Notes under the pieces: generated by a model | Seen by the model: only the letters and a program-made list of their open reading frames with translations | What the model was told of the DNA's origin: nothing | Database searches by the model: none | NCBI GenBank assembly: GCA_040905865.1 | Contig: JBBDQU010000036.1 | Location: 62,001-126,000, forward strand | Direction: 5' to 3' | From: Alphaproteobacteria bacterium | GTDB taxonomy: Bacteria > Pseudomonadota > Alphaproteobacteria > UBA8366 > GCA-2717185 | DNA length: 64,000 bases | Shown here: positions 1 to 64,000 of the stretch, in pieces | How the letters are laid out: each line of letters starts with the position of its first letter | Numbering within the stretch: position 1 is the stretch's first letter | Position numbers and translations under genes: made by a program

Positions 1-910
1 CCGCGGCAAGCCCCGTTGTCGAGACCATGTTGTTGTAACAGACCTGCACCGGCGCGGGACGGTACGCCATGACAACCCGGCTTTCCGCGCGATAGGAGGT
101 GCAGAGCACCAGAATATCGATGGCGTCGCGCCGGATCGCGCCTGCCGCTTCCGCGTCACTCAGCCCCGAGAGGTTTCGCCATGTATCGCCATGGCCTGAC
201 AGCAATTCGGTTGCGTCATCGCTTTCGGCGTTGCGGGCATAACAGAAAATTTCAAACGCATCGCGATCGTGATGGGCGAGGACCGATTCCATGAAGCGCG
301 AGGTGACGCCCTGGCGAAATTCGTCCGAAAGATAGCCGAGCCTGATTCGCGCTCCCGTCCGGACGGGCCGGGTAACGTCCAGAACCCTGTCGACCGACTC
401 CACGTGCCGGCCCCAGTCACGGTTCAGGTCAAAAATCCGCTTTGCGTCAAATCGGGGGTCAAATGCGATATGAAAGAGATACTTGGAAATGGCGACGTGG
501 TTATAGGGCGCGATGGCCAGCGATTTTTCGAAACAGTCTATTGCCGCGGTCGTTTTTCCCTGCTCGATCAGCGCCTCGCCGAGAAAGCACCAGGCTTCAA
601 AATAATCGGGGTCCAATGCCACGGCCTGCTCCAGCGCCGGAATGGCATCCGTGTAACGACGGACGGCGCCGTAACACGCCCCCAGACCGGCATGGCCTTC
701 GGCTGAATCCGGAAAATGCGCCAGTATCGCGTCGTACATCGGCGCGGCGATATCGTATCGGCCGGTGCGGCGAAGGATTCGCGCCGTAAGCAGCATTGCT
801 TCCGAATCGTCCGGCGATTCGGCCAGCGCGGCGCGCGCCGCCCTTATCGCGTCATTGAGCCTGCCTGCCTGAAGATGCGCCCTTGCCTGTTCCAGCAGTC
901 CCGTGGCCAT
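1..910 (-). CDS. TPR / SPINDLY-type O-GlcNAc transferase-like protein (3' end cut by window)
   Basis: The minus frame is open from an ATG at 910 to the window edge, giving the first 303 residues. Residues about 1-150 form tetratricopeptide repeats (for example the stretch beginning HAGLGACYGAVRRYTDAIP, then ALEQAVALDPDYFEAW). After about residue 190 the sequence enters the SPINDLY/OGT-type region, recognisable by RLGYLSDEFRQG and FEIFCYA. Family knowledge: bacterial TPR-SPINDLY proteins are predicted cytoplasmic glycosyltransferases that modify proteins or take part in glycan assembly. The gene lies 10 nt downstream of the nadE stop, so it is probably co-transcribed with it. The catalytic C-terminal half is outside the window, so activity cannot be judged. 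Confidence 0.85.
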   Translation of the reverse strand, partial: MATGLLEQARAHLQAGRLNDAIRAARAALAESPDDSEAMLLTARILRRTGRYDIAAPMYDAILAHFPDSAEGHAGLGACYGAVRRYTDAIPALEQAVALDPDYFEAWCFLGEALIEQGKTTAAIDCFEKSLAIAPYNHVAISKYLFHIAFDPRFDAKRIFDLNRDWGRHVESVDRVLDVTRPVRTGARIRLGYLSDEFRQGVTSRFMESVLAHHDRDAFEIFCYARNAESDDATELLSGHGDTWRNLSGLSDAEAAGAIRRDAIDILVLCTSYRAESRVVMAYRPAPVQVCYNNMVSTTGLAA

Positions 911-920
911 GGCGCGGCGC

Positions 921-2579
921 TCAAAGGATTGTAGTGAACGCGTTGGTAATCGGATAACGGCGGTCGCGACCGAACGCCCGGCTGGTCAGCTTTACGCCGG
1001 GCGGGGCCTGGCGGCGCTTGTATTCCGCCCGGTCCAGCATGCGCCACACCCGCTGCACCGTCTGCGGATCGTGCCCATGCTTGCAGATATCGTCGACACT
1101 GAGTTCCTTTTCGATCAGGCAGGCCAGGATATCATCGAGGACCTCATAAGGTGGAAGCGAGTCCTGATCCGTCTGATCGGGGCGCAATTCCGCCGAGGGC
1201 GGCTTTGTTATAACCCGTTCCGGCATTGCCCGGCCCGATGGACCCAGCGCGCGTTCCGGGACGTTCTGGTTGCGCCAGTGCGACAACGCAAAGACATCCA
1301 TCTTGTAGACATCCTTGAGAACGGAAAAGCCGCCGCACATATCGCCGTAGAGCGTGGCGTAGCCAACGGACATTTCGGACTTGTTGCCTGTCGTCAGCAC
1401 CATGTAACCGAGTTTGTTGGATATCGCCATCAGGGTCAGGCCACGGCTGCGGGCCTGGACGTTTTCTTCGGTGATATCGGGCGGGCTGTCGCCGAATATC
1501 GGTTTCAGCATTTCAGAGAATGCCGCCATGGCCGGTTCGATATTCACCTCGTCCAGTTTCACGCCGAGCAACCGCGCTACTTCGCTCGCATCCTCAAGGC
1601 TCTCCCGGCTCGTATACGGGGACGGCATCATTACGCAGTGTACCCGGTCCGGCCCCAGGGCATCGACGGCAACCACGGCGGACAACGCGGAATCGATGCC
1701 GCCGGACAAACCGAGAATAATGCCCGGAAATCCGTTCTTGTTGACGTAGTCGGCAAGCCCCAGCACCATCGCCTGGTAAATTGCCGCGTGACCTTCCGGA
1801 TGCGGCTCCCGTGCCGCCACGTCGCAAACCCATCCCCTGCCGCCGTCCCGGCGCCAATACGTCAGCGTTACGGCATCCGTGAAAGCCGGAAGGCGTGCCG
1901 CGAGGCTGCAATCCGAGTTCAGAACGAATGACGCACCATCGAACACAAGTTCGTCCTGGCCGCCGACCTGGTTCACGTAAATCAGGGGCAGTTTCGTCTC
2001 CGTGACGCGCTGAACGGCATGCTGCAGGCGAACATCGCACTTGTCCGATTCGAATGGCGATCCATTTGCGACAATGAGGATTTCGGCCCCGCTTTCGACG
2101 AGACATTCCGTCACTTCCGACGACCAGATATCCTCGCAAATCGGCACGCCGATACGGACATCGCGAAAATTAATCGGTCCCGGCATCGGCCCTGACTTGA
2201 AAACCCGTTTCTCGTCAAAGACGCCATAATTCGGAAGGTCGTACTTAAAGCGGACCCCGGTAATTTTTCCGGCATCCAGCAGAAGAACCGCATTATAGAG
2301 GCTGCCCTCTGACCGCCAGGGCGCGCCTACCAGCATTGCCGGACCGCCGTCATTTGTCGCTTCGGCCAGCCGGTTGATTTCGACTTCGACCTTGTCCTGA
2401 AAAAAAGGTTTTAGCACGAGGTCTTCCGGCGGATAACCGCACAGCACCAGTTCGGAAAAAATGACCAGATCGGCTTCTTTTGCCAGGTTCCGCGCCGCAA
2501 GGATACGCTCCGCATTACGCCGGATATCGCCGACAGTTGGGTCAATCTGGGCTAACGCGATGGACAGTTTATCGGTCAT
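921..2579 (-). CDS. nadE: Glutamine-dependent NAD+ synthetase
   Basis: This 552-residue protein makes NAD+ from deamido-NAD+, ATP and glutamine. The N-terminal nitrilase-type glutaminase domain (about 1-260) shows the catalytic Glu43 in FSELVLCGYPPEDL and the cysteine in VPICEDIW. The C-terminal synthetase domain carries the ATP pyrophosphatase P-loop LGLSGGIDSALSAVVA at about residue 290 and TTGNKSEMSVGYATLYGD further on. The length is normal for the long two-domain bacterial form, so it should use glutamine through an internal ammonia tunnel. It is the first gene of a minus-strand pair with the TPR/SPINDLY gene and is divergent from the gene at 2714. Confidence 0.97.
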   Translation of the reverse strand: MTDKLSIALAQIDPTVGDIRRNAERILAARNLAKEADLVIFSELVLCGYPPEDLVLKPFFQDKVEVEINRLAEATNDGGPAMLVGAPWRSEGSLYNAVLLLDAGKITGVRFKYDLPNYGVFDEKRVFKSGPMPGPINFRDVRIGVPICEDIWSSEVTECLVESGAEILIVANGSPFESDKCDVRLQHAVQRVTETKLPLIYVNQVGGQDELVFDGASFVLNSDCSLAARLPAFTDAVTLTYWRRDGGRGWVCDVAAREPHPEGHAAIYQAMVLGLADYVNKNGFPGIILGLSGGIDSALSAVVAVDALGPDRVHCVMMPSPYTSRESLEDASEVARLLGVKLDEVNIEPAMAAFSEMLKPIFGDSPPDITEENVQARSRGLTLMAISNKLGYMVLTTGNKSEMSVGYATLYGDMCGGFSVLKDVYKMDVFALSHWRNQNVPERALGPSGRAMPERVITKPPSAELRPDQTDQDSLPPYEVLDDILACLIEKELSVDDICKHGHDPQTVQRVWRMLDRAEYKRRQAPPGVKLTSRAFGRDRRYPITNAFTTIL

Positions 2580-2713
2580 TCACAAGCGCTTCCTGTTGGG
2601 CGGACTGGTCAACCAGAAGTAAGCGGACTATCCTTCCGCCGACAAAAAATCAAGCCTTCACGTCGTCCGGTCACCGGCTATCGGCGGGATAGCTGAACAA
2701 ATCGGGACAAACC

Positions 2714-3520
2714 ATGGAATCGGGACCAGCCCATATTCGAGATGCCGTGCAACGTGTTCTCGAAAGTTTCGCGGAAATGCTGAAGGATCGCGCGAATGAA
2801 ACGGATGGAAAGGTCTCTGTCGCCACAATTCAAAAGCACCTGGAAGCCTTCCGGAACGCGGACGCCTCCGAGATGCAACAGATTTACACGGATGCCTGGC
2901 TCGCCTGCCAGGCGATTGCCGAGTCAGCGCACTGGGCCAAGGCCCGGCGGTCGCATTTCGAGCGGATCATGGTGAAATGCTTCGCGGATCTGCTGCCGCG
3001 ATCCAAGGAGCCGCCGGTCTCCGGCCGTCACCTCTCCCGCCGGATCGTTCCCGGATTCATCAATGCATTGCAGCAAATGATGGGACAGGAAATCTACAAC
3101 CGGCATAGCGACCGTGTGGATTCCCTGGTTGAAACCATGCGCGCCGTGCACGGCGAAGCATTTTCCTGGGAGGACGTTTACTCGGACCCGATTTGCCTGA
3201 CCGTCGTGGAGGATGTTCTGATCGGCGTCGCCCATCATTTCTCCGACATGGCAAAGCGCCGGAACTGGATGATCGACCTGATTTCCGCACATATGCCCGC
3301 CACGGGTAACGAGATCGAAAAGGCGTGGTATTTTGGCGATGGCGCCTTCCATACCCTGATGAATTCGTTATACGGCGATCTGCGCGACCGCTCGCTGTCC
3401 CACCGGGACAGAGAAGGTCTGATAGAGCGGTATGGCGAAGAAGAGATTGCAAATCTGTCGGCGCTGTTCGCGGGACTGGCAGCGGATCACGCCGACCTTC
3501 AACAGGCAGGAAGGATATAG
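2714..3520 (+). CDS. Uncharacterised helical protein, 268 aa
   Basis: I do not recognise this family. The 268-residue protein has no signal peptide or membrane segment and reads as almost entirely alpha-helical and charged, with recurring short amphipathic stretches such as FAEMLKDRANETD and ALFAGLAADHADL. No cysteine pairs or nucleotide-binding loops stand out. The stop codon is six bases before the start of the polysaccharide-deacetylase-like gene at 3526, and that gene's Shine-Dalgarno sequence (AGGAAGG at 3508-3514) lies inside this coding region, so the two are almost certainly one transcription unit. The predicted start follows a 134-base divergent gap with nadE. Codon use matches its neighbours, so I regard it as a real gene. 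Confidence 0.75.
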   Translation: MESGPAHIRDAVQRVLESFAEMLKDRANETDGKVSVATIQKHLEAFRNADASEMQQIYTDAWLACQAIAESAHWAKARRSHFERIMVKCFADLLPRSKEPPVSGRHLSRRIVPGFINALQQMMGQEIYNRHSDRVDSLVETMRAVHGEAFSWEDVYSDPICLTVVEDVLIGVAHHFSDMAKRRNWMIDLISAHMPATGNEIEKAWYFGDGAFHTLMNSLYGDLRDRSLSHRDREGLIERYGEEEIANLSALFAGLAADHADLQQAGRI

Positions 3521-3525
3521 CAACC

Positions 3526-4428
3526 ATGGATTTGCCAAAACATGGCCGATACGATTATTCGCCGATTATCGAACGCACTGATTATAACTGGCCCGGCGGA
3601 AAGCGCCTTGCCTTCTATATCGCAGTGAACGTTGAGCATTTTGCCTTTGGTGAAGGCCGTGGCCACACGCCGACGGCGGATCTTCCACAGCCGGACCAGC
3701 GCAATTACGCATGGCGCGATTACGGGTTGCGCGTTGGTATCTGGCGGATATTCGACCTGCTGGAAGAATTGGGCCTGCCGGCCTGCCACCTCCTGAACAG
3801 CGAGGTCATCAAACACGCGCCGCAGATTGCCGAAAGGATCGCCGCGCGCGGCGACGAACTCGTTGGCCATGGCCGCACCAATTCCGAGGCGCAGGGTCAA
3901 TTGGGTGAAGAGGAGGAAGCGGCCCTGATCCGGGAAGCCACCGAAGGCCTGCGCAGCCGCTTTCCCGATGCACCGCCGCGGGGCTGGATGGGACCCTGGA
4001 TTTCGGAAAGCACCGTCACGCCGGACCTCCTGAAGGAAGCCGGCTATACGCATGTCATGGACTGGCCGTGCGACGATCAACCCATCTGGATGCGCACCCG
4101 ATCCGGTCCAATCCTTTCCGTTCCCTATCCGGTGGAAATCAACGATTCCCCGGCCATGCTGGTCCGGCGGCACACCGCGATGGAATTTGCCGACATGGCG
4201 ATCGATCAATTCGATCAAATGATAAAAGATTCAGAAAAACATCCGCTTGTATGTGGATTTTCAACTCATACATTCGTTATTGGCCAGCCCTACCGCCTGC
4301 CGCATCTGCGGCGGATGCTGGAACATGTCGTCAATCATCCGAACGCCGACAAGGTCTGGTTCACAACGCCCGGCCGCATTGCCAACCATGTGATCGGGCT
4401 CGACAAGGGCATTGTACCGGGAAGTTAA
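3526..4428 (+). CDS. Polysaccharide deacetylase family (PuuE-like) hydrolase
   Basis: This 300-residue protein belongs to the NodB/polysaccharide-deacetylase fold, subgroup resembling PuuE allantoinase and related cytosolic amidohydrolases. Visible family marks are FYIAVNVEHFAFGEG near the N-terminus, NSEVIKHAPQIAERI followed by DELVGHGRTNSE in the middle, and the late FSTHTFVIGQPYRLPHLRR. The frame is open well upstream, but the ATG at 3526 is chosen because a strong Shine-Dalgarno AGGAAGG (3508-3514) precedes it and homology begins there. No signal peptide is present, so it acts in the cytoplasm. The substrate cannot be read from sequence. No purine-catabolism genes are nearby, so an allantoinase role is unproven. 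Confidence 0.88.
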   Translation: MDLPKHGRYDYSPIIERTDYNWPGGKRLAFYIAVNVEHFAFGEGRGHTPTADLPQPDQRNYAWRDYGLRVGIWRIFDLLEELGLPACHLLNSEVIKHAPQIAERIAARGDELVGHGRTNSEAQGQLGEEEEAALIREATEGLRSRFPDAPPRGWMGPWISESTVTPDLLKEAGYTHVMDWPCDDQPIWMRTRSGPILSVPYPVEINDSPAMLVRRHTAMEFADMAIDQFDQMIKDSEKHPLVCGFSTHTFVIGQPYRLPHLRRMLEHVVNHPNADKVWFTTPGRIANHVIGLDKGIVPGS

Positions 4429-4485
4429 GCGGCCTGCGGAATAAGGCCGCATATGACAGCGGCGGCTGGCGGAAGCTTGCCAGCC
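4429..4485. terminator. Two GC hairpins between convergent genes
   Basis: Two perfect stems sit directly after the deacetylase stop: GCGGCC (4429-4434) with GGCCGC (4445-4450), and GGCTGGC (4464-4470) with GCCAGCC (4479-4485) around an 8-nt loop. They lie between convergent genes (stops at 4428 and 4541) and could act in both directions. No T-run follows, so the intrinsic-terminator call is tentative. Confidence 0.4.
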
Positions 4486-4540
4486 CATGACCGTCAGCTT
4501 CGCTTCTTGCGTCCTCCGGCAGCGTGCGTTCGCGCCGTCT

Positions 4541-5923
4541 TCAGGATGCAGCCGCCAGGGCCCCTGAATTGCCGCTACGCTGTTTCTTCAGGAATTCCGC
4601 GATCAGGAAGGACAGTTCCAGCGACTGGCTGGCATTCAGGCGCGGATCGCAATGGGTATGGTACCGCTCCGACAGCGCGGCATCGCTGATCGCCTGGGCG
4701 CCGCCCATGCATTCGGTGACGTCCTGTCCGGTCATTTCGATATGGACGCCGCCGGCATAGGTTCCCTCGGCCTCATGCACTTCGAAGAAGCGGCGCACTT
4801 CGGTCAGGATCCGGTCAAAGGGCCGGGTCTTGTAGCCACTATCCGCCTTTATCGTGTTGCCGTGCATGGGATCGCTGGACCATACAACGGTGCGGCCCTC
4901 ACGTTCGACCGCGCGGATCAGGCCCGGCAGGTGTTCGTGAACCTTGTCATGTCCCATCCGGACCACCAGGGTCATCCGGCCGGCTTCGTTGTCCGGGTTC
5001 AGGGTATCGAGCAATTGCAGCAGTTCATCCGGATTGGATGTCGGGCCGCATTTGACGCCGATCGGATTCCTGACGCCCCGCAAAAACTCGACATGGGCGC
5101 CGTCCGGCTGGCGCGTCCGGTCGCCGATCCAGAGCATATGCGCCGAACAGTCGTACCATTCGTCCGTCAGACTGTCCTGCCGCGTCAGGGCTTCCTCGTA
5201 CCACAGCAACAGCGCTTCGTGGCTGGTATAGAATTCGGTTTCGCGCATCTGCGGCACGACATCGCCTGTGAGGCCGCAGGCCTCCATAAAGGACAAGGTT
5301 TCGTTAATACGGCCGGCCAGTTCGGTATATTGCGCGCCTTGCGGGCTGTCGGCGACAAAATCGAGATTCCACCGGTTGACCTGGTGCAGGTCAGCGAATC
5401 CGCCCTGTGCGAAGGCGCGCAGGAGGTTCAGTGTTGCTGCAGCCTGATTATACGCCTGTAACAGCCGATCCGGATCGGGGACGCGCTTTTCTGTCTCAAA
5501 CTCGATGCCGTTGATGATGTCGCCCCGGTAACTCGGCAGTTCGACGCCATCGATGATTTCGCTCGGCGCGGATCGCGGCTTGGCGAACTGTCCCGCCATG
5601 CGGCCGACTTTGACGATCGGGCATGACCCCGCGAATGTCAGCACCGTCGCCATCTGCAAAAGCACCTTGAAGGTGTCGCGAATGTTGTTGGCGCTGAATT
5701 CGGCGAAACTTTCGGCGCAATCGCCGCCTTGCAGCAGGAAGGCGCGACCATTGGCGACATTGGCCAGGCGGCTTTTCAGGCTGCGCGCTTCGCCGGCAAA
5801 TACAAGCGGCGGAAACCGGCGCAGCGTCGCTTCCGCATTGTGCAGCTTCGCTTTGTCAGGATAGTCCGGAACCTGCAAGACAGGCTTTTCTCTCCAGCTA
5901 TCGACGCTCCATTTCGCGCCCAT
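4541..5923 (-). CDS. aroG: Class II 3-deoxy-7-phosphoheptulonate (DAHP) synthase
   Basis: This 460-residue enzyme condenses phosphoenolpyruvate with erythrose 4-phosphate in the first step of the shikimate pathway. It is the plant/mycobacterial-type class II enzyme rather than the E. coli type. Hallmarks are the metal-binding cysteine (Cys69) in [26 protein letters not shown], the Arg/Lys-rich phosphoenolpyruvate site [24 protein letters not shown], and the late metal ligands in [15 protein letters not shown]. The length is typical. It is transcribed alone, divergently from cobB across a 155-base gap. Erythrose 4-phosphate links it to transketolase and transaldolase chemistry, but nothing here shows it is coupled to the sugar locus. 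Confidence 0.96.
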
Positions 5924-6078
5924 TATATTAATCCCTATCGTTTAATCCGGTTCGAATCAGATGTGCTATACCGTTCCCGGCACAGGTTTTCCACCGCTTT
6001 TTCGTCCAAATCCGGTGCGCGGGCATGTGCTTTGCCCTACAATTGCGATCGAGCGTGTCATTTGATGGTGTTTGAACA

Positions 6079-6840
6079 ATGATACAATTGGACGTCGAAC
6101 TGGAGCAGTTCCAGTCCCTTTTGGACGAAAGCAGGCGCGCCGTCGTCTTTACCGGCGCCGGAATCAGCACGGAATCCGGCATCCCGGATTTTCGCAGTCC
6201 CGGCGGGATCTGGACCAAAAACCAGCCAATCGAATTTCAGGATTTCATGTCGTTCGAGGCGATGCGACGGGAAACCTGGCGACGGAAGCTCAATACCGAT
6301 CCCGGAATCCGCAGCGCCGAGCCCAACCGGGGGCATCGTGCGGTCGAAAAACTCGTTCGCAACGGCAAGGTATCGACGATCATCACCCAGAATATTGACG
6401 GTTTGCATCAGCGCTCCGGGGTCGAGCCAGAGAAAATCATCGAATTGCACGGCAATTCAACCTATGCCACCTGCCTGGAATGCGGGGAACGGCATGAACT
6501 CGATGAAATCATGCCGCGATTCGAAGCCGATGAGACGCTGCCGCTCTGCAAGACCTGCGCCAGCCCCTATGTAAAACCGGCGACGATTTCCTTTGGACAG
6601 TCCATGCCCGAAAAACCGATGCGCGATGCACAGCGCGCGGTCGAGGCCTGCGATCTCCTTATTTCCGTTGGATCGTCACTCGTTGTCTATCCGGCGGCGG
6701 GCTTCCCCGTCATGGCGAAACGCAATGGCGCGCGGCTGGTCATCATCAACCGCGACCCGACGGAACTGGACGCCGCCGCCGACCTGGTCCTGCACCGGGA
6801 AATCGGCCCGACGCTCGGCGATGTCGTGGGCGTCAACTGA
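6079..6840 (+). CDS. cobB: NAD-dependent protein deacylase, sirtuin class
   Basis: This 253-residue Sir2 family enzyme removes acyl groups from lysines using NAD+. The NAD-binding motif GAGIS is at residues 26-30 with SGIPDFRS after it. TQNIDGLHQRSG and the catalytic histidine in ELHGN (about residue 125) follow. A structural zinc site is formed by CLECG and CKTC. The later SVGSSLVVYPAAG completes the fold. The start ATG at 6079 is the first in-frame methionine in front of the conserved region. It is monocistronic or shares a message with the tiny open frame at 6821. Sirtuins regulate acetyl-CoA synthetase and other central enzymes in bacteria; no specific target is visible here. Confidence 0.95.
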   Translation: MIQLDVELEQFQSLLDESRRAVVFTGAGISTESGIPDFRSPGGIWTKNQPIEFQDFMSFEAMRRETWRRKLNTDPGIRSAEPNRGHRAVEKLVRNGKVSTIITQNIDGLHQRSGVEPEKIIELHGNSTYATCLECGERHELDEIMPRFEADETLPLCKTCASPYVKPATISFGQSMPEKPMRDAQRAVEACDLLISVGSSLVVYPAAGFPVMAKRNGARLVIINRDPTELDAAADLVLHREIGPTLGDVVGVN

Positions 6841-6967
6841 CGATGGATCTGGCGTAACGCGGCGGTTCCGTTACCCGGCAGAAAATACGGAAAAGCTGAT
6901 CGAATCCGTGGAGCGGATCGAGCATCTTCCGGACGTCAGGGCGCTGCTCCACTTTCTCGTTGCTTAA
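6821..6967 (+). CDS. Possible 48-aa small protein after cobB
   Basis: An ATG at 6821, overlapping the end of cobB by 20 bases, opens 48 codons ending at 6967. The last 35 residues (RRFRYPAENTEKLIESVER, then IEHLPDVRALLHFLVA) look like a balanced amphipathic protein tail rather than random translation. There is no clear ribosome-binding site, and its end overlaps by four bases the end of the convergent glutaredoxin-like gene. It could equally be the remnant of a longer gene. Low confidence. Confidence 0.2.
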   Translation: MSWASTDDGSGVTRRFRYPAENTEKLIESVERIEHLPDVRALLHFLVA

Positions 6968-7200
6968 AGCCCCAGTAGTTTATCGATATTGGCCGGTTCC
7001 AGATCCGCGCCATGCAGCAACGTGTCGCCGACCTGCAGGATCGGCGATGTGCGGATATTCTTGTCATCGATGAATTCCGCCGCGTCTTCGTCCATCATCA
7101 GGTCCTTGGCCGTGAAATCCACGCCCAGATCCGTCAGATAGCGTTTCAACTGCTCACACGGCTGACACATCGGCGTGGAATAGACGATTATTTCCGCCAC
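6964..7200 (-). CDS. Glutaredoxin-like small thiol oxidoreductase
   Basis: This is a 78-residue thioredoxin-fold protein. The redox motif CQPC (Cys12, Cys15) follows VYSTPM, and the cis-proline loop TSPILQVG and the glycine/glutathione-site region LLHGADLEPANIDKLLGL complete a mini-glutaredoxin. The start is GTG at 7200, two bases after the stop of the upstream selenoprotein gene, with AGAAGGG inside that gene as ribosome-binding site, so the two are translationally linked. It is a good candidate electron donor or partner for the selenoprotein. It could alternatively be a NrdH-like redoxin; the CxxC sequence does not decide this. Confidence 0.88.
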   Translation of the reverse strand: MAEIIVYSTPMCQPCEQLKRYLTDLGVDFTAKDLMMDEDAAEFIDDKNIRTSPILQVGDTLLHGADLEPANIDKLLGL

Positions 7201-7202
7201 TT

Positions 7203-8084
7203 TCAGACTTTCCCTTCTGCCTTGAGCTGGCGGTAAAGTTCCTTCTTTGCCAGCCATTCCTTTTCCGATTCCTCGTCTTTCCAGGGCTGTTCCTGGGTGA
7301 AAATAGTTCTCTTCCAATCCTCGCCGCGCCACCAGGTGAAGGGCGCCTGTACTGTCGCGCGGGGGCCTGTCGCCTGTTCCAGCAGGTCCAGCGCCATATT
7401 CACAATGCTGCGCTGCAATTCCGGTTCATGCGGTTGTCCGCAGGGGCTGCCAAGCGGAAAGTCCGTAAACAGGAGACGCGGCACGCCGCAATGTTCGACA
7501 ATGTCCCGGGCGTTCCCAATGATGACCGTCGGAATACCATTAGCTTCGAGATGACGGGCAACCAGACTCACGGTCTGGTGGCACACGGGTCAGACGGGTG
7601 TCAGGACAACAACGTCAACCGCTTCCGCCTGCAGTTTCGCCAGAACGTCCGGCGCGTCGATTTCCCTCGTCTTGCGCTGACTATAGGCGTTGTAAACACC
7701 GTGCATCGTCCGAGCCAGGGAACCGATCCGGCCTGCCGCCTGCAATTCCTTCAACCGCGTCAGGGGAAAGAACGCATTCACGTCTTCCAGTGTGGTAGCG
7801 AAGCGGTCGAAGCTCTTGGACTGGCTATAGATATCCTCTTCCGGCGTGTCCGACGGAATCGGGTAGACATTGCCGGTTTCGCCTTTTTCAAGCGGCGTCC
7901 GCTGATCTTCCCATGTCCGCAAAGCGATTTCGCTGGTCGAAACAAGCGCCAGGCGCGACTCCGAAAGCGGCTTCTTCAGGGGCGTAAACGGCACATCCTC
8001 AAAATGCGCCCAGCGGTAAGGCTTCTCGTAGCCCTGTGCTTTATAATATTCACGCGTCTTGTCGATATAGCGGACATGAGGCAT
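7203..8084 (-). CDS. Selenoprotein of the glycine/sarcosine/betaine reductase B (GrdB-like) family
   Basis: Read through an in-frame TGA at 7592-7590, this is a 293-residue protein with selenocysteine at position 165. The flanking sequence reads VVVLTPV-U-PVCHQTV, a UxxC redox motif (Sec165, Cys168). Coding character and homology-like sequence run unbroken before the TGA (ALVSTSEIALRT, FFPLTRLKELQAAGRIGSLA) and after it (VSLVARHLEANGIPT, GVPRLLFTDFPLGSP), as in the GrdB/PrdB-like proteins of proteobacteria. A seven-base-pair stem-loop begins 10 nt after the UGA. The ATG at 8084 has AAGGAG ten bases upstream. It lies between glutathione reductase and a glutaredoxin-like gene, suggesting a thiol-linked reductase. 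The substrate is unknown; the clostridial glycine-reductase role should not be assumed. A conventional gene caller would split it at 7590. Confidence 0.85.
7561..7579 (-). promoter_or_regulatory. Candidate bacterial SECIS stem-loop
   Basis: On the minus strand ACCAGAC (7579-7573) pairs perfectly with GTCTGGT (7567-7561) around the loop CGTGA. The loop starts 17 nt after the UGA (7592-7590) and has G as its second base. This matches the published bacterial SECIS consensus of a short apical loop with an early G about 16-37 nt downstream of the Sec codon. It lies inside the coding sequence, as expected for SelB-dependent decoding in bacteria. Confidence 0.75.
7590..7592 (-). other. In-frame TGA read as selenocysteine
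   Basis: TGA codon 165 of the GrdB-like gene. The codons after it are proline, valine, cysteine, giving UxxC. No selA, selB, selC or selD gene is in this window, so decoding depends on genes elsewhere in the genome. Confidence 0.8.
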
Positions 8085-8173
8085 TTCGACACGTCTCCTT
8101 TTTCGAATATGACAATGGAAACGTGCCACAACGTACCGCGAAGTACAAATACGATACGCCTGACGACGGCGAA

Positions 8174-9553
8174 TTAATCGGCGGCCTGCCTGTCGGCGTC
8201 ATCGGGCACCTTTTCCCGCATGGTCACAAATTCTTCCGCCGCCGTGGGATGAATGCCGATCGTCGCATCGAATTGCGCCTTGGTGGCGCCGCATTTCAGC
8301 GCAATACCGACCCCCTGGGTCGTTTCGCCGGCATCCGGTCCGACCATATGAAACCCGACGACCCTGTCACTGGCGCGATCGACGACCAGTTTCATGAATG
8401 TCTTTTCCTCTGAACCTGACAGCGTGTGCTTCATGGGCCGGAACGAGGACACGTAAATATCCACGGCGCTGTATTTTTCGCGCGCCTGTGCCTCGGTCAA
8501 TCCGACGGTGCCGATATTGGGCTGGCTGAACACGGCCGTCGGAATGTCCTCGTAATCCGCCATGCGCGACTGGTTCTTGAACAGATTCCCCGCCAGCACC
8601 ATGCCTTCCGCAATGGCGACCGGCGTCAGCGCGACACGGTCGATGACATCGCCCAGAGCGTAAATCGAATCGACCGAGGTCTTGAAATAGTCATCGACCT
8701 TGACGGCTCCATTCGGCGCCAGTTCGACTCCGGCCTCCTCGAGCCCGATCCCGCGGGATTTCACCACCCGACCCGTGGCGTACATGATCAGATCCGTTTC
8801 GATTTCCGTGCCATCCTCCAGTGCCGCCAGATAGACATCCCCCTTCTTGACGATCCGGGCGATATTGGCATTGAAGCGCAGGTCGACGCCCTTCTTGCGC
8901 ATTTCATCGGCCAGAAAGCTGCGGACATCGTCGTCAAATCCGCGCAGGAAATGTGGCCCGCGATACAACTGGGTCACATTGCAACCGAGGCCGTTGAAAA
9001 TGCCTGCGAATTCTACCGCAATATAACCGCCTCCTGCGATGAGAACCCGTTCGGGAAGCGATTCCAGAAAAAATGCCTCATTCGACGTGATCGCGTGTTC
9101 CTTGCCCGGGATATCGGGCACAACCGGCCAACCGCCGGTCGCAACCAGAATATATTTTGCGGAAACCGTCTTGCCGTTGATCGAAACCGTATGCGGATCG
9201 ACAACGGTCGCGGTGCCCCTGAAAATCTCGACGCCGGCATTGCTCAACAGGCGCTCATAGATTCCGTTCAGACGCTCGATTTCCCGATTCTTGTTCTCGA
9301 TCAGTTTCGACCAGTTAAAACTGCGCGCGCCAACGGTCCAGCCGAACCCCGCGGCGTCCTCGAAATCCTCGGAAAAATGCGAGGCATAGACCAGCAGCTT
9401 TTTCGGCACGCAACCCACATTGACACAGGTGCCGCCCAGGTAGCGCTCCTCGGCAATGGCGACGCGGGCGCCGTAACTCGCCGATATCCGGCTCGCCCGA
9501 ACGCCCCCCGATCCCGCGCCTATCGTGAAAAGATCGTAGTCATACTCGGACAT
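8174..9553 (-). CDS. gor: Glutathione-disulfide reductase
   Basis: This 459-residue flavoprotein reduces oxidised glutathione with NADPH. The FAD-binding GAGSGG is at residues 12-17 and the redox-active disulfide is Cys43/Cys48 in [14 protein letters not shown]. The NAD(P) domain has [13 protein letters not shown], followed by the FAD motif YALGDV, and the C-terminal dimerisation domain ends with the active-site HPTAAEEF. It is 89 bases upstream of the selenoprotein gene on the same strand and is followed by a glutaredoxin-like gene, so the three may form a glutathione-dependent redox operon. The length is normal and no residue is missing. Confidence 0.95.
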
Positions 9554-9662
9554 GGCTTGCCACCCTTAGCTGCTTTGATTCTGCGTCTCCAGATATAAGG
9601 TCCGGGAAAGGAAAAGGGAATGGACGGTACAGAACCGGACGCAGGGACGGCAGGCGGCAAAT

Positions 9663-9686
9663 GCGGCGGGCCAGAAGACCCGCCGC
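9663..9686 (-). terminator. GC hairpin downstream of gabD
   Basis: GCGGCGGG (9663-9670) and CCCGCCGC (9679-9686) form a perfect eight-base-pair stem with an eight-base loop, starting about 15 bases after the gabD stop on the minus strand. Only a short ATTT follows, so it is a plausible but weak intrinsic terminator separating gabD from gor. Confidence 0.5.
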
Positions 9687-9700
9687 TACGGGTTCGACCG

Positions 9701-11158
9701 CTACCGCGCCACATCTCCCATACAGACATATTTAATTTCCAGGAAATCCTCGATACCGTATTTCGAACCTTCCCGGCCCAGCCCCGATTCCTTCACACCA
9801 CCGAACGGCGCGACTTCTGTAGAGATAATGCCGGTATTCGCGCCGACGATTCCGTATTCCAGCCCCTCGGATACGCGCCATACGCGGCCGATATCCCGAC
9901 TATAGAAATAGGACGCGAGGCCGAATTCCGTATCATTCGCCATCCGGATCGCCTCTTCCTCGGTTTTAAAGCGGAACAGGGGTGCGACGGGTCCGAAGGT
10001 TTCCTCGCGTGTCACCGCCATATCGGTGGTGACTTCCGACAGGACCGTCGGCTCGAAAAACGTACCTCCCATCGCATGCCGCTTGCCACCGATGACGACG
10101 CGGGCACCTTTTCCGACCGCATCGGCGATATGCGCTTCCACCTTTTCGACCGCCGCCATGTCAATCATCGGCCCTTGGTTGATACCGGAGTCCATGCCAT
10201 TGCCGACCTTTAAACCGCTCACAGCCTGCGACAGCTTTTCGGCAAATTCCTCATAGACGCTGTCCTGCACCAGCATCCGATTGGCGCAAACGCAGGTCTG
10301 CCCGGCATTCCGGTATTTAGAGGCAATGGCGCCTTCAACGGCGGCATCCAGATCGGCGTCATCGAAGACAATGAAGGGGGCATTGCCGCCCAGTTCCATG
10401 CTGAGCTTCTTCATGGTCCCGGCGCATTGTTCCGCCAGCAGCTTGCCGATTTCGGTCGATCCGGTGAATGTCAGTTTGCGAACAATCGGATTGGAGGTCA
10501 TTTCGCCGCCGATGGCCGACGACGACCCGGTGAGCACGCTGAACACGCCCGCCGGCACGCCAGCGCGCGCCGCAAGGTCGGCCATGGCCAATGCGGAATA
10601 CGGGGTTGCGGTGGCGGGTTTACAAACCATCGTGCAACCGGCGGCCAGTGCGGGTCCCACCTTGCGCGCAATCATGGCTGACGGAAAATTCCATGGCGTG
10701 ATGGCGGCGCAAACGCCGATGGGCTCCTTGGAAACGACAATGCGCCAGTTGGCGTTCGGCGTCGGAATTATATCGCCGTAAATACGTTTCCCTTCCTCGG
10801 CGAACCATTCGATAAAGGAAGCCGAATACAGAACTTCGCCGCGCGCTTCCGCAAGAGGTTTCCCCTGCTCCAGCGTCATCAGGACAGCCAGGTCCTCCTG
10901 GTTTTCCAGCATCAGGTTGTACCATTTGCGCAGGATGACGGCCCTTTCCTTGGCCGTTTTGGCGCGCCATGCCGGCATAGCCGCATTGGCGGCATCGATC
11001 GCGCGGGCGGTTTCAGCGGCGCCCATCTTCGGTACGGTACCCAGGATTTCGCCCGTTGCCGGGTTATTCACCGGGATGGACTCCCCGCCATCGGCGTCAA
11101 TCCACTGCCCGTCAATATAGCATTTTTCGTGAAACAGACTTTTGTCCTGAAGATCCAT
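9701..11158 (-). CDS. gabD: NAD(P)-dependent succinate-semialdehyde dehydrogenase
   Basis: This 485-residue aldehyde dehydrogenase oxidises succinate semialdehyde (or glutarate semialdehyde) to the acid. ITPWNFPSAMIARKVGPALAA, the catalytic glutamate in MELGGNAPFIVF and the nucleophilic cysteine in NAGQTCVCANRM follow the GabD pattern closely, and the C-terminal FGGVKESGLGREGSKYG is characteristic. It starts at 11158 opposite a ferredoxin-like gene across a 169-base divergent gap. No GABA transaminase is next to it, so the physiological substrate is inferred from family membership only. Confidence 0.93.
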   Translation of the reverse strand: MDLQDKSLFHEKCYIDGQWIDADGGESIPVNNPATGEILGTVPKMGAAETARAIDAANAAMPAWRAKTAKERAVILRKWYNLMLENQEDLAVLMTLEQGKPLAEARGEVLYSASFIEWFAEEGKRIYGDIIPTPNANWRIVVSKEPIGVCAAITPWNFPSAMIARKVGPALAAGCTMVCKPATATPYSALAMADLAARAGVPAGVFSVLTGSSSAIGGEMTSNPIVRKLTFTGSTEIGKLLAEQCAGTMKKLSMELGGNAPFIVFDDADLDAAVEGAIASKYRNAGQTCVCANRMLVQDSVYEEFAEKLSQAVSGLKVGNGMDSGINQGPMIDMAAVEKVEAHIADAVGKGARVVIGGKRHAMGGTFFEPTVLSEVTTDMAVTREETFGPVAPLFRFKTEEEAIRMANDTEFGLASYFYSRDIGRVWRVSEGLEYGIVGANTGIISTEVAPFGGVKESGLGREGSKYGIEDFLEIKYVCMGDVAR

Positions 11159-11327
11159 GTTCCGGCTCCGGCGTTGGTGAATGCATAGCTTATTATGTGG
11201 TGTGATTCGCCACGGGAAAAAGGTGCGGATTGTCGTGTTGGCGTATCATAGATCCGATTGACGGCGGCATTGCGCATTTTGCGAACGTCGTTATCACGTT
11301 TAGGTGGTGTAACGGACAGGATCAGGC

Positions 11328-11672
11328 ATGAAAGACAGCAACGGAGCGGGGCAGCGCAGAATAAATATCTGCGTCAATTTTCGCGCAGGCAACATTCTGC
11401 CATCCTGCGGCGCACGCGGTAGCCGGGAACTGGCCGATGCCCTGGAGGCAGGCATTGCGAAACGCGGGCTGCCATATGAATTCAACCGCCTGCACTGCAT
11501 GGGAAAATGCCATATCGGGCCGACAATGCGTATTTCCCCGGGCGGATCCTTTATCATGGGTGCGCAGGAACACGATGTCCCACGCATACTCGACCTGCTA
11601 CAGGCAGAGGACCTGGAGGGGCTCGCCATTGCCTATCCCCTGCCCGAGCAGGACCGGAACATAGAAGACTAA
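11328..11672 (+). CDS. Thioredoxin-like [2Fe-2S] ferredoxin
   Basis: This 114-residue protein has the four-cysteine pattern of the thioredoxin-like 2Fe-2S family (NuoE-type): Cys15 in INICVNFRAG, Cys27 in LPSCGARGS, and Cys57/Cys61 in HCMGKCHIGP. The last motif, followed by GPTMRISPGG, is typical of (2Fe-2S) ferredoxin domains. It probably carries electrons for an unknown partner. It is divergent from gabD and ends seven bases before the convergent stop of the next aldehyde dehydrogenase. No dedicated redox enzyme is adjacent. Confidence 0.88.
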   Translation: MKDSNGAGQRRINICVNFRAGNILPSCGARGSRELADALEAGIAKRGLPYEFNRLHCMGKCHIGPTMRISPGGSFIMGAQEHDVPRILDLLQAEDLEGLAIAYPLPEQDRNIED

Positions 11673-11678
11673 GCGGCC

Positions 11679-13115
11679 TTAAAGTTCGGGAGAACGGATC
11701 ACGAGCATCTTCTCGAACTGCATGTCGTGCATCGTGTGGTGGATCCCGCCAACGTTATAGCCGGATTGCTTCAGTCCTGCGAACGGCATCCAGTCGACCC
11801 GGAATGCCGTGTGATCGTTGACCATGACTGCGCTGGCCTCGAGCCGCCGGAAACAACGCATCGCCATATCCAGATTTTGCGTACAGACCGCCGACTGAAA
11901 GGCAAAAGGCAGGGAATTCGCCCGCGCGATGGCATCGTCGATATCCGAATAGGGATAAACGCAGACGACCGGCCCGAATATTTCCTGCGTACTCACCAGC
12001 GCATCAGCAGGCGGGTCATACAGAACCGTCGCCTCATGGCAGCTTGCCGAAATCTTGTTGCCGCCCAGGATGATCTCGGCGCCAGCGGCAACCGCCTCCT
12101 GCACCCATTCATTGATCCGATCGTTTTCCTTGGTCCTGATAAGCGGGCCGATCTCTGTCGTTGCCAGTGTGGGGTCGCCGACAGGCATCCTGGCGCCTTC
12201 GGCCGCGATACCCTCCGCGACAGTCCGGGCAATGGACTCATGCGCGAACACACGCTGCACCGAAACGCAGACCTGCCCGGCATGATAGAATCCGCCCTTG
12301 GCCAGAAGGGGAATCACACGCGCCAGATCGGCATCCTCGGCAACGATTACCGGCGCGGCGCCGCCGTGTTCCAGGGCGCAGCGCGTGCCCGGCGCCAGAT
12401 TGGCGCGCAACATCCAGCCGACTTTTGCCGACCCGATAAAACTGAAAAACCCGACGCGCGGATCGGTGACCAGTTTCTGGGATACCTCGCGGCCTCCCGT
12501 AACAGTAACCTGACACCATTCCTCTGGAAGCCCCGCCTCCCGCAAAATTTCAACAAACCGGATGCAGGATAACGGCGTCACTTCGGCCGGTTTCACGATA
12601 CAGGGACAGCCAACGGCTACCGCTGGCGCCACCTGGTGGACAATCAGGTTCAGCGGATGATTGAAGGCGCTGACGGCGACGACGACGCCGATGGGCTCAT
12701 GGGTCGTCATCGCCAGGCGGTTCATCGACGCGGCGTTCAGGCCCATCGGTATTTCGATGCCATGCTGGGTTCGTAACGATTCGATGCAGAGTTTCACACC
12801 GTCAATTGCGCGGGCGACTTCGACGCGGCTGTCTGGCAGCGGCTTGCCACCTTCCCGCGCCGCTTCGACGGCAAGATACTCGAAGCGTCCCCTCATGATC
12901 TCGGCGGTTTTTTCCAGAATGTCGATGCGCTTGTCGACAGGCAGCCAGCCATCGCGGTCCCGGAACAGGCGGGCGGCTGTCTCCAGTGCGGTTTCCACCG
13001 TCGCCAGATCGGAAACCGCAACGGTTGCTATCTCCGCCCCGTCCCAGGGCGCCCACACGGTCACGTCGCGATCCGAGGTTGCTCCCGGAACCATCAGAGG
13101 ATAGCGTTGCACCAT
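11679..13115 (-). CDS. Aldehyde dehydrogenase family protein
   Basis: This 478-residue NAD(P)-dependent aldehyde dehydrogenase shows VSAFNHPLNLIVHQVAPA for coenzyme binding and the catalytic cysteine in HAGQVCVSVQRV. The general-base region reads CALEHGGAAP, with His in place of the usual Leu after the glutamate. This pattern is typical of the lactaldehyde/phosphonoacetaldehyde/glyceraldehyde-3-phosphate-like branch rather than of GabD. The end of the protein has WMPFAGLKQSGYNVGG. The substrate is not determined. It is divergent from the CoA-transferase gene; the roughly 180-base gap probably holds both promoters. Confidence 0.9.
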   Translation of the reverse strand: MVQRYPLMVPGATSDRDVTVWAPWDGAEIATVAVSDLATVETALETAARLFRDRDGWLPVDKRIDILEKTAEIMRGRFEYLAVEAAREGGKPLPDSRVEVARAIDGVKLCIESLRTQHGIEIPMGLNAASMNRLAMTTHEPIGVVVAVSAFNHPLNLIVHQVAPAVAVGCPCIVKPAEVTPLSCIRFVEILREAGLPEEWCQVTVTGGREVSQKLVTDPRVGFFSFIGSAKVGWMLRANLAPGTRCALEHGGAAPVIVAEDADLARVIPLLAKGGFYHAGQVCVSVQRVFAHESIARTVAEGIAAEGARMPVGDPTLATTEIGPLIRTKENDRINEWVQEAVAAGAEIILGGNKISASCHEATVLYDPPADALVSTQEIFGPVVCVYPYSDIDDAIARANSLPFAFQSAVCTQNLDMAMRCFRRLEASAVMVNDHTAFRVDWMPFAGLKQSGYNVGGIHHTMHDMQFEKMLVIRSPEL

Positions 13116-13294
13116 GTCTGTCTCCCCCTCCGCAATTAGCTGAAAATATTCTCAGGACAGACTAACCCGACCCGGCGGCAAACGGTAGCGTGACGGCCAC
13201 CCCCTGCCCAAGATTATACGGAAAGGTTGTCGTTGCTCGTGGAAAGATAATAATAGGGGGGTTAATTTTCTCTGATACTCAGGAGCGCCATCCC

Positions 13295-14491
13295 GTGACC
13301 CAGAATCACCTGCCGTTATCCCGCTTCACCGTTTTGGACCTGACAGCGCATCGCGCGGGGCCGACTGCCGTCCGGCAGCTTGCGGATTGGGGCGCCAATG
13401 TCATTAAAATCGAAGCGCCGTCCGCGATCAACAAGGACAAGGGCGGATTGACCGGTTCGCGCCATGGCTTCGATTTTCAGAACCTGCACCGAAACAAACG
13501 CAGCCTTACGATCAATCTGAAGGATCCCGAAGGCAAGGCGATCTTCATGAAGCTCGCCGAAAATGCCGACGTCATCGTCGAAAACATGCGGTCCGCCGTG
13601 AAATACAGGCTCGGCATCGATTATGACGAAGTGAAGAAGGTCAATCCGCGCATCATTTACGGCAGCATCGCCGGTTTCGGACAGGATGGCCCCTATGGCA
13701 AACGACCGGGCGTCGACCAGATCGCGCAGGGTATGGGCGGGCTGATGTCGATCACCGGCATTCCCGGACAGGGTCCGGTGCGGGTCGGCATTCCGATCTG
13801 CGACCTGACGTCCGGCATGTTCCTGGCCCAGGGTATCCTGATCGCGCTCCTGAACCGGGAAGTGACCGGCGAGGGCCAATGGGTCCATACGTCGCTACTG
13901 GAATCGATCATCCAGATGCTCGACTTCCAGGCCTCTCGCTGGACCATGGGCCATGAAGTCGCACCGCAGGCCGGTAACAACCATCCCACCAGCATCCCCA
14001 CAGGGGTCTATCCCACAGCGGACGGCCACATCAACATCGCCGCGTCGGGTGCGGAATTGTACAAGCGCTTCTGCAAAGCGATCGGCGCCAACGAGTTGCT
14101 GGAAAATCCGGAATACCAGTCGTTCGAAGGCCGCTCGAAGAACCGCGACGAACTGAATGAAAAGATTGCCAATATCACCAAGTCGCGCAAAAGCCAGGAA
14201 TGGATCGACTTGCTGAACGAGGCCGGCGTGCCCTGCGGACCGATCTATTCCATCGACCAGGTCTTCGCCGATCCGCAGGTCAAGCATCTGAAAATGGCGC
14301 AGCCGGCGCAGCATGCTACGCTGGGTGAAATCAATATAATCCGGCAAGCCGTAAACCTGACAGGGACACCGGCCCCCGACCACATTGTGCGGGCAACGCC
14401 AGAACTGGGCGAACACACAGAGGAAGTGCTGAAGGAAGCGGGATATGACGACTCCGCCATCAAGGCGTTCCGTGAAGCCGGCGTGATCTGA
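13295..14491 (+). CDS. CaiB/BaiF (class III) CoA transferase
   Basis: This 398-residue enzyme moves CoA between acyl-CoA and free acids without a phosphate intermediate. Family features are VLDLTAHRAGPTAVRQLADWGANVIK split over the N-terminus, the DxxxxxR region NKRSLTINLKDPEG, VIVENMRSAVKYRLG, SIAGFGQDGPY, and the later SIPTGVYPTADG. The catalytic aspartate usually follows about residue 170. The GTG at 13295 is preferred because AGGAG (13281-13285) lies nine bases upstream and homology starts there; an ATG further up at 13190 adds a non-conserved tail. Its stop is 18 bases before the enoyl-CoA hydratase, so both act in one acyl-CoA catabolic unit. Confidence 0.92.
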   Translation: MTQNHLPLSRFTVLDLTAHRAGPTAVRQLADWGANVIKIEAPSAINKDKGGLTGSRHGFDFQNLHRNKRSLTINLKDPEGKAIFMKLAENADVIVENMRSAVKYRLGIDYDEVKKVNPRIIYGSIAGFGQDGPYGKRPGVDQIAQGMGGLMSITGIPGQGPVRVGIPICDLTSGMFLAQGILIALLNREVTGEGQWVHTSLLESIIQMLDFQASRWTMGHEVAPQAGNNHPTSIPTGVYPTADGHINIAASGAELYKRFCKAIGANELLENPEYQSFEGRSKNRDELNEKIANITKSRKSQEWIDLLNEAGVPCGPIYSIDQVFADPQVKHLKMAQPAQHATLGEINIIRQAVNLTGTPAPDHIVRATPELGEHTEEVLKEAGYDDSAIKAFREAGVI

Positions 14492-14509
14492 AGGAAGGAC
14501 GATACAGTG

Positions 14510-15304
14510 ATGAAATTGAACACAGACAAGATGCTGGCCGAAAAATCCGACGGAATCGGCTGGATGACCTTCAACAACCCGGCGCGGCGCAACGCAACCT
14601 CGCTGGAAATGTGGGAGGCCATTGACGTCATCCTGAAGGATTTCGAAGCCGACGATAAGGTCCGCGTCATCGTCATGAAAGGCGCCGGCGGCAAGGCCTT
14701 CGTGGCCGGGGCGGATATTTCCGAGTTCAAGGAAAAACGCAACGACGCGGAAGCAGCCGAGCGTTATGCACAGGCGTCAGACGGTGCAAAAGCGCTGTTA
14801 GCGAACCTGAAGAAACCGTTGATTGCGATGATCAATGGCTACTGCCTTGGCGGTGGGCTGGCCGTGGCCATGAGCGCTGACATGCGTTTTGCGTCGGACG
14901 ATGCCCAGCTTGGCGTTCCCGCCGGCCGCCTGGGTATCGCCTATAATTTCGATTCCTTGCGCAGAATGGTGCAGCTGGTTGGTCCGGCAATGGCGAATGA
15001 GATCATGTTCACCGCACGGCGCCTGAACGCTACGGAAGCCCTGCATGCCGGGCTGTTGAACCGTGTCGTTCCCGTTGATCAGTTGGAATCGACGGTAACG
15101 GAGGTCGCCAGGACAATCAGCCGCAACGCCCCGCTTTCGGTCAATGCCTCCAAGGTAACGATCAAGGAGGTTCTGAAAGACGAAAGCCAGCGCGACATGG
15201 CCATGCTCGCCAAAATATCGGAAGACTGCTTCAACAGCGCCGATTACCAGGAGGGGCGCCAGGCCTTCATGGAAAAGCGGGAGCCCGTCTTCATCGGCCG
15301 TTGA
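14510..15304 (+). CDS. Enoyl-CoA hydratase/isomerase family protein
   Basis: This 264-residue crotonase-fold enzyme lies directly downstream of the CoA transferase. The oxyanion-hole regions are visible in KAFVAGADISEF and in NGYCLGGGLAVAMSADMR, followed by QLGVPAGRLGIAYNFDS. AAGGAAGG at 14491-14498 is the ribosome-binding site; either GTG 14507 or ATG 14510 could be used. The classical catalytic second glutamate is not obvious (LGVPAGRLGI), so it may act as a non-hydratase member such as an isomerase or hydrolase. It converges on glmS with a three-base gap. Confidence 0.9.
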   Translation: MKLNTDKMLAEKSDGIGWMTFNNPARRNATSLEMWEAIDVILKDFEADDKVRVIVMKGAGGKAFVAGADISEFKEKRNDAEAAERYAQASDGAKALLANLKKPLIAMINGYCLGGGLAVAMSADMRFASDDAQLGVPAGRLGIAYNFDSLRRMVQLVGPAMANEIMFTARRLNATEALHAGLLNRVVPVDQLESTVTEVARTISRNAPLSVNASKVTIKEVLKDESQRDMAMLAKISEDCFNSADYQEGRQAFMEKREPVFIGR

Positions 15305-15307
15305 GGC

Positions 15308-17140
15308 CTATTCGACGGTCACGCTCTTGGCCAGGTTTCGCGGCTGATCCACATCCGTACCCTTCAGGACAGCCGTGAAATAGGCCAGTAGCTGCACGGG
15401 AATCGCGTAAAGGATAGGGGCGACAAAGGGATCGACTTCCGGGAGCATCAGGCAGGCCTTCGGCTTCGCCTGGCTTTCCATTTTGGCGATCCCTTCCTTG
15501 TCCGACAGGAAGATCACGATACCGCCGCGGGCGATGACTTCCTGCACATTGCCCATGGTCTTGTCGAACAGCGGATCATTCCCCGGCGCAATACAGATGA
15601 CGGGAACATTTTCGTCGATAAGCGCGATAGGGCCGTGCTTCATTTCGCCGGCAGCATAGCCTTCCGCGTGGATGTAAGAAATTTCCTTCAGCTTCAGCGC
15701 GCCTTCCAGAGCGATCGGATAAGCGGTGCCGCGACCGAGATACAGCACGTCCCGCGCATCCACCAGGATATGGGCTATTCTTTCGTATTCGCTCAGATTG
15801 TTCAGAACCTCCGCCAGCCGGCCCGGGACTTCCGCCAGGGCATTTGCCAGGTTACTGACCTGTCGCCCATCCAATGCGCCGCGCATCCGGGCAGCTTCCA
15901 GTGCAATACAGGCAAGCACCGTGAGCTGAGTCGTGAATGCCTTTGTCGACGCGACGCCGATTTCAGGCCCGGCGAAGGTTGGCAAGACCGTATCGCTTTC
16001 ACGCGCGATGCTGGATTCCGGAACATTGACTACGGACATGATGTGCTGCCCCGCCGCCTTACAGTAACGCAGCGCCGCCAGCGTATCCATCGTTTCGCCA
16101 GACTGGCTTACAAACAGCGACAGCCCGCCATCCGGGAGCGGCGCATTGCGGTAACGGAATTCGGAGGCGACATCGATTTCGACGGGGACCCGGGCATATT
16201 TTTCAAACCAGTATTTAGCAACCAGGCCGGCATAATAGGCGGTGCCGCAGGCGCTTATGGTGATCCGAGGTACAGAAGCCAGATCGCAGTTCGTCGGCGG
16301 CAGGGTGATTTTTCGGGTCGCCGGGTTGAGCACGGCATGCAGCGTATCGCCAATAACCGCCGGCTGTTCATGAATCTCCTTCAACATGAAATGGCGGTAA
16401 TTTCCCTTGCCGATCAGGGCGCCGGACAGCGCCGTTTCGACGGTCTTTCGTTCGACAGGTTTATTGTTATCGTCAAAGACTCGCGCGCCCTTGCGGGATA
16501 CAACGGCCCAGTCGCCTTCCTCCAGATAACAGATTTGCTGGGTCAGCGGCGCCAGGGCCAGTGCATCCGACCCGAAATACATCTCGCCGTTGCCGTAGCC
16601 GATCGCAAGGGGACTGCCGCGCCGGGCGCCAATCATCAAATCCTCGTTGCCACTGAAAATCATGACCAGTGCAAAGGCGCCTTCCAGTTGCGGCAACGTC
16701 TTTGCGACAGCCTCCTCCGCGCTCAGCCCTTCTTCAAGGAGGCTGGTCAGCAGATGCGCAACCGCTTCCGTGTCCGTTTCGCTTTCGAAAACCCGGCCCT
16801 GCCCCTTGAGCGTATTACGCAGCGTCTGAAAATTTTCGATGATCCCGTTATGGACCAGGGCCACACGCTTGGTGGCGTGCGGATGGGCATTCTGTTCTGT
16901 CGGCAAACCATGGGTTGCCCAACGCGTATGGCCAATCCCGATTTTGCCCGACAAGGGCGATTTGTCCAAAACGGACTGAAGGTTGACAATTTTCCCCTCG
17001 GCACGCCGGCGAGTGATATGGCCATCGACCAGCGTTGCGACCCCGGCGGAATCATAACCGCGGTATTCCAGACGTTTCAGCCCTTCGACGAGAAGCGGCG
17101 CCGCGGACCGCTCGCCGATTATTCCGATAATTCCACACAT
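15308..17140 (-). CDS. glmS: Glutamine-fructose-6-phosphate aminotransferase (isomerizing)
   Basis: This 610-residue enzyme makes glucosamine 6-phosphate from fructose 6-phosphate and glutamine, the entry to UDP-GlcNAc. The N-terminal nucleophile is Cys2 (MCGIIGIIG) with HTRWATHG and the glutaminase features. Two SIS domains follow: ISACGTAYYAGLV, FVSQSGETMDTLAAL and ASTKAFTTQ, then LGRGTAYPIALEGALKLKE. The C-terminus DQPRNLAKSVTVE is canonical. It is seven bases downstream of glmU on the same strand, a conserved operon arrangement that serves peptidoglycan, lipid A and surface polysaccharide. Confidence 0.98.
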   Translation of the reverse strand: MCGIIGIIGERSAAPLLVEGLKRLEYRGYDSAGVATLVDGHITRRRAEGKIVNLQSVLDKSPLSGKIGIGHTRWATHGLPTEQNAHPHATKRVALVHNGIIENFQTLRNTLKGQGRVFESETDTEAVAHLLTSLLEEGLSAEEAVAKTLPQLEGAFALVMIFSGNEDLMIGARRGSPLAIGYGNGEMYFGSDALALAPLTQQICYLEEGDWAVVSRKGARVFDDNNKPVERKTVETALSGALIGKGNYRHFMLKEIHEQPAVIGDTLHAVLNPATRKITLPPTNCDLASVPRITISACGTAYYAGLVAKYWFEKYARVPVEIDVASEFRYRNAPLPDGGLSLFVSQSGETMDTLAALRYCKAAGQHIMSVVNVPESSIARESDTVLPTFAGPEIGVASTKAFTTQLTVLACIALEAARMRGALDGRQVSNLANALAEVPGRLAEVLNNLSEYERIAHILVDARDVLYLGRGTAYPIALEGALKLKEISYIHAEGYAAGEMKHGPIALIDENVPVICIAPGNDPLFDKTMGNVQEVIARGGIVIFLSDKEGIAKMESQAKPKACLMLPEVDPFVAPILYAIPVQLLAYFTAVLKGTDVDQPRNLAKSVTVE

Positions 17141-17147
17141 GTTCCGG

Positions 17148-18509
17148 TCAATCCTTGCCGTGCTTCAAACGATCTTTCTTTTCCTGCTGCTCCGTTCGAA
17201 ACGCCAGAGCCCAGCCAGGCTTTTCCGCCTGCTTTCCCCGCCCCAGCGCAAGGGCGCTGCTCGAAACATCGTCCGTGATAACGCTGCCGGCCGCGATAAT
17301 CGCGCCGTCCCCGATATTTACCGGGGACACCAGCGCGGAATTGGATCCGATGAAGGCGCCCTTGCCGATCGTCGTGCGGTATTTGAAGAATCCGTCGTAA
17401 TTGCAGGTAATCGTCCCGGCGCCGATATTGGCATTTTCACCCACATCGGTATCACCGATATAGGACAGATGGCTCGCCTTGGCGCCAGTCCCCATGACCG
17501 CATTTTTGACCTCGACGAAATTGCCGACAAACGCGCCGTTTTCCAGAACTGCTCCGGGACGCAGTCGCGCGAAGGGTCCTACCGTGACTCCTTCGCCCAC
17601 TGTTGCTCCCTCAAGATGGCTGAACGCCTTTATTTCAGAATCGCGTCCGACAGTTACGCCCGGGCCGAAAACCACATTGGGTCCGATGGTTACGTCCGCT
17701 TCGAGCACCGTGTCGTAACTGAAATATACCGTGGCGGGATCAAGGAGAGTCACGCCGTTCTCCATCGCTTCCGCCCGCCGCAACTGTTGCCAGTAGCCTT
17801 CCGCGACAGCCAGATCCGAACGGCTGTTTATCCCCTGTAATTCATCGGCTTCGGCTTCAACCACAGTGCAGGTCGCATTTTCACGACGCGCCAGCGCGAC
17901 GATGTCGGTCAGGTAGAATTCACCTTTTTCGTTGTTGTCACGCACCTGATCGATCAGCGGGAACAATCGGGCGGCATCGACCGCAAGGACACCCGAATTG
18001 CAAAGACCCACCGCCTTTTCCGTATCATCCGCCTCCCGAAATTCGACAATCCGTTCAAGCAACTGTCCCTGCCCCAGAATCAGCCGCCCGTATTCGGCCG
18101 GATCGTCTGGACGAAAGCCGAGAACGACGATATCCGAACCGGCGGCCCGTTCTTTCAGCATGGATAATAATGTTTCTTTCCGGATAAACGGTGTATCGCC
18201 ATAGAGAATGAATACAGTGCCTTCGGCAAAATCCGCAAGCGCTTCCCTGGCGGGTTTGACGGCATCGGCTGTACCGCGCTGCATGTGCTGCACGACAACC
18301 GGATGCGGCGCAGCAACGGCGGCAACGGCGGGCATATCAGGACCCACGACGACAATGATTTTTTCCGGGTTTAGCGCCGCCGCGGTGCTGAGGACATGCC
18401 CCAGCAGCGGATGCTGGCCAATCTTGTGCAAGACTTTTGAACGGGCGGAACGCATGCGCGTGCCCTTTCCCGCCGCCAGAATAACGACGGCGGTATTTTC
18501 ACAGTACAC
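17148..18509 (-). CDS. glmU: Bifunctional UDP-N-acetylglucosamine pyrophosphorylase / glucosamine-1-phosphate N-acetyltransferase
   Basis: This 453-residue enzyme acetylates glucosamine 1-phosphate and couples it to UTP, giving UDP-GlcNAc. The N-terminal uridyltransferase has VVILAAGKGTRMRS, QRGTADAV and YGDTPFI. The C-terminal half is a left-handed beta helix of hexapeptide repeats (from about residue 250) with the acetyltransferase site region HLSYIGDTDVGENANIGAGT. The start is GTG at 18509 with GGAG eight bases upstream; a longer frame exists but adds non-homologous residues. It is the upstream member of the glmU-glmS pair. Confidence 0.97.
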   Translation of the reverse strand: MYCENTAVVILAAGKGTRMRSARSKVLHKIGQHPLLGHVLSTAAALNPEKIIVVVGPDMPAVAAVAAPHPVVVQHMQRGTADAVKPAREALADFAEGTVFILYGDTPFIRKETLLSMLKERAAGSDIVVLGFRPDDPAEYGRLILGQGQLLERIVEFREADDTEKAVGLCNSGVLAVDAARLFPLIDQVRDNNEKGEFYLTDIVALARRENATCTVVEAEADELQGINSRSDLAVAEGYWQQLRRAEAMENGVTLLDPATVYFSYDTVLEADVTIGPNVVFGPGVTVGRDSEIKAFSHLEGATVGEGVTVGPFARLRPGAVLENGAFVGNFVEVKNAVMGTGAKASHLSYIGDTDVGENANIGAGTITCNYDGFFKYRTTIGKGAFIGSNSALVSPVNIGDGAIIAAGSVITDDVSSSALALGRGKQAEKPGWALAFRTEQQEKKDRLKHGKD

Positions 18510-18696
18510 CGTGGTTTCTCCAAGCCTGTTTGCGTGTTGACTGTTTCCGGGACGCAACCTGAGACATTTCCTGCCTTAAGCCAAGTAACGATATGTTACC
18601 ATTCTTTTCACGCCTGCACCTGCTGAAACCTGTTGCGCGGCGTATTTTAAAAATCAAAAGATCACCTACTTTCCAAACCGAACTACTGTAACCGCC

Positions 18697-18747
18697 GTCA
18701 CGCTTCGTGACAGTCCGGCCGTGCCAACCGGCACGAGGATCCTCCTC
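18697..18747. repeat. Three consecutive perfect hairpins in the epimerase-glmU gap
   Basis: Within the 274-base gap three inverted repeats follow each other: GTCACG/CGTGAC (18697-18702 with 18706-18711), CGTGCC/GGCACG (18720-18725 with 18730-18735) and GAGGA/TCCTC (18735-18739 with 18743-18747). They are downstream of the epimerase stop and about 190 bases or more upstream of glmU on the same strand. They may terminate the epimerase transcript or form an untranslated-leader structure for glmU. I see no gene in the gap. Confidence 0.45.
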
Positions 18748-18783
18748 GAGTTTCTTGCCCCACAGGATGAAATCGATGCGGTT

Positions 18784-19761
18784 TCATATTTTGTGGTATT
18801 CGCGGAACCACGCAATGAATTTCGGAATGCCCGTCTCGATCGATGTGGTTGGGGAAAATCCGTAGTCGCGCTTTATATCGCTGATATCGGCAAAAGTTGC
18901 CTTTACATCACCAGGCTGCATTGGCTGTAAATCCAGTTCCGCCTTACGACCCAGCGATTTTTCCAATTGGGCAATAAAACCCAAAAGCGGTTCGGACTGG
19001 TTATTCCCGATATTGTAGACGCGGTGCGGTGCGGCGGTCCTCCCTTTCGGCGGGCCATCGGCAACGGCAATCACTCCAGCTACGATATCGTCTATATAAG
19101 TAAAATCCCGTTGCATTTTGCCAAAATTGAACACGGGAATCGGACGGCCTTCGGATATTGCCTTCGCGAAAATATACGCCGCCATGTCGGGACGACCCCA
19201 TGGTCCGTAAACGGTAAAAAACCGCAATCCCGTGGCCGGTACCCTGAACAGATGGCTGTAGCAGTGCGACATCAGTTCATCGGCCTTTTTCGTCGCGGCA
19301 TACAGGGACGACGGCGTATCCGTCGGATCGCCGACCGCAAAGGGCAGTTTTGTATTTCCGCCATATACCGACGACGAACTCGCATATACGAAATGATCCA
19401 GCCGGTCCAAATTACGGCACAATTCGAGCATTACAAAGTGACCGACGATGTTTGTCTGGATATAGGCGGCCGGATTCTGCAGGGAGTAGCGCACGCCGGC
19501 CTGCGCGGCGAGGTGAATTATGCAGGTGATGTCCTTGTGTCGGGACAGGATTTCAAGCATTGCGTCTCGATCGGAAATATCCGCCTTGTGGAAGGTGAAC
19601 CCACGCCGCGCAGTCAGCCGTTCACAGCGGGCTTTCTTGAGCGACACGGCGTAATAATCATTAATGTTGTCGACGCCGATCACAGACTCGCCACGCGTGA
19701 GGAGGGCTTTGGAGACATGGAAGCCGATGAATCCGGCCGCGCCGGTAACAAGTATGGACAT
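18784..19761 (-). CDS. NAD-dependent epimerase, UDP-glucuronate 4-epimerase type
   Basis: This 325-residue extended SDR enzyme has the cofactor motif GAAGFIGFHV at the N-terminus, VDNINDYYAVSLKKAR, and HLAAQAGVRYSLQNPAAYI, all typical of bacterial UDP-glucuronate 4-epimerases (CapI-like), which make UDP-galacturonate. The catalytic tyrosine motif reads SLYAATKKADE and the later FFTVYGPWGRPDMA is diagnostic. It is the outermost gene of the polysaccharide locus and would feed it with UDP-galacturonate. A nucleotide-sugar dehydrogenase homologue in the locus lacks its catalytic cysteine, so the UDP-glucuronate precursor may come from elsewhere. Confidence 0.92.
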   Translation of the reverse strand: MSILVTGAAGFIGFHVSKALLTRGESVIGVDNINDYYAVSLKKARCERLTARRGFTFHKADISDRDAMLEILSRHKDITCIIHLAAQAGVRYSLQNPAAYIQTNIVGHFVMLELCRNLDRLDHFVYASSSSVYGGNTKLPFAVGDPTDTPSSLYAATKKADELMSHCYSHLFRVPATGLRFFTVYGPWGRPDMAAYIFAKAISEGRPIPVFNFGKMQRDFTYIDDIVAGVIAVADGPPKGRTAAPHRVYNIGNNQSEPLLGFIAQLEKSLGRKAELDLQPMQPGDVKATFADISDIKRDYGFSPTTSIETGIPKFIAWFREYHKI

Positions 19762-19895
19762 GGTCTGCTAAATCCCCCGTAAGCAACTGGGTTGGTATAG
19801 CGGGCTAAACTACAGAAATCACACACTTTGTCTGCAATTATCGAAATACCTGAAGTCCAGACTACCCCACCCGTACCGGCGGCTGCATTCGGGGC

Positions 19896-21800
19896 TTAGT
19901 TTACCGGGATCTCAATCGTCATACTCGTCCGCATATCGGAGATCCGGTGAACCGGAGTCTTCTCGGCATCCAGATTCGCCAATCGCGCCCGGTGGGCGTT
20001 CTTCAGCATGAATTTGGCGTGACGTATAAGATACTCCCGGGAACCGGGCGTTAGGGAGGTATCGCCGACGACGGCTTTATACCTGTCGAGCATGACGGCG
20101 CTTTTGAGCGATCCGCCAAAATAGAACCTTGCCGTATCGAAGACCGGCGCAAATTCGACGATGACGGCGACGCCATTTTTCTGCAGGCCCCGTAGTTCGC
20201 CGGCAGATGTGTATATCAGCATTGTTCCGCCGGGCCGGATGCGCATCCGCAGGTAATGGTAATATCGTGGTAATTCCACGCATTCCACCCAATTGAGGTC
20301 GCAAAACACCAGGTCGAACATTCCGGCATCAAGCGGAATATTGGTTTTTAAAAAATCCAGCGGCGTCATTTTTACATATGTGCCGGGGATCGTGTCGAAT
20401 ATCTGCGAGACCGGACCGTTGACCTGCGTCAGAATAAAACTATGAGGCTTTTTGCCGGCAACAGCCTTGTCAATCCGATCCACAACCGTATGCAGTTCGG
20501 CCCAATACGGATGCCATTTTGTCACGCGTGGCACCTGCCCGAAAAGTTTCAGGTACAGTGTTCCCGCCAGGGTCTTCGCAAATGAATTTTTTGCCCGCTT
20601 GCTGTCTTCGCGCACCGTCACAATCGTCGCGCCGGTCTCGCCGGACAACGGCGTCGACTGCACGCCGGCGATCAGATCGGCCCGATACCTGGTCGCGACC
20701 TGGACCCTTCGAACCTCGGCAACGGCTGCGGCATGGTCGCGCACCTGCCCGAGCCAGAACCGGTGATTGATATAGCTGACCGGCTCTTTGGGAATGCGCC
20801 GGTAGACGTCGTCCATATAGGCATTAAACTTTGCCAGTTCGGAGTCGTAGCATTCCGGCAGGTCCCGGTCGTGTAGCACAAGACCATAATGACCCATCTC
20901 GAACTGGTCAGCTGTCATGTAATTGCCAAGTCCTTCGGCAATCTCCGCCGGTGTCGTCTGTCCGATCGTCATCAGTTCCTGGAACGTTCCTTCATCGCGA
21001 AGCTCAATCATCAGGAAGTCGTCTGAATCGCCAAGAACACAGCGATTTGACGTCGGGCACAGCAGGGAAATTGTCGAATAGTCCCAAAAGCACAACGGCT
21101 CGGTCACCACATTTTGCGGTTTCATGCACACGATGGCGATTGGCAGTTGCCGCCCCAACCGCGTGTGTTGATCGATATTCCAGTAGAACTGGTCCGTAAC
21201 ATGCATATGGAACATCTGCTGGTTGATGGTCTTTGCCCGGACGGTATTGTGGCGATAGGCTAGGGCAATGCGCGCCATGTCGCGCTTTTCAAACGCAATG
21301 ACACTACTTTCCTGATCTTTCTTCGCTGACAGCATCGGAAGCACCTGGCCGGCATTAACGCAATAGCTTGGCGCGAAAATCAGCTCTTCGCCGGCTGCCA
21401 TATGTTCCGCCAAAACCCGGTAACTGTCATCGGCCAGAATGAAGTCCGCATTGAAAAATATCAGGAAATAATCCTTCATCGCGTCACCAAGGTCGTCGAA
21501 GCCGCGGTGAAGCGCATAGGTAAGCGACATGCCGTAACCTGCGTTTCCCTCAATCAGGTCATCAATCGCCACATATCGAATATTGCAGTATTTTTTTACC
21601 GCCAAACCGGCGGCGCTATTGTCGATACGTTCGTACAAGCGCTTTTCGGTGACGATGACCAGTTCGCAACTGAATTTTTCGACCAGTGTCGGCAGGTTTC
21701 CAGGAGCCAGAATCGACGGAAGCGTAATATTCACAATGCGGTCGCAATATTCATCGCCCCAGACAATTGTAATCAGGCGAACCGGAGAACTTTCCTTCAT
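19896..21800 (-). CDS. Large putative glycosyltransferase-like protein with Rossmann-like C-terminus (paralogue A)
   Basis: This 634-residue protein is a clear paralogue of the gene at 52687-54579. The N-terminal ~340 residues resemble a nucleotide-diphospho-sugar transferase fold: RLITIVWGDEYCD, an acidic FFNADFILADDSY (DxD-like), EELIFAPSYCVN, and the conserved CVLGDSDDFLM. A variable linker follows, then a C-terminal ~200-residue domain with alternating beta/alpha pattern and FDLVFCDLNWVE followed by MRIRPGGTMLIYTS, like the back half of a SAM methyltransferase, though no glycine-rich SAM motif is obvious. No signal peptide or membrane helix is present. The start at 21800 is chosen over upstream codons because similarity to paralogue B begins there. 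The function is inferred, not known. Confidence 0.75.
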   Translation of the reverse strand: MKESSPVRLITIVWGDEYCDRIVNITLPSILAPGNLPTLVEKFSCELVIVTEKRLYERIDNSAAGLAVKKYCNIRYVAIDDLIEGNAGYGMSLTYALHRGFDDLGDAMKDYFLIFFNADFILADDSYRVLAEHMAAGEELIFAPSYCVNAGQVLPMLSAKKDQESSVIAFEKRDMARIALAYRHNTVRAKTINQQMFHMHVTDQFYWNIDQHTRLGRQLPIAIVCMKPQNVVTEPLCFWDYSTISLLCPTSNRCVLGDSDDFLMIELRDEGTFQELMTIGQTTPAEIAEGLGNYMTADQFEMGHYGLVLHDRDLPECYDSELAKFNAYMDDVYRRIPKEPVSYINHRFWLGQVRDHAAAVAEVRRVQVATRYRADLIAGVQSTPLSGETGATIVTVREDSKRAKNSFAKTLAGTLYLKLFGQVPRVTKWHPYWAELHTVVDRIDKAVAGKKPHSFILTQVNGPVSQIFDTIPGTYVKMTPLDFLKTNIPLDAGMFDLVFCDLNWVECVELPRYYHYLRMRIRPGGTMLIYTSAGELRGLQKNGVAVIVEFAPVFDTARFYFGGSLKSAVMLDRYKAVVGDTSLTPGSREYLIRHAKFMLKNAHRARLANLDAEKTPVHRISDMRTSMTIEIPVN

Positions 21801-21865
21801 TACTACTTCTACCCCTGTATTTAACCGATGATGCGATTGCCGCGCCCGGGACAATGCAAATGAAT

Positions 21866-22687
21866 TTATTCCCCGACTTCACGCAACGAAGCCGCAACGA
21901 GGTCGCGAAGTGTAACGCATTCAACGTTCCGCTGGTCCAGAAGCTGCAACAGGTCATGCAACACCTGCCCACTACCCTTCCCCGCATTTCGAAACGCGGC
22001 GGATTCTTCCATTGTACAACAGGATAAGTTGGGAATAGCGGCCTGAAACGCGGTTTTCTGATCGGTTCGTTCGCAGTTCAGATACACGTTCAACGGATGG
22101 AAATTAAGGATTTTCATCCCCGGCGAATCCAGGTCGATACTGTCCACCGATGAGGGAAAATCGCCGTCGACCGAGAAACCGTCCTCCCAGCAATAGCTCA
22201 GCAGCGTCATACGGATATCCGCATGCCATGCCGGCAACAGGTAGGGACAATTGAACCGTAACGAGGATACGTCATACAGGAAACCGTGGCGCGACAGCAC
22301 CATCAGGTCGCGGTAGGAATGCCCCAAAAGATGAAACCGCGTTCCGACAGCCTGCGGGAACGCGCGCCTTAGCCCCGTTGCAATTTCTTCAATATTGCGA
22401 CCCTGGGTCGATCCCGCGGCGAGGTTGGGATGGAGCGCGATTTCATGCCCGGCGGCCGCTGCACGCCCGGACAGGACATCGGACGGCCCGGTGGCGAGAA
22501 ACGTCGCCTTTGCAGCGTAACGATCGAGGAGATCCAGGATTTCGGTGACCATAAAATCAGGCGCCCAATCCTGATCGAATGTCAGGCAGACAGTTCGCAA
22601 TCCGTCCCAATTCGCGAATTCACGGCGGAATGACGTCCCCATTGCCGCCGGGTTATTGACCTTATTGACTATCCTGGAATCTGCCAT
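21866..22687 (-). CDS. Polysaccharide deacetylase-like protein
   Basis: This 273-residue protein has NodB-fold marks: VCLTFDQDWAPDFMV in place of the first TFDD motif, AAKATFLATGPS, HEIALHPNLAAGS for the second metal-ligand motif, and FRFNCPYL-like residues followed by ILNFHPLNVYL near the end. It would remove N- or O-acetyl groups from glycan or an activated sugar. There is no signal peptide, so it probably acts in the cytoplasm on a precursor. It starts at ATG 22687, twenty bases after the FkbM-type gene, and is followed by paralogue A; all three share a strand and are likely one unit. Confidence 0.8.
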   Translation of the reverse strand: MADSRIVNKVNNPAAMGTSFRREFANWDGLRTVCLTFDQDWAPDFMVTEILDLLDRYAAKATFLATGPSDVLSGRAAAAGHEIALHPNLAAGSTQGRNIEEIATGLRRAFPQAVGTRFHLLGHSYRDLMVLSRHGFLYDVSSLRFNCPYLLPAWHADIRMTLLSYCWEDGFSVDGDFPSSVDSIDLDSPGMKILNFHPLNVYLNCERTDQKTAFQAAIPNLSCCTMEESAAFRNAGKGSGQVLHDLLQLLDQRNVECVTLRDLVAASLREVGE

Positions 22688-22707
22688 GCCCGAACACACC
22701 CCTGAGG

Positions 22708-24081
22708 TTAGGGTTCATCCCTTTGCCCTGGCGTTACCGTATAGGCGTGCGGCTTCCTGCGCAGAACACTCATGGTACGCTTGCGTCTGGTCTGAATTAT
22801 CGCGAGCGCCCAATACAGTTCATATTCGTTGAATATCTGCTCAATGAGTGTCATGGAGCGGTGGAACGGCGACCACAGTGGAATGGGATCAATAAACCGG
22901 TCCATATACCGAAGTGTTTTCGCGACGACCCGAAGAACGAAGCGTCTGGGATATCGGAATGGCTCCCACCAGACAAAGCGACCGCCCCTGTCCGCGACAT
23001 TACAGACGGTACGATAAAAAATCCGGTATTCCTGCGAAATCGTCGATTTGGTCCGCCGTTTCCATTGCACCAACTTGCTGTCGATATAGGCATCGGGCTC
23101 CAGTTTGAGCGGTTTTGACGGTTCCGGATCCACGCGGGTGTTCAGATACAGCTGATCCATCTTTCGAGCGGCTTTCTTCAGGCGCATCAGGAACACAAAA
23201 TACACCCGGGACTGGATATCCGCCGGCGCTTCTTCTTCTGACATTATCGTCTCGGCATGGGCCAGAACCCCCATGCCGTATTCCGTGAAGCCGAACACAA
23301 TTGCTATGAACGCCAGCTTTAGTGACATCACATAGTGATGTTCGTCGTTCTCGGCCAAATCCTTCAACGTTTCAACCTTGCGCAGGAACAGCGCATCGCC
23401 GAACGCCAGGAATGACCTGCCGCGCAAGCCGACCGGGGACCGGTATGGCGAAATTTCATCGCTGGTATGCAGAAATCCGGCAAAGTGGAAACCCAGTTCC
23501 CTAGCCTGCCGCAGGATATCGTCGATCAGCGGCTGTTCGCTGTATATCGGGTGGAATTCTATTTCCGTTGCCAGGGCAAGGACACCGCGCCGGATCGTTT
23601 TTTTCGCGCCGCGAATGATATCGCTTTCACTGCCCTGGGTATCGAGCGACAGGATATCAGGAGGTGCAGCCACGGGCACAAGCCCATCATCAAACAGGCT
23701 GTCCAGGCTGACGATATCGACATCGACGACCTTCTCGGTACGGCACCATTCACCAAAAATGGCGTCATAGACGTCGTCGCCAGGATAAACTTCGCCGTAA
23801 TAAGACGCATATTCTTTATTCGGCACATATACGGAACTGCCGTATGGATTGACGGTGACGTTCAGGGTTCCGCGGCGATTTTCGCCGCCAATACAATACG
23901 GAAGCACGTATCGATTCGTCTTATTGTCGGACTTACGCATCTGTTCGGCGCAATCTGCGTCTGCTTCATATAGAATCTGGACAATGTCAGCGTCGAAGCG
24001 TGGAGGGCACCCGAATGGCGCGGCAAACCCGCGCGCACCGACATGATGCGCGTAAATTTTCGCATCAACACTAGTTGGCAT
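22708..24081 (-). CDS. FkbM-family methyltransferase with long C-terminal extension
   Basis: This 457-residue protein carries an FkbM SAM-dependent methyltransferase domain in residues about 25-235: the N-terminal region with GENRRGTLNVTVNPYGSSV, the conserved VDVDIVSLDSLF, then PDILSLDTQGSESDIIRGA and ATEIEFHPIY. FkbM enzymes O-methylate sugars or polyketides. About 220 further residues have no match I recognise and contain no membrane segments; they are basic and helical. The first SAM-binding strand is less clear than usual. It is the first gene of a minus-strand group with the deacetylase and paralogue A, and is divergent from a radical SAM gene across an AT-rich 400-base gap. Confidence 0.8.
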   Translation of the reverse strand: MPTSVDAKIYAHHVGARGFAAPFGCPPRFDADIVQILYEADADCAEQMRKSDNKTNRYVLPYCIGGENRRGTLNVTVNPYGSSVYVPNKEYASYYGEVYPGDDVYDAIFGEWCRTEKVVDVDIVSLDSLFDDGLVPVAAPPDILSLDTQGSESDIIRGAKKTIRRGVLALATEIEFHPIYSEQPLIDDILRQARELGFHFAGFLHTSDEISPYRSPVGLRGRSFLAFGDALFLRKVETLKDLAENDEHHYVMSLKLAFIAIVFGFTEYGMGVLAHAETIMSEEEAPADIQSRVYFVFLMRLKKAARKMDQLYLNTRVDPEPSKPLKLEPDAYIDSKLVQWKRRTKSTISQEYRIFYRTVCNVADRGGRFVWWEPFRYPRRFVLRVVAKTLRYMDRFIDPIPLWSPFHRSMTLIEQIFNEYELYWALAIIQTRRKRTMSVLRRKPHAYTVTPGQRDEP

Positions 24082-24482
24082 AATAATTTCCTGAAATTAT
24101 GACATTAATACATGTAATTATTTGATTCCAGGTAGCCGCGAAAGAAAAACCGCACTATTCGGATTTCAATACCACATCCAATTGGAGCGCCAACTTGAAT
24201 AAACAAAAAAATAATGTAGTATGACTAAGCAGAGAACTATAGAGAAACGAAACATAATGCTATACGATCTTGATCAAGTCGTAAATACGACAAGCAGGAA
24301 ACGCAATAAATAAAGTTCCCAATACTAAACGGAATGCTCTACCAACGCATTACTCAATCCGGCGCAACAAAATAAAACGCCTTGTGTCCGTCCAGAGTTC
24401 AAGTTATATTAAAAATAAAAACTGCTTATTGCTGCTTATTTCCTGTTTGTCTAATGCTACTTAACAGGCAGAGAAGACTTGG
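24082..24482. other. AT-rich 400-base divergent intergenic region
   Basis: No convincing open frame lies here. The base composition is visibly richer in A and T than the flanking genes, with A-runs such as the AAACAAAAAAATAATG stretch near 24201. It separates the divergent FkbM and radical SAM genes, so it should hold both promoters. One near-perfect inverted repeat is listed separately. Confidence 0.6.
24263..24283. promoter_or_regulatory. Inverted repeat, possible operator
   Basis: TACGA-t-CTTGA (24263-24273) faces TCAAG-TCGTA (24274-24283), a palindrome of ten pairs with one unpaired T and no loop, centred on the exact CTTGATCAAG. A further half-like TACGACAAG follows a few bases on. The shape suits a dimeric DNA-binding protein, but no regulator gene is present to link to it. 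Confidence 0.35.
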
Positions 24483-26228
24483 GTGAATATGACCAAGCCA
24501 ACGCATTGCATATTTGTCCATGCGCCAGATCCAGTATACGCGAAAACTCAAACCTATGGCGCAACATTTGGGCCGCTATGGGCGTATACACTTGCATCAT
24601 ATATTCCCAAAAATGGCGAATATACGCTAAAATTGTATGACAATCGATTTGATTCAAAAGAAGGCATAAAATCTGCCGACGTTTTCCTTTATAGCGGTAT
24701 TAATCAAGATTGCGGTATCCTGAATGAACTTTGCGAATATTACAGAAAAAAGTTCCCGGATGCGCAGCATATTATCGGTGGTCCGATCTGTATGTCTTTC
24801 GATCTCGCCGGGAAACTGGACCAACTCGCGGCCTTCGACACTATATGCATAGGTGACGGCGAAGAATTAATTACGGAAATTGTCCGTGCCGTTCGTGAAA
24901 GGCGCGATATTCCTCCCATACTTCGCGCCATGCACCGCTTTCCCGTCATGAAAGCGCGAATGATAGACGAAGCTTTCGTTCAACCGACGCTGTCACGCTA
25001 TTATGGTGGTGTCGTTGAAATATCAAGGGGATGTCCTTTTCTTTGTGAATTCTGTGATATTCGAACTCTCCCGGACAACAACAGAACACATATCAAGAGC
25101 ACTGAACTCATCATTGCTGAAATGGATTTTTTATGCCGGAACGGCGTAAGAAATTTTCTTATGGCCTGCGATAATTTTATTGGTGACATCCGTGCCGCCG
25201 AACATTTACTCGATGAAATTATAAAATGGCAAGACCGCACCGGATTTAGGCCAGGGCTTTATACATGGCTGACGATCAACGTCTACAAGATGCCAAATAT
25301 ACTCAAAAAAATGCGGAGATGCGGATTTGATTTGCTCTTCATAGGTATCGAAAGCTTTGATACAAACTCGTTGCTGGAAACGGCAAAAGTTCAAAATATT
25401 GCTGCGGGCTTGGCGGAAGCCGTCTGCCAGATACAGTCATACGGCTTTATTGTCGTCGCGGGCTTAATTCAAGGATTTGACTCTGACAGTCCCCAAAGCT
25501 TTGAAGCGACGTTAAAAGGTTTGGATGATTCGAGATTGCTTTCGGGCGACCCTTCCCTGCTTGTCGCCTTGCCAGGAACGCCGTTGTACAGACGTATGAA
25601 GTTATCCGGACGATTACGCGATATCCATTTCGGGCTCGGGGGATATAAGTACCAGTCCAATATAAAATATCTAATGCCAAAAGAGCATTTGGTTAATGGA
25701 TTTAAGACGTTTGTCACTGAGTTTACCAAGGGAGATTATCAGTACCGAAGATTAAAAAACTATTTTGAACTTCTGGAAAGTGGAAACTTCATTCCTTTGG
25801 AGGGGAACGCCGGTTTTGGAAATATCAAAGATTACCTCAGGGCGTTAGCAAAAGACCCTACCGCGTCCCTGCAAATGTTGGCCCGGCTATTAAAACTGCT
25901 ACAACGGCCCAACTGTTTCTATTATGCCTGCAAGGGATTTAGTCTTATTTTACGGCGACCTCATATCAAGGGGCGATTGAATTATTTTCAGTTCTGGTTA
26001 TTTGCGTGGACCAATGCGATCATTAAGTACTCAGACCTTAAGGATGAAGATTTTGATATAGAAAGCGTCGAAGAAGGTTTCGATGTAAGAAATATCTTAC
26101 CCGAAAACTATGGCTCTACAGCAAATGAACCTATCCCTCAAAATAAAATCGACGCGCAACTCAGGGCAACATCTGGCCAACTGCAGAGCGTAATTAATAA
26201 ATATCAAGAACAATTGAGTAGTGAGTGA
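24483..26228 (+). CDS. B12-binding-type radical SAM protein
   Basis: This 581-residue protein has an N-terminal cobalamin-binding-like Rossmann region (about 10-145) and a radical SAM core with the cluster cysteines Cys184, Cys188 and Cys191 in SRGCPFLCEFCDIRT. Later segments GIESFDTNSLLETAK, GLIQGFDSDSP and LVALPGTPLYRRMK match the DUF4070-containing B12-binding radical SAM group, known for C-methylation and related radical chemistry on lipids or sugars. The usual B12-binding DxHxxG histidine is not visible. Codon use is AT-rich compared with surrounding genes, suggesting recent transfer. The start may be GTG 24483 or ATG 24489. The substrate is unknown; a lipid carrier or sugar is plausible from context. 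Confidence 0.88.
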   Translation: MNMTKPTHCIFVHAPDPVYAKTQTYGATFGPLWAYTLASYIPKNGEYTLKLYDNRFDSKEGIKSADVFLYSGINQDCGILNELCEYYRKKFPDAQHIIGGPICMSFDLAGKLDQLAAFDTICIGDGEELITEIVRAVRERRDIPPILRAMHRFPVMKARMIDEAFVQPTLSRYYGGVVEISRGCPFLCEFCDIRTLPDNNRTHIKSTELIIAEMDFLCRNGVRNFLMACDNFIGDIRAAEHLLDEIIKWQDRTGFRPGLYTWLTINVYKMPNILKKMRRCGFDLLFIGIESFDTNSLLETAKVQNIAAGLAEAVCQIQSYGFIVVAGLIQGFDSDSPQSFEATLKGLDDSRLLSGDPSLLVALPGTPLYRRMKLSGRLRDIHFGLGGYKYQSNIKYLMPKEHLVNGFKTFVTEFTKGDYQYRRLKNYFELLESGNFIPLEGNAGFGNIKDYLRALAKDPTASLQMLARLLKLLQRPNCFYYACKGFSLILRRPHIKGRLNYFQFWLFAWTNAIIKYSDLKDEDFDIESVEEGFDVRNILPENYGSTANEPIPQNKIDAQLRATSGQLQSVINKYQEQLSSE

Positions 26229-26291
26229 ATCTGCTCTACCTCACGTGATAGAACATTAACGTGGTGCATAAATCGGAAATCTTCGAAATAT

Positions 26292-27251
26292 TTATTTTTC
26301 GCCATCGGAAAAGCCTAATTCCTCCGCAACTATGAATTGCGGCCGCCCTTTTACTTCCAGCAAAATTCGACCAATATACTCGCCAAAAATACCCAGTGAA
26401 AGCATTTGAATGCCGCCGAATAATATTATGAGAAAAATAGTCGTGATATAACCAGGTTGCTTGATTCCATAAAAAAGCACTTCAACGATAACGATCACAG
26501 CATAAATTGCGCAAATTAATAAAACAGATAATCCAATAAGAAACCATATTCTGATCGGCGCAATACTGAAGGAAACAACACTACTAATTGAATAAATCAT
26601 TAGTTTTAATAAATTAAATTTCGCACTCCCGGCATGCCTGGTTTCTACATCAAACACCACGGTTTCCGGATTAAAACCAATCCACGAAAAGAGTCCCTTT
26701 GAAAACCGGGCGCGTTCCGGCATATTGTTCAGTATTTGTACTATTCTCTGATCAAGCAGTCGAAAATCTCCGGCCGACTTATTTAGCTTTACCTCGCCAA
26801 TAAGATTGAATATCCAATAAAAAAAAGCACTTCCCCGCCGTCGAATAAAATTGTCTTTCGTTCGGTCCCGCCTGACCGCCGTTACCATTTTGGCTCCCGA
26901 TACCCATTTCGATACCATTTCAGGTATTATTTCTGGAGGATGTTGGAGATCAGCATCAATTAATATTGACGCCCGGCCAGTAGCGTATTGCAACCCGGCC
27001 GAAAGCGCGAGTTCTTTGCCAAAATTCCGCGAAAGAATCAGCCCCTTTATATTTGAATTCTCTACACTTAGTTCATTAATCTTGGAAGCAGTATTGTCTG
27101 TACTTCCATCATCGATGAATATTATTTCATAACTTTCGACACATTTCTGCAATACTGGTAATAATCGATCATATAAGGGAGAAAGATTTTTCTCTTCATT
27201 ATAACAAGGGATAATGACCGATAATTCTTTTTGCTCTGTTCTATGTGTCAT
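26292..27251 (-). CDS. Membrane-anchored family 2 glycosyltransferase (DPM1/GtrB-like)
   Basis: This 319-residue protein begins with the GT2 pattern LSVIIPCYNEEKNL, IIFIDDGSTDNT, then GRASILIDADLQHPPE (the DxD site) and two C-terminal hydrophobic hairpins (about 225-255 and 262-290). This is the arrangement of polyisoprenyl-phosphate sugar transferases such as GtrB and DPM1, which load a sugar on undecaprenyl phosphate for use outside the membrane. It shares the AT-rich composition of the adjacent radical SAM gene but is convergent with it. No GtrA flippase or GtrC transferase is next to it. Confidence 0.9.
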   Translation of the reverse strand: MTHRTEQKELSVIIPCYNEEKNLSPLYDRLLPVLQKCVESYEIIFIDDGSTDNTASKINELSVENSNIKGLILSRNFGKELALSAGLQYATGRASILIDADLQHPPEIIPEMVSKWVSGAKMVTAVRRDRTKDNFIRRRGSAFFYWIFNLIGEVKLNKSAGDFRLLDQRIVQILNNMPERARFSKGLFSWIGFNPETVVFDVETRHAGSAKFNLLKLMIYSISSVVSFSIAPIRIWFLIGLSVLLICAIYAVIVIVEVLFYGIKQPGYITTIFLIILFGGIQMLSLGIFGEYIGRILLEVKGRPQFIVAEELGFSDGEK

Positions 27252-27280
27252 GACCGATCCTTACGGCAGCCTTTCAAAAT

Positions 27281-27302
27281 CTCAATACTAAGATGTATTG
27301 AG
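27281..27302 (-). terminator. Terminator-like hairpin after the transketolase operon
   Basis: CTCAATAC (27281-27288) and GTATTGAG (27295-27302) form a perfect eight-pair stem with a six-base loop. On the minus strand it is followed by ATTTT, and it lies about 70 bases downstream of the last gene of the large operon (stop at 27369) and just before the next minus-strand gene (start 27251). Confidence 0.55.
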
Positions 27303-27368
27303 CTATGAAACCTTTCTTGTTCGCAAGTATTCCATAGCGCCGCAAACGCTGTAAATGCCAGCGCCGCA

Positions 27369-28289
27369 TTACGTTTGCTTCAACGCGCTGAGTATGTGTC
27401 GGGTACTTAATCCATGCGCTTCCAGCAATCCCTCATAAGATCCATAGTAATGAATGAATTCGTCCTTCAGGGCGAAACACTTCAGGTCGCACGGCGCTTT
27501 GATATCCCAGGCAATTTCCTTGATTCGGGAACCCAGACCGCCATGCGGCGCATTTTCTTCAAGAACAACCACCCTTTTATGATTGCGCAGTGTCCGGACA
27601 ACCCCTTCCCGATCCAGCGGTTTTATCGTATGAGCTGATATTACCGATACAGTTTCGCCTTCGGCGCGCAACTGATTGGCAATTTCAAAGGCCATGCTGG
27701 TAATCGGCCCGTAAGAAATCACGCAGGTATCGCTTCCCTTCTGGATGTAACGAAGTTTTCCGAATTCAAAGGGCTCTTCGGCATTCCCGGTGAGCACGGG
27801 TTCGCCAGCCTTGCCGAGTTTCAGATATACCGGGCCTTTTTTTTGCGTCGCGCAGTGTATCGTCGCGAGGCGCGCCTCAAGGGGATCGCAGGGAGCAAGG
27901 ATCTGCATGTTGGGAATCGCGCTGGCGATCGCGACGTCCTCCTGGGTGTGGTGCGTTCCGCCAAGGGTCGAATACACCACGCTCGTGCCCATTCCGACGA
28001 CGGTCACGGGCAGGTTCTGGTAACAGAGATCGTCGCGGACCATTTCGAACGGCCGGTAGAGCGTGAACGTCGCGATGGTATAGGCGAAGGCCTGATTTCC
28101 CTTCAACGCCAGTCCCGCACAAATACCGATCATGGATTGTTCGGCGACACCGACATTGAGGAACCGTTCCGGGTACTCATCGCGAAATTTCATCATGCTG
28201 CCGGCTGGCGAGATATCGGCAACGACGATATAGATGCTGGGGTCCTTCGTTGCGCATTCATAAAGCGTTTCAGAAAATACGTTCCTCAT
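27369..28289 (-). CDS. Transketolase, C-terminal (pyrimidine/transketolase) subunit
   Basis: This 306-residue protein has the central and C-terminal domains of transketolase/DXS-type enzymes. The catalytic glutamate that activates thiamine diphosphate is in NVGVAEQSMIGICAGLA, followed by TFTLYRPFEMVRDD, GTHHTQEDVAIAS and the C-terminal domain from about residue 185. The ATG at 28289 overlaps the stop of the N-terminal subunit gene (ATGA), so both halves are made together. The pair would transfer a two-carbon ketol unit. In a sugar operon this suggests either production of sedoheptulose 7-phosphate or a branched sugar. It is the last gene of the operon. Confidence 0.92.
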   Translation of the reverse strand: MRNVFSETLYECATKDPSIYIVVADISPAGSMMKFRDEYPERFLNVGVAEQSMIGICAGLALKGNQAFAYTIATFTLYRPFEMVRDDLCYQNLPVTVVGMGTSVVYSTLGGTHHTQEDVAIASAIPNMQILAPCDPLEARLATIHCATQKKGPVYLKLGKAGEPVLTGNAEEPFEFGKLRYIQKGSDTCVISYGPITSMAFEIANQLRAEGETVSVISAHTIKPLDREGVVRTLRNHKRVVVLEENAPHGGLGSRIKEIAWDIKAPCDLKCFALKDEFIHYYGSYEGLLEAHGLSTRHILSALKQT

Positions 28290-29119
28290 GACGACGCCCC
28301 GGCCAACTCTTCCAAGGCGGTCTGATATTCCTCCGGGCTGGGCGAACGGTAGTGCCAGATCGGAACATTTTCCATATAGCTGACGCCCTTCCCCTTTGTG
28401 GTCTTGCACACCGCCATAAACGGTTTGTCGCCGCGCCGCGAATTAACGGCATCGAAAATCGCCAGTGATTCATGCCCGTCGACTTCCGCGCATTCCCAGC
28501 CGAACGCCTCAAATTTTTCCCTGACCGGATAAAAACTCGGATGCGTCTCGCTCGTCCGGCCCAGGCTCTGGAAATCATTATTGTCGATGAACGCGACCAG
28601 GTTATTCACGCCGAACGAAGACGCCATCATGGTCGCCTCCCAGGTCGATCCCTCCTGGACTTCGCCGTCGCTCAGCACGCAATAGACGAGGCCGTTTTCC
28701 CTGGCCACCTTCGTCGCATAGGCCATGCCCACCGCCATCGACAATCCATGCCCCAGCGATCCGGTCGACGCCTCGATTCCCGGGTTTCCGTAGTCGGGGT
28801 GACAGCCGAGAATGCCTTCGGCCGTGCAATATTCGTCCATGTCCTTTCGACTCAAAATCCCCAGATCTTCAAGTATGGCATACTGGATCATGCAGCCATG
28901 TCCCTTGGACATCAGGAACCGGTCATTGGTCGTACCGTCGGCTCCGCGGTTCATGAGACCGTAATAGACGCAATCGACAATTTCCGTGCAGGAGTATGCG
29001 GAACCGATATGCAGCGCGGTGACCTGCTGCGACACTTCCAGGATGCGCCGGCGAAAGGCCAGGCAACGGCGCTTCGCGGCGTCCGGGTCAAAACTGTTCC
29101 GTGATGTCGTTTCATCCAT
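28286..29119 (-). CDS. Transketolase, N-terminal (thiamine diphosphate-binding) subunit
   Basis: This 277-residue protein has the ThDP pyrophosphate-binding domain. SKGHGCMIQYAIL, EASTGSLGHGLSMAVGMA and the metal-binding LSDGEVQEGSTWEAT with VNNLVAFIDNNDFQ follow the transketolase family, with Ser in place of the first Gly of the usual GDG. It is encoded just upstream of, and overlapping, the C-terminal subunit, the split architecture found in several archaeal, actinobacterial and sugar-cluster transketolases. The gap to the methyltransferase gene upstream is 16 bases. Confidence 0.93.
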   Translation of the reverse strand: MDETTSRNSFDPDAAKRRCLAFRRRILEVSQQVTALHIGSAYSCTEIVDCVYYGLMNRGADGTTNDRFLMSKGHGCMIQYAILEDLGILSRKDMDEYCTAEGILGCHPDYGNPGIEASTGSLGHGLSMAVGMAYATKVARENGLVYCVLSDGEVQEGSTWEATMMASSFGVNNLVAFIDNNDFQSLGRTSETHPSFYPVREKFEAFGWECAEVDGHESLAIFDAVNSRRGDKPFMAVCKTTKGKGVSYMENVPIWHYRSPSPEEYQTALEELAGASS

Positions 29120-29135
29120 CGTCGGCCGATCGCTC

Positions 29136-29807
29136 CTAGATAAAGGTCCAATAGTAATCGCCGGTATATCCGGCCTCGTCGAAAATCCGTTTCCATCCTT
29201 CGGGATAGTCGTGAGTATACGCAGTCAATACCCAGGACTCGAAAATCTCTTTTTCTTCCACCGTCCGGTAACTGTCCACCTGCAGAAACGCGCCCTTCGT
29301 CGACAGGCGGGTCATCTCCTTCAGGGCTACGATGAGTTGCGGCTTTTTCAGGTTGTGCAGGGTGTTAATGGCGAGCACGACATCAAAGCTGTTATCCGGA
29401 AACGGCAAATGTTCGGCGCTGCCGAGGTGAAGGCGGCCAACCGCTTCCGGTTCGCAATGCATCAGGGCATATTCCGATACGTCCACACCGTAAGAATCGA
29501 TTCCCTCCGCCAGCAGGTCCTTGACCAGAAATCCCTTGGCGCAACCGATGTCGAGTACCCGGTCGCCCGGCTGCAGGCCGTAATGGGCGACGATATCTTT
29601 TGCTACCGGTACCCAGCGGCCGTCATACCGGTATCCGCCATATCCAACGTCGCGGGATCCATCGAAGTAATCCTTGCCGTACTGTCGGGAGAGGTCGATG
29701 AGGTCCTGCGTCTTGGCGGTTTCGCGCTGACTGATATTCCGTTTGCTTTTCGGCAAACTGCGAAGCAGGTCAAGTTCCGGCAATTTCCTGTCCTTTTGAT
29801 CTGTCAT
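29136..29807 (-). CDS. Class I SAM-dependent methyltransferase
   Basis: This 223-residue methyltransferase shows motif I RVLDIGCAKGFLVKDLL, the acidic ribose-binding end DSYGVDVSEYAL, and motif IV-like FDVVLAINTLHNLKKP. It resembles small sugar O- or C-methyltransferases found in deoxysugar and O-antigen clusters. Its start at 29807 lies 38 bases inside the end of the upstream SDR gene, so translation is coupled. The acceptor cannot be told from sequence; the operon suggests the nucleotide-linked sugar made by its neighbours. Confidence 0.88.
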   Translation of the reverse strand: MTDQKDRKLPELDLLRSLPKSKRNISQRETAKTQDLIDLSRQYGKDYFDGSRDVGYGGYRYDGRWVPVAKDIVAHYGLQPGDRVLDIGCAKGFLVKDLLAEGIDSYGVDVSEYALMHCEPEAVGRLHLGSAEHLPFPDNSFDVVLAINTLHNLKKPQLIVALKEMTRLSTKGAFLQVDSYRTVEEKEIFESWVLTAYTHDYPEGWKRIFDEAGYTGDYYWTFI

Positions 29808-30672
29808 GCGTCACGGCGATGCCTTCCGCCAGCGGCGTATAGCGAAAATCCGGGAAAGCCGCCTTGCAGGCCCTGATGTCGAACGGCCTATAGCCATCAT
29901 GCGGCATGGGCCCGCTACGCGGTCTGCCGACAATTCGCGGCGGCTTTTCGAAATGTCCCGCGACCAGTTCCGCAATGTCACGAAACGAGGCGACCGATCC
30001 CGTGGCGACATTCAGCGCCCCGGCGCTGCGCCGAAGCAATACATTCAGGATAATCGCCGCCACATCGTCAATCAGGACGTGGTCACGCCGCTCTTCGCCT
30101 TCGCCAAACAGAACGATGTCTTCACCGGCCTGTCCGCGCCGCCGGAACTGATTCGGGCCATATCCGTTATGGGGGTCATCCACGCCATATAGCAGGCTTG
30201 GGCGAAGCGCCGCAAACGGCGTATCGCCGACAACACTGCGAAGCATCAGTTCCCGCGCCGCATGCATCATGCCGTGCAGGGAATCCGGCTGAATGCGCGA
30301 CTCTTCGGTCAGGGGATTCGTATCATCGGCGTATACGGCGTCGGAACTGATATAAGCCACATGCGCGACCGGCGCTTTTTCCAGCGCAAGACAGACGCTC
30401 TCCATCATGCGGATATTGTCGGAGAGCATCGAAACCGTCTTGCATGGGGCTATCGCCGAAACCACGACAAGGGCATCATCCGGCTTCAATAACGCGATCA
30501 GTTTCCCGATGGCGTCAGACGTCAGCAGATCGACCGAATCGCGCCCGATCCGAAGCGTCGGGATATTCTGCGCTTCCAGCATGGCGGCGGAAGCGCCGCC
30601 GACGAAACCGCCTGCCCCGATAATGACGACGCGAACGGGCTTTAACGGTATGGCGTTTCGATGTTCAAGCAT
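29770..30672 (-). CDS. NAD-dependent epimerase/dehydratase (atypical SDR)
   Basis: This 300-residue SDR protein has the cofactor loop VVIIGAGGFVGGASAAML and YISSDAVYADD. The place of the catalytic YxxxK is unclear: the region after ESRIQPDSLHGMMHAARELM has no tyrosine-lysine pair, so it may be an RmlD-like or atypical reductase, or inactive as an epimerase. The later ALRPSLLYGVDDPHNGYGPN, HVLIDDVAA and ALNVATG are normal for the family. The ATG at 30672 overlaps the stop of the dehydrogenase-like gene (TGATG). It is one of three SDRs in the operon. Confidence 0.85.
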   Translation of the reverse strand: MLEHRNAIPLKPVRVVIIGAGGFVGGASAAMLEAQNIPTLRIGRDSVDLLTSDAIGKLIALLKPDDALVVVSAIAPCKTVSMLSDNIRMMESVCLALEKAPVAHVAYISSDAVYADDTNPLTEESRIQPDSLHGMMHAARELMLRSVVGDTPFAALRPSLLYGVDDPHNGYGPNQFRRRGQAGEDIVLFGEGEERRDHVLIDDVAAIILNVLLRRSAGALNVATGSVASFRDIAELVAGHFEKPPRIVGRPRSGPMPHDGYRPFDIRACKAAFPDFRYTPLAEGIAVTHDRSKGQEIAGT

Positions 30673-31961
30673 CAGTCTTCCATTCTGTTTCCGGCCCCGC
30701 TGGCGACGCCGAGCGTGTAATATTCCAGTCCCGCCGATGTGGCAGCCGCACGATCCAGCACCTTGTAGGGATCGAGAACGATCCGGCCGCGCATCACCGC
30801 CGCCAGGTCCTGTGGCGAGATTTCCCGAAATGCGGCCCAGGGCGTCATGATCACCAGTACATCCGCATCTCTGGCCGCCTCTATCGCATCTTTCCTGCCT
30901 TCGACTCCCGGTGCGACAGTGGCCGGCACCACAGGATCGTACACGGTGACGCGGCAATCCCGGATATTTTCCAGCAGGGCGAGCGCGGGTGAATTCTTCG
31001 TACTGTGGGTATCCGCCTTATATGCGAGGCCAAGCACCGCGACATGCGCATCGCGATGGCGATCGAGGATGACACGACGCAGAGTCCGGTATGGCCAGGA
31101 TTTGCGGTGGGCGCTGTTTGCGACCCAGGAAGAGACAACCCCGGCATCCGTACCATGTTCGGCCGCCAGTGCCATGACCGTCGCCAGGTCGCGTTCCAGG
31201 TTGCCGCCGGCGATGCCCAGCCCCGGCGCCAGATACGCGTATTGTCCGATGCGTTTGTCCAGCTTCAGCGCCGGGACGATCTCCGACCAGTCCGCACCCG
31301 TTTCCTCGCAAAGTTCGGCCAGCGTATTCGCAACGCTGATGGACGCAACCAGACAGCAATTTATGGATATCTTTGCCAGTTCCGCGCTTTCGTAACACAT
31401 CTTCAATACCGGACAGGAAAAAAGCTCCAGAAACGCCTGATAGGCTGACGGCAATTCGGCAACGGGGTCGGCCGCCCCGATAATGTAGCGCTCCGGGTAA
31501 AGCGCCCGCTCCATCGCGCGACCGAATATCAGCGTTTCCACCTGGTAAAATAAAATGCCGTGGACCGCGCATCGCGCCCGCGTAAACCCGGGCGGAACCT
31601 GACTCAGGACAACCAGAACCGCGTCGGGCCGGATACTGGTGGCCGCCGCATTGAGCAATGCATCGATGACGGACAAATCGCTGCGACCTTCCTCATCCGT
31701 CGCGACATCGGGGGCGACGTACACCAGATCGCAGCGCTGCAGCGTTGTGAGGTCGCTGGAGAAAACGATGGAGTCATTATTCTTTGCCAGGAGTTCCGCG
31801 AATTGCGGCTCCGCGATGGGCAAATAGCCGGTCCGCAGCTGGTCGATCAGGGAACAATCGACGTCGACACATATGACAGACACGCCCTTTTCCGCCGCCG
31901 CAACAGCCGAATTCAGTCCCAGATGCGTCATGCCGACAAAGCCGACAGTGGGTAACGTCAT
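30672..31961 (-). CDS. Nucleotide-sugar dehydrogenase homologue lacking the catalytic cysteine
   Basis: This 429-residue protein follows the UDP-glucose/GDP-mannose dehydrogenase fold: PTVGFVGMTHLGLNSA, the ribose-binding acid in CVDVDCS, VLSQVPPGFTR, and the middle helix AELAKISINCC with the conserved lysine (197) and asparagine (201). LKLDKRIGQYAYLAPG leads into the active-site loop. In active enzymes this loop reads GGSCFPKD; here it is AGGNLERD, so the nucleophilic cysteine is Asn254 and the PK pair is changed. It is therefore unlikely to perform the usual four-electron oxidation to a uronic acid. The ATG at 31961 overlaps the previous stop (ATGA). It may be a two-electron dehydrogenase or a scaffold. 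Confidence 0.88.
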   Translation of the reverse strand: MTLPTVGFVGMTHLGLNSAVAAAEKGVSVICVDVDCSLIDQLRTGYLPIAEPQFAELLAKNNDSIVFSSDLTTLQRCDLVYVAPDVATDEEGRSDLSVIDALLNAAATSIRPDAVLVVLSQVPPGFTRARCAVHGILFYQVETLIFGRAMERALYPERYIIGAADPVAELPSAYQAFLELFSCPVLKMCYESAELAKISINCCLVASISVANTLAELCEETGADWSEIVPALKLDKRIGQYAYLAPGLGIAGGNLERDLATVMALAAEHGTDAGVVSSWVANSAHRKSWPYRTLRRVILDRHRDAHVAVLGLAYKADTHSTKNSPALALLENIRDCRVTVYDPVVPATVAPGVEGRKDAIEAARDADVLVIMTPWAAFREISPQDLAAVMRGRIVLDPYKVLDRAAATSAGLEYYTLGVASGAGNRMED

Positions 31962-32890
31962 TTCCCTGCCATTTCCATCGCGCTTGCGCCAAGGCGTCCA
32001 AGCATCCGGTTCAGCCACCTGTCCCTGGCGAAGTCAGTCCGCGCGGCACGGGTGCACAACTCCCTGAAATGATCGTATTCGAGCGCCCAAGTCGGATCGT
32101 CGCAAACCAGAGTCACCGATTCTTCCGGCGGCCGTCCCGATGGCCGCACGCGCTTGCGATGCGTGAAGGTGCTGGGGCCCCATTTGCATAGCGATTCGAT
32201 ATGCGCCGAACCGTTCTCCGCAAGGACATCGCAAGTGAAATGGTTGCGCCACATGAGCAACGTCATTTCCAACTCAAGCTTCGGCTTTGTGGTATCGGAT
32301 GCGATAACCACATGGTCCGGCGCCGCATTCTCGTGGCGGCTCGCCGAGACGACCCGGAAATCATCGCCCAGGTCGCCGAACCAGAACGACGCGGTATCGA
32401 GCAGGTGCGACCCTAGATCCGGCAAAACGCCCGCGCCCTTATCGCGCCATTCGGAATCCCGGACCAGTTGCGCCGTTCCGTTCCCGTAGAACATCCGGCA
32501 ACGGTAGATTTCGCCCAGTTCCCCTGAAACGATAAGGTTCCGCATGCTTTGAAAATGCGGCTCGAATCTGTGGTTATAGGCGGTATAGCAAACCACTCCA
32601 TTCGATATGGCGGCCGATTCGAGCGCCTCGAAACGTGCCGCATCCTGTATCCATAGCGGCTTTTCGACGAGAATGTGTTTGCCGTGTCTTACAAGGTAGC
32701 TCAGCAATTCCAGCTTTTCGTCATCCGGCACGCAGACAAGTGCGGCGTCATACGCTGACAGCGGCACTTCCGTCACGTCCAAATATTCCGCATCCCTGTT
32801 TACGGGATCAACGGAAGCGACAAAATCCTCAGCCGCAAAATGTTTGCGTTTATGTCCCTGTACACCAAGGCCGATGACGATAACTTTCAT
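31958..32890 (-). CDS. Gfo/Idh/MocA-family oxidoreductase
   Basis: This 310-residue NAD(P)-dependent sugar oxidoreductase has an N-terminal Rossmann domain (VIVIGLGVQGHKRKHF) and the family lysine in ILVEKPLWI, with CYTAYNHRFEPHF and a C-terminal alpha/beta domain from about residue 120. Such enzymes oxidise or reduce a ring position of sugars, often the 3-position of nucleotide sugars before amination or branching. It is 21 bases after the kinase/nucleotidyltransferase fusion and overlaps the dehydrogenase-like gene, so it belongs to the same pathway. Confidence 0.92.
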   Translation of the reverse strand: MKVIVIGLGVQGHKRKHFAAEDFVASVDPVNRDAEYLDVTEVPLSAYDAALVCVPDDEKLELLSYLVRHGKHILVEKPLWIQDAARFEALESAAISNGVVCYTAYNHRFEPHFQSMRNLIVSGELGEIYRCRMFYGNGTAQLVRDSEWRDKGAGVLPDLGSHLLDTASFWFGDLGDDFRVVSASRHENAAPDHVVIASDTTKPKLELEMTLLMWRNHFTCDVLAENGSAHIESLCKWGPSTFTHRKRVRPSGRPPEESVTLVCDDPTWALEYDHFRELCTRAARTDFARDRWLNRMLGRLGASAMEMAGK

Positions 32891-32911
32891 GGTTTCCGTT
32901 TCGGCAAAGCG

Positions 32912-34468
32912 TCAGCAGTTGCCGCCAAAGGTTGCCTTGCGTTCGATGAGATCGATCTTGTTGCGGATATCCTCGGCGGTAACCGGAACGTTACCATCCC
33001 GTTCGCACTCGACGGCGCCGGCTATTGCGCCAACAACCGTTGCGACCACTTCATTGCCATGCGAGAGGTGAGCCAATGTCGCGTATGCCAATAGCGCATC
33101 GCCGGAACCTACGGCATCCACGACCTGACCCGCGAAACTGTCGACGGCAAAGAAGGAACGCACGTCCAGTTCCAGCTGGTTGCGGGACCGGTATGCGATC
33201 AGGCCGCGTTCGCCAAGCGTCAGGATCAGGTTCCGGCACTTTGCTGCCTGGTACAGTTTCAGCGCCAGGGGCCGGATAACGGAGTCCTGATCGCCAAGCG
33301 AAAAGCGCGCCTCGCGCTCATTGGGTGTAATGAGGTCGAACTCCTTGAAATCGCAGATATTCCCCCACCGGCTGGCAACCTGGCTATCCGCCACCCGAAA
33401 CGCGCCCTTGGGAATACTCTCGATAAAGGTCGGAATGGTGGTCGCGTTGAAGACGCCATGCCTGAAATCGCTGAAGACCACGGCGTCGGCACGGCTCGAT
33501 CGCAGGCTTCCGCTCATTTCTTCAAGCACGCGCTCGCTGATCGGCCGGTTGTCGAGCGTATCGATCTTCAGAAGACGATAACCGCCGCATACAATCGCGT
33601 TCTTGTTGGTCGTGGGTCTGCCGTTGGAAACGACAGCGCGGAGTTCCACGCCGGCCTTGCCCAAATCGTCCTCAACCAGCTTCTGCCAACGATCATTGCC
33701 GAGGACCGTTGTAAAAATCACATTGGCGCCCGCCGCCCGTATATGCTTCGCGACAACACCCGCACCACCGACAAAATCGACCTGCTCTTCGAACCGCACC
33801 GACATGGTGGGCGTTTTTGCCTGTCCGCCGATCATTGTCGTATAGGTATAACTGTCCACGATCGTATCGCCGACGACATGGACCGTTAATTTGTCAAATC
33901 CCTCAAGCGAGTCCCGAAGATCCTGAAACGACAGGCCTTCTGCTTCCAGCAATGTGTATAGCTTGTCGGACGCGATGTCCGGAGGCATCGTTTCGATTAT
34001 CTTCGAGGACGAATAAACAATATCGCCCGGCGTGAAAATAAACTCACCGCCATAGGAATCCAGTACGCGTTTTTCGTCCCGCGTCGATGCCGGCATTCCG
34101 TTTTCCACGTACTCATAGCCTTTGGCGAAGAAATCGGGCTGGATTTCCGACAAATTAATCAGCGGCGTCGGCATCGTATCGATGACGACATAGTCGACCA
34201 TATCGAGGGCGGCAAGATTCAGCGCCCGGAGGGCTTCCGGCACGAAAGGCCGAAAATTGGCCTTTGCGATATGCGCATCGCAAGTCAGGCTCGCGACCAG
34301 AATATCCGCGGTCCCCTTGGCATACATCAGATGGCGGATATGGCCCGGATGAACGACGTCGAACGTCCCATGGCACATGACGACCTTCTTTTCGCGCGGG
34401 CGCGGCCCGATTATGTCACGGAGAGTCGCCACGGTCTTGATTTTGGCCTTGTATTTTTCATCAACCAT
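32912..34468 (-). CDS. Bifunctional sugar nucleotidyltransferase / PfkB kinase with domain order opposite to HldE
   Basis: This 518-residue fusion has a cytidylyltransferase-type domain first (MCHGTFDVVHPGHIRHLMYA, HxGH motif His40-His43, about 25-160) and a PfkB/ribokinase-type kinase second (about 195-518), with VDFVGGAGVVAKHIRAAG, DLITPNEREARFSLGD and the catalytic-base region VVDAVGSGDALLAYA. HldE/RfaE has the same two domains in the reverse order and makes ADP-heptose. The homologous activities suggest 1-phosphorylation and nucleotidyl transfer of a heptose-like phosphate. The ATG at 34468 lies just inside the end of the preceding SDR gene. The identity of the nucleotide (ATP, GTP or CTP) is not readable. 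Confidence 0.9.
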   Translation of the reverse strand: MVDEKYKAKIKTVATLRDIIGPRPREKKVVMCHGTFDVVHPGHIRHLMYAKGTADILVASLTCDAHIAKANFRPFVPEALRALNLAALDMVDYVVIDTMPTPLINLSEIQPDFFAKGYEYVENGMPASTRDEKRVLDSYGGEFIFTPGDIVYSSSKIIETMPPDIASDKLYTLLEAEGLSFQDLRDSLEGFDKLTVHVVGDTIVDSYTYTTMIGGQAKTPTMSVRFEEQVDFVGGAGVVAKHIRAAGANVIFTTVLGNDRWQKLVEDDLGKAGVELRAVVSNGRPTTNKNAIVCGGYRLLKIDTLDNRPISERVLEEMSGSLRSSRADAVVFSDFRHGVFNATTIPTFIESIPKGAFRVADSQVASRWGNICDFKEFDLITPNEREARFSLGDQDSVIRPLALKLYQAAKCRNLILTLGERGLIAYRSRNQLELDVRSFFAVDSFAGQVVDAVGSGDALLAYATLAHLSHGNEVVATVVGAIAGAVECERDGNVPVTAEDIRNKIDLIERKATFGGNC

Positions 34469-35477
34469 TCGTGCGCGCCTCACGTGCAGAGAGCATTTCG
34501 AACCAGGTCCTGGTAGCGGCTGCAATGGATTCGCTATCCCAAAGCGGCGCGTTTTTCCAGTAATCTATATTCTCCAGGATCCGTTGAACGCCGTTTTCGA
34601 ACGACACCTTCTGCTTCCAGCCAAGCTCCGTAGAAATGCGCGTAATATCGGCCCAGGTACAGTCCGGCTCGCCGGGGCGTTTGGGAATATACACGACGTC
34701 ACCGCCCAGCAATTCGACCAGCCTGTTGACCGACTGCGGATTTCCCGCGCCCAGATTGTAAATTCGGCCCTTGTGCGGCGAACATGCTGCCAGGAAAAAG
34801 GCTTCCGCGACATCGCTGGCATAAACGAAATCCCGGCTCTGGGTGCCGTCGCCGACAACGGTGAACGGTTTCCCCGCGAGTTTCTGTTTCAGGAAGACGC
34901 CGAATACCGCCCCGTAGGCGCCGGACGTCCGCGACCGGGTACCGTAGGCATTGAAAATACGGATAGAATTGACCGGCAGGCCGTATGCCTCAAGCCAGTG
35001 AAATGCGCTTTGTTCGCCCAGATTCTTGCTTAGAGCGTACGGGTACTGCGGATCGATCGGATGCGTTTCATCCGTCGGCGTTTTCGCCAGGCCATAACAG
35101 GAGGACGACGCGGCATATACGAGTTTTTCGACACCCGCCGACCTGGCAGCTTCGAGCACATGCACCGTCCCCAACACGTTGGCGGACATGTAAGCCGTTG
35201 GATGGTCCATCGAGGGGACGATGTCGCCGATCCCCGCAAAGTGAAACACATACTTCGCATCGCGGAAGAAAGAGTCATTTTCCGAAAGCTGCCGGATATC
35301 GCGTTTGTCCAGCGCGACGCTGCCAGTCGACGCGTGGGCGGCAAGGTTTTCCTCACGCCCGCCTATCAGGCTGTCGATAACGCGAACCGCGAACCCGCGT
35401 TCCACCAGCAGATCCACCATATGGCTGCCGATAAAACCGGCGCCGCCGGTCACGACCGCGATTGGCTGAGACGTCAT
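34461..35477 (-). CDS. NAD-dependent nucleotide-sugar epimerase (SDR)
   Basis: This 338-residue extended SDR protein has VVTGGAGFIGSHMVDLL, HFAGIGDIVPSMDHP, the serine triad AASSSCYG and the catalytic tyrosine-lysine pair in YPYALSKNLGEQ. NAYGTRSRTSGAYG and SRDFVYASDVAEAF complete the family. It resembles UDP-glucose 4-epimerase-like enzymes of O-antigen clusters, but the substrate is not decided. It overlaps both neighbours by a few bases (ATGA at its start). Confidence 0.93.
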   Translation of the reverse strand: MTSQPIAVVTGGAGFIGSHMVDLLVERGFAVRVIDSLIGGREENLAAHASTGSVALDKRDIRQLSENDSFFRDAKYVFHFAGIGDIVPSMDHPTAYMSANVLGTVHVLEAARSAGVEKLVYAASSSCYGLAKTPTDETHPIDPQYPYALSKNLGEQSAFHWLEAYGLPVNSIRIFNAYGTRSRTSGAYGAVFGVFLKQKLAGKPFTVVGDGTQSRDFVYASDVAEAFFLAACSPHKGRIYNLGAGNPQSVNRLVELLGGDVVYIPKRPGEPDCTWADITRISTELGWKQKVSFENGVQRILENIDYWKNAPLWDSESIAAATRTWFEMLSAREARTNG

Positions 35478-36487
35478 CTCGCGCCAATCGCCTGCATTGT
35501 CCTGACGTTGTAATACCAGTCGTTTTCAAAGCTCGCCGGCAGCTTGCCTTCCTTGAAAGCAGTACACAAACTGCGGACTGCATCTTCGATGCTGTGCTGC
35601 GGCTTGAAACCCAGCACCCGGAATATCTTGTCCGAATTTATGTGATAGGACCGGTTGTCGTCGCTTTCCGTTACAATGATCGGAATGTCGCCCTTCTCCG
35701 GGAATTCCTCTTCAACGACTTTTTTTACAAACTGCGCAATTTCCATGATTGTGTAGTTCTGATAGCCGGCATTGAAGACCTCACCCTGGATTTTCTCCGC
35801 CGGCGCCTCCAGCATCAGTTTGTAAACCGCACACATATCCTGAATGTGCAGATTGGGCCGCTTCTGTGTGCCGCCGAAGACTGTTATTTTTCCTTTGTTG
35901 ACCGCATGGTTGGTCAGGATATTGACCGATAGGTCCAGCCGGCAACGCGGTCCGTATCCGCACACCGTCGCCGGGCGAATGGTTACGCAGGTAAAGTCGT
36001 CCGACTGATGCCTGAACAGCAAGGGTTCGCACATTCCCTTGAATTTATTGTATAAAGTCAAGGGAACAAGGGGATGGTCCTCGGTGACTTCCGGGGCGTC
36101 GGACACGCCGTATACGGAGCTGGAGGAACAATACACAAACCGTTTAAGACCCGCCTCCTTCGCCGCCAGAACGATCGGCTCGAACGCATTCAGGTTGATG
36201 GTCGTACTCAGGTTTTCGTCGAGTTCGAAGCTTGCGTCATTGGAGATACATGCCAGGTGAAGTATTGCTTCTTTTCCTGTCAGCGCTTCCTTCAGTTTTG
36301 CAATATCGCGGATATCGCCGTCAATCACCGTCAAATTCGGGTGCTCCAGCGGCAGGTGGTCTTTCCGAAAATACGGAACGTCATAAACGGTAATCTCATA
36401 TCCGTCATTCAGGAGTTTGGGCACCAAAACACTGCCGACGTATCCGGCACCACCGGTAATCACAACCTTTTTAAACAACTGTCCCAC
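35474..36487 (-). CDS. NAD-dependent epimerase/dehydratase (SDR)
   Basis: This 337-residue SDR enzyme has VVITGGAGYVGSVLVPKLL, HLACISNDASFELDEN, SSSSVYGVSD and the tyrosine-lysine pair in LTLYNKFKGMCEPL. TIRPATVCGYGPRCRLDLSVN and the C-terminal SFENDWYYNV-like ending are typical of a subgroup found in bacterial polysaccharide loci, often annotated as sugar epimerases. It contains more lysine- and isoleucine-rich stretches than its neighbours. The stop overlaps the next SDR start. Confidence 0.92.
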   Translation of the reverse strand: MGQLFKKVVITGGAGYVGSVLVPKLLNDGYEITVYDVPYFRKDHLPLEHPNLTVIDGDIRDIAKLKEALTGKEAILHLACISNDASFELDENLSTTINLNAFEPIVLAAKEAGLKRFVYCSSSSVYGVSDAPEVTEDHPLVPLTLYNKFKGMCEPLLFRHQSDDFTCVTIRPATVCGYGPRCRLDLSVNILTNHAVNKGKITVFGGTQKRPNLHIQDMCAVYKLMLEAPAEKIQGEVFNAGYQNYTIMEIAQFVKKVVEEEFPEKGDIPIIVTESDDNRSYHINSDKIFRVLGFKPQHSIEDAVRSLCTAFKEGKLPASFENDWYYNVRTMQAIGAR

Positions 36488-36505
36488 TGCCCTCTCGTTT
36501 TCCTG

Positions 36506-37282
36506 TTAATCGGCGGCCTGGATTCCTGCGGCCTCCGACGCCCCTGTATCGATCATATATCCGGCGGATCTTGCATCGTCGTAAAACATGCGCACCGTTT
36601 CCAGTGAGTAGCTGTCGAGATCCTTTCCGATGATCGGCAGCTTGTTCAGAACATCATGCGTCACGGTGATAATGTGACACCCGATTGAATCGGCATGGAA
36701 AATATTCAACAGTTCCCGCGGGCTCGCCCAAAGCAATTCCGCCTTCGGTCGCGCCTTCAGTATGCCCACGGCGGACGCCATGATCGGCAACGGATCGACA
36801 CCAGTGTCCGCGACCCGGCCGGCGAACACGGAAACAATCGCCGGCGTGTCCGCATACAGTGCATTTGCAACATCCCGGACCTGATCAAGCGTGAATATCG
36901 CGGTAATATTCAACTGCACCCCTTCGCCAGACAGTTCCTCGATAATTGGAACGCAGCTTTCGCCCTTTGAATTCGTGATTGGAATTTTTACATTCACATT
37001 CGCACCCCAACGGGCAATTTCCCGCGCTTGCGACGCCATTTCCGGCAGGTCGTCGGCAAACACTTCGAACGAGATGGGGCGATCCGGAACGGCCGCGATC
37101 AATTCGCGGGCAAACCCGCTGTAATCGGTTATGCCTGCCTTCCGCATCAATGTCGGGTTCGTGGTAAACCCCTTGATCAATGGGTTTGCCGCCAGCTTCA
37201 AGATACTGTCCAGTTCCGCCCCATCGGCATATATTTTGACGGTCAAGCCGTCCACGCCCGTGCCCAATGCTGTATTTGTCAC
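36506..37282 (-). CDS. Transaldolase-family aldolase
   Basis: This 258-residue protein has the transaldolase/fructose-6-phosphate aldolase barrel: KIYADGAELDSILKL, IKGFTTNPTLMRKAG, and the Schiff-base lysine Lys99 in ANVNVKIPIT, then LNITAIFTLDQV and SVFAGRVADTG. Unlike housekeeping transaldolase it lies in a sugar operon. The start is GTG at 37282, overlapping the stop of the phosphatase gene (GTGA) with GAAGGG upstream. It could transfer a three-carbon unit to build a seven- or eight-carbon ketose phosphate, as LmbR does in lincosamide octose synthesis, or simply form sedoheptulose 7-phosphate. Confidence 0.92.
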   Translation of the reverse strand: MTNTALGTGVDGLTVKIYADGAELDSILKLAANPLIKGFTTNPTLMRKAGITDYSGFARELIAAVPDRPISFEVFADDLPEMASQAREIARWGANVNVKIPITNSKGESCVPIIEELSGEGVQLNITAIFTLDQVRDVANALYADTPAIVSVFAGRVADTGVDPLPIMASAVGILKARPKAELLWASPRELLNIFHADSIGCHIITVTHDVLNKLPIIGKDLDSYSLETVRMFYDDARSAGYMIDTGASEAAGIQAAD

Positions 37283-37866
37283 TGATCGCAACCCTTCAAT
37301 TGCCGGGAATGTCGCAGAATGATTGCTACTGACTGCGGCAGGCTCGAGGCCCTTGCATCAGGTGCTTCGTCCACTTTTTCCAAATACCCCCTATCGACGA
37401 AGACAGTATAACAGCCGGCCCGCCGCCCCGATACAATATCCGATTCGCGGTCGCCTACGAAGTAGCTCGCCGAAAGGTCCAGGCCCCATTCCTCTGCAGC
37501 TTCCAGAAGCAGCGAAATTCCCGGCTTCCGGCACTCACAGCCACTGCGTTGCGAATGCGGGCACATCTTGACATCGTCGACACCGACCCGCGAGCGCACG
37601 ATCCGGTTCATTGCATCGACTGTTGACCGGGACACCAATCCGTTGCCGATATCCGGCTGATTCGTGACGACAATGACCCGAAAGCCCGCTTCCTTCAGGC
37701 GCGCCACCGCTGAACGAACACCGGGAAGCAATCGAAAGCGGGACAGTTCGCGCGGTGCATATGGCTTGCCATCCACGACTTCGCTGCGGTTTATGACGCC
37801 ATCTCTGTCCAGGAAAACCGCCCGGACCTTTCCGGATGACGGGAGACGCCCGTCATCCGGCAGCAT
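37279..37866 (-). CDS. gmhB: GmhB-type heptose-bisphosphate phosphatase (HAD family)
   Basis: This 195-residue HAD phosphatase has the catalytic aspartates Asp20 and Asp22 in [23 protein letters not shown], the zinc-binding cysteine set [15 protein letters not shown], and the final acidic motif [13 protein letters not shown]. These are the marks of D-glycero-D-manno-heptose-1,7-bisphosphate 7-phosphatase and its octose-pathway relative LmbK. It removes the distal phosphate before nucleotide activation. It overlaps the ABC ATPase gene by 14 bases and the transaldolase gene by 4 bases. Confidence 0.92.
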
Positions 37867-38620
37867 GTTGCTCGAAATCGTGATTCATCTTGTGATAAAC
37901 GTCGAACACATGGCCGACCTCGCCATAGGCGACGAGCCTCCCCTGCTCCAGCAACAGCGCCTTGTTGCACATATCGGCGATAATGCCTTCGGAATGGCTG
38001 GCAATGACCAGTATCTTGGCGCGCTGCAACAAACCGTTGATCCGTTCCTGCGCCCGTTTGGCGAAACGGGCGTCCCCCGCGCCCAACCCCTCATCCAGCA
38101 GCAATATATCGGGATTAATGATCGTCACCACGGCGAAGGCAAGCCGGAGCATCATACCCGAAGAATAGGTTCGAATTGGTAGCGCCAGGTATTGCCCCAG
38201 CTCCGTAAATTCGGCAATTTCGTCCTTGCGGCTCAGGATCTCCTTCATCGTCAATCCCAGCATCACACCGATATTGACGATATTTTCGAAGCCGGAATCC
38301 TCCATCGCCATACCGAGACCGGGACTCAGCAGGGCGGAAATTTTACCTTCGACTTCGATGGACCCTGCAGTGGGTTCGTATACGCCGGCGAGAACCCGCA
38401 GCAATGTCGATTTGCCCGCACCGTTATGGCCGACGATACCGACCCGGTCGCCCTCTTCTATCGTCAGTGAAATATTTTCGAGCGCCCGCACCACGACTTT
38501 ATTGTCGAGCGAAATATTGCCCCCGGTCCGTCGCCTGAAAACGACCTGACGCAGCAATCGGCTGTCCGCATCGAAAATCGGCAGATGCAGCGAGAGGTCT
38601 TTGATCCGGATAGATGACAT
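37853..38620 (-). CDS. ABC transporter ATP-binding protein for polysaccharide export (Wzt/KpsT type)
   Basis: This 255-residue ATPase has Walker [18 protein letters not shown], the ABC signature in [13 protein letters not shown] and Walker [17 protein letters not shown]. It is of the length of KpsT or of short Wzt proteins and lacks the C-terminal carbohydrate-binding domain of O-antigen Wzt, so substrate selection must rely on something else. It is paired with the permease gene 23 bases upstream. Together they export a finished lipid-linked glycan across the inner membrane. Confidence 0.95.
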
Positions 38621-38643
38621 GGCGCTAATTCACACTAAACAGG

Positions 38644-39441
38644 TTACATCCACAGAATTATCCTGTGACGATATCGGTTGTAGCAAATTATCGCAAAAAG
38701 CCAGCCGACGACCGTAATTCCGCCGACAACATACCAGCTAACCATCTCGGGGGCCTTGCCAAGCATTGGCGAGCGCAGGATATCGATGAAGTGATAGACG
38801 GGATTGAAGTCAACAAAGACCGTTTTGACCCGCCCCGCCTGTCCTGGAAACCAGAAGATCGGCGTCAGGAAGAACGTCATCTGGACAATCGTGGCAAGCA
38901 GAGGCTGCAGGTCCCTGTATCGCGTGCACAGAATTGAAATCACGCTGCCAATCCAGATCGCATTGATGCAGAAGAGCAGGAGGGCGGGCGCGATCAACAG
39001 GGTGTTCATATTCACGTCGACGCGGAAAACGATCGCCACGAAGACGAAAACCTGAACGTTGTGCAGGAATACAATGAAATTCCGGACGAGCGCCGCCCAG
39101 ACAAAAACCGTATACGGCAGGTTGGTCTGCTTGATGATCCCTTCGACCGCGACGAACGTACCGGAACTTTCCGTTATCATCGCCGCAAGCGGGATCCAGA
39201 CTGTGAACCCCGACGACAGATAGGGTAGATAAGCGTGCAATTCCTGGTTGAAGATGCCAGCGTACAGGAAACCCATCGTGCCGATAAATGCCGCCGTGCT
39301 CAACGTTCCCCAGAACGGGCCGATCTTGGTACGCCGGTAGCGACGGATGATATCCATCCAGCCCATGCGCGCCCACAATCGCCACATGGCGATCCCGTCT
39401 CTTACATCCCGTATACCGGCACTGACTGCCATAGCGATCAC
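38644..39441 (-). CDS. ABC-2 type polysaccharide export permease (Wzm/KpsM type)
   Basis: This 265-residue integral membrane protein has six predicted hydrophobic segments and the amphipathic N-terminal RMGWMDIIRRYRRTKIGPFWGTL, split in two here by residue number, typical of ABC-2 polysaccharide and polyol-phosphate exporters. GTG at 39441 is chosen because GGAG lies five bases upstream; an ATG nine bases further in is possible. It is the first gene of the large operon, followed by its ATPase. Confidence 0.94.
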   Translation of the reverse strand: MIAMAVSAGIRDVRDGIAMWRLWARMGWMDIIRRYRRTKIGPFWGTLSTAAFIGTMGFLYAGIFNQELHAYLPYLSSGFTVWIPLAAMITESSGTFVAVEGIIKQTNLPYTVFVWAALVRNFIVFLHNVQVFVFVAIVFRVDVNMNTLLIAPALLLFCINAIWIGSVISILCTRYRDLQPLLATIVQMTFFLTPIFWFPGQAGRVKTVFVDFNPVYHFIDILRSPMLGKAPEMVSWYVVGGITVVGWLFAIICYNRYRHRIILWM

Positions 39442-39590
39442 AAAACTCCATTGATGGCACTATTACATTTTGTAACGCAATATACTGAAACGATGCCTTG
39501 GCAAACAGTTTTACATCGGCATTACTTGCCGACCATCCCGGTAGTATTGTCGGTCGACAATCCTTCGATGCGTCATGCGGATCGCACGGG

Positions 39591-41414
39591 TCAATACTGT
39601 TGATCGCCGGCAACTTTCGGTAACCCGCACACTTTCATCGTTTTCTCAATCATTGCATCTGGAGAAAAATTTGCAGCGACATGCCGCGGCCCCGCTATTC
39701 TGGCGCGCTCCCGCCACGCCTTGTCCCGCAATACCCGCATTACAGCCGTTGCCAGTACGGCAGGCTCGGGTCGATTAACGACAATTGCCGTAACGTCCGG
39801 TTGGACAGCTTCACTGTTTCCGCCGGCATCGGCACAGACCACCGGTACGCCGGCGCACTGCGCCTCCAGCAGCACGTTGGCCACTCCCTCCGCTTGGGAG
39901 GCAAGCAGGAACACATCGAAAATGGCGTAAAGTTCCGAAACCGCCGGCACGTTGCCCAATAAATGAAACCGGCCGCCAAGATTCTGCGCGGCCGCGTACC
40001 GCAGAATATCCTCCCGCATAGTCCCTTCGCCCGCTATCACAAAATGGGCGTCTGAAAGCGATCCGCCCAATACCGCGGCGGCATGAACCCACAGCAGCGG
40101 CCGCTTCTGCGGAAGCAATCGGAAAATCCCACCGATTACCGGCGCCTGTTCCGGTATCCCCAGCCTCGCACGCCAATCGGCGGGATATGCGGAACGGCGA
40201 TTGGTTGTATCCACGGCGTTGTAGATGACCGGGATCGAATCCGCGTCGACACCGAGCCAGTGCGCGTAGGAATTCGCGCCGGCATGGCTGTTGTTGGTCA
40301 GGATGACGCCGGGCATTCGGAGTATGGCAACATAGGCCGCGCGAAAATGCGGCTGATTTGTCGGCAAAGTCACCGGGCAAACATTGCGCCCGCAAAGCAC
40401 CGTCCTGGGAATCCCCGCAATCGCCGCCGCGATGGCAACCCTGATTGACGTTGCATCCTGCCAGGCCTGCACCACCTGTGGCCGTCTGCGGTCAAATTCT
40501 TCGGCCAGGGAAAGGATATCCGTCAGAATATCGGGCGGCAATTGCGACAATGCCGCCGCCAGCCGTTTCGGCAGACGACGGAGCACCGATGGAACCGGCG
40601 CTTTCACTATTGCTTCATAAGGAATGGCATTCGCGTCCAGAGCGCAGACATAGGGCGGAAAATCATCTATGGCATCCTTGTATTCACCCAGTAATGCGAC
40701 GTCGCAAAATCCGCGGCGCTTGAGACCCGCCAGCGTCAGGCAGATCTGCCGTTCGGCGCCGCCAGCGGCTAACCCCGCATTTACGTGCAGTATGCGACCC
40801 GGAACGAATGCCGCCGGTTGGGCTATTTCGCTCTCGAGCGCCGTCACAATTTCCTGAAACAGCGTTTCACCATCATTGTTGTCCGGTGCCGGTCTTCCAA
40901 CTGTCACATGGCCCGCAATCTTTGCGCTGCGCCAAAGCCGCCGCAAAACCGCAACCTTCCGGCATCGCTTCACGATTCTGACAAGGGGGTGCAACTCCGG
41001 CATTCGCCGCAACCGCCAAGTAATGTCGTTTATCCAGTGGCCCAGAATGAGGCGGTAAATCCTGCAATGGCGATAGCGACCCTCGATACGGCAGATAATT
41101 GACCACCGGCCGGACAGCATGCCGGTGAGCAGGTCCGACACCGGGAACATCGACGGGCCACCGAGAAAAATCGCAACTCCGCTCCGCTCCGCCAGCGGCG
41201 CCGAATAACCGTTACGTGACGTATCGACGAGGCGCTGGCTGTCGTCGATCCTGCGAACGTTCGGCAGTGGTGCGGGCGTGTGCACCTGGATGCGGCGATC
41301 CTCGAGAAGCGCAAGTGCTTCCATCTCTTCTAAGGGAAATGGTGCAATTACGGTTATCCGACCCGCATCCAAATCCGCAACATACGTCAGGGCGGTTGTA
41401 ACCGACGAATTCAT
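39591..41414 (-). CDS. Family 4 glycosyltransferase with long N-terminal region
   Basis: This 607-residue protein has a GT-B fold in its second half: HVNAGLAAGGAERQICLTLAGL for the acceptor domain, LPQKRPLLWVHAA, GEGTMREDILR and the E-x7-E donor site in SQAEGVANVLLEAQCAGVPVV. About 230 N-terminal residues come before it and have no match I recognise, with no membrane helices. The ATG at 41414 is used rather than an upstream TTG. It is probably a retaining transferase that extends the glycan. It is separated from the ABC operon by about 150 bases and is divergent from the next glycosyltransferase gene. Confidence 0.88.
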   Translation of the reverse strand: MNSSVTTALTYVADLDAGRITVIAPFPLEEMEALALLEDRRIQVHTPAPLPNVRRIDDSQRLVDTSRNGYSAPLAERSGVAIFLGGPSMFPVSDLLTGMLSGRWSIICRIEGRYRHCRIYRLILGHWINDITWRLRRMPELHPLVRIVKRCRKVAVLRRLWRSAKIAGHVTVGRPAPDNNDGETLFQEIVTALESEIAQPAAFVPGRILHVNAGLAAGGAERQICLTLAGLKRRGFCDVALLGEYKDAIDDFPPYVCALDANAIPYEAIVKAPVPSVLRRLPKRLAAALSQLPPDILTDILSLAEEFDRRRPQVVQAWQDATSIRVAIAAAIAGIPRTVLCGRNVCPVTLPTNQPHFRAAYVAILRMPGVILTNNSHAGANSYAHWLGVDADSIPVIYNAVDTTNRRSAYPADWRARLGIPEQAPVIGGIFRLLPQKRPLLWVHAAAVLGGSLSDAHFVIAGEGTMREDILRYAAAQNLGGRFHLLGNVPAVSELYAIFDVFLLASQAEGVANVLLEAQCAGVPVVCADAGGNSEAVQPDVTAIVVNRPEPAVLATAVMRVLRDKAWRERARIAGPRHVAANFSPDAMIEKTMKVCGLPKVAGDQQY

Positions 41415-41578
41415 GGGAACAGCGTCCCTGCGCAGCGTTTCGAGTCGTCCCCGTGACTGAAAAGGCGTGGCTTCAGGAAAGTAAAGCAATTAGCCTGACA
41501 CGCCATATAGTATCCTTGGCACAGAAAGCCGACCGAGCAATCGATCCGCAGGCAATTGGCTCGCGACAGGTATAACAA

Positions 41579-43267
41579 ATGGCCCTTGAACGTCCCCTTT
41601 TCTGGAGACATCACCTTGTTAGAGATGGACAACGGGCAGGCGTAAGCGGATGGGTATTGTTATCGACGGATTCGGAATATGTCGCCAATCAAATATTCCT
41701 GACGCGGTCTGGCGAAAAGGCACCCCTGCCCCTGCAGAGGCAGGGCGACGGACGTTTTTCAAGGATGGTCCGACTGGAAAATTCCGGCGCGTTGCTGGAA
41801 ATCGCATCACCGGATGATAACACATCGGGTGCGCTTCAGTTCCATCTTTGGGCCTTCGGCGGATTGCTGGCGTATCCTATCATCTGCGCGCGGGCGGTCC
41901 GGCAGGTTCTGGACAGTCGCCGCAATGCCTGGCGCAGCGCAGGAACCGCGATCAGGCTTCTCCTCTCGGCACAGTTCCTGGAAGTCGGTAAACGCGTCCT
42001 TAGGAAAAGCGGCAACCTCAGCCCGGCACGGAATAACGCGGCCCAGCGAGCGGAAATGGCAATCCGCTCGCGGCGGAATCATCGCCGGTGCGATGGTCCG
42101 CTTCGCACCGTCGTTTTTACGCACTCATTGAACCTCGACGGCGCCCCGATCAGTCAGTTCGAACTGACCGTCGCACTGTCAAAGCAGGGGGTCATTGTCC
42201 CGATCGTCGTTGCGCCAAAAGACGGTCCCCTGCGCCGCCTCTATGAAGCCGAAAGTGTTGAAGTCCGGATACAAGATGCTGGCCCGAACACCACCGACCG
42301 TAAAACGGCTTACGACCGCGCTGTTTCGGAATGCGCCACGTTTTTCAGCAGCCTGTCTCCCGACTTTCTGTACGCAAATAGCGCGGCGTCCTTTTTTGCC
42401 GTCGATGCCGCCGACGCGCAACACCTGCCCTGCATCTGGAACCTGCGCGAAAGCGACCCGCCGGAAACCCAATTCGGCGATTATTCGCAAAGCGCCCGGA
42501 AACGCGCCTTAGAATGTCTTTCGCTTGCCGACCAGATCGTTTTCGTATCGGAAGCATCCAGAAAAGTCTGGCAACCCCTGCCTGAAAACTGCCGCGCGAT
42601 GGTCATTCCCAATGCGCTTGATCCGGACCGGCTGACAGAATCGATGTCCCGATGGACCCGCGAGGCGGCGCGCGAGTCGCTCGGCATTGCGCCGAATGAA
42701 ATTTCCATCATCTGCGTCGGAACCCTGTGCGAAAGAAAGGGACAGAACGACATCGTCGGTGCCATCGAACGTCTTCCCGGAGACTTGAACCGGCGCCTTC
42801 GGATAGACCTGATCGGCCGTTGCGGCGACCGCTACGGTCATGACATCAGGGAAACGATAGACGCCATGCCGCCTCGACATAAGGGCCGCATTAGAATTTT
42901 CGACGCGACCGTGGACGTCGCACGACACTACCAGGCGGCGGACATCTTTATCTGTTCCTCGCGGGCGGAAAGCTATCCCAGGGTTATCCTGGAGGCCATG
43001 GCGTTCAGGCTGGCGATTGCCACGACGCCCGTATTTGGAATCAGCGAACAATTGACCGATGGCGAAACCGCCCTGTTTTATGCGCCCGGCGATACCGCCC
43101 AACTCGCACGACATATTCATCGGTTTGCAAATGACGAAACATGCCGCAGGCAATTCGGGACACAGGCACACGCGTCTCTCGACCGGTTGATGCGCTTCCC
43201 GGATATGGTCAATCGCTACGCGGACATCTTTCGGGAAATCTGCGTCGGTGATAGCATCCAGCCATGA
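41579..43267 (+). CDS. Family 4 glycosyltransferase
   Basis: This 562-residue protein has a GT-B core from about residue 175: THSLNLDGAPISQFELTVAL, NSAASFFAVDAAD, VGTLCERKGQNDIVGAIERL and the donor-site SRAESYPRVILEAMAF. The first 170 residues are unrecognised. It starts 90 bases across a divergent gap from the other GT4 gene and is followed 62 bases on by asnB. Donor and acceptor are unknown. Confidence 0.9.
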   Translation: MALERPLFWRHHLVRDGQRAGVSGWVLLSTDSEYVANQIFLTRSGEKAPLPLQRQGDGRFSRMVRLENSGALLEIASPDDNTSGALQFHLWAFGGLLAYPIICARAVRQVLDSRRNAWRSAGTAIRLLLSAQFLEVGKRVLRKSGNLSPARNNAAQRAEMAIRSRRNHRRCDGPLRTVVFTHSLNLDGAPISQFELTVALSKQGVIVPIVVAPKDGPLRRLYEAESVEVRIQDAGPNTTDRKTAYDRAVSECATFFSSLSPDFLYANSAASFFAVDAADAQHLPCIWNLRESDPPETQFGDYSQSARKRALECLSLADQIVFVSEASRKVWQPLPENCRAMVIPNALDPDRLTESMSRWTREAARESLGIAPNEISIICVGTLCERKGQNDIVGAIERLPGDLNRRLRIDLIGRCGDRYGHDIRETIDAMPPRHKGRIRIFDATVDVARHYQAADIFICSSRAESYPRVILEAMAFRLAIATTPVFGISEQLTDGETALFYAPGDTAQLARHIHRFANDETCRRQFGTQAHASLDRLMRFPDMVNRYADIFREICVGDSIQP

Positions 43268-43329
43268 GTGCACGGGTCGGCGGCAACGCTTCTTTCGTAA
43301 TGCCCTATCCAGATCTGGCTTGCTGAGCG

Positions 43330-45249
43330 ATGTGCGGGATCGTCGGTATTCTGCCGCCCCATCCCCCCGGCGATACGGAAAAATATCGCCATTGCCTGAT
43401 CGCCATGACGAATATGGTGCGACACCGCGGCCCGGACCAGCAGGACGTATGGACCGACGGAACGGCGTTTCTGGGAGCGACCCGTCTCGCAATACAGGGC
43501 ATTGGGACAGCCGGGGATCAGCCCATGGGCGATTCAAGCAACCGCGTCCGGGTCGTCTTCAACGGCGAAATTTACAATCATCGTGAATTGCGGCGGGAAC
43601 TGGAAGTTTGCGGACATGTCTTCCGCGGCAATAGCGATACGGAAGTCATCGTTCATGGATTTCTGGAATGGGGCACCGGGCTGCTCAACAAGCTGCGCGG
43701 TATGTTCGCCCTGTGCATATGGGACCGAAACCGGCAGAAAATGATCCTGGCGCGCGACCGGACAGGCAAGAAGCCGCTCTTTTTTTCGGAGCAGCACGGG
43801 ACCCTGATCTGCGCTTCGGAAATAAAGGCGATCCTGAACTGGCCCGGCATCCGCCGGCAACCTGATCTGGAAGCCATCCATCATTTTCTTTCGTTTCAAT
43901 ACGTACCGGGTGCGCTTACGGCGTTCGAGGGCATCTTCAGGCTTGCGCCGGGCCATATGATCGAGGTTCAGCCCGGCGGCGTAATTCGACCCGTCGCATT
44001 TGCGGGACTTCCGGCGCCAACCGACGCTCGCCATAATTCAGCAAGTGACGCCAGGGAAGAGCTTGTGGCGCTGCTTGATAACGCCGTTCGGGTCCGCATG
44101 TCGGCCGATGTTCCGGTCGGCGCCCTGCTTTCCGGCGGTCTCGATTCTTCGGCAGTCGTTGCGTTTATGCGGCGGCACGCGGCCACCGGCACAATCAAGA
44201 CCTTCAGTCTCGGCTTTGCCGAGCAGACCCATGACGAACGGCAATATGCCGCGACGGTGGCCCGGCACTTCGAAACCGAACATCACGACATGGAGATGTC
44301 AGGCGATCTGACCGGCCTGCTGGAAAAGGTATCCTGGTATTTCGACGAGCCGTTCGCCGACGCTTCGGCCTTGCCAACAATGTGTGTGGCGGCGCTGGCG
44401 CGACAGCATGTTGCGGTCGTTCTGACCGGCGATGGCGGTGACGAGGCGTTTCTCGGTTATCGGCGTTATGCTGCCTGCCACGATGACGAATGGATCCGAA
44501 AATTGCCACGCTCGCTGCGCCGGACAGCCGCCGCCCTGGCGTCCGCTTTACCCAAGGATGGCGAGGGCACACGCGTTCGGCGCGCGCTCGGCCGATTGCT
44601 GGCAAGGATCGGCGACAGGGAATCCCGTCGTTACGCCGGAAGCATGGCCTCTTTTCAGGACCATCACAAACAGAGCGGCTATGGCGACGCCCTGGCGCCC
44701 TATCTCAACAGTTCCAGCTTCGACCGCCTCAACAGATATTTCGACAACGCGCCCACAATTCTGAGCGGCGCGGCCTGGGCGGATATCAATACCTACCTCC
44801 CGGATGACCTGCTCGTTAAAACGGATATCGCGACGATGGCGAACGGGCTGGAGGCGCGCAGCCCCTTCCTGGATCAGGAGTTATTCGACTGGGCGCTGCG
44901 CCTGCCGGAAAACGTTCGATATTCGGCGTCGAGGACCAAGGATCTCCTCAAGGCGGCGGTCGCGCCAATGCTGCCGGATGCCATCATCGCCCGACCCAAA
45001 AAGGGGTTTGGAATCCCGTTGCAACAATGGCTCTCGGGCGACCTGTTGCCCCTCGCGCGCGAATTGCTTCTGTCGCAGCAAACGCTGGACCGGAGACTCG
45101 TCAGGCGCGAATTTGCTGAAAAACTGCTGAGCGATCACTGTTCAGGAAGATTCTTTCATCATCCGAGAATATGGGCGTTGATGATGCTCGAATTATGGTT
45201 TCGGACATGGATCGACCCGGCGAAAATACCACAATCGCCGCCGCATTAG
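43330..45249 (+). CDS. asnB: Asparagine synthase (glutamine-hydrolysing) family amidotransferase
   Basis: This 639-residue enzyme has the N-terminal glutaminase (MCGIVGILPPH, nucleophile Cys2, then RHRGPDQQD and FNGEIYNHRELR) and the ATP-pyrophosphatase domain with the P-loop LLSGGLDSSAVVAF and LTGDGGDEAFLGYRRY. The start is fixed by the required Cys2. In polysaccharide loci such proteins often amidate uronic acid sugars rather than making free asparagine; WbpS is the usual example. The neighbouring sugar genes favour that role, but it is an inference. Confidence 0.93.
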   Translation: MCGIVGILPPHPPGDTEKYRHCLIAMTNMVRHRGPDQQDVWTDGTAFLGATRLAIQGIGTAGDQPMGDSSNRVRVVFNGEIYNHRELRRELEVCGHVFRGNSDTEVIVHGFLEWGTGLLNKLRGMFALCIWDRNRQKMILARDRTGKKPLFFSEQHGTLICASEIKAILNWPGIRRQPDLEAIHHFLSFQYVPGALTAFEGIFRLAPGHMIEVQPGGVIRPVAFAGLPAPTDARHNSASDAREELVALLDNAVRVRMSADVPVGALLSGGLDSSAVVAFMRRHAATGTIKTFSLGFAEQTHDERQYAATVARHFETEHHDMEMSGDLTGLLEKVSWYFDEPFADASALPTMCVAALARQHVAVVLTGDGGDEAFLGYRRYAACHDDEWIRKLPRSLRRTAAALASALPKDGEGTRVRRALGRLLARIGDRESRRYAGSMASFQDHHKQSGYGDALAPYLNSSSFDRLNRYFDNAPTILSGAAWADINTYLPDDLLVKTDIATMANGLEARSPFLDQELFDWALRLPENVRYSASRTKDLLKAAVAPMLPDAIIARPKKGFGIPLQQWLSGDLLPLARELLLSQQTLDRRLVRREFAEKLLSDHCSGRFFHHPRIWALMMLELWFRTWIDPAKIPQSPPH

Positions 45250-45258
45250 TGCAAGCAG

Positions 45259-45530
45259 CTATCCCTTTGCATGCGCCTCCAGAATACCGCACCACATTTC
45301 CGCATGGACCGTCAGGCCGCGTCCCGAAAAATGGCAACCGTCAAAACGGTAGTCGTTTCCCAGAATACCCGTGTCCGGAACCGGGAAAATATTGTGGAAC
45401 GGTTCAGGCAAACTTCGTTGCGCGGCGCGGATTGCCGCGTCGCCGTCATTGCCGCAGCGTGATGCCACAGCAGATGCGTGGGATTCAGGCCAGTATCCCG
45501 CAGAGGCGCGCTGAGCACTGCTTTCCATTC
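45259..45530 (-). pseudogene. Frameshifted, truncated SGNH-hydrolase remnant
   Basis: On the minus strand one frame reads WKAVLSAPLRDTGLNPTHLLWHHA, the strand and helix before block III of SGNH hydrolases (broken here into motifs for length: LRDTGLNPTHLLWHH). The next frame continues with NDGDAAIRAAQRSL, then GILGNDYRFDG followed by CHFSGRGLTVHAEMW, the terminal DGxHFS motif. A frame change near 45455-45465 joins them. The frame is closed upstream by a stop near 45545, so the N-terminal serine block is missing. It lies between asnB and a radical SAM gene and seems to be a decayed acyl-esterase gene. Confidence 0.6.
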
Positions 45531-45583
45531 AATTGCGCTATTTTACAAGTTCAGGTAACAACATGGGCAAAGGAGCACAAGTT

Positions 45584-46609
45584 ATGGACCAGTCCAGCAA
45601 TCATCTGCCCGTTCCCGAATTGCCGCCACGGGTGATCATGGATTTGCGGACCGATTGCAACCTGAAGTGTCCGATGTGCATTGTCCATGGCGATCCTGAC
45701 AACCCGTTATTGAAGGATTTCCTGCGGCGCGACATGCCCGTGGAAATGTCGGAAAAAATTCTCGACGACCTCACGGACGTCAATCCGATGATCATGCCCA
45801 GCCTGTGGAGCGAACCTTTGTTGTCGCGCAAGTTTCGCGATCACGCGCGGGCGATAAAAAGCCGTGGATTTACGCTTGCGATGAATACGAACGGATTGTT
45901 GCTGCGTGAGGAACTGGCGGAATTCTTTGTCGAAATTCAGGTGGACGCCGTATCCATCAGTATCGATTCCGTAACTCGGGAAACCCTGAAGAAGGTGCGC
46001 GGAATCGATCGCCTGGACAAGCTTCACGCCGCAGTTGAGACCATGCTGCGCGTGCGGGGCGACCAGGAACTGCCGCGGGTCGGCGTTTCCTTTACGGTAC
46101 AGAAAACCAACGAGCACGAACGCGAGGCGTTCATTGAACAATGGGCGCACCGTGTCGATTTCGTCAGGGTTGGCGAGTTATTCGTCGACGGCAAGTTTCC
46201 CAACGTCAAGGTAGAAGGACCGCGGCAGCCTTGTCCCGCGCTTTATTCGACGATTGCAATTCACGCCAACGGCAATGTTTCATACTGCTGCCTGGACGGG
46301 TTCGGCGAGACCAATGTCGGCAATGTCTTTGAGAAAAGCGTCAAGGACGTCTGGAACGGCGAAGAACTCAATAAAGTCCGCTATTTCCATGAAACCGGCC
46401 AGTGGGACAAGGTCCCCTTCTGCAAAAGCTGCGAACGCTGGGCGTCATATGGCTTTGAAGAAACGATTGAAAACGGGCTGCTGATCCGGCGCTCACCGGA
46501 ATACACCTATTACAACAATCTGGAGCGCCTCAACAATTGGTCGGGCGGCCTCCTTGGAACGCACAAGGACCCGAAGATTTCACTTGAGGAATTGTCTGTA
46601 AAAAACTGA
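45584..46609 (+). CDS. Radical SAM protein with SPASM-like C-terminus
   Basis: This 341-residue protein has the radical SAM cluster cysteines Cys25, Cys29 and Cys32 (DCNLKCPMCIV), then NTNGLLLREELAEF and SISIDSVTRETLKKVRG. The C-terminal cysteines in CPALYST, YCCLDGFGETNVGNVFE and CKSCERW match a SPASM/twitch auxiliary cluster. Such enzymes modify sugars or peptides by radical chemistry. The ATG at 45584 follows AGGAG (45571-45575) by eight bases. It is first in a run of plus-strand genes ending at 50603. Confidence 0.9.
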   Translation: MDQSSNHLPVPELPPRVIMDLRTDCNLKCPMCIVHGDPDNPLLKDFLRRDMPVEMSEKILDDLTDVNPMIMPSLWSEPLLSRKFRDHARAIKSRGFTLAMNTNGLLLREELAEFFVEIQVDAVSISIDSVTRETLKKVRGIDRLDKLHAAVETMLRVRGDQELPRVGVSFTVQKTNEHEREAFIEQWAHRVDFVRVGELFVDGKFPNVKVEGPRQPCPALYSTIAIHANGNVSYCCLDGFGETNVGNVFEKSVKDVWNGEELNKVRYFHETGQWDKVPFCKSCERWASYGFEETIENGLLIRRSPEYTYYNNLERLNNWSGGLLGTHKDPKISLEELSVKN

Positions 46610-46673
46610 TAATAATGTATTGTCAGACAGCCTATATTCCCTAAGACTTCATGCTGTGTGATTAGCGGATGAG

Positions 46674-47354
46674 ATGAAATACAAGATCAGGCAAATAGAC
46701 GAATTCGAAAATACCGGGCGGGATCCTGCTTTTATCGATGGTGAAATCAAACTGAATGCCGGCGCCAAAATCGTCAGGTCGCAGTTCGAAGGACCCGGCT
46801 TTCTAAACAAGAATGCACAGGTTGGCCCGGATGCCGTAATTGGCCGCTATTTCGGGACCAATGAAAACAGCTATATCGCCCGGTCGACTGTCGGGAACTT
46901 TTGCTCCTTCGGTGCGCGAACGGCAATCAATCCCTTCAATCATCCCGTCGACTGGCTCAGCATCAACGAATTCCAGTATCACCCGAAGTCTTTCGACTGG
47001 ATCGATGAATATAACGACATGGAACGGCTTTCACGCGCCGGCGATATGTTCCCCAGGGTCGAAATCGGCAGCGACGTCTGGATTGGCCACAATGTCAACG
47101 TCATGGCAGGCGTCACCGTAGGACACGGCGCGATCATCGCCGCGGGAGCGGTCGTTACGAAAGACGTGCCGCCCTACGCTATCGTCGCCGGCGTTCCCGC
47201 TGAAATAAAACGGTTCCGGTTTGCCGAAGCGACCATTGAGCGGCTGTTGACGTCCGAATGGTGGACCCTTTCCCTCACACAGTTGAGCGGGCTGCCATTT
47301 CGGAATGTTGAAGCGTGTCTCGATGAAGTAGATGCCATCAAAGCCAATGCATAA
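46674..47354 (+). CDS. Hexapeptide-repeat (left-handed beta-helix) acyltransferase
   Basis: This 226-residue protein contains the xenobiotic/maltose-type acetyltransferase pattern: [19 protein letters not shown], then [18 protein letters not shown] with [27 protein letters not shown] near residue 155. It would transfer an acyl group (probably acetyl) from CoA to a hydroxyl or amino group of the sugar. It is immediately before the AAC(3)-like gene and overlaps it by 23 bases. Confidence 0.93.
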
Positions 47355-48120
47355 GGTTGGTGCGGCGGTAACGGAAAAGGACGCCGTTCGCAGGATTCTG
47401 GATGGTTTCGGTCTCGCATCGAATGGCGTGCTGATCGTCCACAGCGCATTTCGGCATTTCAGCCGGTATGGGTTCAGGGCGGAAGCCTTTATCGAAGCGC
47501 TCATGGACGAACTTTCGCACGGGACCCTGCTGATGCCCGTCATGACGTGGCGTACCGTAACGATTGAAAACCCGAAATTCGACGAATTGGCCACGCGGTC
47601 GGAAACGGGCGTCTTAAGCGAAATTTTCCGGACGAAATACGCGACCACGCGCAGCATTCATCCAACCCACAGCACTGCCGCCTGGGGCCGGCATTCGGCG
47701 TTTTTCACGAAGGACCATCAAATCGGCGTTACGCCCTGCCCGCCCCATAGCCCGTTCGGAAAATTATGCGAATTTGACGGCCATATTCTCATGCTAGGCG
47801 TTGGCCTGGAGACCTGCACGGCAATCCATTGCTGGGAAGAACAGGTCGCTCCAGATTACTATATACGCCCGCTGAGCGAGGCCGTTATCTATGATTGCCG
47901 GGACCGGCACGGATATGTTCACAGGGTCAGGGCAAGGCGCCATCAGCGACTGAATCGGGATTTTCCGAAATTTGCAGCGACGCTGCGCCAGGAAGGAAAA
48001 TACCGGGAAGGCGCTTTCGGCGACGGCGCATGGCAGCAATGTAGAGTCGTCGACCTGCAGGAAACTGTCATGGCCGCACTGGCGAAGAACCCCGCGGCGA
48101 CTGTCAGCGACATGGTATGA
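47332..48120 (+). CDS. AAC(3)-family N-acetyltransferase
   Basis: This 262-residue protein belongs to the antibiotic N-acetyltransferase (AAC(3)/FrbF) fold: [15 protein letters not shown] near the N-terminus, [24 protein letters not shown] and [14 protein letters not shown] with [11 protein letters not shown]. In polysaccharide clusters such genes are associated with acylation of amino sugars. Nothing here suggests drug resistance. The start overlaps the preceding acyltransferase gene, and its stop overlaps the next gene (ATGA), so the three are one unit. Met at 47347 is an alternative start. Confidence 0.88.
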
Positions 48121-50603
48121 CTCTGGAAACGCCGGAACGTTCAAGCCGAAAATTGAACGAGCACGACGAGCAAGATATGTCGAAACGCGAAGGCCGCGCC
48201 CTTCTTCCCCTGACCGACGCAAAGGCGGCAAAGCCGCGACCGTTTTTTTTCATTGCGACATTCTGGGGAAAACAGTTCCGGGACTGGTTCTGCCTGTACG
48301 CTGTTTCATCGCTGCTGGCGAAAAACAACATTCCCAGTGTAAATGCCGACAGATTCTCCAGATTTCTGATTTGCACGACGCGGGAAGATTGGGATGCGCT
48401 GCAACGGGAGACCATTTTCCGGAAATTGCGGGAAGCAATAGATGTCGTATTTATTGAAAACGACGCACTCTTTCCCGGCGAACACAAATATCACCGGATG
48501 TCCCGCGGTCACGCCATGCTGGCGAATGAATGTTTTAAATATTCCGCTGTCGCCATCAATATCAACCCGGACTCTATTTATCCCGATGGTTGCGTGCGCG
48601 AAGCGAAGCGGCTGCTGGAGGCAGGAAAGAACGTTGTTCTCTGTACGGCCGTCCGCTTCGAACTGGAAGGTGTAAGAGACGAGTTAGGAAAGCGCGGCCT
48701 GTTAAAATGGGGCCACGCACTGACCCTGCCGATGCGTGAGGCCGTCGAAATCGGATTGTCGCATCTGCACTCGGAAACCAGAGCCAGTGACTGGGCCGCC
48801 GACAATTTCGGCCGTCTCGCCCCCGAACACGAACGGACTCACCTGCTGACCTGCTGCTTCTGGCGCGCGCCTCGCGACGCGGGCTGCATTATCATCACCC
48901 ATAATTGGGCGCCTTTCCTGATCAACTATGCGTCCCTGCCGGAACACAGCACGGACAGTCTGGACGGAAGGGCAATCGACGGAAACTATATCTACGATAA
49001 CTTCCGCCACGAGATGGGAACCGGGAAAATCCATGTTGTGACGGACTCCGATGATATTTTCCTGCTTGGCCTCTCGCCGAAGCATGAAATGGTCCCCCCG
49101 CAGGATACCGTCTGGTGGAAGGCATGGCCGGTTCTCGGGCATATGAGTCGCGGATACATCCTGAATCAGACCGTGTTCGATCCTGCCATGGATCCATTAA
49201 AGCGGATTTTGTATCGGACGAAAGTGCGCTGGCATAAAGCCGACCTCTCGTCGGCCTGGGATTCCGTCGATGCCTTCGCACAGCAATGCATGAACCGTTA
49301 CACGACGTGTAATCTGAATGTCGACAATCGGCAGACAGATATGTACGCCGATGACTCGCCCGTTTCGGCAAGGGCCGGCGGTCGGTTTCACGACAGAATT
49401 TGGTTCAGGCTGATCGGCCGGGATGCGTTTCGTCCATACGGTTCGCCGACCCGCTTACAGTTCGTGCAAAATAAAATCAGGGAAAAAATCAGGAGCAAGA
49501 AGGCTTTTCTTTATTTCAGGGCCACGCTTCTTGCCCTGAAAGGCGACACTGTCGCCCGGCGGCATTTTACAACCCGCTGGCACGACATTCGGCGCCCCGC
49601 CAGACGTGTTGCAGTTCGCACCGCATCAGTCTTCTCCTTTTTTGTGGTCGGGTTTCTCCTGGCCAATATCATTGCCTATGCCCTGATACAGTTCAGTTAT
49701 ATTGAGGATTTCAACGATTCAAAATCCGACAAAATCATGGCGCAATCGGTTCTCCTGCGGATGGAATCCCAACATCTGACGCAGGAACAGCGCGATGCCG
49801 TTGATCGTATGGTGCCGGATATTTCGAAAAACGTGACGTTTATCATCGGCGATATGGGGACAGGGCATGGCGAGATAAATACTGACAGTGGCAGTGCATC
49901 GATAATTCGCGGCATTACCCGCGACAGCGGCAAAACCTACCTCGCGCTGGATACAATAGACGACAGGATCACGCTGCAACTGCAGTCACTTCTGGCCGTC
50001 CTGGAGAACGGATTACGGCCAGAGGAAGTCATCGTCTTGTTCAACCTGGATGAAATCGCAGACGCGATTTTCCAAAGCCTGAAAGAAAATAACAAGATTA
50101 CAGAACCATCCTGGGCTGCCTCGTTTCTCGATTTCCTGCCGCTTGTCCGATTCTCGGGCAAACGCTTTTTCGATAAACAGTACGAAACAGACCCGCATCC
50201 GGGATATGAAGAGTATTCCCTTGCAGAAGAACGCATGATTCAGGAACTGGATGAAATCGCGTTTACAGAATCCTACAGAACCCGTCTCAGGTTTATTGAG
50301 CAACTCTCCGCAGGATTTGGATTCGATGTCCGGGCCTATTATCTTCCATCAGGCCTGATGGACCCTCACAACCAGCATATTTCTCCCTCTTTCAGGGAAA
50401 GCCGGTTCAGGCAGTTTCTGACCAGATTGCATGAGCGCATACGGACAGATATTTCAAATGGCACAATTCGCATGCAGGATATGAGCCAGGTTTTTGCCGG
50501 TATGACGACCTCGTCATATCGCCCCGACGGCAATTTTTCACCGGAAGGAATCCGGCGTATCGCAAAGGTGATCGCGACCGAAACCTATCCGGCTCAGCGA
50601 TAA
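48117..50603 (+). CDS. GT-like domain + transmembrane helix + SGNH-like domain, 828 aa
   Basis: This unusual protein has three parts. Residues about 38-330 resemble the N-terminal domain of the paralogues at 19896 and 52687: PFFFIATFWGKQFRD, SRGHAMLANECFKYS, ININPDSIYPDGC and VVTDSDDIFLL. One hydrophobic helix lies at about 502-525 (SFFVVGFLLANIIAYALI). The C-terminal part (about 560-828) looks like an SGNH-hydrolase fold with TFIIGDMGTGHGE and a final RPDGNFSPEGIRRIAK, where the usual catalytic His of DxxH is replaced. If the helix crosses the membrane, the GT-like part is cytoplasmic and the SGNH part periplasmic. The function is unknown; acyl modification of the polymer is possible. The start overlaps the previous stop. 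Confidence 0.75.
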   Translation: MTLETPERSSRKLNEHDEQDMSKREGRALLPLTDAKAAKPRPFFFIATFWGKQFRDWFCLYAVSSLLAKNNIPSVNADRFSRFLICTTREDWDALQRETIFRKLREAIDVVFIENDALFPGEHKYHRMSRGHAMLANECFKYSAVAININPDSIYPDGCVREAKRLLEAGKNVVLCTAVRFELEGVRDELGKRGLLKWGHALTLPMREAVEIGLSHLHSETRASDWAADNFGRLAPEHERTHLLTCCFWRAPRDAGCIIITHNWAPFLINYASLPEHSTDSLDGRAIDGNYIYDNFRHEMGTGKIHVVTDSDDIFLLGLSPKHEMVPPQDTVWWKAWPVLGHMSRGYILNQTVFDPAMDPLKRILYRTKVRWHKADLSSAWDSVDAFAQQCMNRYTTCNLNVDNRQTDMYADDSPVSARAGGRFHDRIWFRLIGRDAFRPYGSPTRLQFVQNKIREKIRSKKAFLYFRATLLALKGDTVARRHFTTRWHDIRRPARRVAVRTASVFSFFVVGFLLANIIAYALIQFSYIEDFNDSKSDKIMAQSVLLRMESQHLTQEQRDAVDRMVPDISKNVTFIIGDMGTGHGEINTDSGSASIIRGITRDSGKTYLALDTIDDRITLQLQSLLAVLENGLRPEEVIVLFNLDEIADAIFQSLKENNKITEPSWAASFLDFLPLVRFSGKRFFDKQYETDPHPGYEEYSLAEERMIQELDEIAFTESYRTRLRFIEQLSAGFGFDVRAYYLPSGLMDPHNQHISPSFRESRFRQFLTRLHERIRTDISNGTIRMQDMSQVFAGMTTSSYRPDGNFSPEGIRRIAKVIATETYPAQR

Positions 50604-50607
50604 AAAA

Positions 50608-50685
50608 TTACATCCCCAGAATATACCGCAGCAACAGCGCAGCCAGTATTATCAGAATTGTAATTACGACGAACAGTTTGATCAT
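50608..50685 (-). CDS. Possible 25-aa hydrophobic membrane peptide
   Basis: An ATG at 50685 opens 26 codons of which nearly all encode hydrophobic residues (LFVVITILIILAALLLRYI), enough for one membrane helix. It lies between two convergent genes, 30 bases after the SIS gene stop on the same strand and directly before the end of the 828-residue gene. No clear ribosome-binding site is visible. Confidence 0.35.
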   Translation of the reverse strand: MIKLFVVITILIILAALLLRYILGM

Positions 50686-50715
50686 TTTTTTGTTTCAATA
50701 TGTGAAAACCGGGCA

Positions 50716-51300
50716 CTACCACTTCGTCGCGTTTACCTTCAAACTCGGATGCGATACCACACAATGCCAGACAACGGCCTGGAACGCTTCTGAATGCGGC
50801 GTGACCAGATCCGGGGCGATGACCGGAACCAGAACGACATTGTGGCCGACTTTCCTGGTGTAGCCGCCGTCGCGCCCAACGATACCGAACACGCTGGCAT
50901 TTCGATCGGACGCAAGTTTCAGGGCTTCAACAAGGTTCGGACTGATATTGCGTTCCATATCGCCGCCGCCGACCGAAAATACAAGTATGCCATCCTTGTC
51001 GCTCAACCGGCTGACCTGAAGCCAGGCGGCAAAGACAGTGGGCCATCCCTCATCATTCGTGCGTGCAGTCAGTTCCGAGACATTGTCAGTCGGGGCATAG
51101 GCCTCGACATTACAAAGCTTGCGAAAATCGTTCACTGCGTGAGACGCGTTGGCTGCACTGCCGCCAACGCCAAGGATGAACAAGCGCCCGCCCCGATCCC
51201 TTACGGCTCTTATCCCTTCCGCCAGGGCGTCGATTGCGTCCGTATCGATCTGTTCCGCAATGTCCCTGACCTGGGCAAAATAATCACCGGCAAAGCTCAT
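50716..51300 (-). CDS. SIS-domain sugar-phosphate isomerase (sedoheptulose-7-phosphate isomerase-like)
   Basis: This 194-residue protein has a SIS domain: LFILGVGGSAANASHAVNDFRKL, then SELTARTNDEGW, ILVFSVGGGDMERNISPN and a C-terminal helix with SEAFQAVVWHCVVSH. It resembles GmhA and the SIS proteins of sugar clusters, which turn sedoheptulose 7-phosphate into an aldoheptose phosphate. The ATG at 51300 is preferred over a longer frame because the conserved SIS region starts there. It would supply the GmhB/kinase-nucleotidyltransferase steps of the large operon. The exact substrate is inferred. Confidence 0.85.
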   Translation of the reverse strand: MSFAGDYFAQVRDIAEQIDTDAIDALAEGIRAVRDRGGRLFILGVGGSAANASHAVNDFRKLCNVEAYAPTDNVSELTARTNDEGWPTVFAAWLQVSRLSDKDGILVFSVGGGDMERNISPNLVEALKLASDRNASVFGIVGRDGGYTRKVGHNVVLVPVIAPDLVTPHSEAFQAVVWHCVVSHPSLKVNATKW

Positions 51301-51393
51301 ACCGTTCGCTCCCGCGTTTCCTTCATTTCCGGTTCGGCCCAACGGGCGAAACCATATGCACGACCTCGCCCTGTTTAAACAGGTTGGCAAGGT

Positions 51394-52602
51394 TCAGCCA
51401 GACTGTTCCGGGCGGGATTCGTGCGTCTCAATCTCTGTCCGCATTGCCGCAAATTCACGCTTTATGACCGAAAGCGTGTCATCTTCCCAGACCCAGCGCT
51501 GAAATCTGGTTGAAAATGGCGGCGACTTGCCGATTTCAAACCCCAGGAAGGTCATGTATTCGCGCGTCGTCTGGGGGGCGGATTCCGTCAGTATCTTGAA
51601 CATGATGTACCGGCAACGTTCGTTGAACATGCATAATCCATGCGGCCCGTTATTCACCATAAGGTTCAGATAGGCGGCCTCGTAAAGGGCCATTCTGATT
51701 CCGACGTTCCAGGCAGCCGCGGCCGCCACATGGTATCCGGACAGCGCCGTCGGAACGGGATCCATCGCGGTCTCGGTATCCGGAACAAAGACTACCGCAA
51801 ACTCCGTCGCATCGAGAGTCCCCGCGAAGCGGGCCCAGGCATCGATATTGCTGTTTCGTTCAGCCATGTAGCGATAATTGCGGAGGGTGATAACGATCAG
51901 TTTTCGCGCGCCGAACCGGTTCGCTGCGCGCCATTGATCTATATAACGTACAGCGTGGGGCTGCGCCCTCAGCGGTAAAGCCACAGCCTTACCGGCCCGT
52001 GCCCGGTCGAGAACATGGCGCGGTTTATGCGCTACCGGAAGCCTTGGCCAATAGGACGGCGGATACACATGGCGGTCATGCAGAATTCGTAAAAGAGTTG
52101 CGCTTGACCGGTTCGGGCAAATCGTAAATCCCGTAACCTCGGGCAGGAACTGCAGCATGGGGAGAAGTATCTGGGACATTCTCCAGCGACGGGCCGCCCG
52201 ATCCACCACCGCCTCATAATCCGGCGATTCATTGCGAAAGCCATCGTGAAATCCGGGTACGAAAACAAAATGGATGTCATCCAGCCCCTGCTCCCGGCGG
52301 ATATTCTCCGCGGCCGTGATCGACCAGCAGATATCGAAAGTGACCGGAGAAACCTGAAGGTCGTAAAAAACATACAAGGTCGATCGATGCGTAAATGGAC
52401 GCAACGCGATCCCGATGCCGCTCAACCCGCCGGCATAGCCAATCACAATAACGGATCGCCAGATCTTTCCCGGCAACCGCATCGGATGGCGCAACTCCTC
52501 CCAGACTCGCCGCAACAACCATGCCGCCCCATTTGTGCGAATTTTTCCGGCGACGCCGAGGAGCCGGCGCAGCGTCGAAGAATCAGGCGGGGCCGGTAAC
52601 AT
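51394..52602 (-). CDS. Uncharacterised protein, 402 aa, polysaccharide-locus type
   Basis: I do not recognise this family. The protein is soluble except for one weakly hydrophobic stretch near residue 55 (VIVIGYAGGLSGIGIAL). Alternating beta/alpha blocks (YVFYDLQVSP, HFVFVPGFHDG, LIVITLRNYRYM, FAVVFVPDTETAM) suggest a two-domain Rossmann/GT-B-like fold. The C-terminal MVNNGPHGLCMFNERCRYIMFK looks like a conserved, functional site. It is 93 bases upstream of the SIS gene and on the same strand, so probably co-transcribed. A glycosyltransferase is the most likely role but this is not shown. Confidence 0.7.
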   Translation of the reverse strand: MLPAPPDSSTLRRLLGVAGKIRTNGAAWLLRRVWEELRHPMRLPGKIWRSVIVIGYAGGLSGIGIALRPFTHRSTLYVFYDLQVSPVTFDICWSITAAENIRREQGLDDIHFVFVPGFHDGFRNESPDYEAVVDRAARRWRMSQILLPMLQFLPEVTGFTICPNRSSATLLRILHDRHVYPPSYWPRLPVAHKPRHVLDRARAGKAVALPLRAQPHAVRYIDQWRAANRFGARKLIVITLRNYRYMAERNSNIDAWARFAGTLDATEFAVVFVPDTETAMDPVPTALSGYHVAAAAAWNVGIRMALYEAAYLNLMVNNGPHGLCMFNERCRYIMFKILTESAPQTTREYMTFLGFEIGKSPPFSTRFQRWVWEDDTLSVIKREFAAMRTEIETHESRPEQSG

Positions 52603-52686
52603 GCGCTTCTACAATCCGGCCAAGCGAAGATTCATAACCGATATTCCTCGAATTATAGTCTGCATCAACGACCCGCCTCGAAACGC

Positions 52687-54579
52687 TTACCGGACTTCAA
52701 CTTCTATCGTGATGGATGTGCATGATTCCGGGACCTCATAGGCCGGTTGAGCGGCCGCCGCCCGGTTCGCCCGATAGCTTTTCGAAGAAAGTCGGGTCAT
52801 CAGGGCAGCGACGGCAACGTTTCGACCCCGATTCTTCGACGCCAGTCGCTGCAATCCGTTCTTGTATGAATCGATTACGGTGGCCACTTGTGGCGATCCG
52901 CTGAAATGCAGGTTCGTTATGCCGTTTACGGGCGCCAGTGCGACAATTTCGCGGACGCTCTTGTCCGTGAGTGACCGGAGTATATCGCTGGCATGAAACG
53001 CAACAACCCTGCTGCCCGGCTTCATTCGGGTCATCAGACGCTCATACATCGGGACAAATTTGTTCATGTCCAGCCAGGAGATATCCATGAAGCAGAAATC
53101 GAATTTTTCATTGAACCTTACATGATCGCCATGTTGCAGCTTATACGCGGAAATGGTTTCGACCTCGGAATCCGACTCCAGTACACGTTTGTAGGCGACC
53201 CTTTCCTCGTAATCCGACTCGACCAGCAGCACATGGGGTTTTCGATGCGGAGCCGATTGCAATTCCCTGTCCAAAATTGAAAGCACATGCTGAAAATCCG
53301 CCCAACGCGGGTGCAGCATCGTAACCCTGGGCAGGGAACCGAACATGTTCGCGTATATTCGTCCCGCCAGAGACGTTGCCGCCCCGTTCCGCCATGTGTG
53401 ATTTTGCTTTTCGGGGAAGTCCGCGCCGTCGGACGACATGGAGACATCGTCCTGTTCTTTTTGCTGCATGCGCCACTGCAACTGATTGGCCTTGAACTGG
53501 TCGATAAGGCCATTCCAGTAGGGATGCCCGAAATGACTGACCGGATGTTCCGGCAAAAGCGCGTAAATACTGTCCACATGCTCTTTCAGTTTTTTGCGCG
53601 CAGGTTCGATGCCTACCGGCAGGTCACCGGAATGGAGCGTAAGCGGAAAATGCCCCATTTCGAACTGGTCGGCAGTCATATATCCCCCAAGTACCTCTGC
53701 GATATCCTGTTTGGAAACCCGTCCGACACGCATCAGTTCAAGATGCGTGTTCTCGCCGCGCAGTTCCATCATCAGAAAATCATCTGAATCGCCCAGGACG
53801 CAACGGTTCCGTGTCGGACACGCCATCGAAATTGTGGCGTAGTCCCAAAACGACACCGGTTCCAGATAAACGTTTTCCGGCTTCATACAGACAATCGCAA
53901 TGGGAAGTTGATGACCCAGTAGCGTTTTCTCATCCACGTACCAGTAGAACTGATCGCTGACATTCATATGGAAAAATGGCTGATTGATCGTCTTGGCGCG
54001 GATACAGTTATGGCGATATGTCAGGATATGCTCGGCCATTTCACGCGGAGATATGGCCAGGGCATTCGTGACCGGGTTGACCCGGCTCTGGATTCGAGCC
54101 GTCACCTGTTCGCCGTTCGTGCAATAACTGGGGGCGAAGATCAATTCCTCACCATCCTTGATCTTTTGCACCATCGTCTGGTAGCAGCCATCGGCCAGGA
54201 CAAAATCGGCGTTGAAAAATGCGAGGTAATAATCGGTCATGCTCTCACCGAGATCCTCGAATCCACGATGCAGGGCGTGGGTTAGCGAGTGTCCGTACAT
54301 CCGCCGACTGACAACAAGGTCATCGCACATGACAAGCCTGGCATTGCAATATGAAAAAATCCTGCGGTAGACCGCGTTTGCCTCAATGACGGCGGACAGT
54401 CTTTCCTCGGTAACGATGACAACCTCGCATTCCATTTCGCGGGCGAGAGTGGGAAGATTTCCAGGCGCCAGCAGCGACGGCAGCGACATCGACAGAAAAT
54501 CCGACAGGTAGTTTTCACCCCAAACCATTGTGATGACGCGGACTTTCTGCTTGACCAGTACGGGCAGGTTTTCATTCAT
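52687..54579 (-). CDS. Large putative glycosyltransferase-like protein with Rossmann-like C-terminus (paralogue B)
   Basis: This 630-residue protein is strongly similar to paralogue A at 19896 throughout its first 340 residues: VITMVWGENYLSDF, LLAPGNLPTLAREMECEVVIV, HALHRGFEDLGESM, FFNADFVLADGCY, FAPSYCTNGEQV and CVLGDSDDFLMMEL all have counterparts there. The linker and C-terminal domain diverge more, but FDFCFMDISWLDM and the ending are aligned. No membrane helix or signal peptide is present. It lies next to the DegT aminotransferase and near the SIS gene. It probably transfers a sugar or another group to the glycan; no activity is known. Confidence 0.75.
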   Translation of the reverse strand: MNENLPVLVKQKVRVITMVWGENYLSDFLSMSLPSLLAPGNLPTLAREMECEVVIVTEERLSAVIEANAVYRRIFSYCNARLVMCDDLVVSRRMYGHSLTHALHRGFEDLGESMTDYYLAFFNADFVLADGCYQTMVQKIKDGEELIFAPSYCTNGEQVTARIQSRVNPVTNALAISPREMAEHILTYRHNCIRAKTINQPFFHMNVSDQFYWYVDEKTLLGHQLPIAIVCMKPENVYLEPVSFWDYATISMACPTRNRCVLGDSDDFLMMELRGENTHLELMRVGRVSKQDIAEVLGGYMTADQFEMGHFPLTLHSGDLPVGIEPARKKLKEHVDSIYALLPEHPVSHFGHPYWNGLIDQFKANQLQWRMQQKEQDDVSMSSDGADFPEKQNHTWRNGAATSLAGRIYANMFGSLPRVTMLHPRWADFQHVLSILDRELQSAPHRKPHVLLVESDYEERVAYKRVLESDSEVETISAYKLQHGDHVRFNEKFDFCFMDISWLDMNKFVPMYERLMTRMKPGSRVVAFHASDILRSLTDKSVREIVALAPVNGITNLHFSGSPQVATVIDSYKNGLQRLASKNRGRNVAVAALMTRLSSKSYRANRAAAAQPAYEVPESCTSITIEVEVR

Positions 54580-54617
54580 GAATTGAATCTACTGATGCTC
54601 ATAAATACGGGGATCTG

Positions 54618-55850
54618 CTACGGAAAAACGGACCGTTCGACCTTCACAATCGCGTCTATGGTGTCCCGGACTTCCGTTTCACCATATTTCTCGTTCACAT
54701 ACAGATTGAACGAGCGATCGCGGATTGACCGGGCATTGGCGCAGTCGAAATCATCCGCCAGATAATTGCGTACCCAGGGCCAGTCGCTGACGACGTACTG
54801 ATAGTGCGGGTTTAATCCTATGCCCTCCGCCAGCACGGCCCGGGCAAACGCCACCTTGTCCAATGACCGGGTGCTGTCGTTAAAGATGATCGGATAATAA
54901 AAAGGCGAATCGTTTTCGCTCCAGCCATAAGGGCTGCAAAAATTGGATACGCTCTTCAGCGCATCTAGCCCTTTGATATATGCCAGCCGCGCCTTCCTGG
55001 TTTCCTCCAGCCGGCCCAGCGAGGCAATGCCGACGGCGCAGGAAATTTCGTCGGCATGGAAATTCAGCGCCGGAAACAGATAATTGGTCGGATCGCGATC
55101 GTCGAATTCGTCGGTCCATCGCGGCTTGCCGCGATCCGCATGCGCCAGCGCCATGTGGTGCAGGTCCGAGTCGCCGCTGTAAACGACGCCGCCGCAGGAA
55201 CCCGTAATATGCGCCTTCCGGTACATCGTGGAAAATGCCGCGATGTCTCCGAATTTGCCGACCTTTTTTCCATTACGGCTGGCGCCATGCGACTGCGAGC
55301 AGTCCTCAAGCACCCGAATGTCGCGGCGGTGCGCCTCCGTGACGATAGCGTCTATTTCCGCCGCCTGGCCCGAGGCATGCACCACGACAACGGCCCGGGT
55401 TTTTTCGTCAATCCGGCTGACGAACTGCTCCACCCCCATATTGTAGCTGTCAGGCCGGGTATCGGCCAGTTTCGGCGTCAGGCCATTCAGGATGATGGCG
55501 CTGAGCGTCCCCGGATCCGTGATGCTGGACGTGATCACATGGCTGCCGGTCGGCAGCGCCAACGCCGCCAGTGACACAAAAAGCGCAGCGGTTCCGCTGG
55601 ACACCGCATCCGCATGCCCGCCGTCCATATAGCGGACAAAGGCGTCGCAATATCGGGCTTCGAATGGCCCCTGATAACCGGGATCGAGACCCGCTTCATT
55701 ATAGAATTTGAACACGGCTTCAATCTGGGCCATTTCCGCGGGCCCGAAGGCGAGCCGCGCCGGCATGGGCGTATTGCGTACGGGCGCGCCGCCATTAATC
55801 GCAAGATTTGCGTTATCGCTAACCGGTCTGGTGCTACTTTCCCGCGTCAT
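54618..55850 (-). CDS. DegT/DnrJ/EryC1/StrS aminotransferase family protein
   Basis: This 410-residue pyridoxal-phosphate enzyme has the sugar-aminotransferase layout: AVSSGTAALFVSLAALAL, SSITDPGTLSAIILNGL, RVLEDCSQSHGASRNG with the phosphate-binding acid, and the Schiff-base lysine in FSTMYRKAHITGSCGG (usual pattern SFHxxKxxxxGEGG, here with SCGG). NFHADEISCAVG follows. It would convert a keto-sugar nucleotide to an amino sugar. The ATG at 55850 is chosen; AGGAAAT is just upstream. Its keto substrate could come from the Gfo/Idh or SDR enzymes of the large operon. Confidence 0.9.
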   Translation of the reverse strand: MTRESSTRPVSDNANLAINGGAPVRNTPMPARLAFGPAEMAQIEAVFKFYNEAGLDPGYQGPFEARYCDAFVRYMDGGHADAVSSGTAALFVSLAALALPTGSHVITSSITDPGTLSAIILNGLTPKLADTRPDSYNMGVEQFVSRIDEKTRAVVVVHASGQAAEIDAIVTEAHRRDIRVLEDCSQSHGASRNGKKVGKFGDIAAFSTMYRKAHITGSCGGVVYSGDSDLHHMALAHADRGKPRWTDEFDDRDPTNYLFPALNFHADEISCAVGIASLGRLEETRKARLAYIKGLDALKSVSNFCSPYGWSENDSPFYYPIIFNDSTRSLDKVAFARAVLAEGIGLNPHYQYVVSDWPWVRNYLADDFDCANARSIRDRSFNLYVNEKYGETEVRDTIDAIVKVERSVFP

Positions 55851-55970
55851 ATTTCCTGTCGCCAACCTGTTTCAAGCGGTCGCCCGACCCATTAATCCGA
55901 CTATACAGATTTCCAAATCACGCAACATGCATCCACTTCCTGGACATGTATTGCAAGGTCCCGGTCGTTG

Positions 55971-56987
55971 CTATCGCGAAACCGGCCGGCGGCGCAGGTA
56001 GGTCAACGGATTCCAGCACAGGGCGCCAGCGATCTCCGCGATGGAGACGGTTCGACCGGCTTGCAGCGCCCGCCGTTTCTGTACGGCCGCCGGGATGCCC
56101 CGGAGCCCGTCGCGAATGCCCTTCAGGACGGGGACACGATTGCCCCGAAAGGCGGACTTTAATGTGAGAACGACGAATGCGCCGCAATGAAACGGCAATA
56201 ACAGCCAGAACAACATGCCCGGCATGTTCTTGAAGTAGGTCCAGATCATGTTCCGGGTCCCGTGATAGGAGGCGAAATCACCGTCACCGCTACTGCCGCC
56301 GCCTGCATGATAAACCACGGCGCTCGGGACCTGAATACAACGCCCCCCCTGCAGGCGAATCCGGAACGCCAGGTCGACATCCTCCACATAGCAGAAATAA
56401 CTTTCGTCGAATCCGCCGACCGATCTGAACACGTCCGTCCGGAAAAGCGCGGCGGCGGCACAGGGCGAAAAGACCTCACCTTCGGGCGGAAGCGCCGCGA
56501 CGGGAAGGCCGTGACCGCCCCGCCAGGGGATACCGCAGGCGAGATAGGCATCCCCGGCCCCATCGATGATCCCGGCACGATGCAGCATCAATTGGGTCGA
56601 ACCAAACATGCCCGCCGCGGCATGGCGATCGGCCGCGTCCATCAACTGGCGCAACCAGTCAGTTGCCGGTTCGGTATCCGGGTTCAACAAGGCGACAAGA
56701 GGTGTCGCAACGCGCTCCACCAGCAGGTTATTGCCGCGCGCGAAGCCGACATTGGCGCCGATGTCGACAAACTGAAATTCGAGACCGCCGCTATCCGGCA
56801 TTTCTGAAGGCATTCGCCGCGCTGCTCCAAAAGAATCGTCGGTTGAACCGTTGTCGCCGACGATCACGGCGAACGGTCCGCAATCCTGCGCGCGCAGGGA
56901 ATTCAGGCAACGCTTCAGGTAGGCGCCCGAGTTGTAATTCAGGATAACGACGGTTACAGGCTCTGCGCCGCCAAGGGATTCAGTCAC
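55971..56987 (-). CDS. Family 2 glycosyltransferase (rhamnosyltransferase-like)
   Basis: This 338-residue protein has the GT2 features VTVVILNYNSGAYLKRCLNSL, VIVGDNGSTDDSF, VALLNPDTEP for the metal site and FCYVEDVDLAFRIRL for the ED motif. A hydrophobic stretch near residue 265 (FWLLLPFHCGAFVVLTL) suggests membrane attachment. It is the outer boundary of the polysaccharide locus on this side. Its closest familiar relatives are rhamnosyltransferases, but donor prediction in GT2 is unreliable. Confidence 0.92.
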   Translation of the reverse strand: MTESLGGAEPVTVVILNYNSGAYLKRCLNSLRAQDCGPFAVIVGDNGSTDDSFGAARRMPSEMPDSGGLEFQFVDIGANVGFARGNNLLVERVATPLVALLNPDTEPATDWLRQLMDAADRHAAAGMFGSTQLMLHRAGIIDGAGDAYLACGIPWRGGHGLPVAALPPEGEVFSPCAAAALFRTDVFRSVGGFDESYFCYVEDVDLAFRIRLQGGRCIQVPSAVVYHAGGGSSGDGDFASYHGTRNMIWTYFKNMPGMLFWLLLPFHCGAFVVLTLKSAFRGNRVPVLKGIRDGLRGIPAAVQKRRALQAGRTVSIAEIAGALCWNPLTYLRRRPVSR

Positions 56988-57196
56988 CCGAGATCACATC
57001 TCTTGTCATTTGGCCAGACATGGCGGGTTCCTGATGCTGCAAAAAGACGCTCCATCATATACCGTCCGGTCAACAGGCCCCACATATGCAATGTAACGAT
57101 ACTGCTTTTTGCGGTATGACAGCGAAATCCAGAGCCAGCCAGGTCGCCGGCTGCATACCATGCATTCTGCATTCCAATCGGGAGGAACTCCGTATC

Positions 57197-57832
57197 ATGA
57201 TTCACGAACTTCGTATCTACACCTGTTTTCCGGGCAAGACGCCGGATTTTCTGAAACTTGTCGAGGAAGTCGGAATGCCGATCCGTAGCGACAGGCATGG
57301 CATAAACCTCGGTTACTGGACCAGCGAGTTCGGTGAACTGAACCAGATCTATCATATGTGGGAATATGACGACCTTGCCCACCGCGATAAAGTCCGCGGC
57401 GAACTGGGCAAACTGGAGTCCTGGCGCAACGATTACGTTGCTAATGTCAGGCCCCTGATCCAGCGCCAGGATGTCAAGTTCCTGCACCCGCAGGTCCCCG
57501 TAAAGGCGCCGAAAGGCGATGGTCATATCTATGAATTGCGGCAGTATCAGATCAAAACCGGCCACGCGGCGGAATGGCTGGGCCATTTCAAGGCCATCAT
57601 GCCCGTTCGTGAAAAATACTCCATGAATGTCGGCTTCTGGGCGACAGAAGTACCGACCCCGAACAATGTCCTGCACATGTGGGTTTATGACAGCCTGCAG
57701 CAGCGCACCGAAACCCGCGCCAGGGTCGACAAGGATACGGAATGGCACGGCTTCCGGGCAAAGGCCGGCCACCTGTTGCAGAACATGAACTCGGTCATCC
57801 TCATGCCCGCCAAGGTGTCGGCGATGCGGTAA
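57197..57832 (+). CDS. NIPSNAP family protein with two domains
   Basis: This 211-residue protein has two consecutive NIPSNAP ferredoxin-like domains, each with the pattern of IHELRIYTCFPGKTPDFL and, later, IYELRQYQIKTGHAAEWL. Both contain a LxxMWxYD motif (IYHMWEYDDL, LHMWVYDSL). The role is uncertain; they are small dimeric alpha/beta proteins found next to catabolic genes. GGAGGA (57181-57186) lies ten bases before the ATG, which decides the start against a longer frame. Confidence 0.9.
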   Translation: MIHELRIYTCFPGKTPDFLKLVEEVGMPIRSDRHGINLGYWTSEFGELNQIYHMWEYDDLAHRDKVRGELGKLESWRNDYVANVRPLIQRQDVKFLHPQVPVKAPKGDGHIYELRQYQIKTGHAAEWLGHFKAIMPVREKYSMNVGFWATEVPTPNNVLHMWVYDSLQQRTETRARVDKDTEWHGFRAKAGHLLQNMNSVILMPAKVSAMR

Positions 57833-57882
57833 CACGGACGCCAGATCGCTGCTGACCGGTCCGGCCTATGCAGCTTCCCCGA

Positions 57883-59091
57883 TCAGCGGATGATTTTCTT
57901 CCGGCGCAGGGCATCGATTTCAGCCGCGTTCTTGCCCAGTAATTCCGCCAGCACTTCGTCTGTGTGCTGCCCCAGCAGGGGTGGTGCAACAGGATCGATG
58001 ACGGGGGTTTCGGAAAACTTCAAGGGTGACGCGATCAGCCGGATATCGCCTCCGGTCGGGTGAGACACATGAACGACCATGCCGCGCGCCGCCGTCTCCG
58101 GCGCCTCCAGCGCCTCCGACACTTCGCGGACAGCGCCGCCCGGCACCCCCGCCGCGACCAGCTTCTCAAGCCAGCGTTCCCGGATATCGGTCGCAAAGAT
58201 TTCGCCCAGTTGCGCATACAGCGCCGCCCTGTTCTCCTGGCGGCCTTCCCGCGTGGCATATGGCGGATCCAGCGCCCATTCGGGCCTGTCGATAACGCCA
58301 TCGCAGAACATTTTCCAGAGTCTCGGATTTCCCAGCGCGATATAGAATGGCCCGGTCTTGCTGTGAAACAGGCCGTTCGGTATCGATGTCGGGTGCTCAT
58401 TGCCGCGTCGAACCGGGTTTTTTCCCGACACCAGATATCCCAGCCCGACATTCGTAAGCACGGCAATCGCAACGTCATACAGGGCGAGATCGATAAACTG
58501 TCCGCGTCCCGTGCGCTGGCGCATCATGATGGCGCCCATGATCGCCTGCGTCGCATACAGGGACGTATAGGTATCGATGATCGACAGTGGATGGCGCAAG
58601 GGATCGCCGTCCTTTTCGCCGCAAAACGACATGAGTCCGGCTTCCGCCTGAAGAACGGGATCAAATCCGGCGAGATCGGCAAGCGGGCTTTTCCGACCAT
58701 AGGCTGAAATCGAGCAATAGATCAGATGCGGGTGGCGATCCTTCATCGACTCATATTCCAGGCCCCGCCGCGACATGACGCCCTTGCGGTAATTTTCGAT
58801 CAGGATATCGCATTCCCCGGCCAGTTCGTGGATCAGGGCCATGCCTTCCGGTTTTGTAAAATCGACCGTGACGCTGCGTTTGTTCCGGTTGGCGGCCAGG
58901 AAGAAATGCGATTCCCCGCCGATTTCAGGCGGTTTCATGCCGCGCGTGTCATCGCCATGTTCTGGGTGTTCGATCTTGATGACTTCCGCCCCCAGGTCGG
59001 ACATCTGCTGTGTCGCCAGGGGCCCCGCCAGGACACGGGAAAAATCGAGGATCCGAATCCCCGAAAGCGGTTTATCCAGTTCATCGCTCAT
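57883..59091 (-). CDS. CaiB/BaiF (class III) CoA transferase
   Basis: This 402-residue CoA transferase has SGIRILDFSRVLAGPLATQQMSDLGAEVIKIEHP, divided here among motifs, NRNKRSVTVDFTKPEGM, DILIENYRKGVMSRRGL and SIIDTYTSLYATQAIMGAI. The catalytic aspartate is expected within the aspartate of the SIIDTYT block. It is a paralogue of the enzyme at 13295 but is not adjacent to a hydratase. It is convergent with the NIPSNAP gene and divergent from radC. The start ATG at 59091 is preferred to a longer frame by homology. Confidence 0.92.
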   Translation of the reverse strand: MSDELDKPLSGIRILDFSRVLAGPLATQQMSDLGAEVIKIEHPEHGDDTRGMKPPEIGGESHFFLAANRNKRSVTVDFTKPEGMALIHELAGECDILIENYRKGVMSRRGLEYESMKDRHPHLIYCSISAYGRKSPLADLAGFDPVLQAEAGLMSFCGEKDGDPLRHPLSIIDTYTSLYATQAIMGAIMMRQRTGRGQFIDLALYDVAIAVLTNVGLGYLVSGKNPVRRGNEHPTSIPNGLFHSKTGPFYIALGNPRLWKMFCDGVIDRPEWALDPPYATREGRQENRAALYAQLGEIFATDIRERWLEKLVAAGVPGGAVREVSEALEAPETAARGMVVHVSHPTGGDIRLIASPLKFSETPVIDPVAPPLLGQHTDEVLAELLGKNAAEIDALRRKKIIR

Positions 59092-59186
59092 ATTGTTCCC
59101 CGCACGCGAAATTACCCGAAAACTTTGCAACCACTGCATAATGTTGCATTGTCGGGTATAGCGTAACCATTCCCGCCTGTCTGACA

Positions 59187-59891
59187 ATGCGAACCGGTAA
59201 AGTGCCTGAAACGAATCAGAAGCCCCACTATCACGGTCATCGCGAACGCCTTCGCCGGCGATTTACCGCAACCGATGGAAACGGCATGCCGGATTATGAA
59301 ATTCTGGAATTGCTGCTGGCGCTCGCCATACCGCGAAACGACGTCAAACCTGTCGCAAAGGCGCTCCTGGACCAGTTCGGCAGCCTTGGCGACGTGCTGA
59401 GCGCGGACCCCGCGGCGCTGACCCAGGTCAGGGGCATCGGCGATTCTGCCGCCACGGCCCTGAAAATCGTCCGGGCAGCAGGTATGCGTCTATCCATCCA
59501 GCAGATTGCCAACAGGAATGTCATTGGCTCATGGGATCAGTTGCTTGCCTATTGCACGGCGGCGATGGGATACCAGAAGATTGAACAGCTTCGCATCCTC
59601 TTCCTGGACCGCAAGAATGTCCTGATTGCCGACGAGGTGCAACAGCAGGGTACCGTCGACCACACCCCGCTTTACCCGCGTGAAGTCGTCAAGCGCGCCC
59701 TGGAACTCGGCGCTTCGGCCATCATTCTGGTTCATAACCATCCCTCCGGCGACCCGACGCCATCACGGGCGGACATCGAAATGACCCGGCAGGTGAAGGA
59801 AATTTGCGAGAATCTCGGAATCGCCCTTCATGACCATATCGTAATCGGCAGGGGCAGCCATGCCAGCTTCCAGGCGCTCGGCCTGCTGTAA
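59187..59891 (+). CDS. radC: RadC family (JAB/MPN domain) protein
   Basis: This 234-residue protein has the RadC layout: an N-terminal helix-hairpin-helix region (HGHRERLRRRF, ALTQVRGIGDSAATAL) and a JAMM-type metal site with VDHTPLYPREVVKRALELGA and LVHNHPSGDPTPSRAD (HxHx7SxxD). The motif predicts a metallo-isopeptidase-like fold, and the historical DNA-repair role is now doubted. It is the normal length and monocistronic, with a terminator-like hairpin after its stop. Confidence 0.95.
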   Translation: MRTGKVPETNQKPHYHGHRERLRRRFTATDGNGMPDYEILELLLALAIPRNDVKPVAKALLDQFGSLGDVLSADPAALTQVRGIGDSAATALKIVRAAGMRLSIQQIANRNVIGSWDQLLAYCTAAMGYQKIEQLRILFLDRKNVLIADEVQQQGTVDHTPLYPREVVKRALELGASAIILVHNHPSGDPTPSRADIEMTRQVKEICENLGIALHDHIVIGRGSHASFQALGLL

Positions 59892-59892
59892 G

Positions 59893-59919
59893 CCGGAATA
59901 CCGCTAGATTCCGGTATTT
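59893..59919 (+). terminator. Intrinsic terminator after radC
   Basis: CCGGAAT (59893-59899) pairs with ATTCCGG (59908-59914) across an 8-base loop and is followed by TATTTTAG, beginning two bases after the radC stop. This is a good intrinsic-terminator layout. Confidence 0.6.
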
Positions 59920-60056
59920 TAGTGCGGTGGCGGCAATTAATGGCTACACCGGCTTTACTCAATTTCCAAATACTGAATATGTTACCGGTAAATCAGGCAG
60001 TCCATCCGGACGATTTTACCTGTCAATTCGCCTGCCCCGCACAATAGGATACCGCA

Positions 60057-62936
60057 TTGAACACGCCCGCTCCTGACATCGACCTAAGCCCGGAAGTATC
60101 CGACGAGATTAAATATACCACCTGTTACATGTGCGCCTGCCGCTGCGGCATCAGGGTTCACATGAAGGATGGCGAGATCCGGTATATCGATGGCAATCCG
60201 AACCACCCCGTAAACAAGGGCGTCCTCTGCGCCAAGGGCTCGGCGGGTATAATGCAGTACAAGTCGCCCGCACGGCTGACCAATCCCCTGCGGCGGGTCG
60301 GGCCTCGCGGTAGCGGTGAATTCAAGGAAATAGACTGGGACGAAGCGCTCGACATCGCCACATCCTGGCTGGCGCGGACACGCGCGACAGATCCGCGGAA
60401 GCTCGCCTTTTTTACCGGTCGTGATCAGAGCCAGTCATTCACGGGATGGTGGGCGCAGCAGTTCGGCACCCCCAATTACGCCGCCCATGGCGGCTTTTGC
60501 TCCGTCAATATCGCCGCTGGCGGCCTTTACACGATGGGCAGCGCTTTCTGGGAGTTCAGCGAACCGGACTGGGAGCATGCCCGTTACTTCATGATGTTCG
60601 GGGTCGCGGAAGACCATGACAGCAACCCGATCAAGTTAGGCCTCAGCACACTCAAGGGAAACGGCGCCAAATTCGTTTCCGTCAATCCGGTGCGCACCGG
60701 TTATTCCGCGATCGCCGATGAATGGCTCGGCGTAACGCCTGGAACGGACGGCCTGTTCGTGCTCGCGCTGGCGTACGAACTGCTGCGCGCCGGCAAGGTC
60801 GATGCAAAATACCTCGCGCGTTACACCAACGCATCATGGCTTGTGGTTCAGAACCCGGGCGGGGCGGATGACGGGTTATTCGTTCGCGACGATGGCGGCA
60901 ACGCGCAGTGCTGGGACAGTGTTTCCGGCGGGCCCGCGGATCCCCTCGCGGCGGCCACCAAGCCTGCCCTGAAGGGCGAATTCACCCTGCCGGACGGACG
61001 CCGCGCGAAACCGTCCTTCCAGTTAATCGCCGAACGCTATCTTGCCCCGGAATATGCGCCGGAAGCGGTTGCGGAACGGGTCGGAATTCCTGCAGCAACG
61101 ATCCGGCGGATCGCCGCCGAAATCGCCCGGGCAGCGTTCGAGGAGGAAGTCGTCATCGACGTGCCGTGGACCGATTGGACCGGCCGCAAGCATGACAGGA
61201 TGATCGGCCGCCCCGTTAGCATGCATGCGATGCGCGGTATCTCCGCCCATTCCAACGGCTTTCACACCACCCGCGCGATCCATCTGCTGCAATTGCTGCT
61301 GGGCAGTATCGATGTCCCCGGCGGGATGCGCTACAAGCCGCCCTACCCCAAGCCATTGAGCGCGCTGCCGAAACCGACCGGGAACGCCGCGGATATTCAT
61401 CCCAACACGCCGTTGCCGGGACCGCATCTCGGGTTCCCCCGCTCGCCGAAGGACCTGCTGGTCGATGATAACGGCAAGCCGCAGCGGATCGACAAGGCGT
61501 TCAGCTGGGATACGCCGCTTTCGGCGCACGGGCTGATGCATATGGTCATCAGCAATGCCTGGAAAGGCGATCCCTACCCCATCGATACGCTGTTCATGTA
61601 TATGGCGAATATGGCATGGAATTCGTCGATGAATACGGCGGAAACCATCAACATGCTGACGGACAAAAATCCGAAGACCGGCGAGTACAAAATCCCCCGC
61701 ATAATCTATTCGGATGCGTACTATTCCGAAACGGTTGCCTATGCGGACCTGATCCTGCCGGATACGACCTATCTGGAGCGCTGGGATTGCATATCTCTGC
61801 TGGACCGGCCGATATGCGACGCTGACGGGGTAGCCGATTCCATCCGCCATCCGGTTGTCGAACCCGACCGGAATGTCCGGTCTTTCCAGGATGTCCTCCT
61901 CGACCTCGGCGCCAGCCTCGGACTCGCCGGGATGGTCAATCCGGACGGTTCCCCCAGGTTTCCGGAAGGTTACAAGGATTACCTGACAAACCACGAGCGG
62001 CGCCCCGGTATCGGCGCACTTGCCGGATGGCGCGGCGAGGACGGCGAAAAAATGGGCCAGGGGGCGGTAAACCCCAAACAGCTCGACCGCTATGTGGAAA
62101 ATCAGTCCTTCTGGCGCTATGAACTGCCCGACTCGCTGAAATACTTCAAGAACGTCAACAGGGAATATCTTGAATTCGCAGTAAAAATGGGCTTCCTGAA
62201 TGATACAAAGCCTATCATTCACCAGCTCTATGCCGAGGAACTGCAGACCTTCCGGCTTGCCGCGCAGGGACATGGCGAAGTCCAGCCTCCGGATGTGCAC
62301 CGGGTCCGCATCGAAACGTATTTCGACCCGCTGCCTATCTGGTACGCGCCTTTTGAAGAGCAACAGGAAGGTGTCGACGACTATCCCTTACATGCAATCA
62401 CGCAGCGCCCGATGGCGATGTACCATTCATGGGGCGGGCAGAACGCCTGGCTTCGGCAAATTCATGGCAACAACCGCCTATACATGTCCCGCACCAGAGC
62501 AACTGCCCTTGGAATCGGCGAAGACGACTGGGTATGGCTGTCCAGCCGCAATGGCCGAATCAGGGTTCAGGCCGCGCTGATGGATGGCGTCAATCCGGAT
62601 ACGGTCTGGACCTGGAACGCCATTGGAAAACGAAAAGGCGCATGGAACCTGGGGCCGAATGCCCCGGAAACGAAGACCGCGTTTTTGATGAATCACCTGA
62701 TCGACGAACTGCTGCCGGAACAGCCCGGCGGATACCGCTACACGAATTCGGATCCGGTTACCGGACAGGCCGCCTGGTATGACCTCCGGGTAAAAATCGA
62801 AAAGGCCGATCCGGCGGAAGAACATGAATCCGCGCCGCAGTTTCCCGAGATCAGGTCGAAAATACAGCTGGCGGAACGACCGGGCATCTTACGATACGGC
62901 GCGGACTTCCGTAAGGCGCGGGAGCAAAAGCATTGA
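60057..62936 (+). CDS. soeA: Sulfite dehydrogenase molybdopterin subunit (SoeA-like)
   Basis: This 959-residue molybdopterin oxidoreductase has an N-terminal [4Fe-4S] site with Cys23, Cys26, Cys30 and Cys58 (TTCYMCACRCGIRV and GVLCAKGS). No twin-arginine signal is present, so it is cytoplasmic. The molybdopterin guanine dinucleotide domains include the YFMMFGVAEDHDSNP region, FVSVNPVRTGYS and YMANMAWNSSMNT, with NNRLYMSRTRATALGIGEDDWVWL near the end. Length, lack of signal and the following SoeB/SoeC-like genes identify it as membrane-bound sulfite:quinone oxidoreductase, which turns sulfite into sulfate. The start is TTG at 60057, with AGGAT upstream. It is the first gene of soeABC. Confidence 0.9.
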   Translation: MNTPAPDIDLSPEVSDEIKYTTCYMCACRCGIRVHMKDGEIRYIDGNPNHPVNKGVLCAKGSAGIMQYKSPARLTNPLRRVGPRGSGEFKEIDWDEALDIATSWLARTRATDPRKLAFFTGRDQSQSFTGWWAQQFGTPNYAAHGGFCSVNIAAGGLYTMGSAFWEFSEPDWEHARYFMMFGVAEDHDSNPIKLGLSTLKGNGAKFVSVNPVRTGYSAIADEWLGVTPGTDGLFVLALAYELLRAGKVDAKYLARYTNASWLVVQNPGGADDGLFVRDDGGNAQCWDSVSGGPADPLAAATKPALKGEFTLPDGRRAKPSFQLIAERYLAPEYAPEAVAERVGIPAATIRRIAAEIARAAFEEEVVIDVPWTDWTGRKHDRMIGRPVSMHAMRGISAHSNGFHTTRAIHLLQLLLGSIDVPGGMRYKPPYPKPLSALPKPTGNAADIHPNTPLPGPHLGFPRSPKDLLVDDNGKPQRIDKAFSWDTPLSAHGLMHMVISNAWKGDPYPIDTLFMYMANMAWNSSMNTAETINMLTDKNPKTGEYKIPRIIYSDAYYSETVAYADLILPDTTYLERWDCISLLDRPICDADGVADSIRHPVVEPDRNVRSFQDVLLDLGASLGLAGMVNPDGSPRFPEGYKDYLTNHERRPGIGALAGWRGEDGEKMGQGAVNPKQLDRYVENQSFWRYELPDSLKYFKNVNREYLEFAVKMGFLNDTKPIIHQLYAEELQTFRLAAQGHGEVQPPDVHRVRIETYFDPLPIWYAPFEEQQEGVDDYPLHAITQRPMAMYHSWGGQNAWLRQIHGNNRLYMSRTRATALGIGEDDWVWLSSRNGRIRVQAALMDGVNPDTVWTWNAIGKRKGAWNLGPNAPETKTAFLMNHLIDELLPEQPGGYRYTNSDPVTGQAAWYDLRVKIEKADPAEEHESAPQFPEIRSKIQLAERPGILRYGADFRKAREQKH

Positions 62937-63658
62937 CCAGTCTTCCGACACAAACCCCGGCGAAAAGGCTGGGCCTCCTCATCGACCTCGATATCTGCGT
63001 CGGCTGTCATGCCTGCGCAGTTAACTGCAAGGAATGGAATACCGGCGGTTACCATGCGCCGCTAACCGATACCGATCCTTATGGGCGCGACCCCCAGGGT
63101 GTCTGGTTTAACCGGATTCACAGTTTCGAGGTTCAGAACGACAGCGGCGCGCGCACCGTGCACTTTCCGAAATCATGCCTGCATTGCGACAATGCCCCCT
63201 GCGTTACGGTCTGTCCGACCGGTGCATCATACAAACGGGTAGACGACGGTATCGTGCTGGTTGATGAATCGCGGTGCATCGGCTGCAAGCTGTGCTCCTG
63301 GGCCTGCCCCTATGGCGCGCGGGAATTTGACGGCGATGCCGGCGTCATGAAGAAATGCACGCTCTGCATCGACAGGATCTATAACGAAAATCTGGAAGAA
63401 GTCGCGAGGGTGCCGGCCTGCGTTTCCACCTGTCCGGCCAATGCACGGCATTATGGCGACTTTAACGACCCTGATTCGTACGTTTCGAAGGCAACCGCGG
63501 CGCGGGGCGGATACGACCTGATGCCGGAAATGGATTGCGCGCCGACCAACAAATACCTGCCGCCGCGCAAACCGCAGATCGGTCCCGACACAAGCCTGCC
63601 GGATGCCAATAGCGCCGGCGGTTTTCTGGGTTGGCTCGACAAACTTCTTTCGGATTAG
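62933..63658 (+). CDS. soeB: Sulfite dehydrogenase iron-sulfur subunit (SoeB-like)
   Basis: This 241-residue protein has four [4Fe-4S] clusters in the DmsB/SoeB pattern: DICVGCHACAVNCKEWN, SCLHCDNAPCVTVCPTGA, RCIGCKLCSWACPYGA and KCTLCIDRIY with the late ACVSTCPANA. It carries electrons from SoeA to SoeC. The TTG start overlaps the soeA stop (TTGA), so translation is coupled. The extra C-terminal tail (CAPTNKYLPPRKPQIG) matches known SoeB proteins rather than DmsB. Confidence 0.9.
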   Translation: MTSLPTQTPAKRLGLLIDLDICVGCHACAVNCKEWNTGGYHAPLTDTDPYGRDPQGVWFNRIHSFEVQNDSGARTVHFPKSCLHCDNAPCVTVCPTGASYKRVDDGIVLVDESRCIGCKLCSWACPYGAREFDGDAGVMKKCTLCIDRIYNENLEEVARVPACVSTCPANARHYGDFNDPDSYVSKATAARGGYDLMPEMDCAPTNKYLPPRKPQIGPDTSLPDANSAGGFLGWLDKLLSD

Positions 63659-63667
63659 GGCGGTAAC

Positions 63668-64000
63668 ATGCATCCTGCCGGCTCCATCATTCTGTTTACG
63701 ACGGCATCCGGCCTCGGCTACGGATTGCTGATCGTCATCGGGCTATACGCCGCCCTTTCCGGCACAATGCCCTCCCCTTTATTTGGCGCGATTGCGCTCG
63801 GCATCGCGCTGGGCACCGCGACTGTCGGATTGCTGTCGTCCACATTCCACCTGGGGCACCCCGAACGCGCATGGCTCGCCGTCAGTCAGTGGCGCTCATC
63901 CTGGTTGTCGCGCGAAGGCGTGATGGCGCTTCTGGCCTATATACCGGCGGTCTATTTTGCATCCGGCTGGATTTTTTTCGACACCGACATTGCCGCATGG
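63668..64000 (+). CDS. soeC: Sulfite dehydrogenase membrane anchor (SoeC/DmsC-like), 3' end cut by window
   Basis: The open frame from ATG 63668 runs to the window end (111 residues). It reads as a DmsC/NrfD-type membrane protein: SIILFTTASGLGYGLLIVIGL for the first helix (two blocks here), GTATVGLLSSTFHLGHPERAW with the quinone-site histidine region, then LSREGVMALLAYIPAVYF. It anchors SoeAB and passes electrons to ubiquinone. TTAGGGCGG precedes the start. The remaining helices are outside the window. Confidence 0.88.
   Translation, partial: MHPAGSIILFTTASGLGYGLLIVIGLYAALSGTMPSPLFGAIALGIALGTATVGLLSSTFHLGHPERAWLAVSQWRSSWLSREGVMALLAYIPAVYFASGWIFFDTDIAAW

Follow-up and report, generated by a model that had tools for sequence, protein, structure and literature searches.

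The window, a 64,000-nt stretch of DNA from an alphaproteobacterial genome that was analysed as a whole, contains a predicted selenoprotein gene of the PrdB/GrdB type, with a glutaredoxin (Grx) gene directly behind it and a glutathione-disulfide reductase gene ahead of it on the same strand. The features at this locus are as follows.

6964-7200, minus strand: glutaredoxin-like protein of 78 aa with a CQPC motif and a GTG start (PF00462; conserved gene pair), proposed reductant of the selenoprotein
7203-8084, minus strand: PrdB/GrdB-like predicted selenoprotein gene, 293 aa via TGA readthrough, with Sec165 in a UPVC motif
7561-7579, minus strand: predicted SECIS stem-loop, seven pairs (ACCAGAC/GTCTGGT) with loop CGTGA; synonymous sites frozen, pairs kept and co-varying
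7590-7592, minus strand: in-frame TGA (codon 165), predicted to be read as selenocysteine; the 83 homologues have either TGA (78) or Cys (5) here
8095-8100, minus strand: Shine-Dalgarno-like AAGGAG 5' of the ATG, from the sequence
8174-9553, minus strand: glutathione-disulfide reductase gene gor (TIGR01424, 637 bits), about 90 nt upstream of the selenoprotein gene

The selenoprotein gene runs from an ATG at 8084-8082, 10 nt from the AAGGAG, to a final stop TGA at 7205-7203. Its translation across the internal TGA reads ...VVVLTPV-U-PVC-HQTVSL, giving a U165-P-V-C168 motif, and standard ORF calling cuts it into two pieces at 7590-8129 (179 aa) and 7203-7586 (127 aa). A first-pass annotation of this DNA had described an in-frame TGA at 7592-7590 within one protein, a UxxC motif at that codon, an AAGGAG before the ATG at 8084, a seven-pair stem-loop that begins 10 nt past the UGA and has CGTGA as its loop, and a gene that standard annotation would break in two. 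Each of these points was borne out by the sequence and its translation, with the frame from 8084 to 7203 continuous for 293 aa. The case shows which genes annotation splits.

The same annotation had proposed looking for sel genes elsewhere in the genome and asking whether homologues carry Sec or Cys at position 165, and both searches came out in favour of Sec decoding. The window's own genome (4.37 Mb) carries selA (563 bits) and selB (461 bits), which are adjacent, selD (300 bits), and a tRNA-Sec with a TCA anticodon. Codon 165 is TGA in 78, TGC in three and TGT in two of 83 homologues, a set made up of 80 loci from a scan of named genomes in many groups and three Cys-bearing relatives, and no other residue occurs there; the search patterns were not biased to TGA, as one of the two peptide patterns requires Cys codons at this site. 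Homologues were found in 26 of 59 related genomes, nearly all with exactly one internal TGA and a few without, and the three TGA-less copies that were aligned all have Cys at position 165. Among named relatives, the nearest belong to the Alphaproteobacteria (Rhodospirillaceae MAGs, MarineAlpha10), and searches of viral contigs and phages found no relatives. Comparison of the window gene with its closest relative (L051, 95% identical) gave a dN/dS of about 0.05 before the TGA and about 0.02 after it, both far below 1, which indicates purifying selection on both sides.

Further selenoprotein-related loci were seen in the same genome. A second PrdB-like selenoprotein gene (L133:4992-5978; G000:C5:150081-150938), 46% identical to that of the window, is flanked by ring-hydroxylating-dioxygenase-like ORFs on one side and a CoA-transferase-like gene on the other, with no adjacent Grx seen. 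A third PrdB/GrdB-like gene (L134:4107-5396; G000:C10:29220-29849) encodes a longer protein of about 400 aa that carries a UPNCTRAV motif and is extended at its C terminus; genes of this type are common in relatives, sometimes in tandem, and their sequence after the TGA differs. The selD gene (L048; G000:C48:20116-21033) occupies an open frame of 796 codons, of which the SelD model spans about 311, suggesting a fusion protein.

The case for a SECIS element is comparative, not energetic, as the energy of the hairpin is not significant alone: the z-score against dinucleotide shuffles is -1.0, and 36% of synonymous shuffles fold equally well. No Rfam family matches within the window at its gathering score. 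In TGA-bearing genes, codons 170-174 (CAG ACC GTG AGT CTG) are nearly invariant at synonymous sites, with CAG in 74 of 77, ACC (Thr171) in 77 of 77, GTG (Val172) in 75 of 77, AGT (Ser173) in 69 of 69 and CTG in 72 of 78; for comparison, conserved residues elsewhere in the gene have a mean top-codon fraction of 0.52 (four-fold) and 0.47 (six-fold). The five Cys genes drop these codon choices, mostly with the amino acids unchanged. Stem pairs are retained in 82-100% of Sec genes, and they co-vary: C-G becomes T-A at one pair (13 genes) and G-C becomes A-T at another (three genes); for the former, about 7 of 8 independent pairs on the tree are concordant and none contrary (p = 0.016). From the frozen codons and the co-variation, we infer that the element after the TGA is a SECIS.

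These data bear on the simplest alternative, that the TGA is a true stop produced by a nonsense mutation or a sequencing error, or that it separates two genes. The splitting of the gene by standard annotation and the unremarkable local fold energy would both be consistent with a stop, but this reading is extremely improbable given that 78 of 83 homologues share the TGA with Cys as the sole alternative, that the Sec machinery is complete in the genome, that synonymous sites are frozen 3' of the TGA, and that purifying selection acts downstream of it. Judged by this comparative evidence, the UGA-split gene almost certainly makes one selenium-containing protein. The first-pass view of the gene product as a genuine alphaproteobacterial selenoprotein whose substrate is unknown is thus supported by the sel machinery, the TGA/Cys pattern and the SECIS.

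The gene had also been labelled as GrdB-family, which holds at the level of the superfamily; the closest characterised relative, however, is PrdB rather than full-length GrdB. The protein scores 122.9 bits against the NCBIfam PrdB model TIGR04483, as opposed to 41-47 bits against the GrdB, GrdF and GrdH models, none of whose cut-offs (65-800) is reached, and it passes Pfam GRDB (PF07355) weakly (27.1 bits, gathering score 22). The score against TIGR04483 is nevertheless far below the curated cut-off of 300, which a control clostridial PrdB exceeds at 310.1. A PrdA search of the window's genome gave no match, while the same search in Peptoclostridium gives 556 bits, and the weaker PrdA-related matches that accompany PrdA in the control record (85 and 77 bits) are also lacking in the window's genome. 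A GrdA search gave no match in this genome, nor did it in the control genomes. By these tests, with the TIGR04483 score below its cut-off and PrdA absent, the protein resembles PrdB without being a D-proline reductase, and we rejected that identity. The genome has two copies of cytochrome oxidase subunit I, which point to respiration with oxygen.

A real selenoprotein might still serve as a D-proline or glycine-type reductase if its pyruvoyl partner were encoded elsewhere. Homology to PrdB and to the C-terminal half of the GrdB models, and the alignment of Sec165 with the Sec of PrdB, speak for such a role, but we consider it unlikely in view of the shortfall against TIGR04483, which a true PrdB does not share, a genome without PrdA or its weaker relatives, and a neighbourhood that holds gor and Grx and no Prd genes. 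An attempt to read function from the fold was dropped, since the AlphaFold model (pLDDT 85.6) gave generic matches only, Rossmann-like or periplasmic-binding-like: Foldseek had none with E below 0.001, and VIA reached Z values of at most 9.6, to LacI-type cores. Nor was a solved structure found that matches meaningfully in sequence.

The best functional clue, which the first-pass annotation overlooked, is the downstream Grx gene, whose GTG start lies 2 nt past the selenoprotein stop and whose product passes PF00462 (43.5 bits, gathering score 22.9) with a CxxC motif, CQPC. Among the 80 fetched loci, a Grx gene stands directly behind the selenoprotein gene in 33, and in a maximum-likelihood tree all 34 Grx-paired cases, the window included, fall inside one 46-member clade (SH-aLRT 99). 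A CxPC Grx is directly downstream in 34 of the 45 testable clade members, one contig ending too early to be counted, and in none of 37 genes outside the clade. According to depositor titles, the clade includes Alpha-, Beta-, Gamma- and Deltaproteobacteria, SAR324, Acidimicrobiia, Rokubacteria and a Hydrogenedentota MAG, though single cases may stem from MAG contamination. The strongest point for the pairing is the reciprocal search: with the Grx alone as query, three of 289 alphaproteobacterial genomes matched (the window's own and two others), and all three matches stand directly behind a TGA-bearing PrdB-like gene. The 11 clade members without a Grx at the site imply that it is not indispensable or that it is supplied from elsewhere. 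A six-member subclade (L067, L068, L073, L077, L085, L086) has no adjacent Grx, and several of its genomes also hold a Grx-paired copy.

Six genomes of the window's lineage (its own genome and five others) have this upstream gor gene on the same strand, and in this lineage it likely belongs to the same redox unit as the selenoprotein and Grx. In a Rokubacteria MAG (L081:5882-6112), the Grx itself has an in-frame TGA at the first active-site Cys (PL-U-RPCE) followed by a foldable stem, so that both genes of this pair may encode selenoproteins, although this is a single sequence in which an error is possible. Pro267, Trp277 and Tyr284 are invariant in Grx-paired selenoproteins, and proteins outside the clade lack them at the corresponding positions. 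Residues 260-293 (window 7206-7307) could possibly form a docking tail for Grx.

Our preferred interpretation, which we consider likely, is that this is a true PrdB/GrdB-superfamily selenoprotein that works as a free-standing selenolate reductase and is recharged by the co-encoded Grx, not by PrdA/PrdC or thioredoxin. On the comparative evidence, SelB and tRNA-Sec would decode the UGA as Sec, directed by the SECIS just 3' of it. The motif, the chemistry of the family and the gene pairing suggest the subsequent steps: Sec165 would attack an electrophilic substrate, the UxxC cysteine Cys168 would resolve the adduct to give an internal Se-S bond, and the CxPC Grx, fed by glutathione and glutathione reductase, would reduce this bond and restore the selenolate. 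This follows the scheme proposed for superfamily members, which are thought to attack a substrate carbon with the selenolate, a Cys then resolving the adduct to a Se-S bond that is reduced by dithiols (PMC10298544). The Grx route would take the place of the PrdA pyruvoyl subunit and of the PrdC or thioredoxin that serve the anaerobic enzymes, and the selenoprotein would act without any other subunit. The small adjacent Grx probably recharges the selenoprotein, gene pairing alone being no proof of electron transfer.

Leading options for the reaction are that a C-X bond is cleaved reductively, or that a peroxide- or disulfide-like substrate is reduced. The latter corresponds to a thiol/selenol antioxidant enzyme, resembling a peroxidase or disulfide reductase, which would share the Grx recycling and differ in its substrate from a C-X-cleaving metabolic reductase. 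The UxxC motif, the glutaredoxin and glutathione reductase neighbours and the terminal oxidase genes are all in keeping with an antioxidant role, which is a possibility to be taken seriously; however, Pfam shows no likeness to peroxiredoxins or GPx, the fold looks Rossmann-like and not thioredoxin-like (by weak matches), and the characterised members of the superfamily cleave C-N bonds, with the GrdB-like protein FarB proposed to cleave the C-F bond of monofluoroacetate (PMC10838667). Returning to the Grx-recharged selenolate reductase, it is conceivable, with nearly even chances, that the PrdB-like/Grx pair represents a distinct multi-phylum selenoenzyme system with no pyruvoyl subunit, drawing electrons from a dedicated Grx (itself Sec-containing in some lineages) and glutathione, and acting on a substrate outside the range of all known selenoenzymes.

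PrdB-like genes, which are abundant marine selenoproteins, have been assigned by name alone to anaerobic amino-acid fermentation, a process that the window organism appears unable to run as PrdA is missing. The Grx pairing offers a testable handle on recharging and thus a defined in vitro system for a substrate search, composed of the selenoprotein, Grx, GSH, glutathione reductase and NADPH. In the literature searched, which leaves most subscription journals outside it, we found no report of the PrdB-like/Grx pair.

A comparison with the known systems shows both shared features and clear disparities. The window protein shares with the PrdB of D-proline reductase (TIGR04483) its superfamily, its size class and a Sec aligned at UxxC, and it is 31% identical to Peptoclostridium PrdB; a 2026 review lists D-proline reductase among the selenoproteins, with a UxxC motif (PMC13188914). 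It differs in falling below the curated cut-off, in a genome without PrdA, in its Grx and gor neighbours, and in a C-terminal tail (residues ~260-293) with the diagnostic positions of the Grx clade. Relative to GrdB, protein B of glycine/sarcosine/betaine reductase (PF07355, TIGR01917/01918), residues ~14-237 weakly match the C-terminal half of the profile, whereas the N-terminal ~200 profile positions are absent and all curated NCBIfam cut-offs are missed. The downstream Grx resembles the Uxx-star, YruB and NrdH-type glutaredoxins as a small CxxC protein of the Grx family, with Sec at the first Cys in the L081 member, but it does not reach the cut-off of any named NCBIfam model. Finally, in the portions of the two reports covered here, 42 Sec-containing PrdB-like UxxC genes were described from the Sargasso Sea in 2005 (PMC1088965) and 235 from GOS in 2008 (PMC2398784), and these "proline reductase PrdB" proteins rank among the most abundant selenoprotein families in the sea; in those portions they are named by homology only, and Grx pairing is unmentioned. 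The window gene very likely belongs to this group. As Sec-containing PrdB-like UxxC proteins have already been reported, the Sec assignment adds a new member to a known family; the selenium aspect was known before, and the fresh lead is the glutaredoxin partnership in one broad clade.
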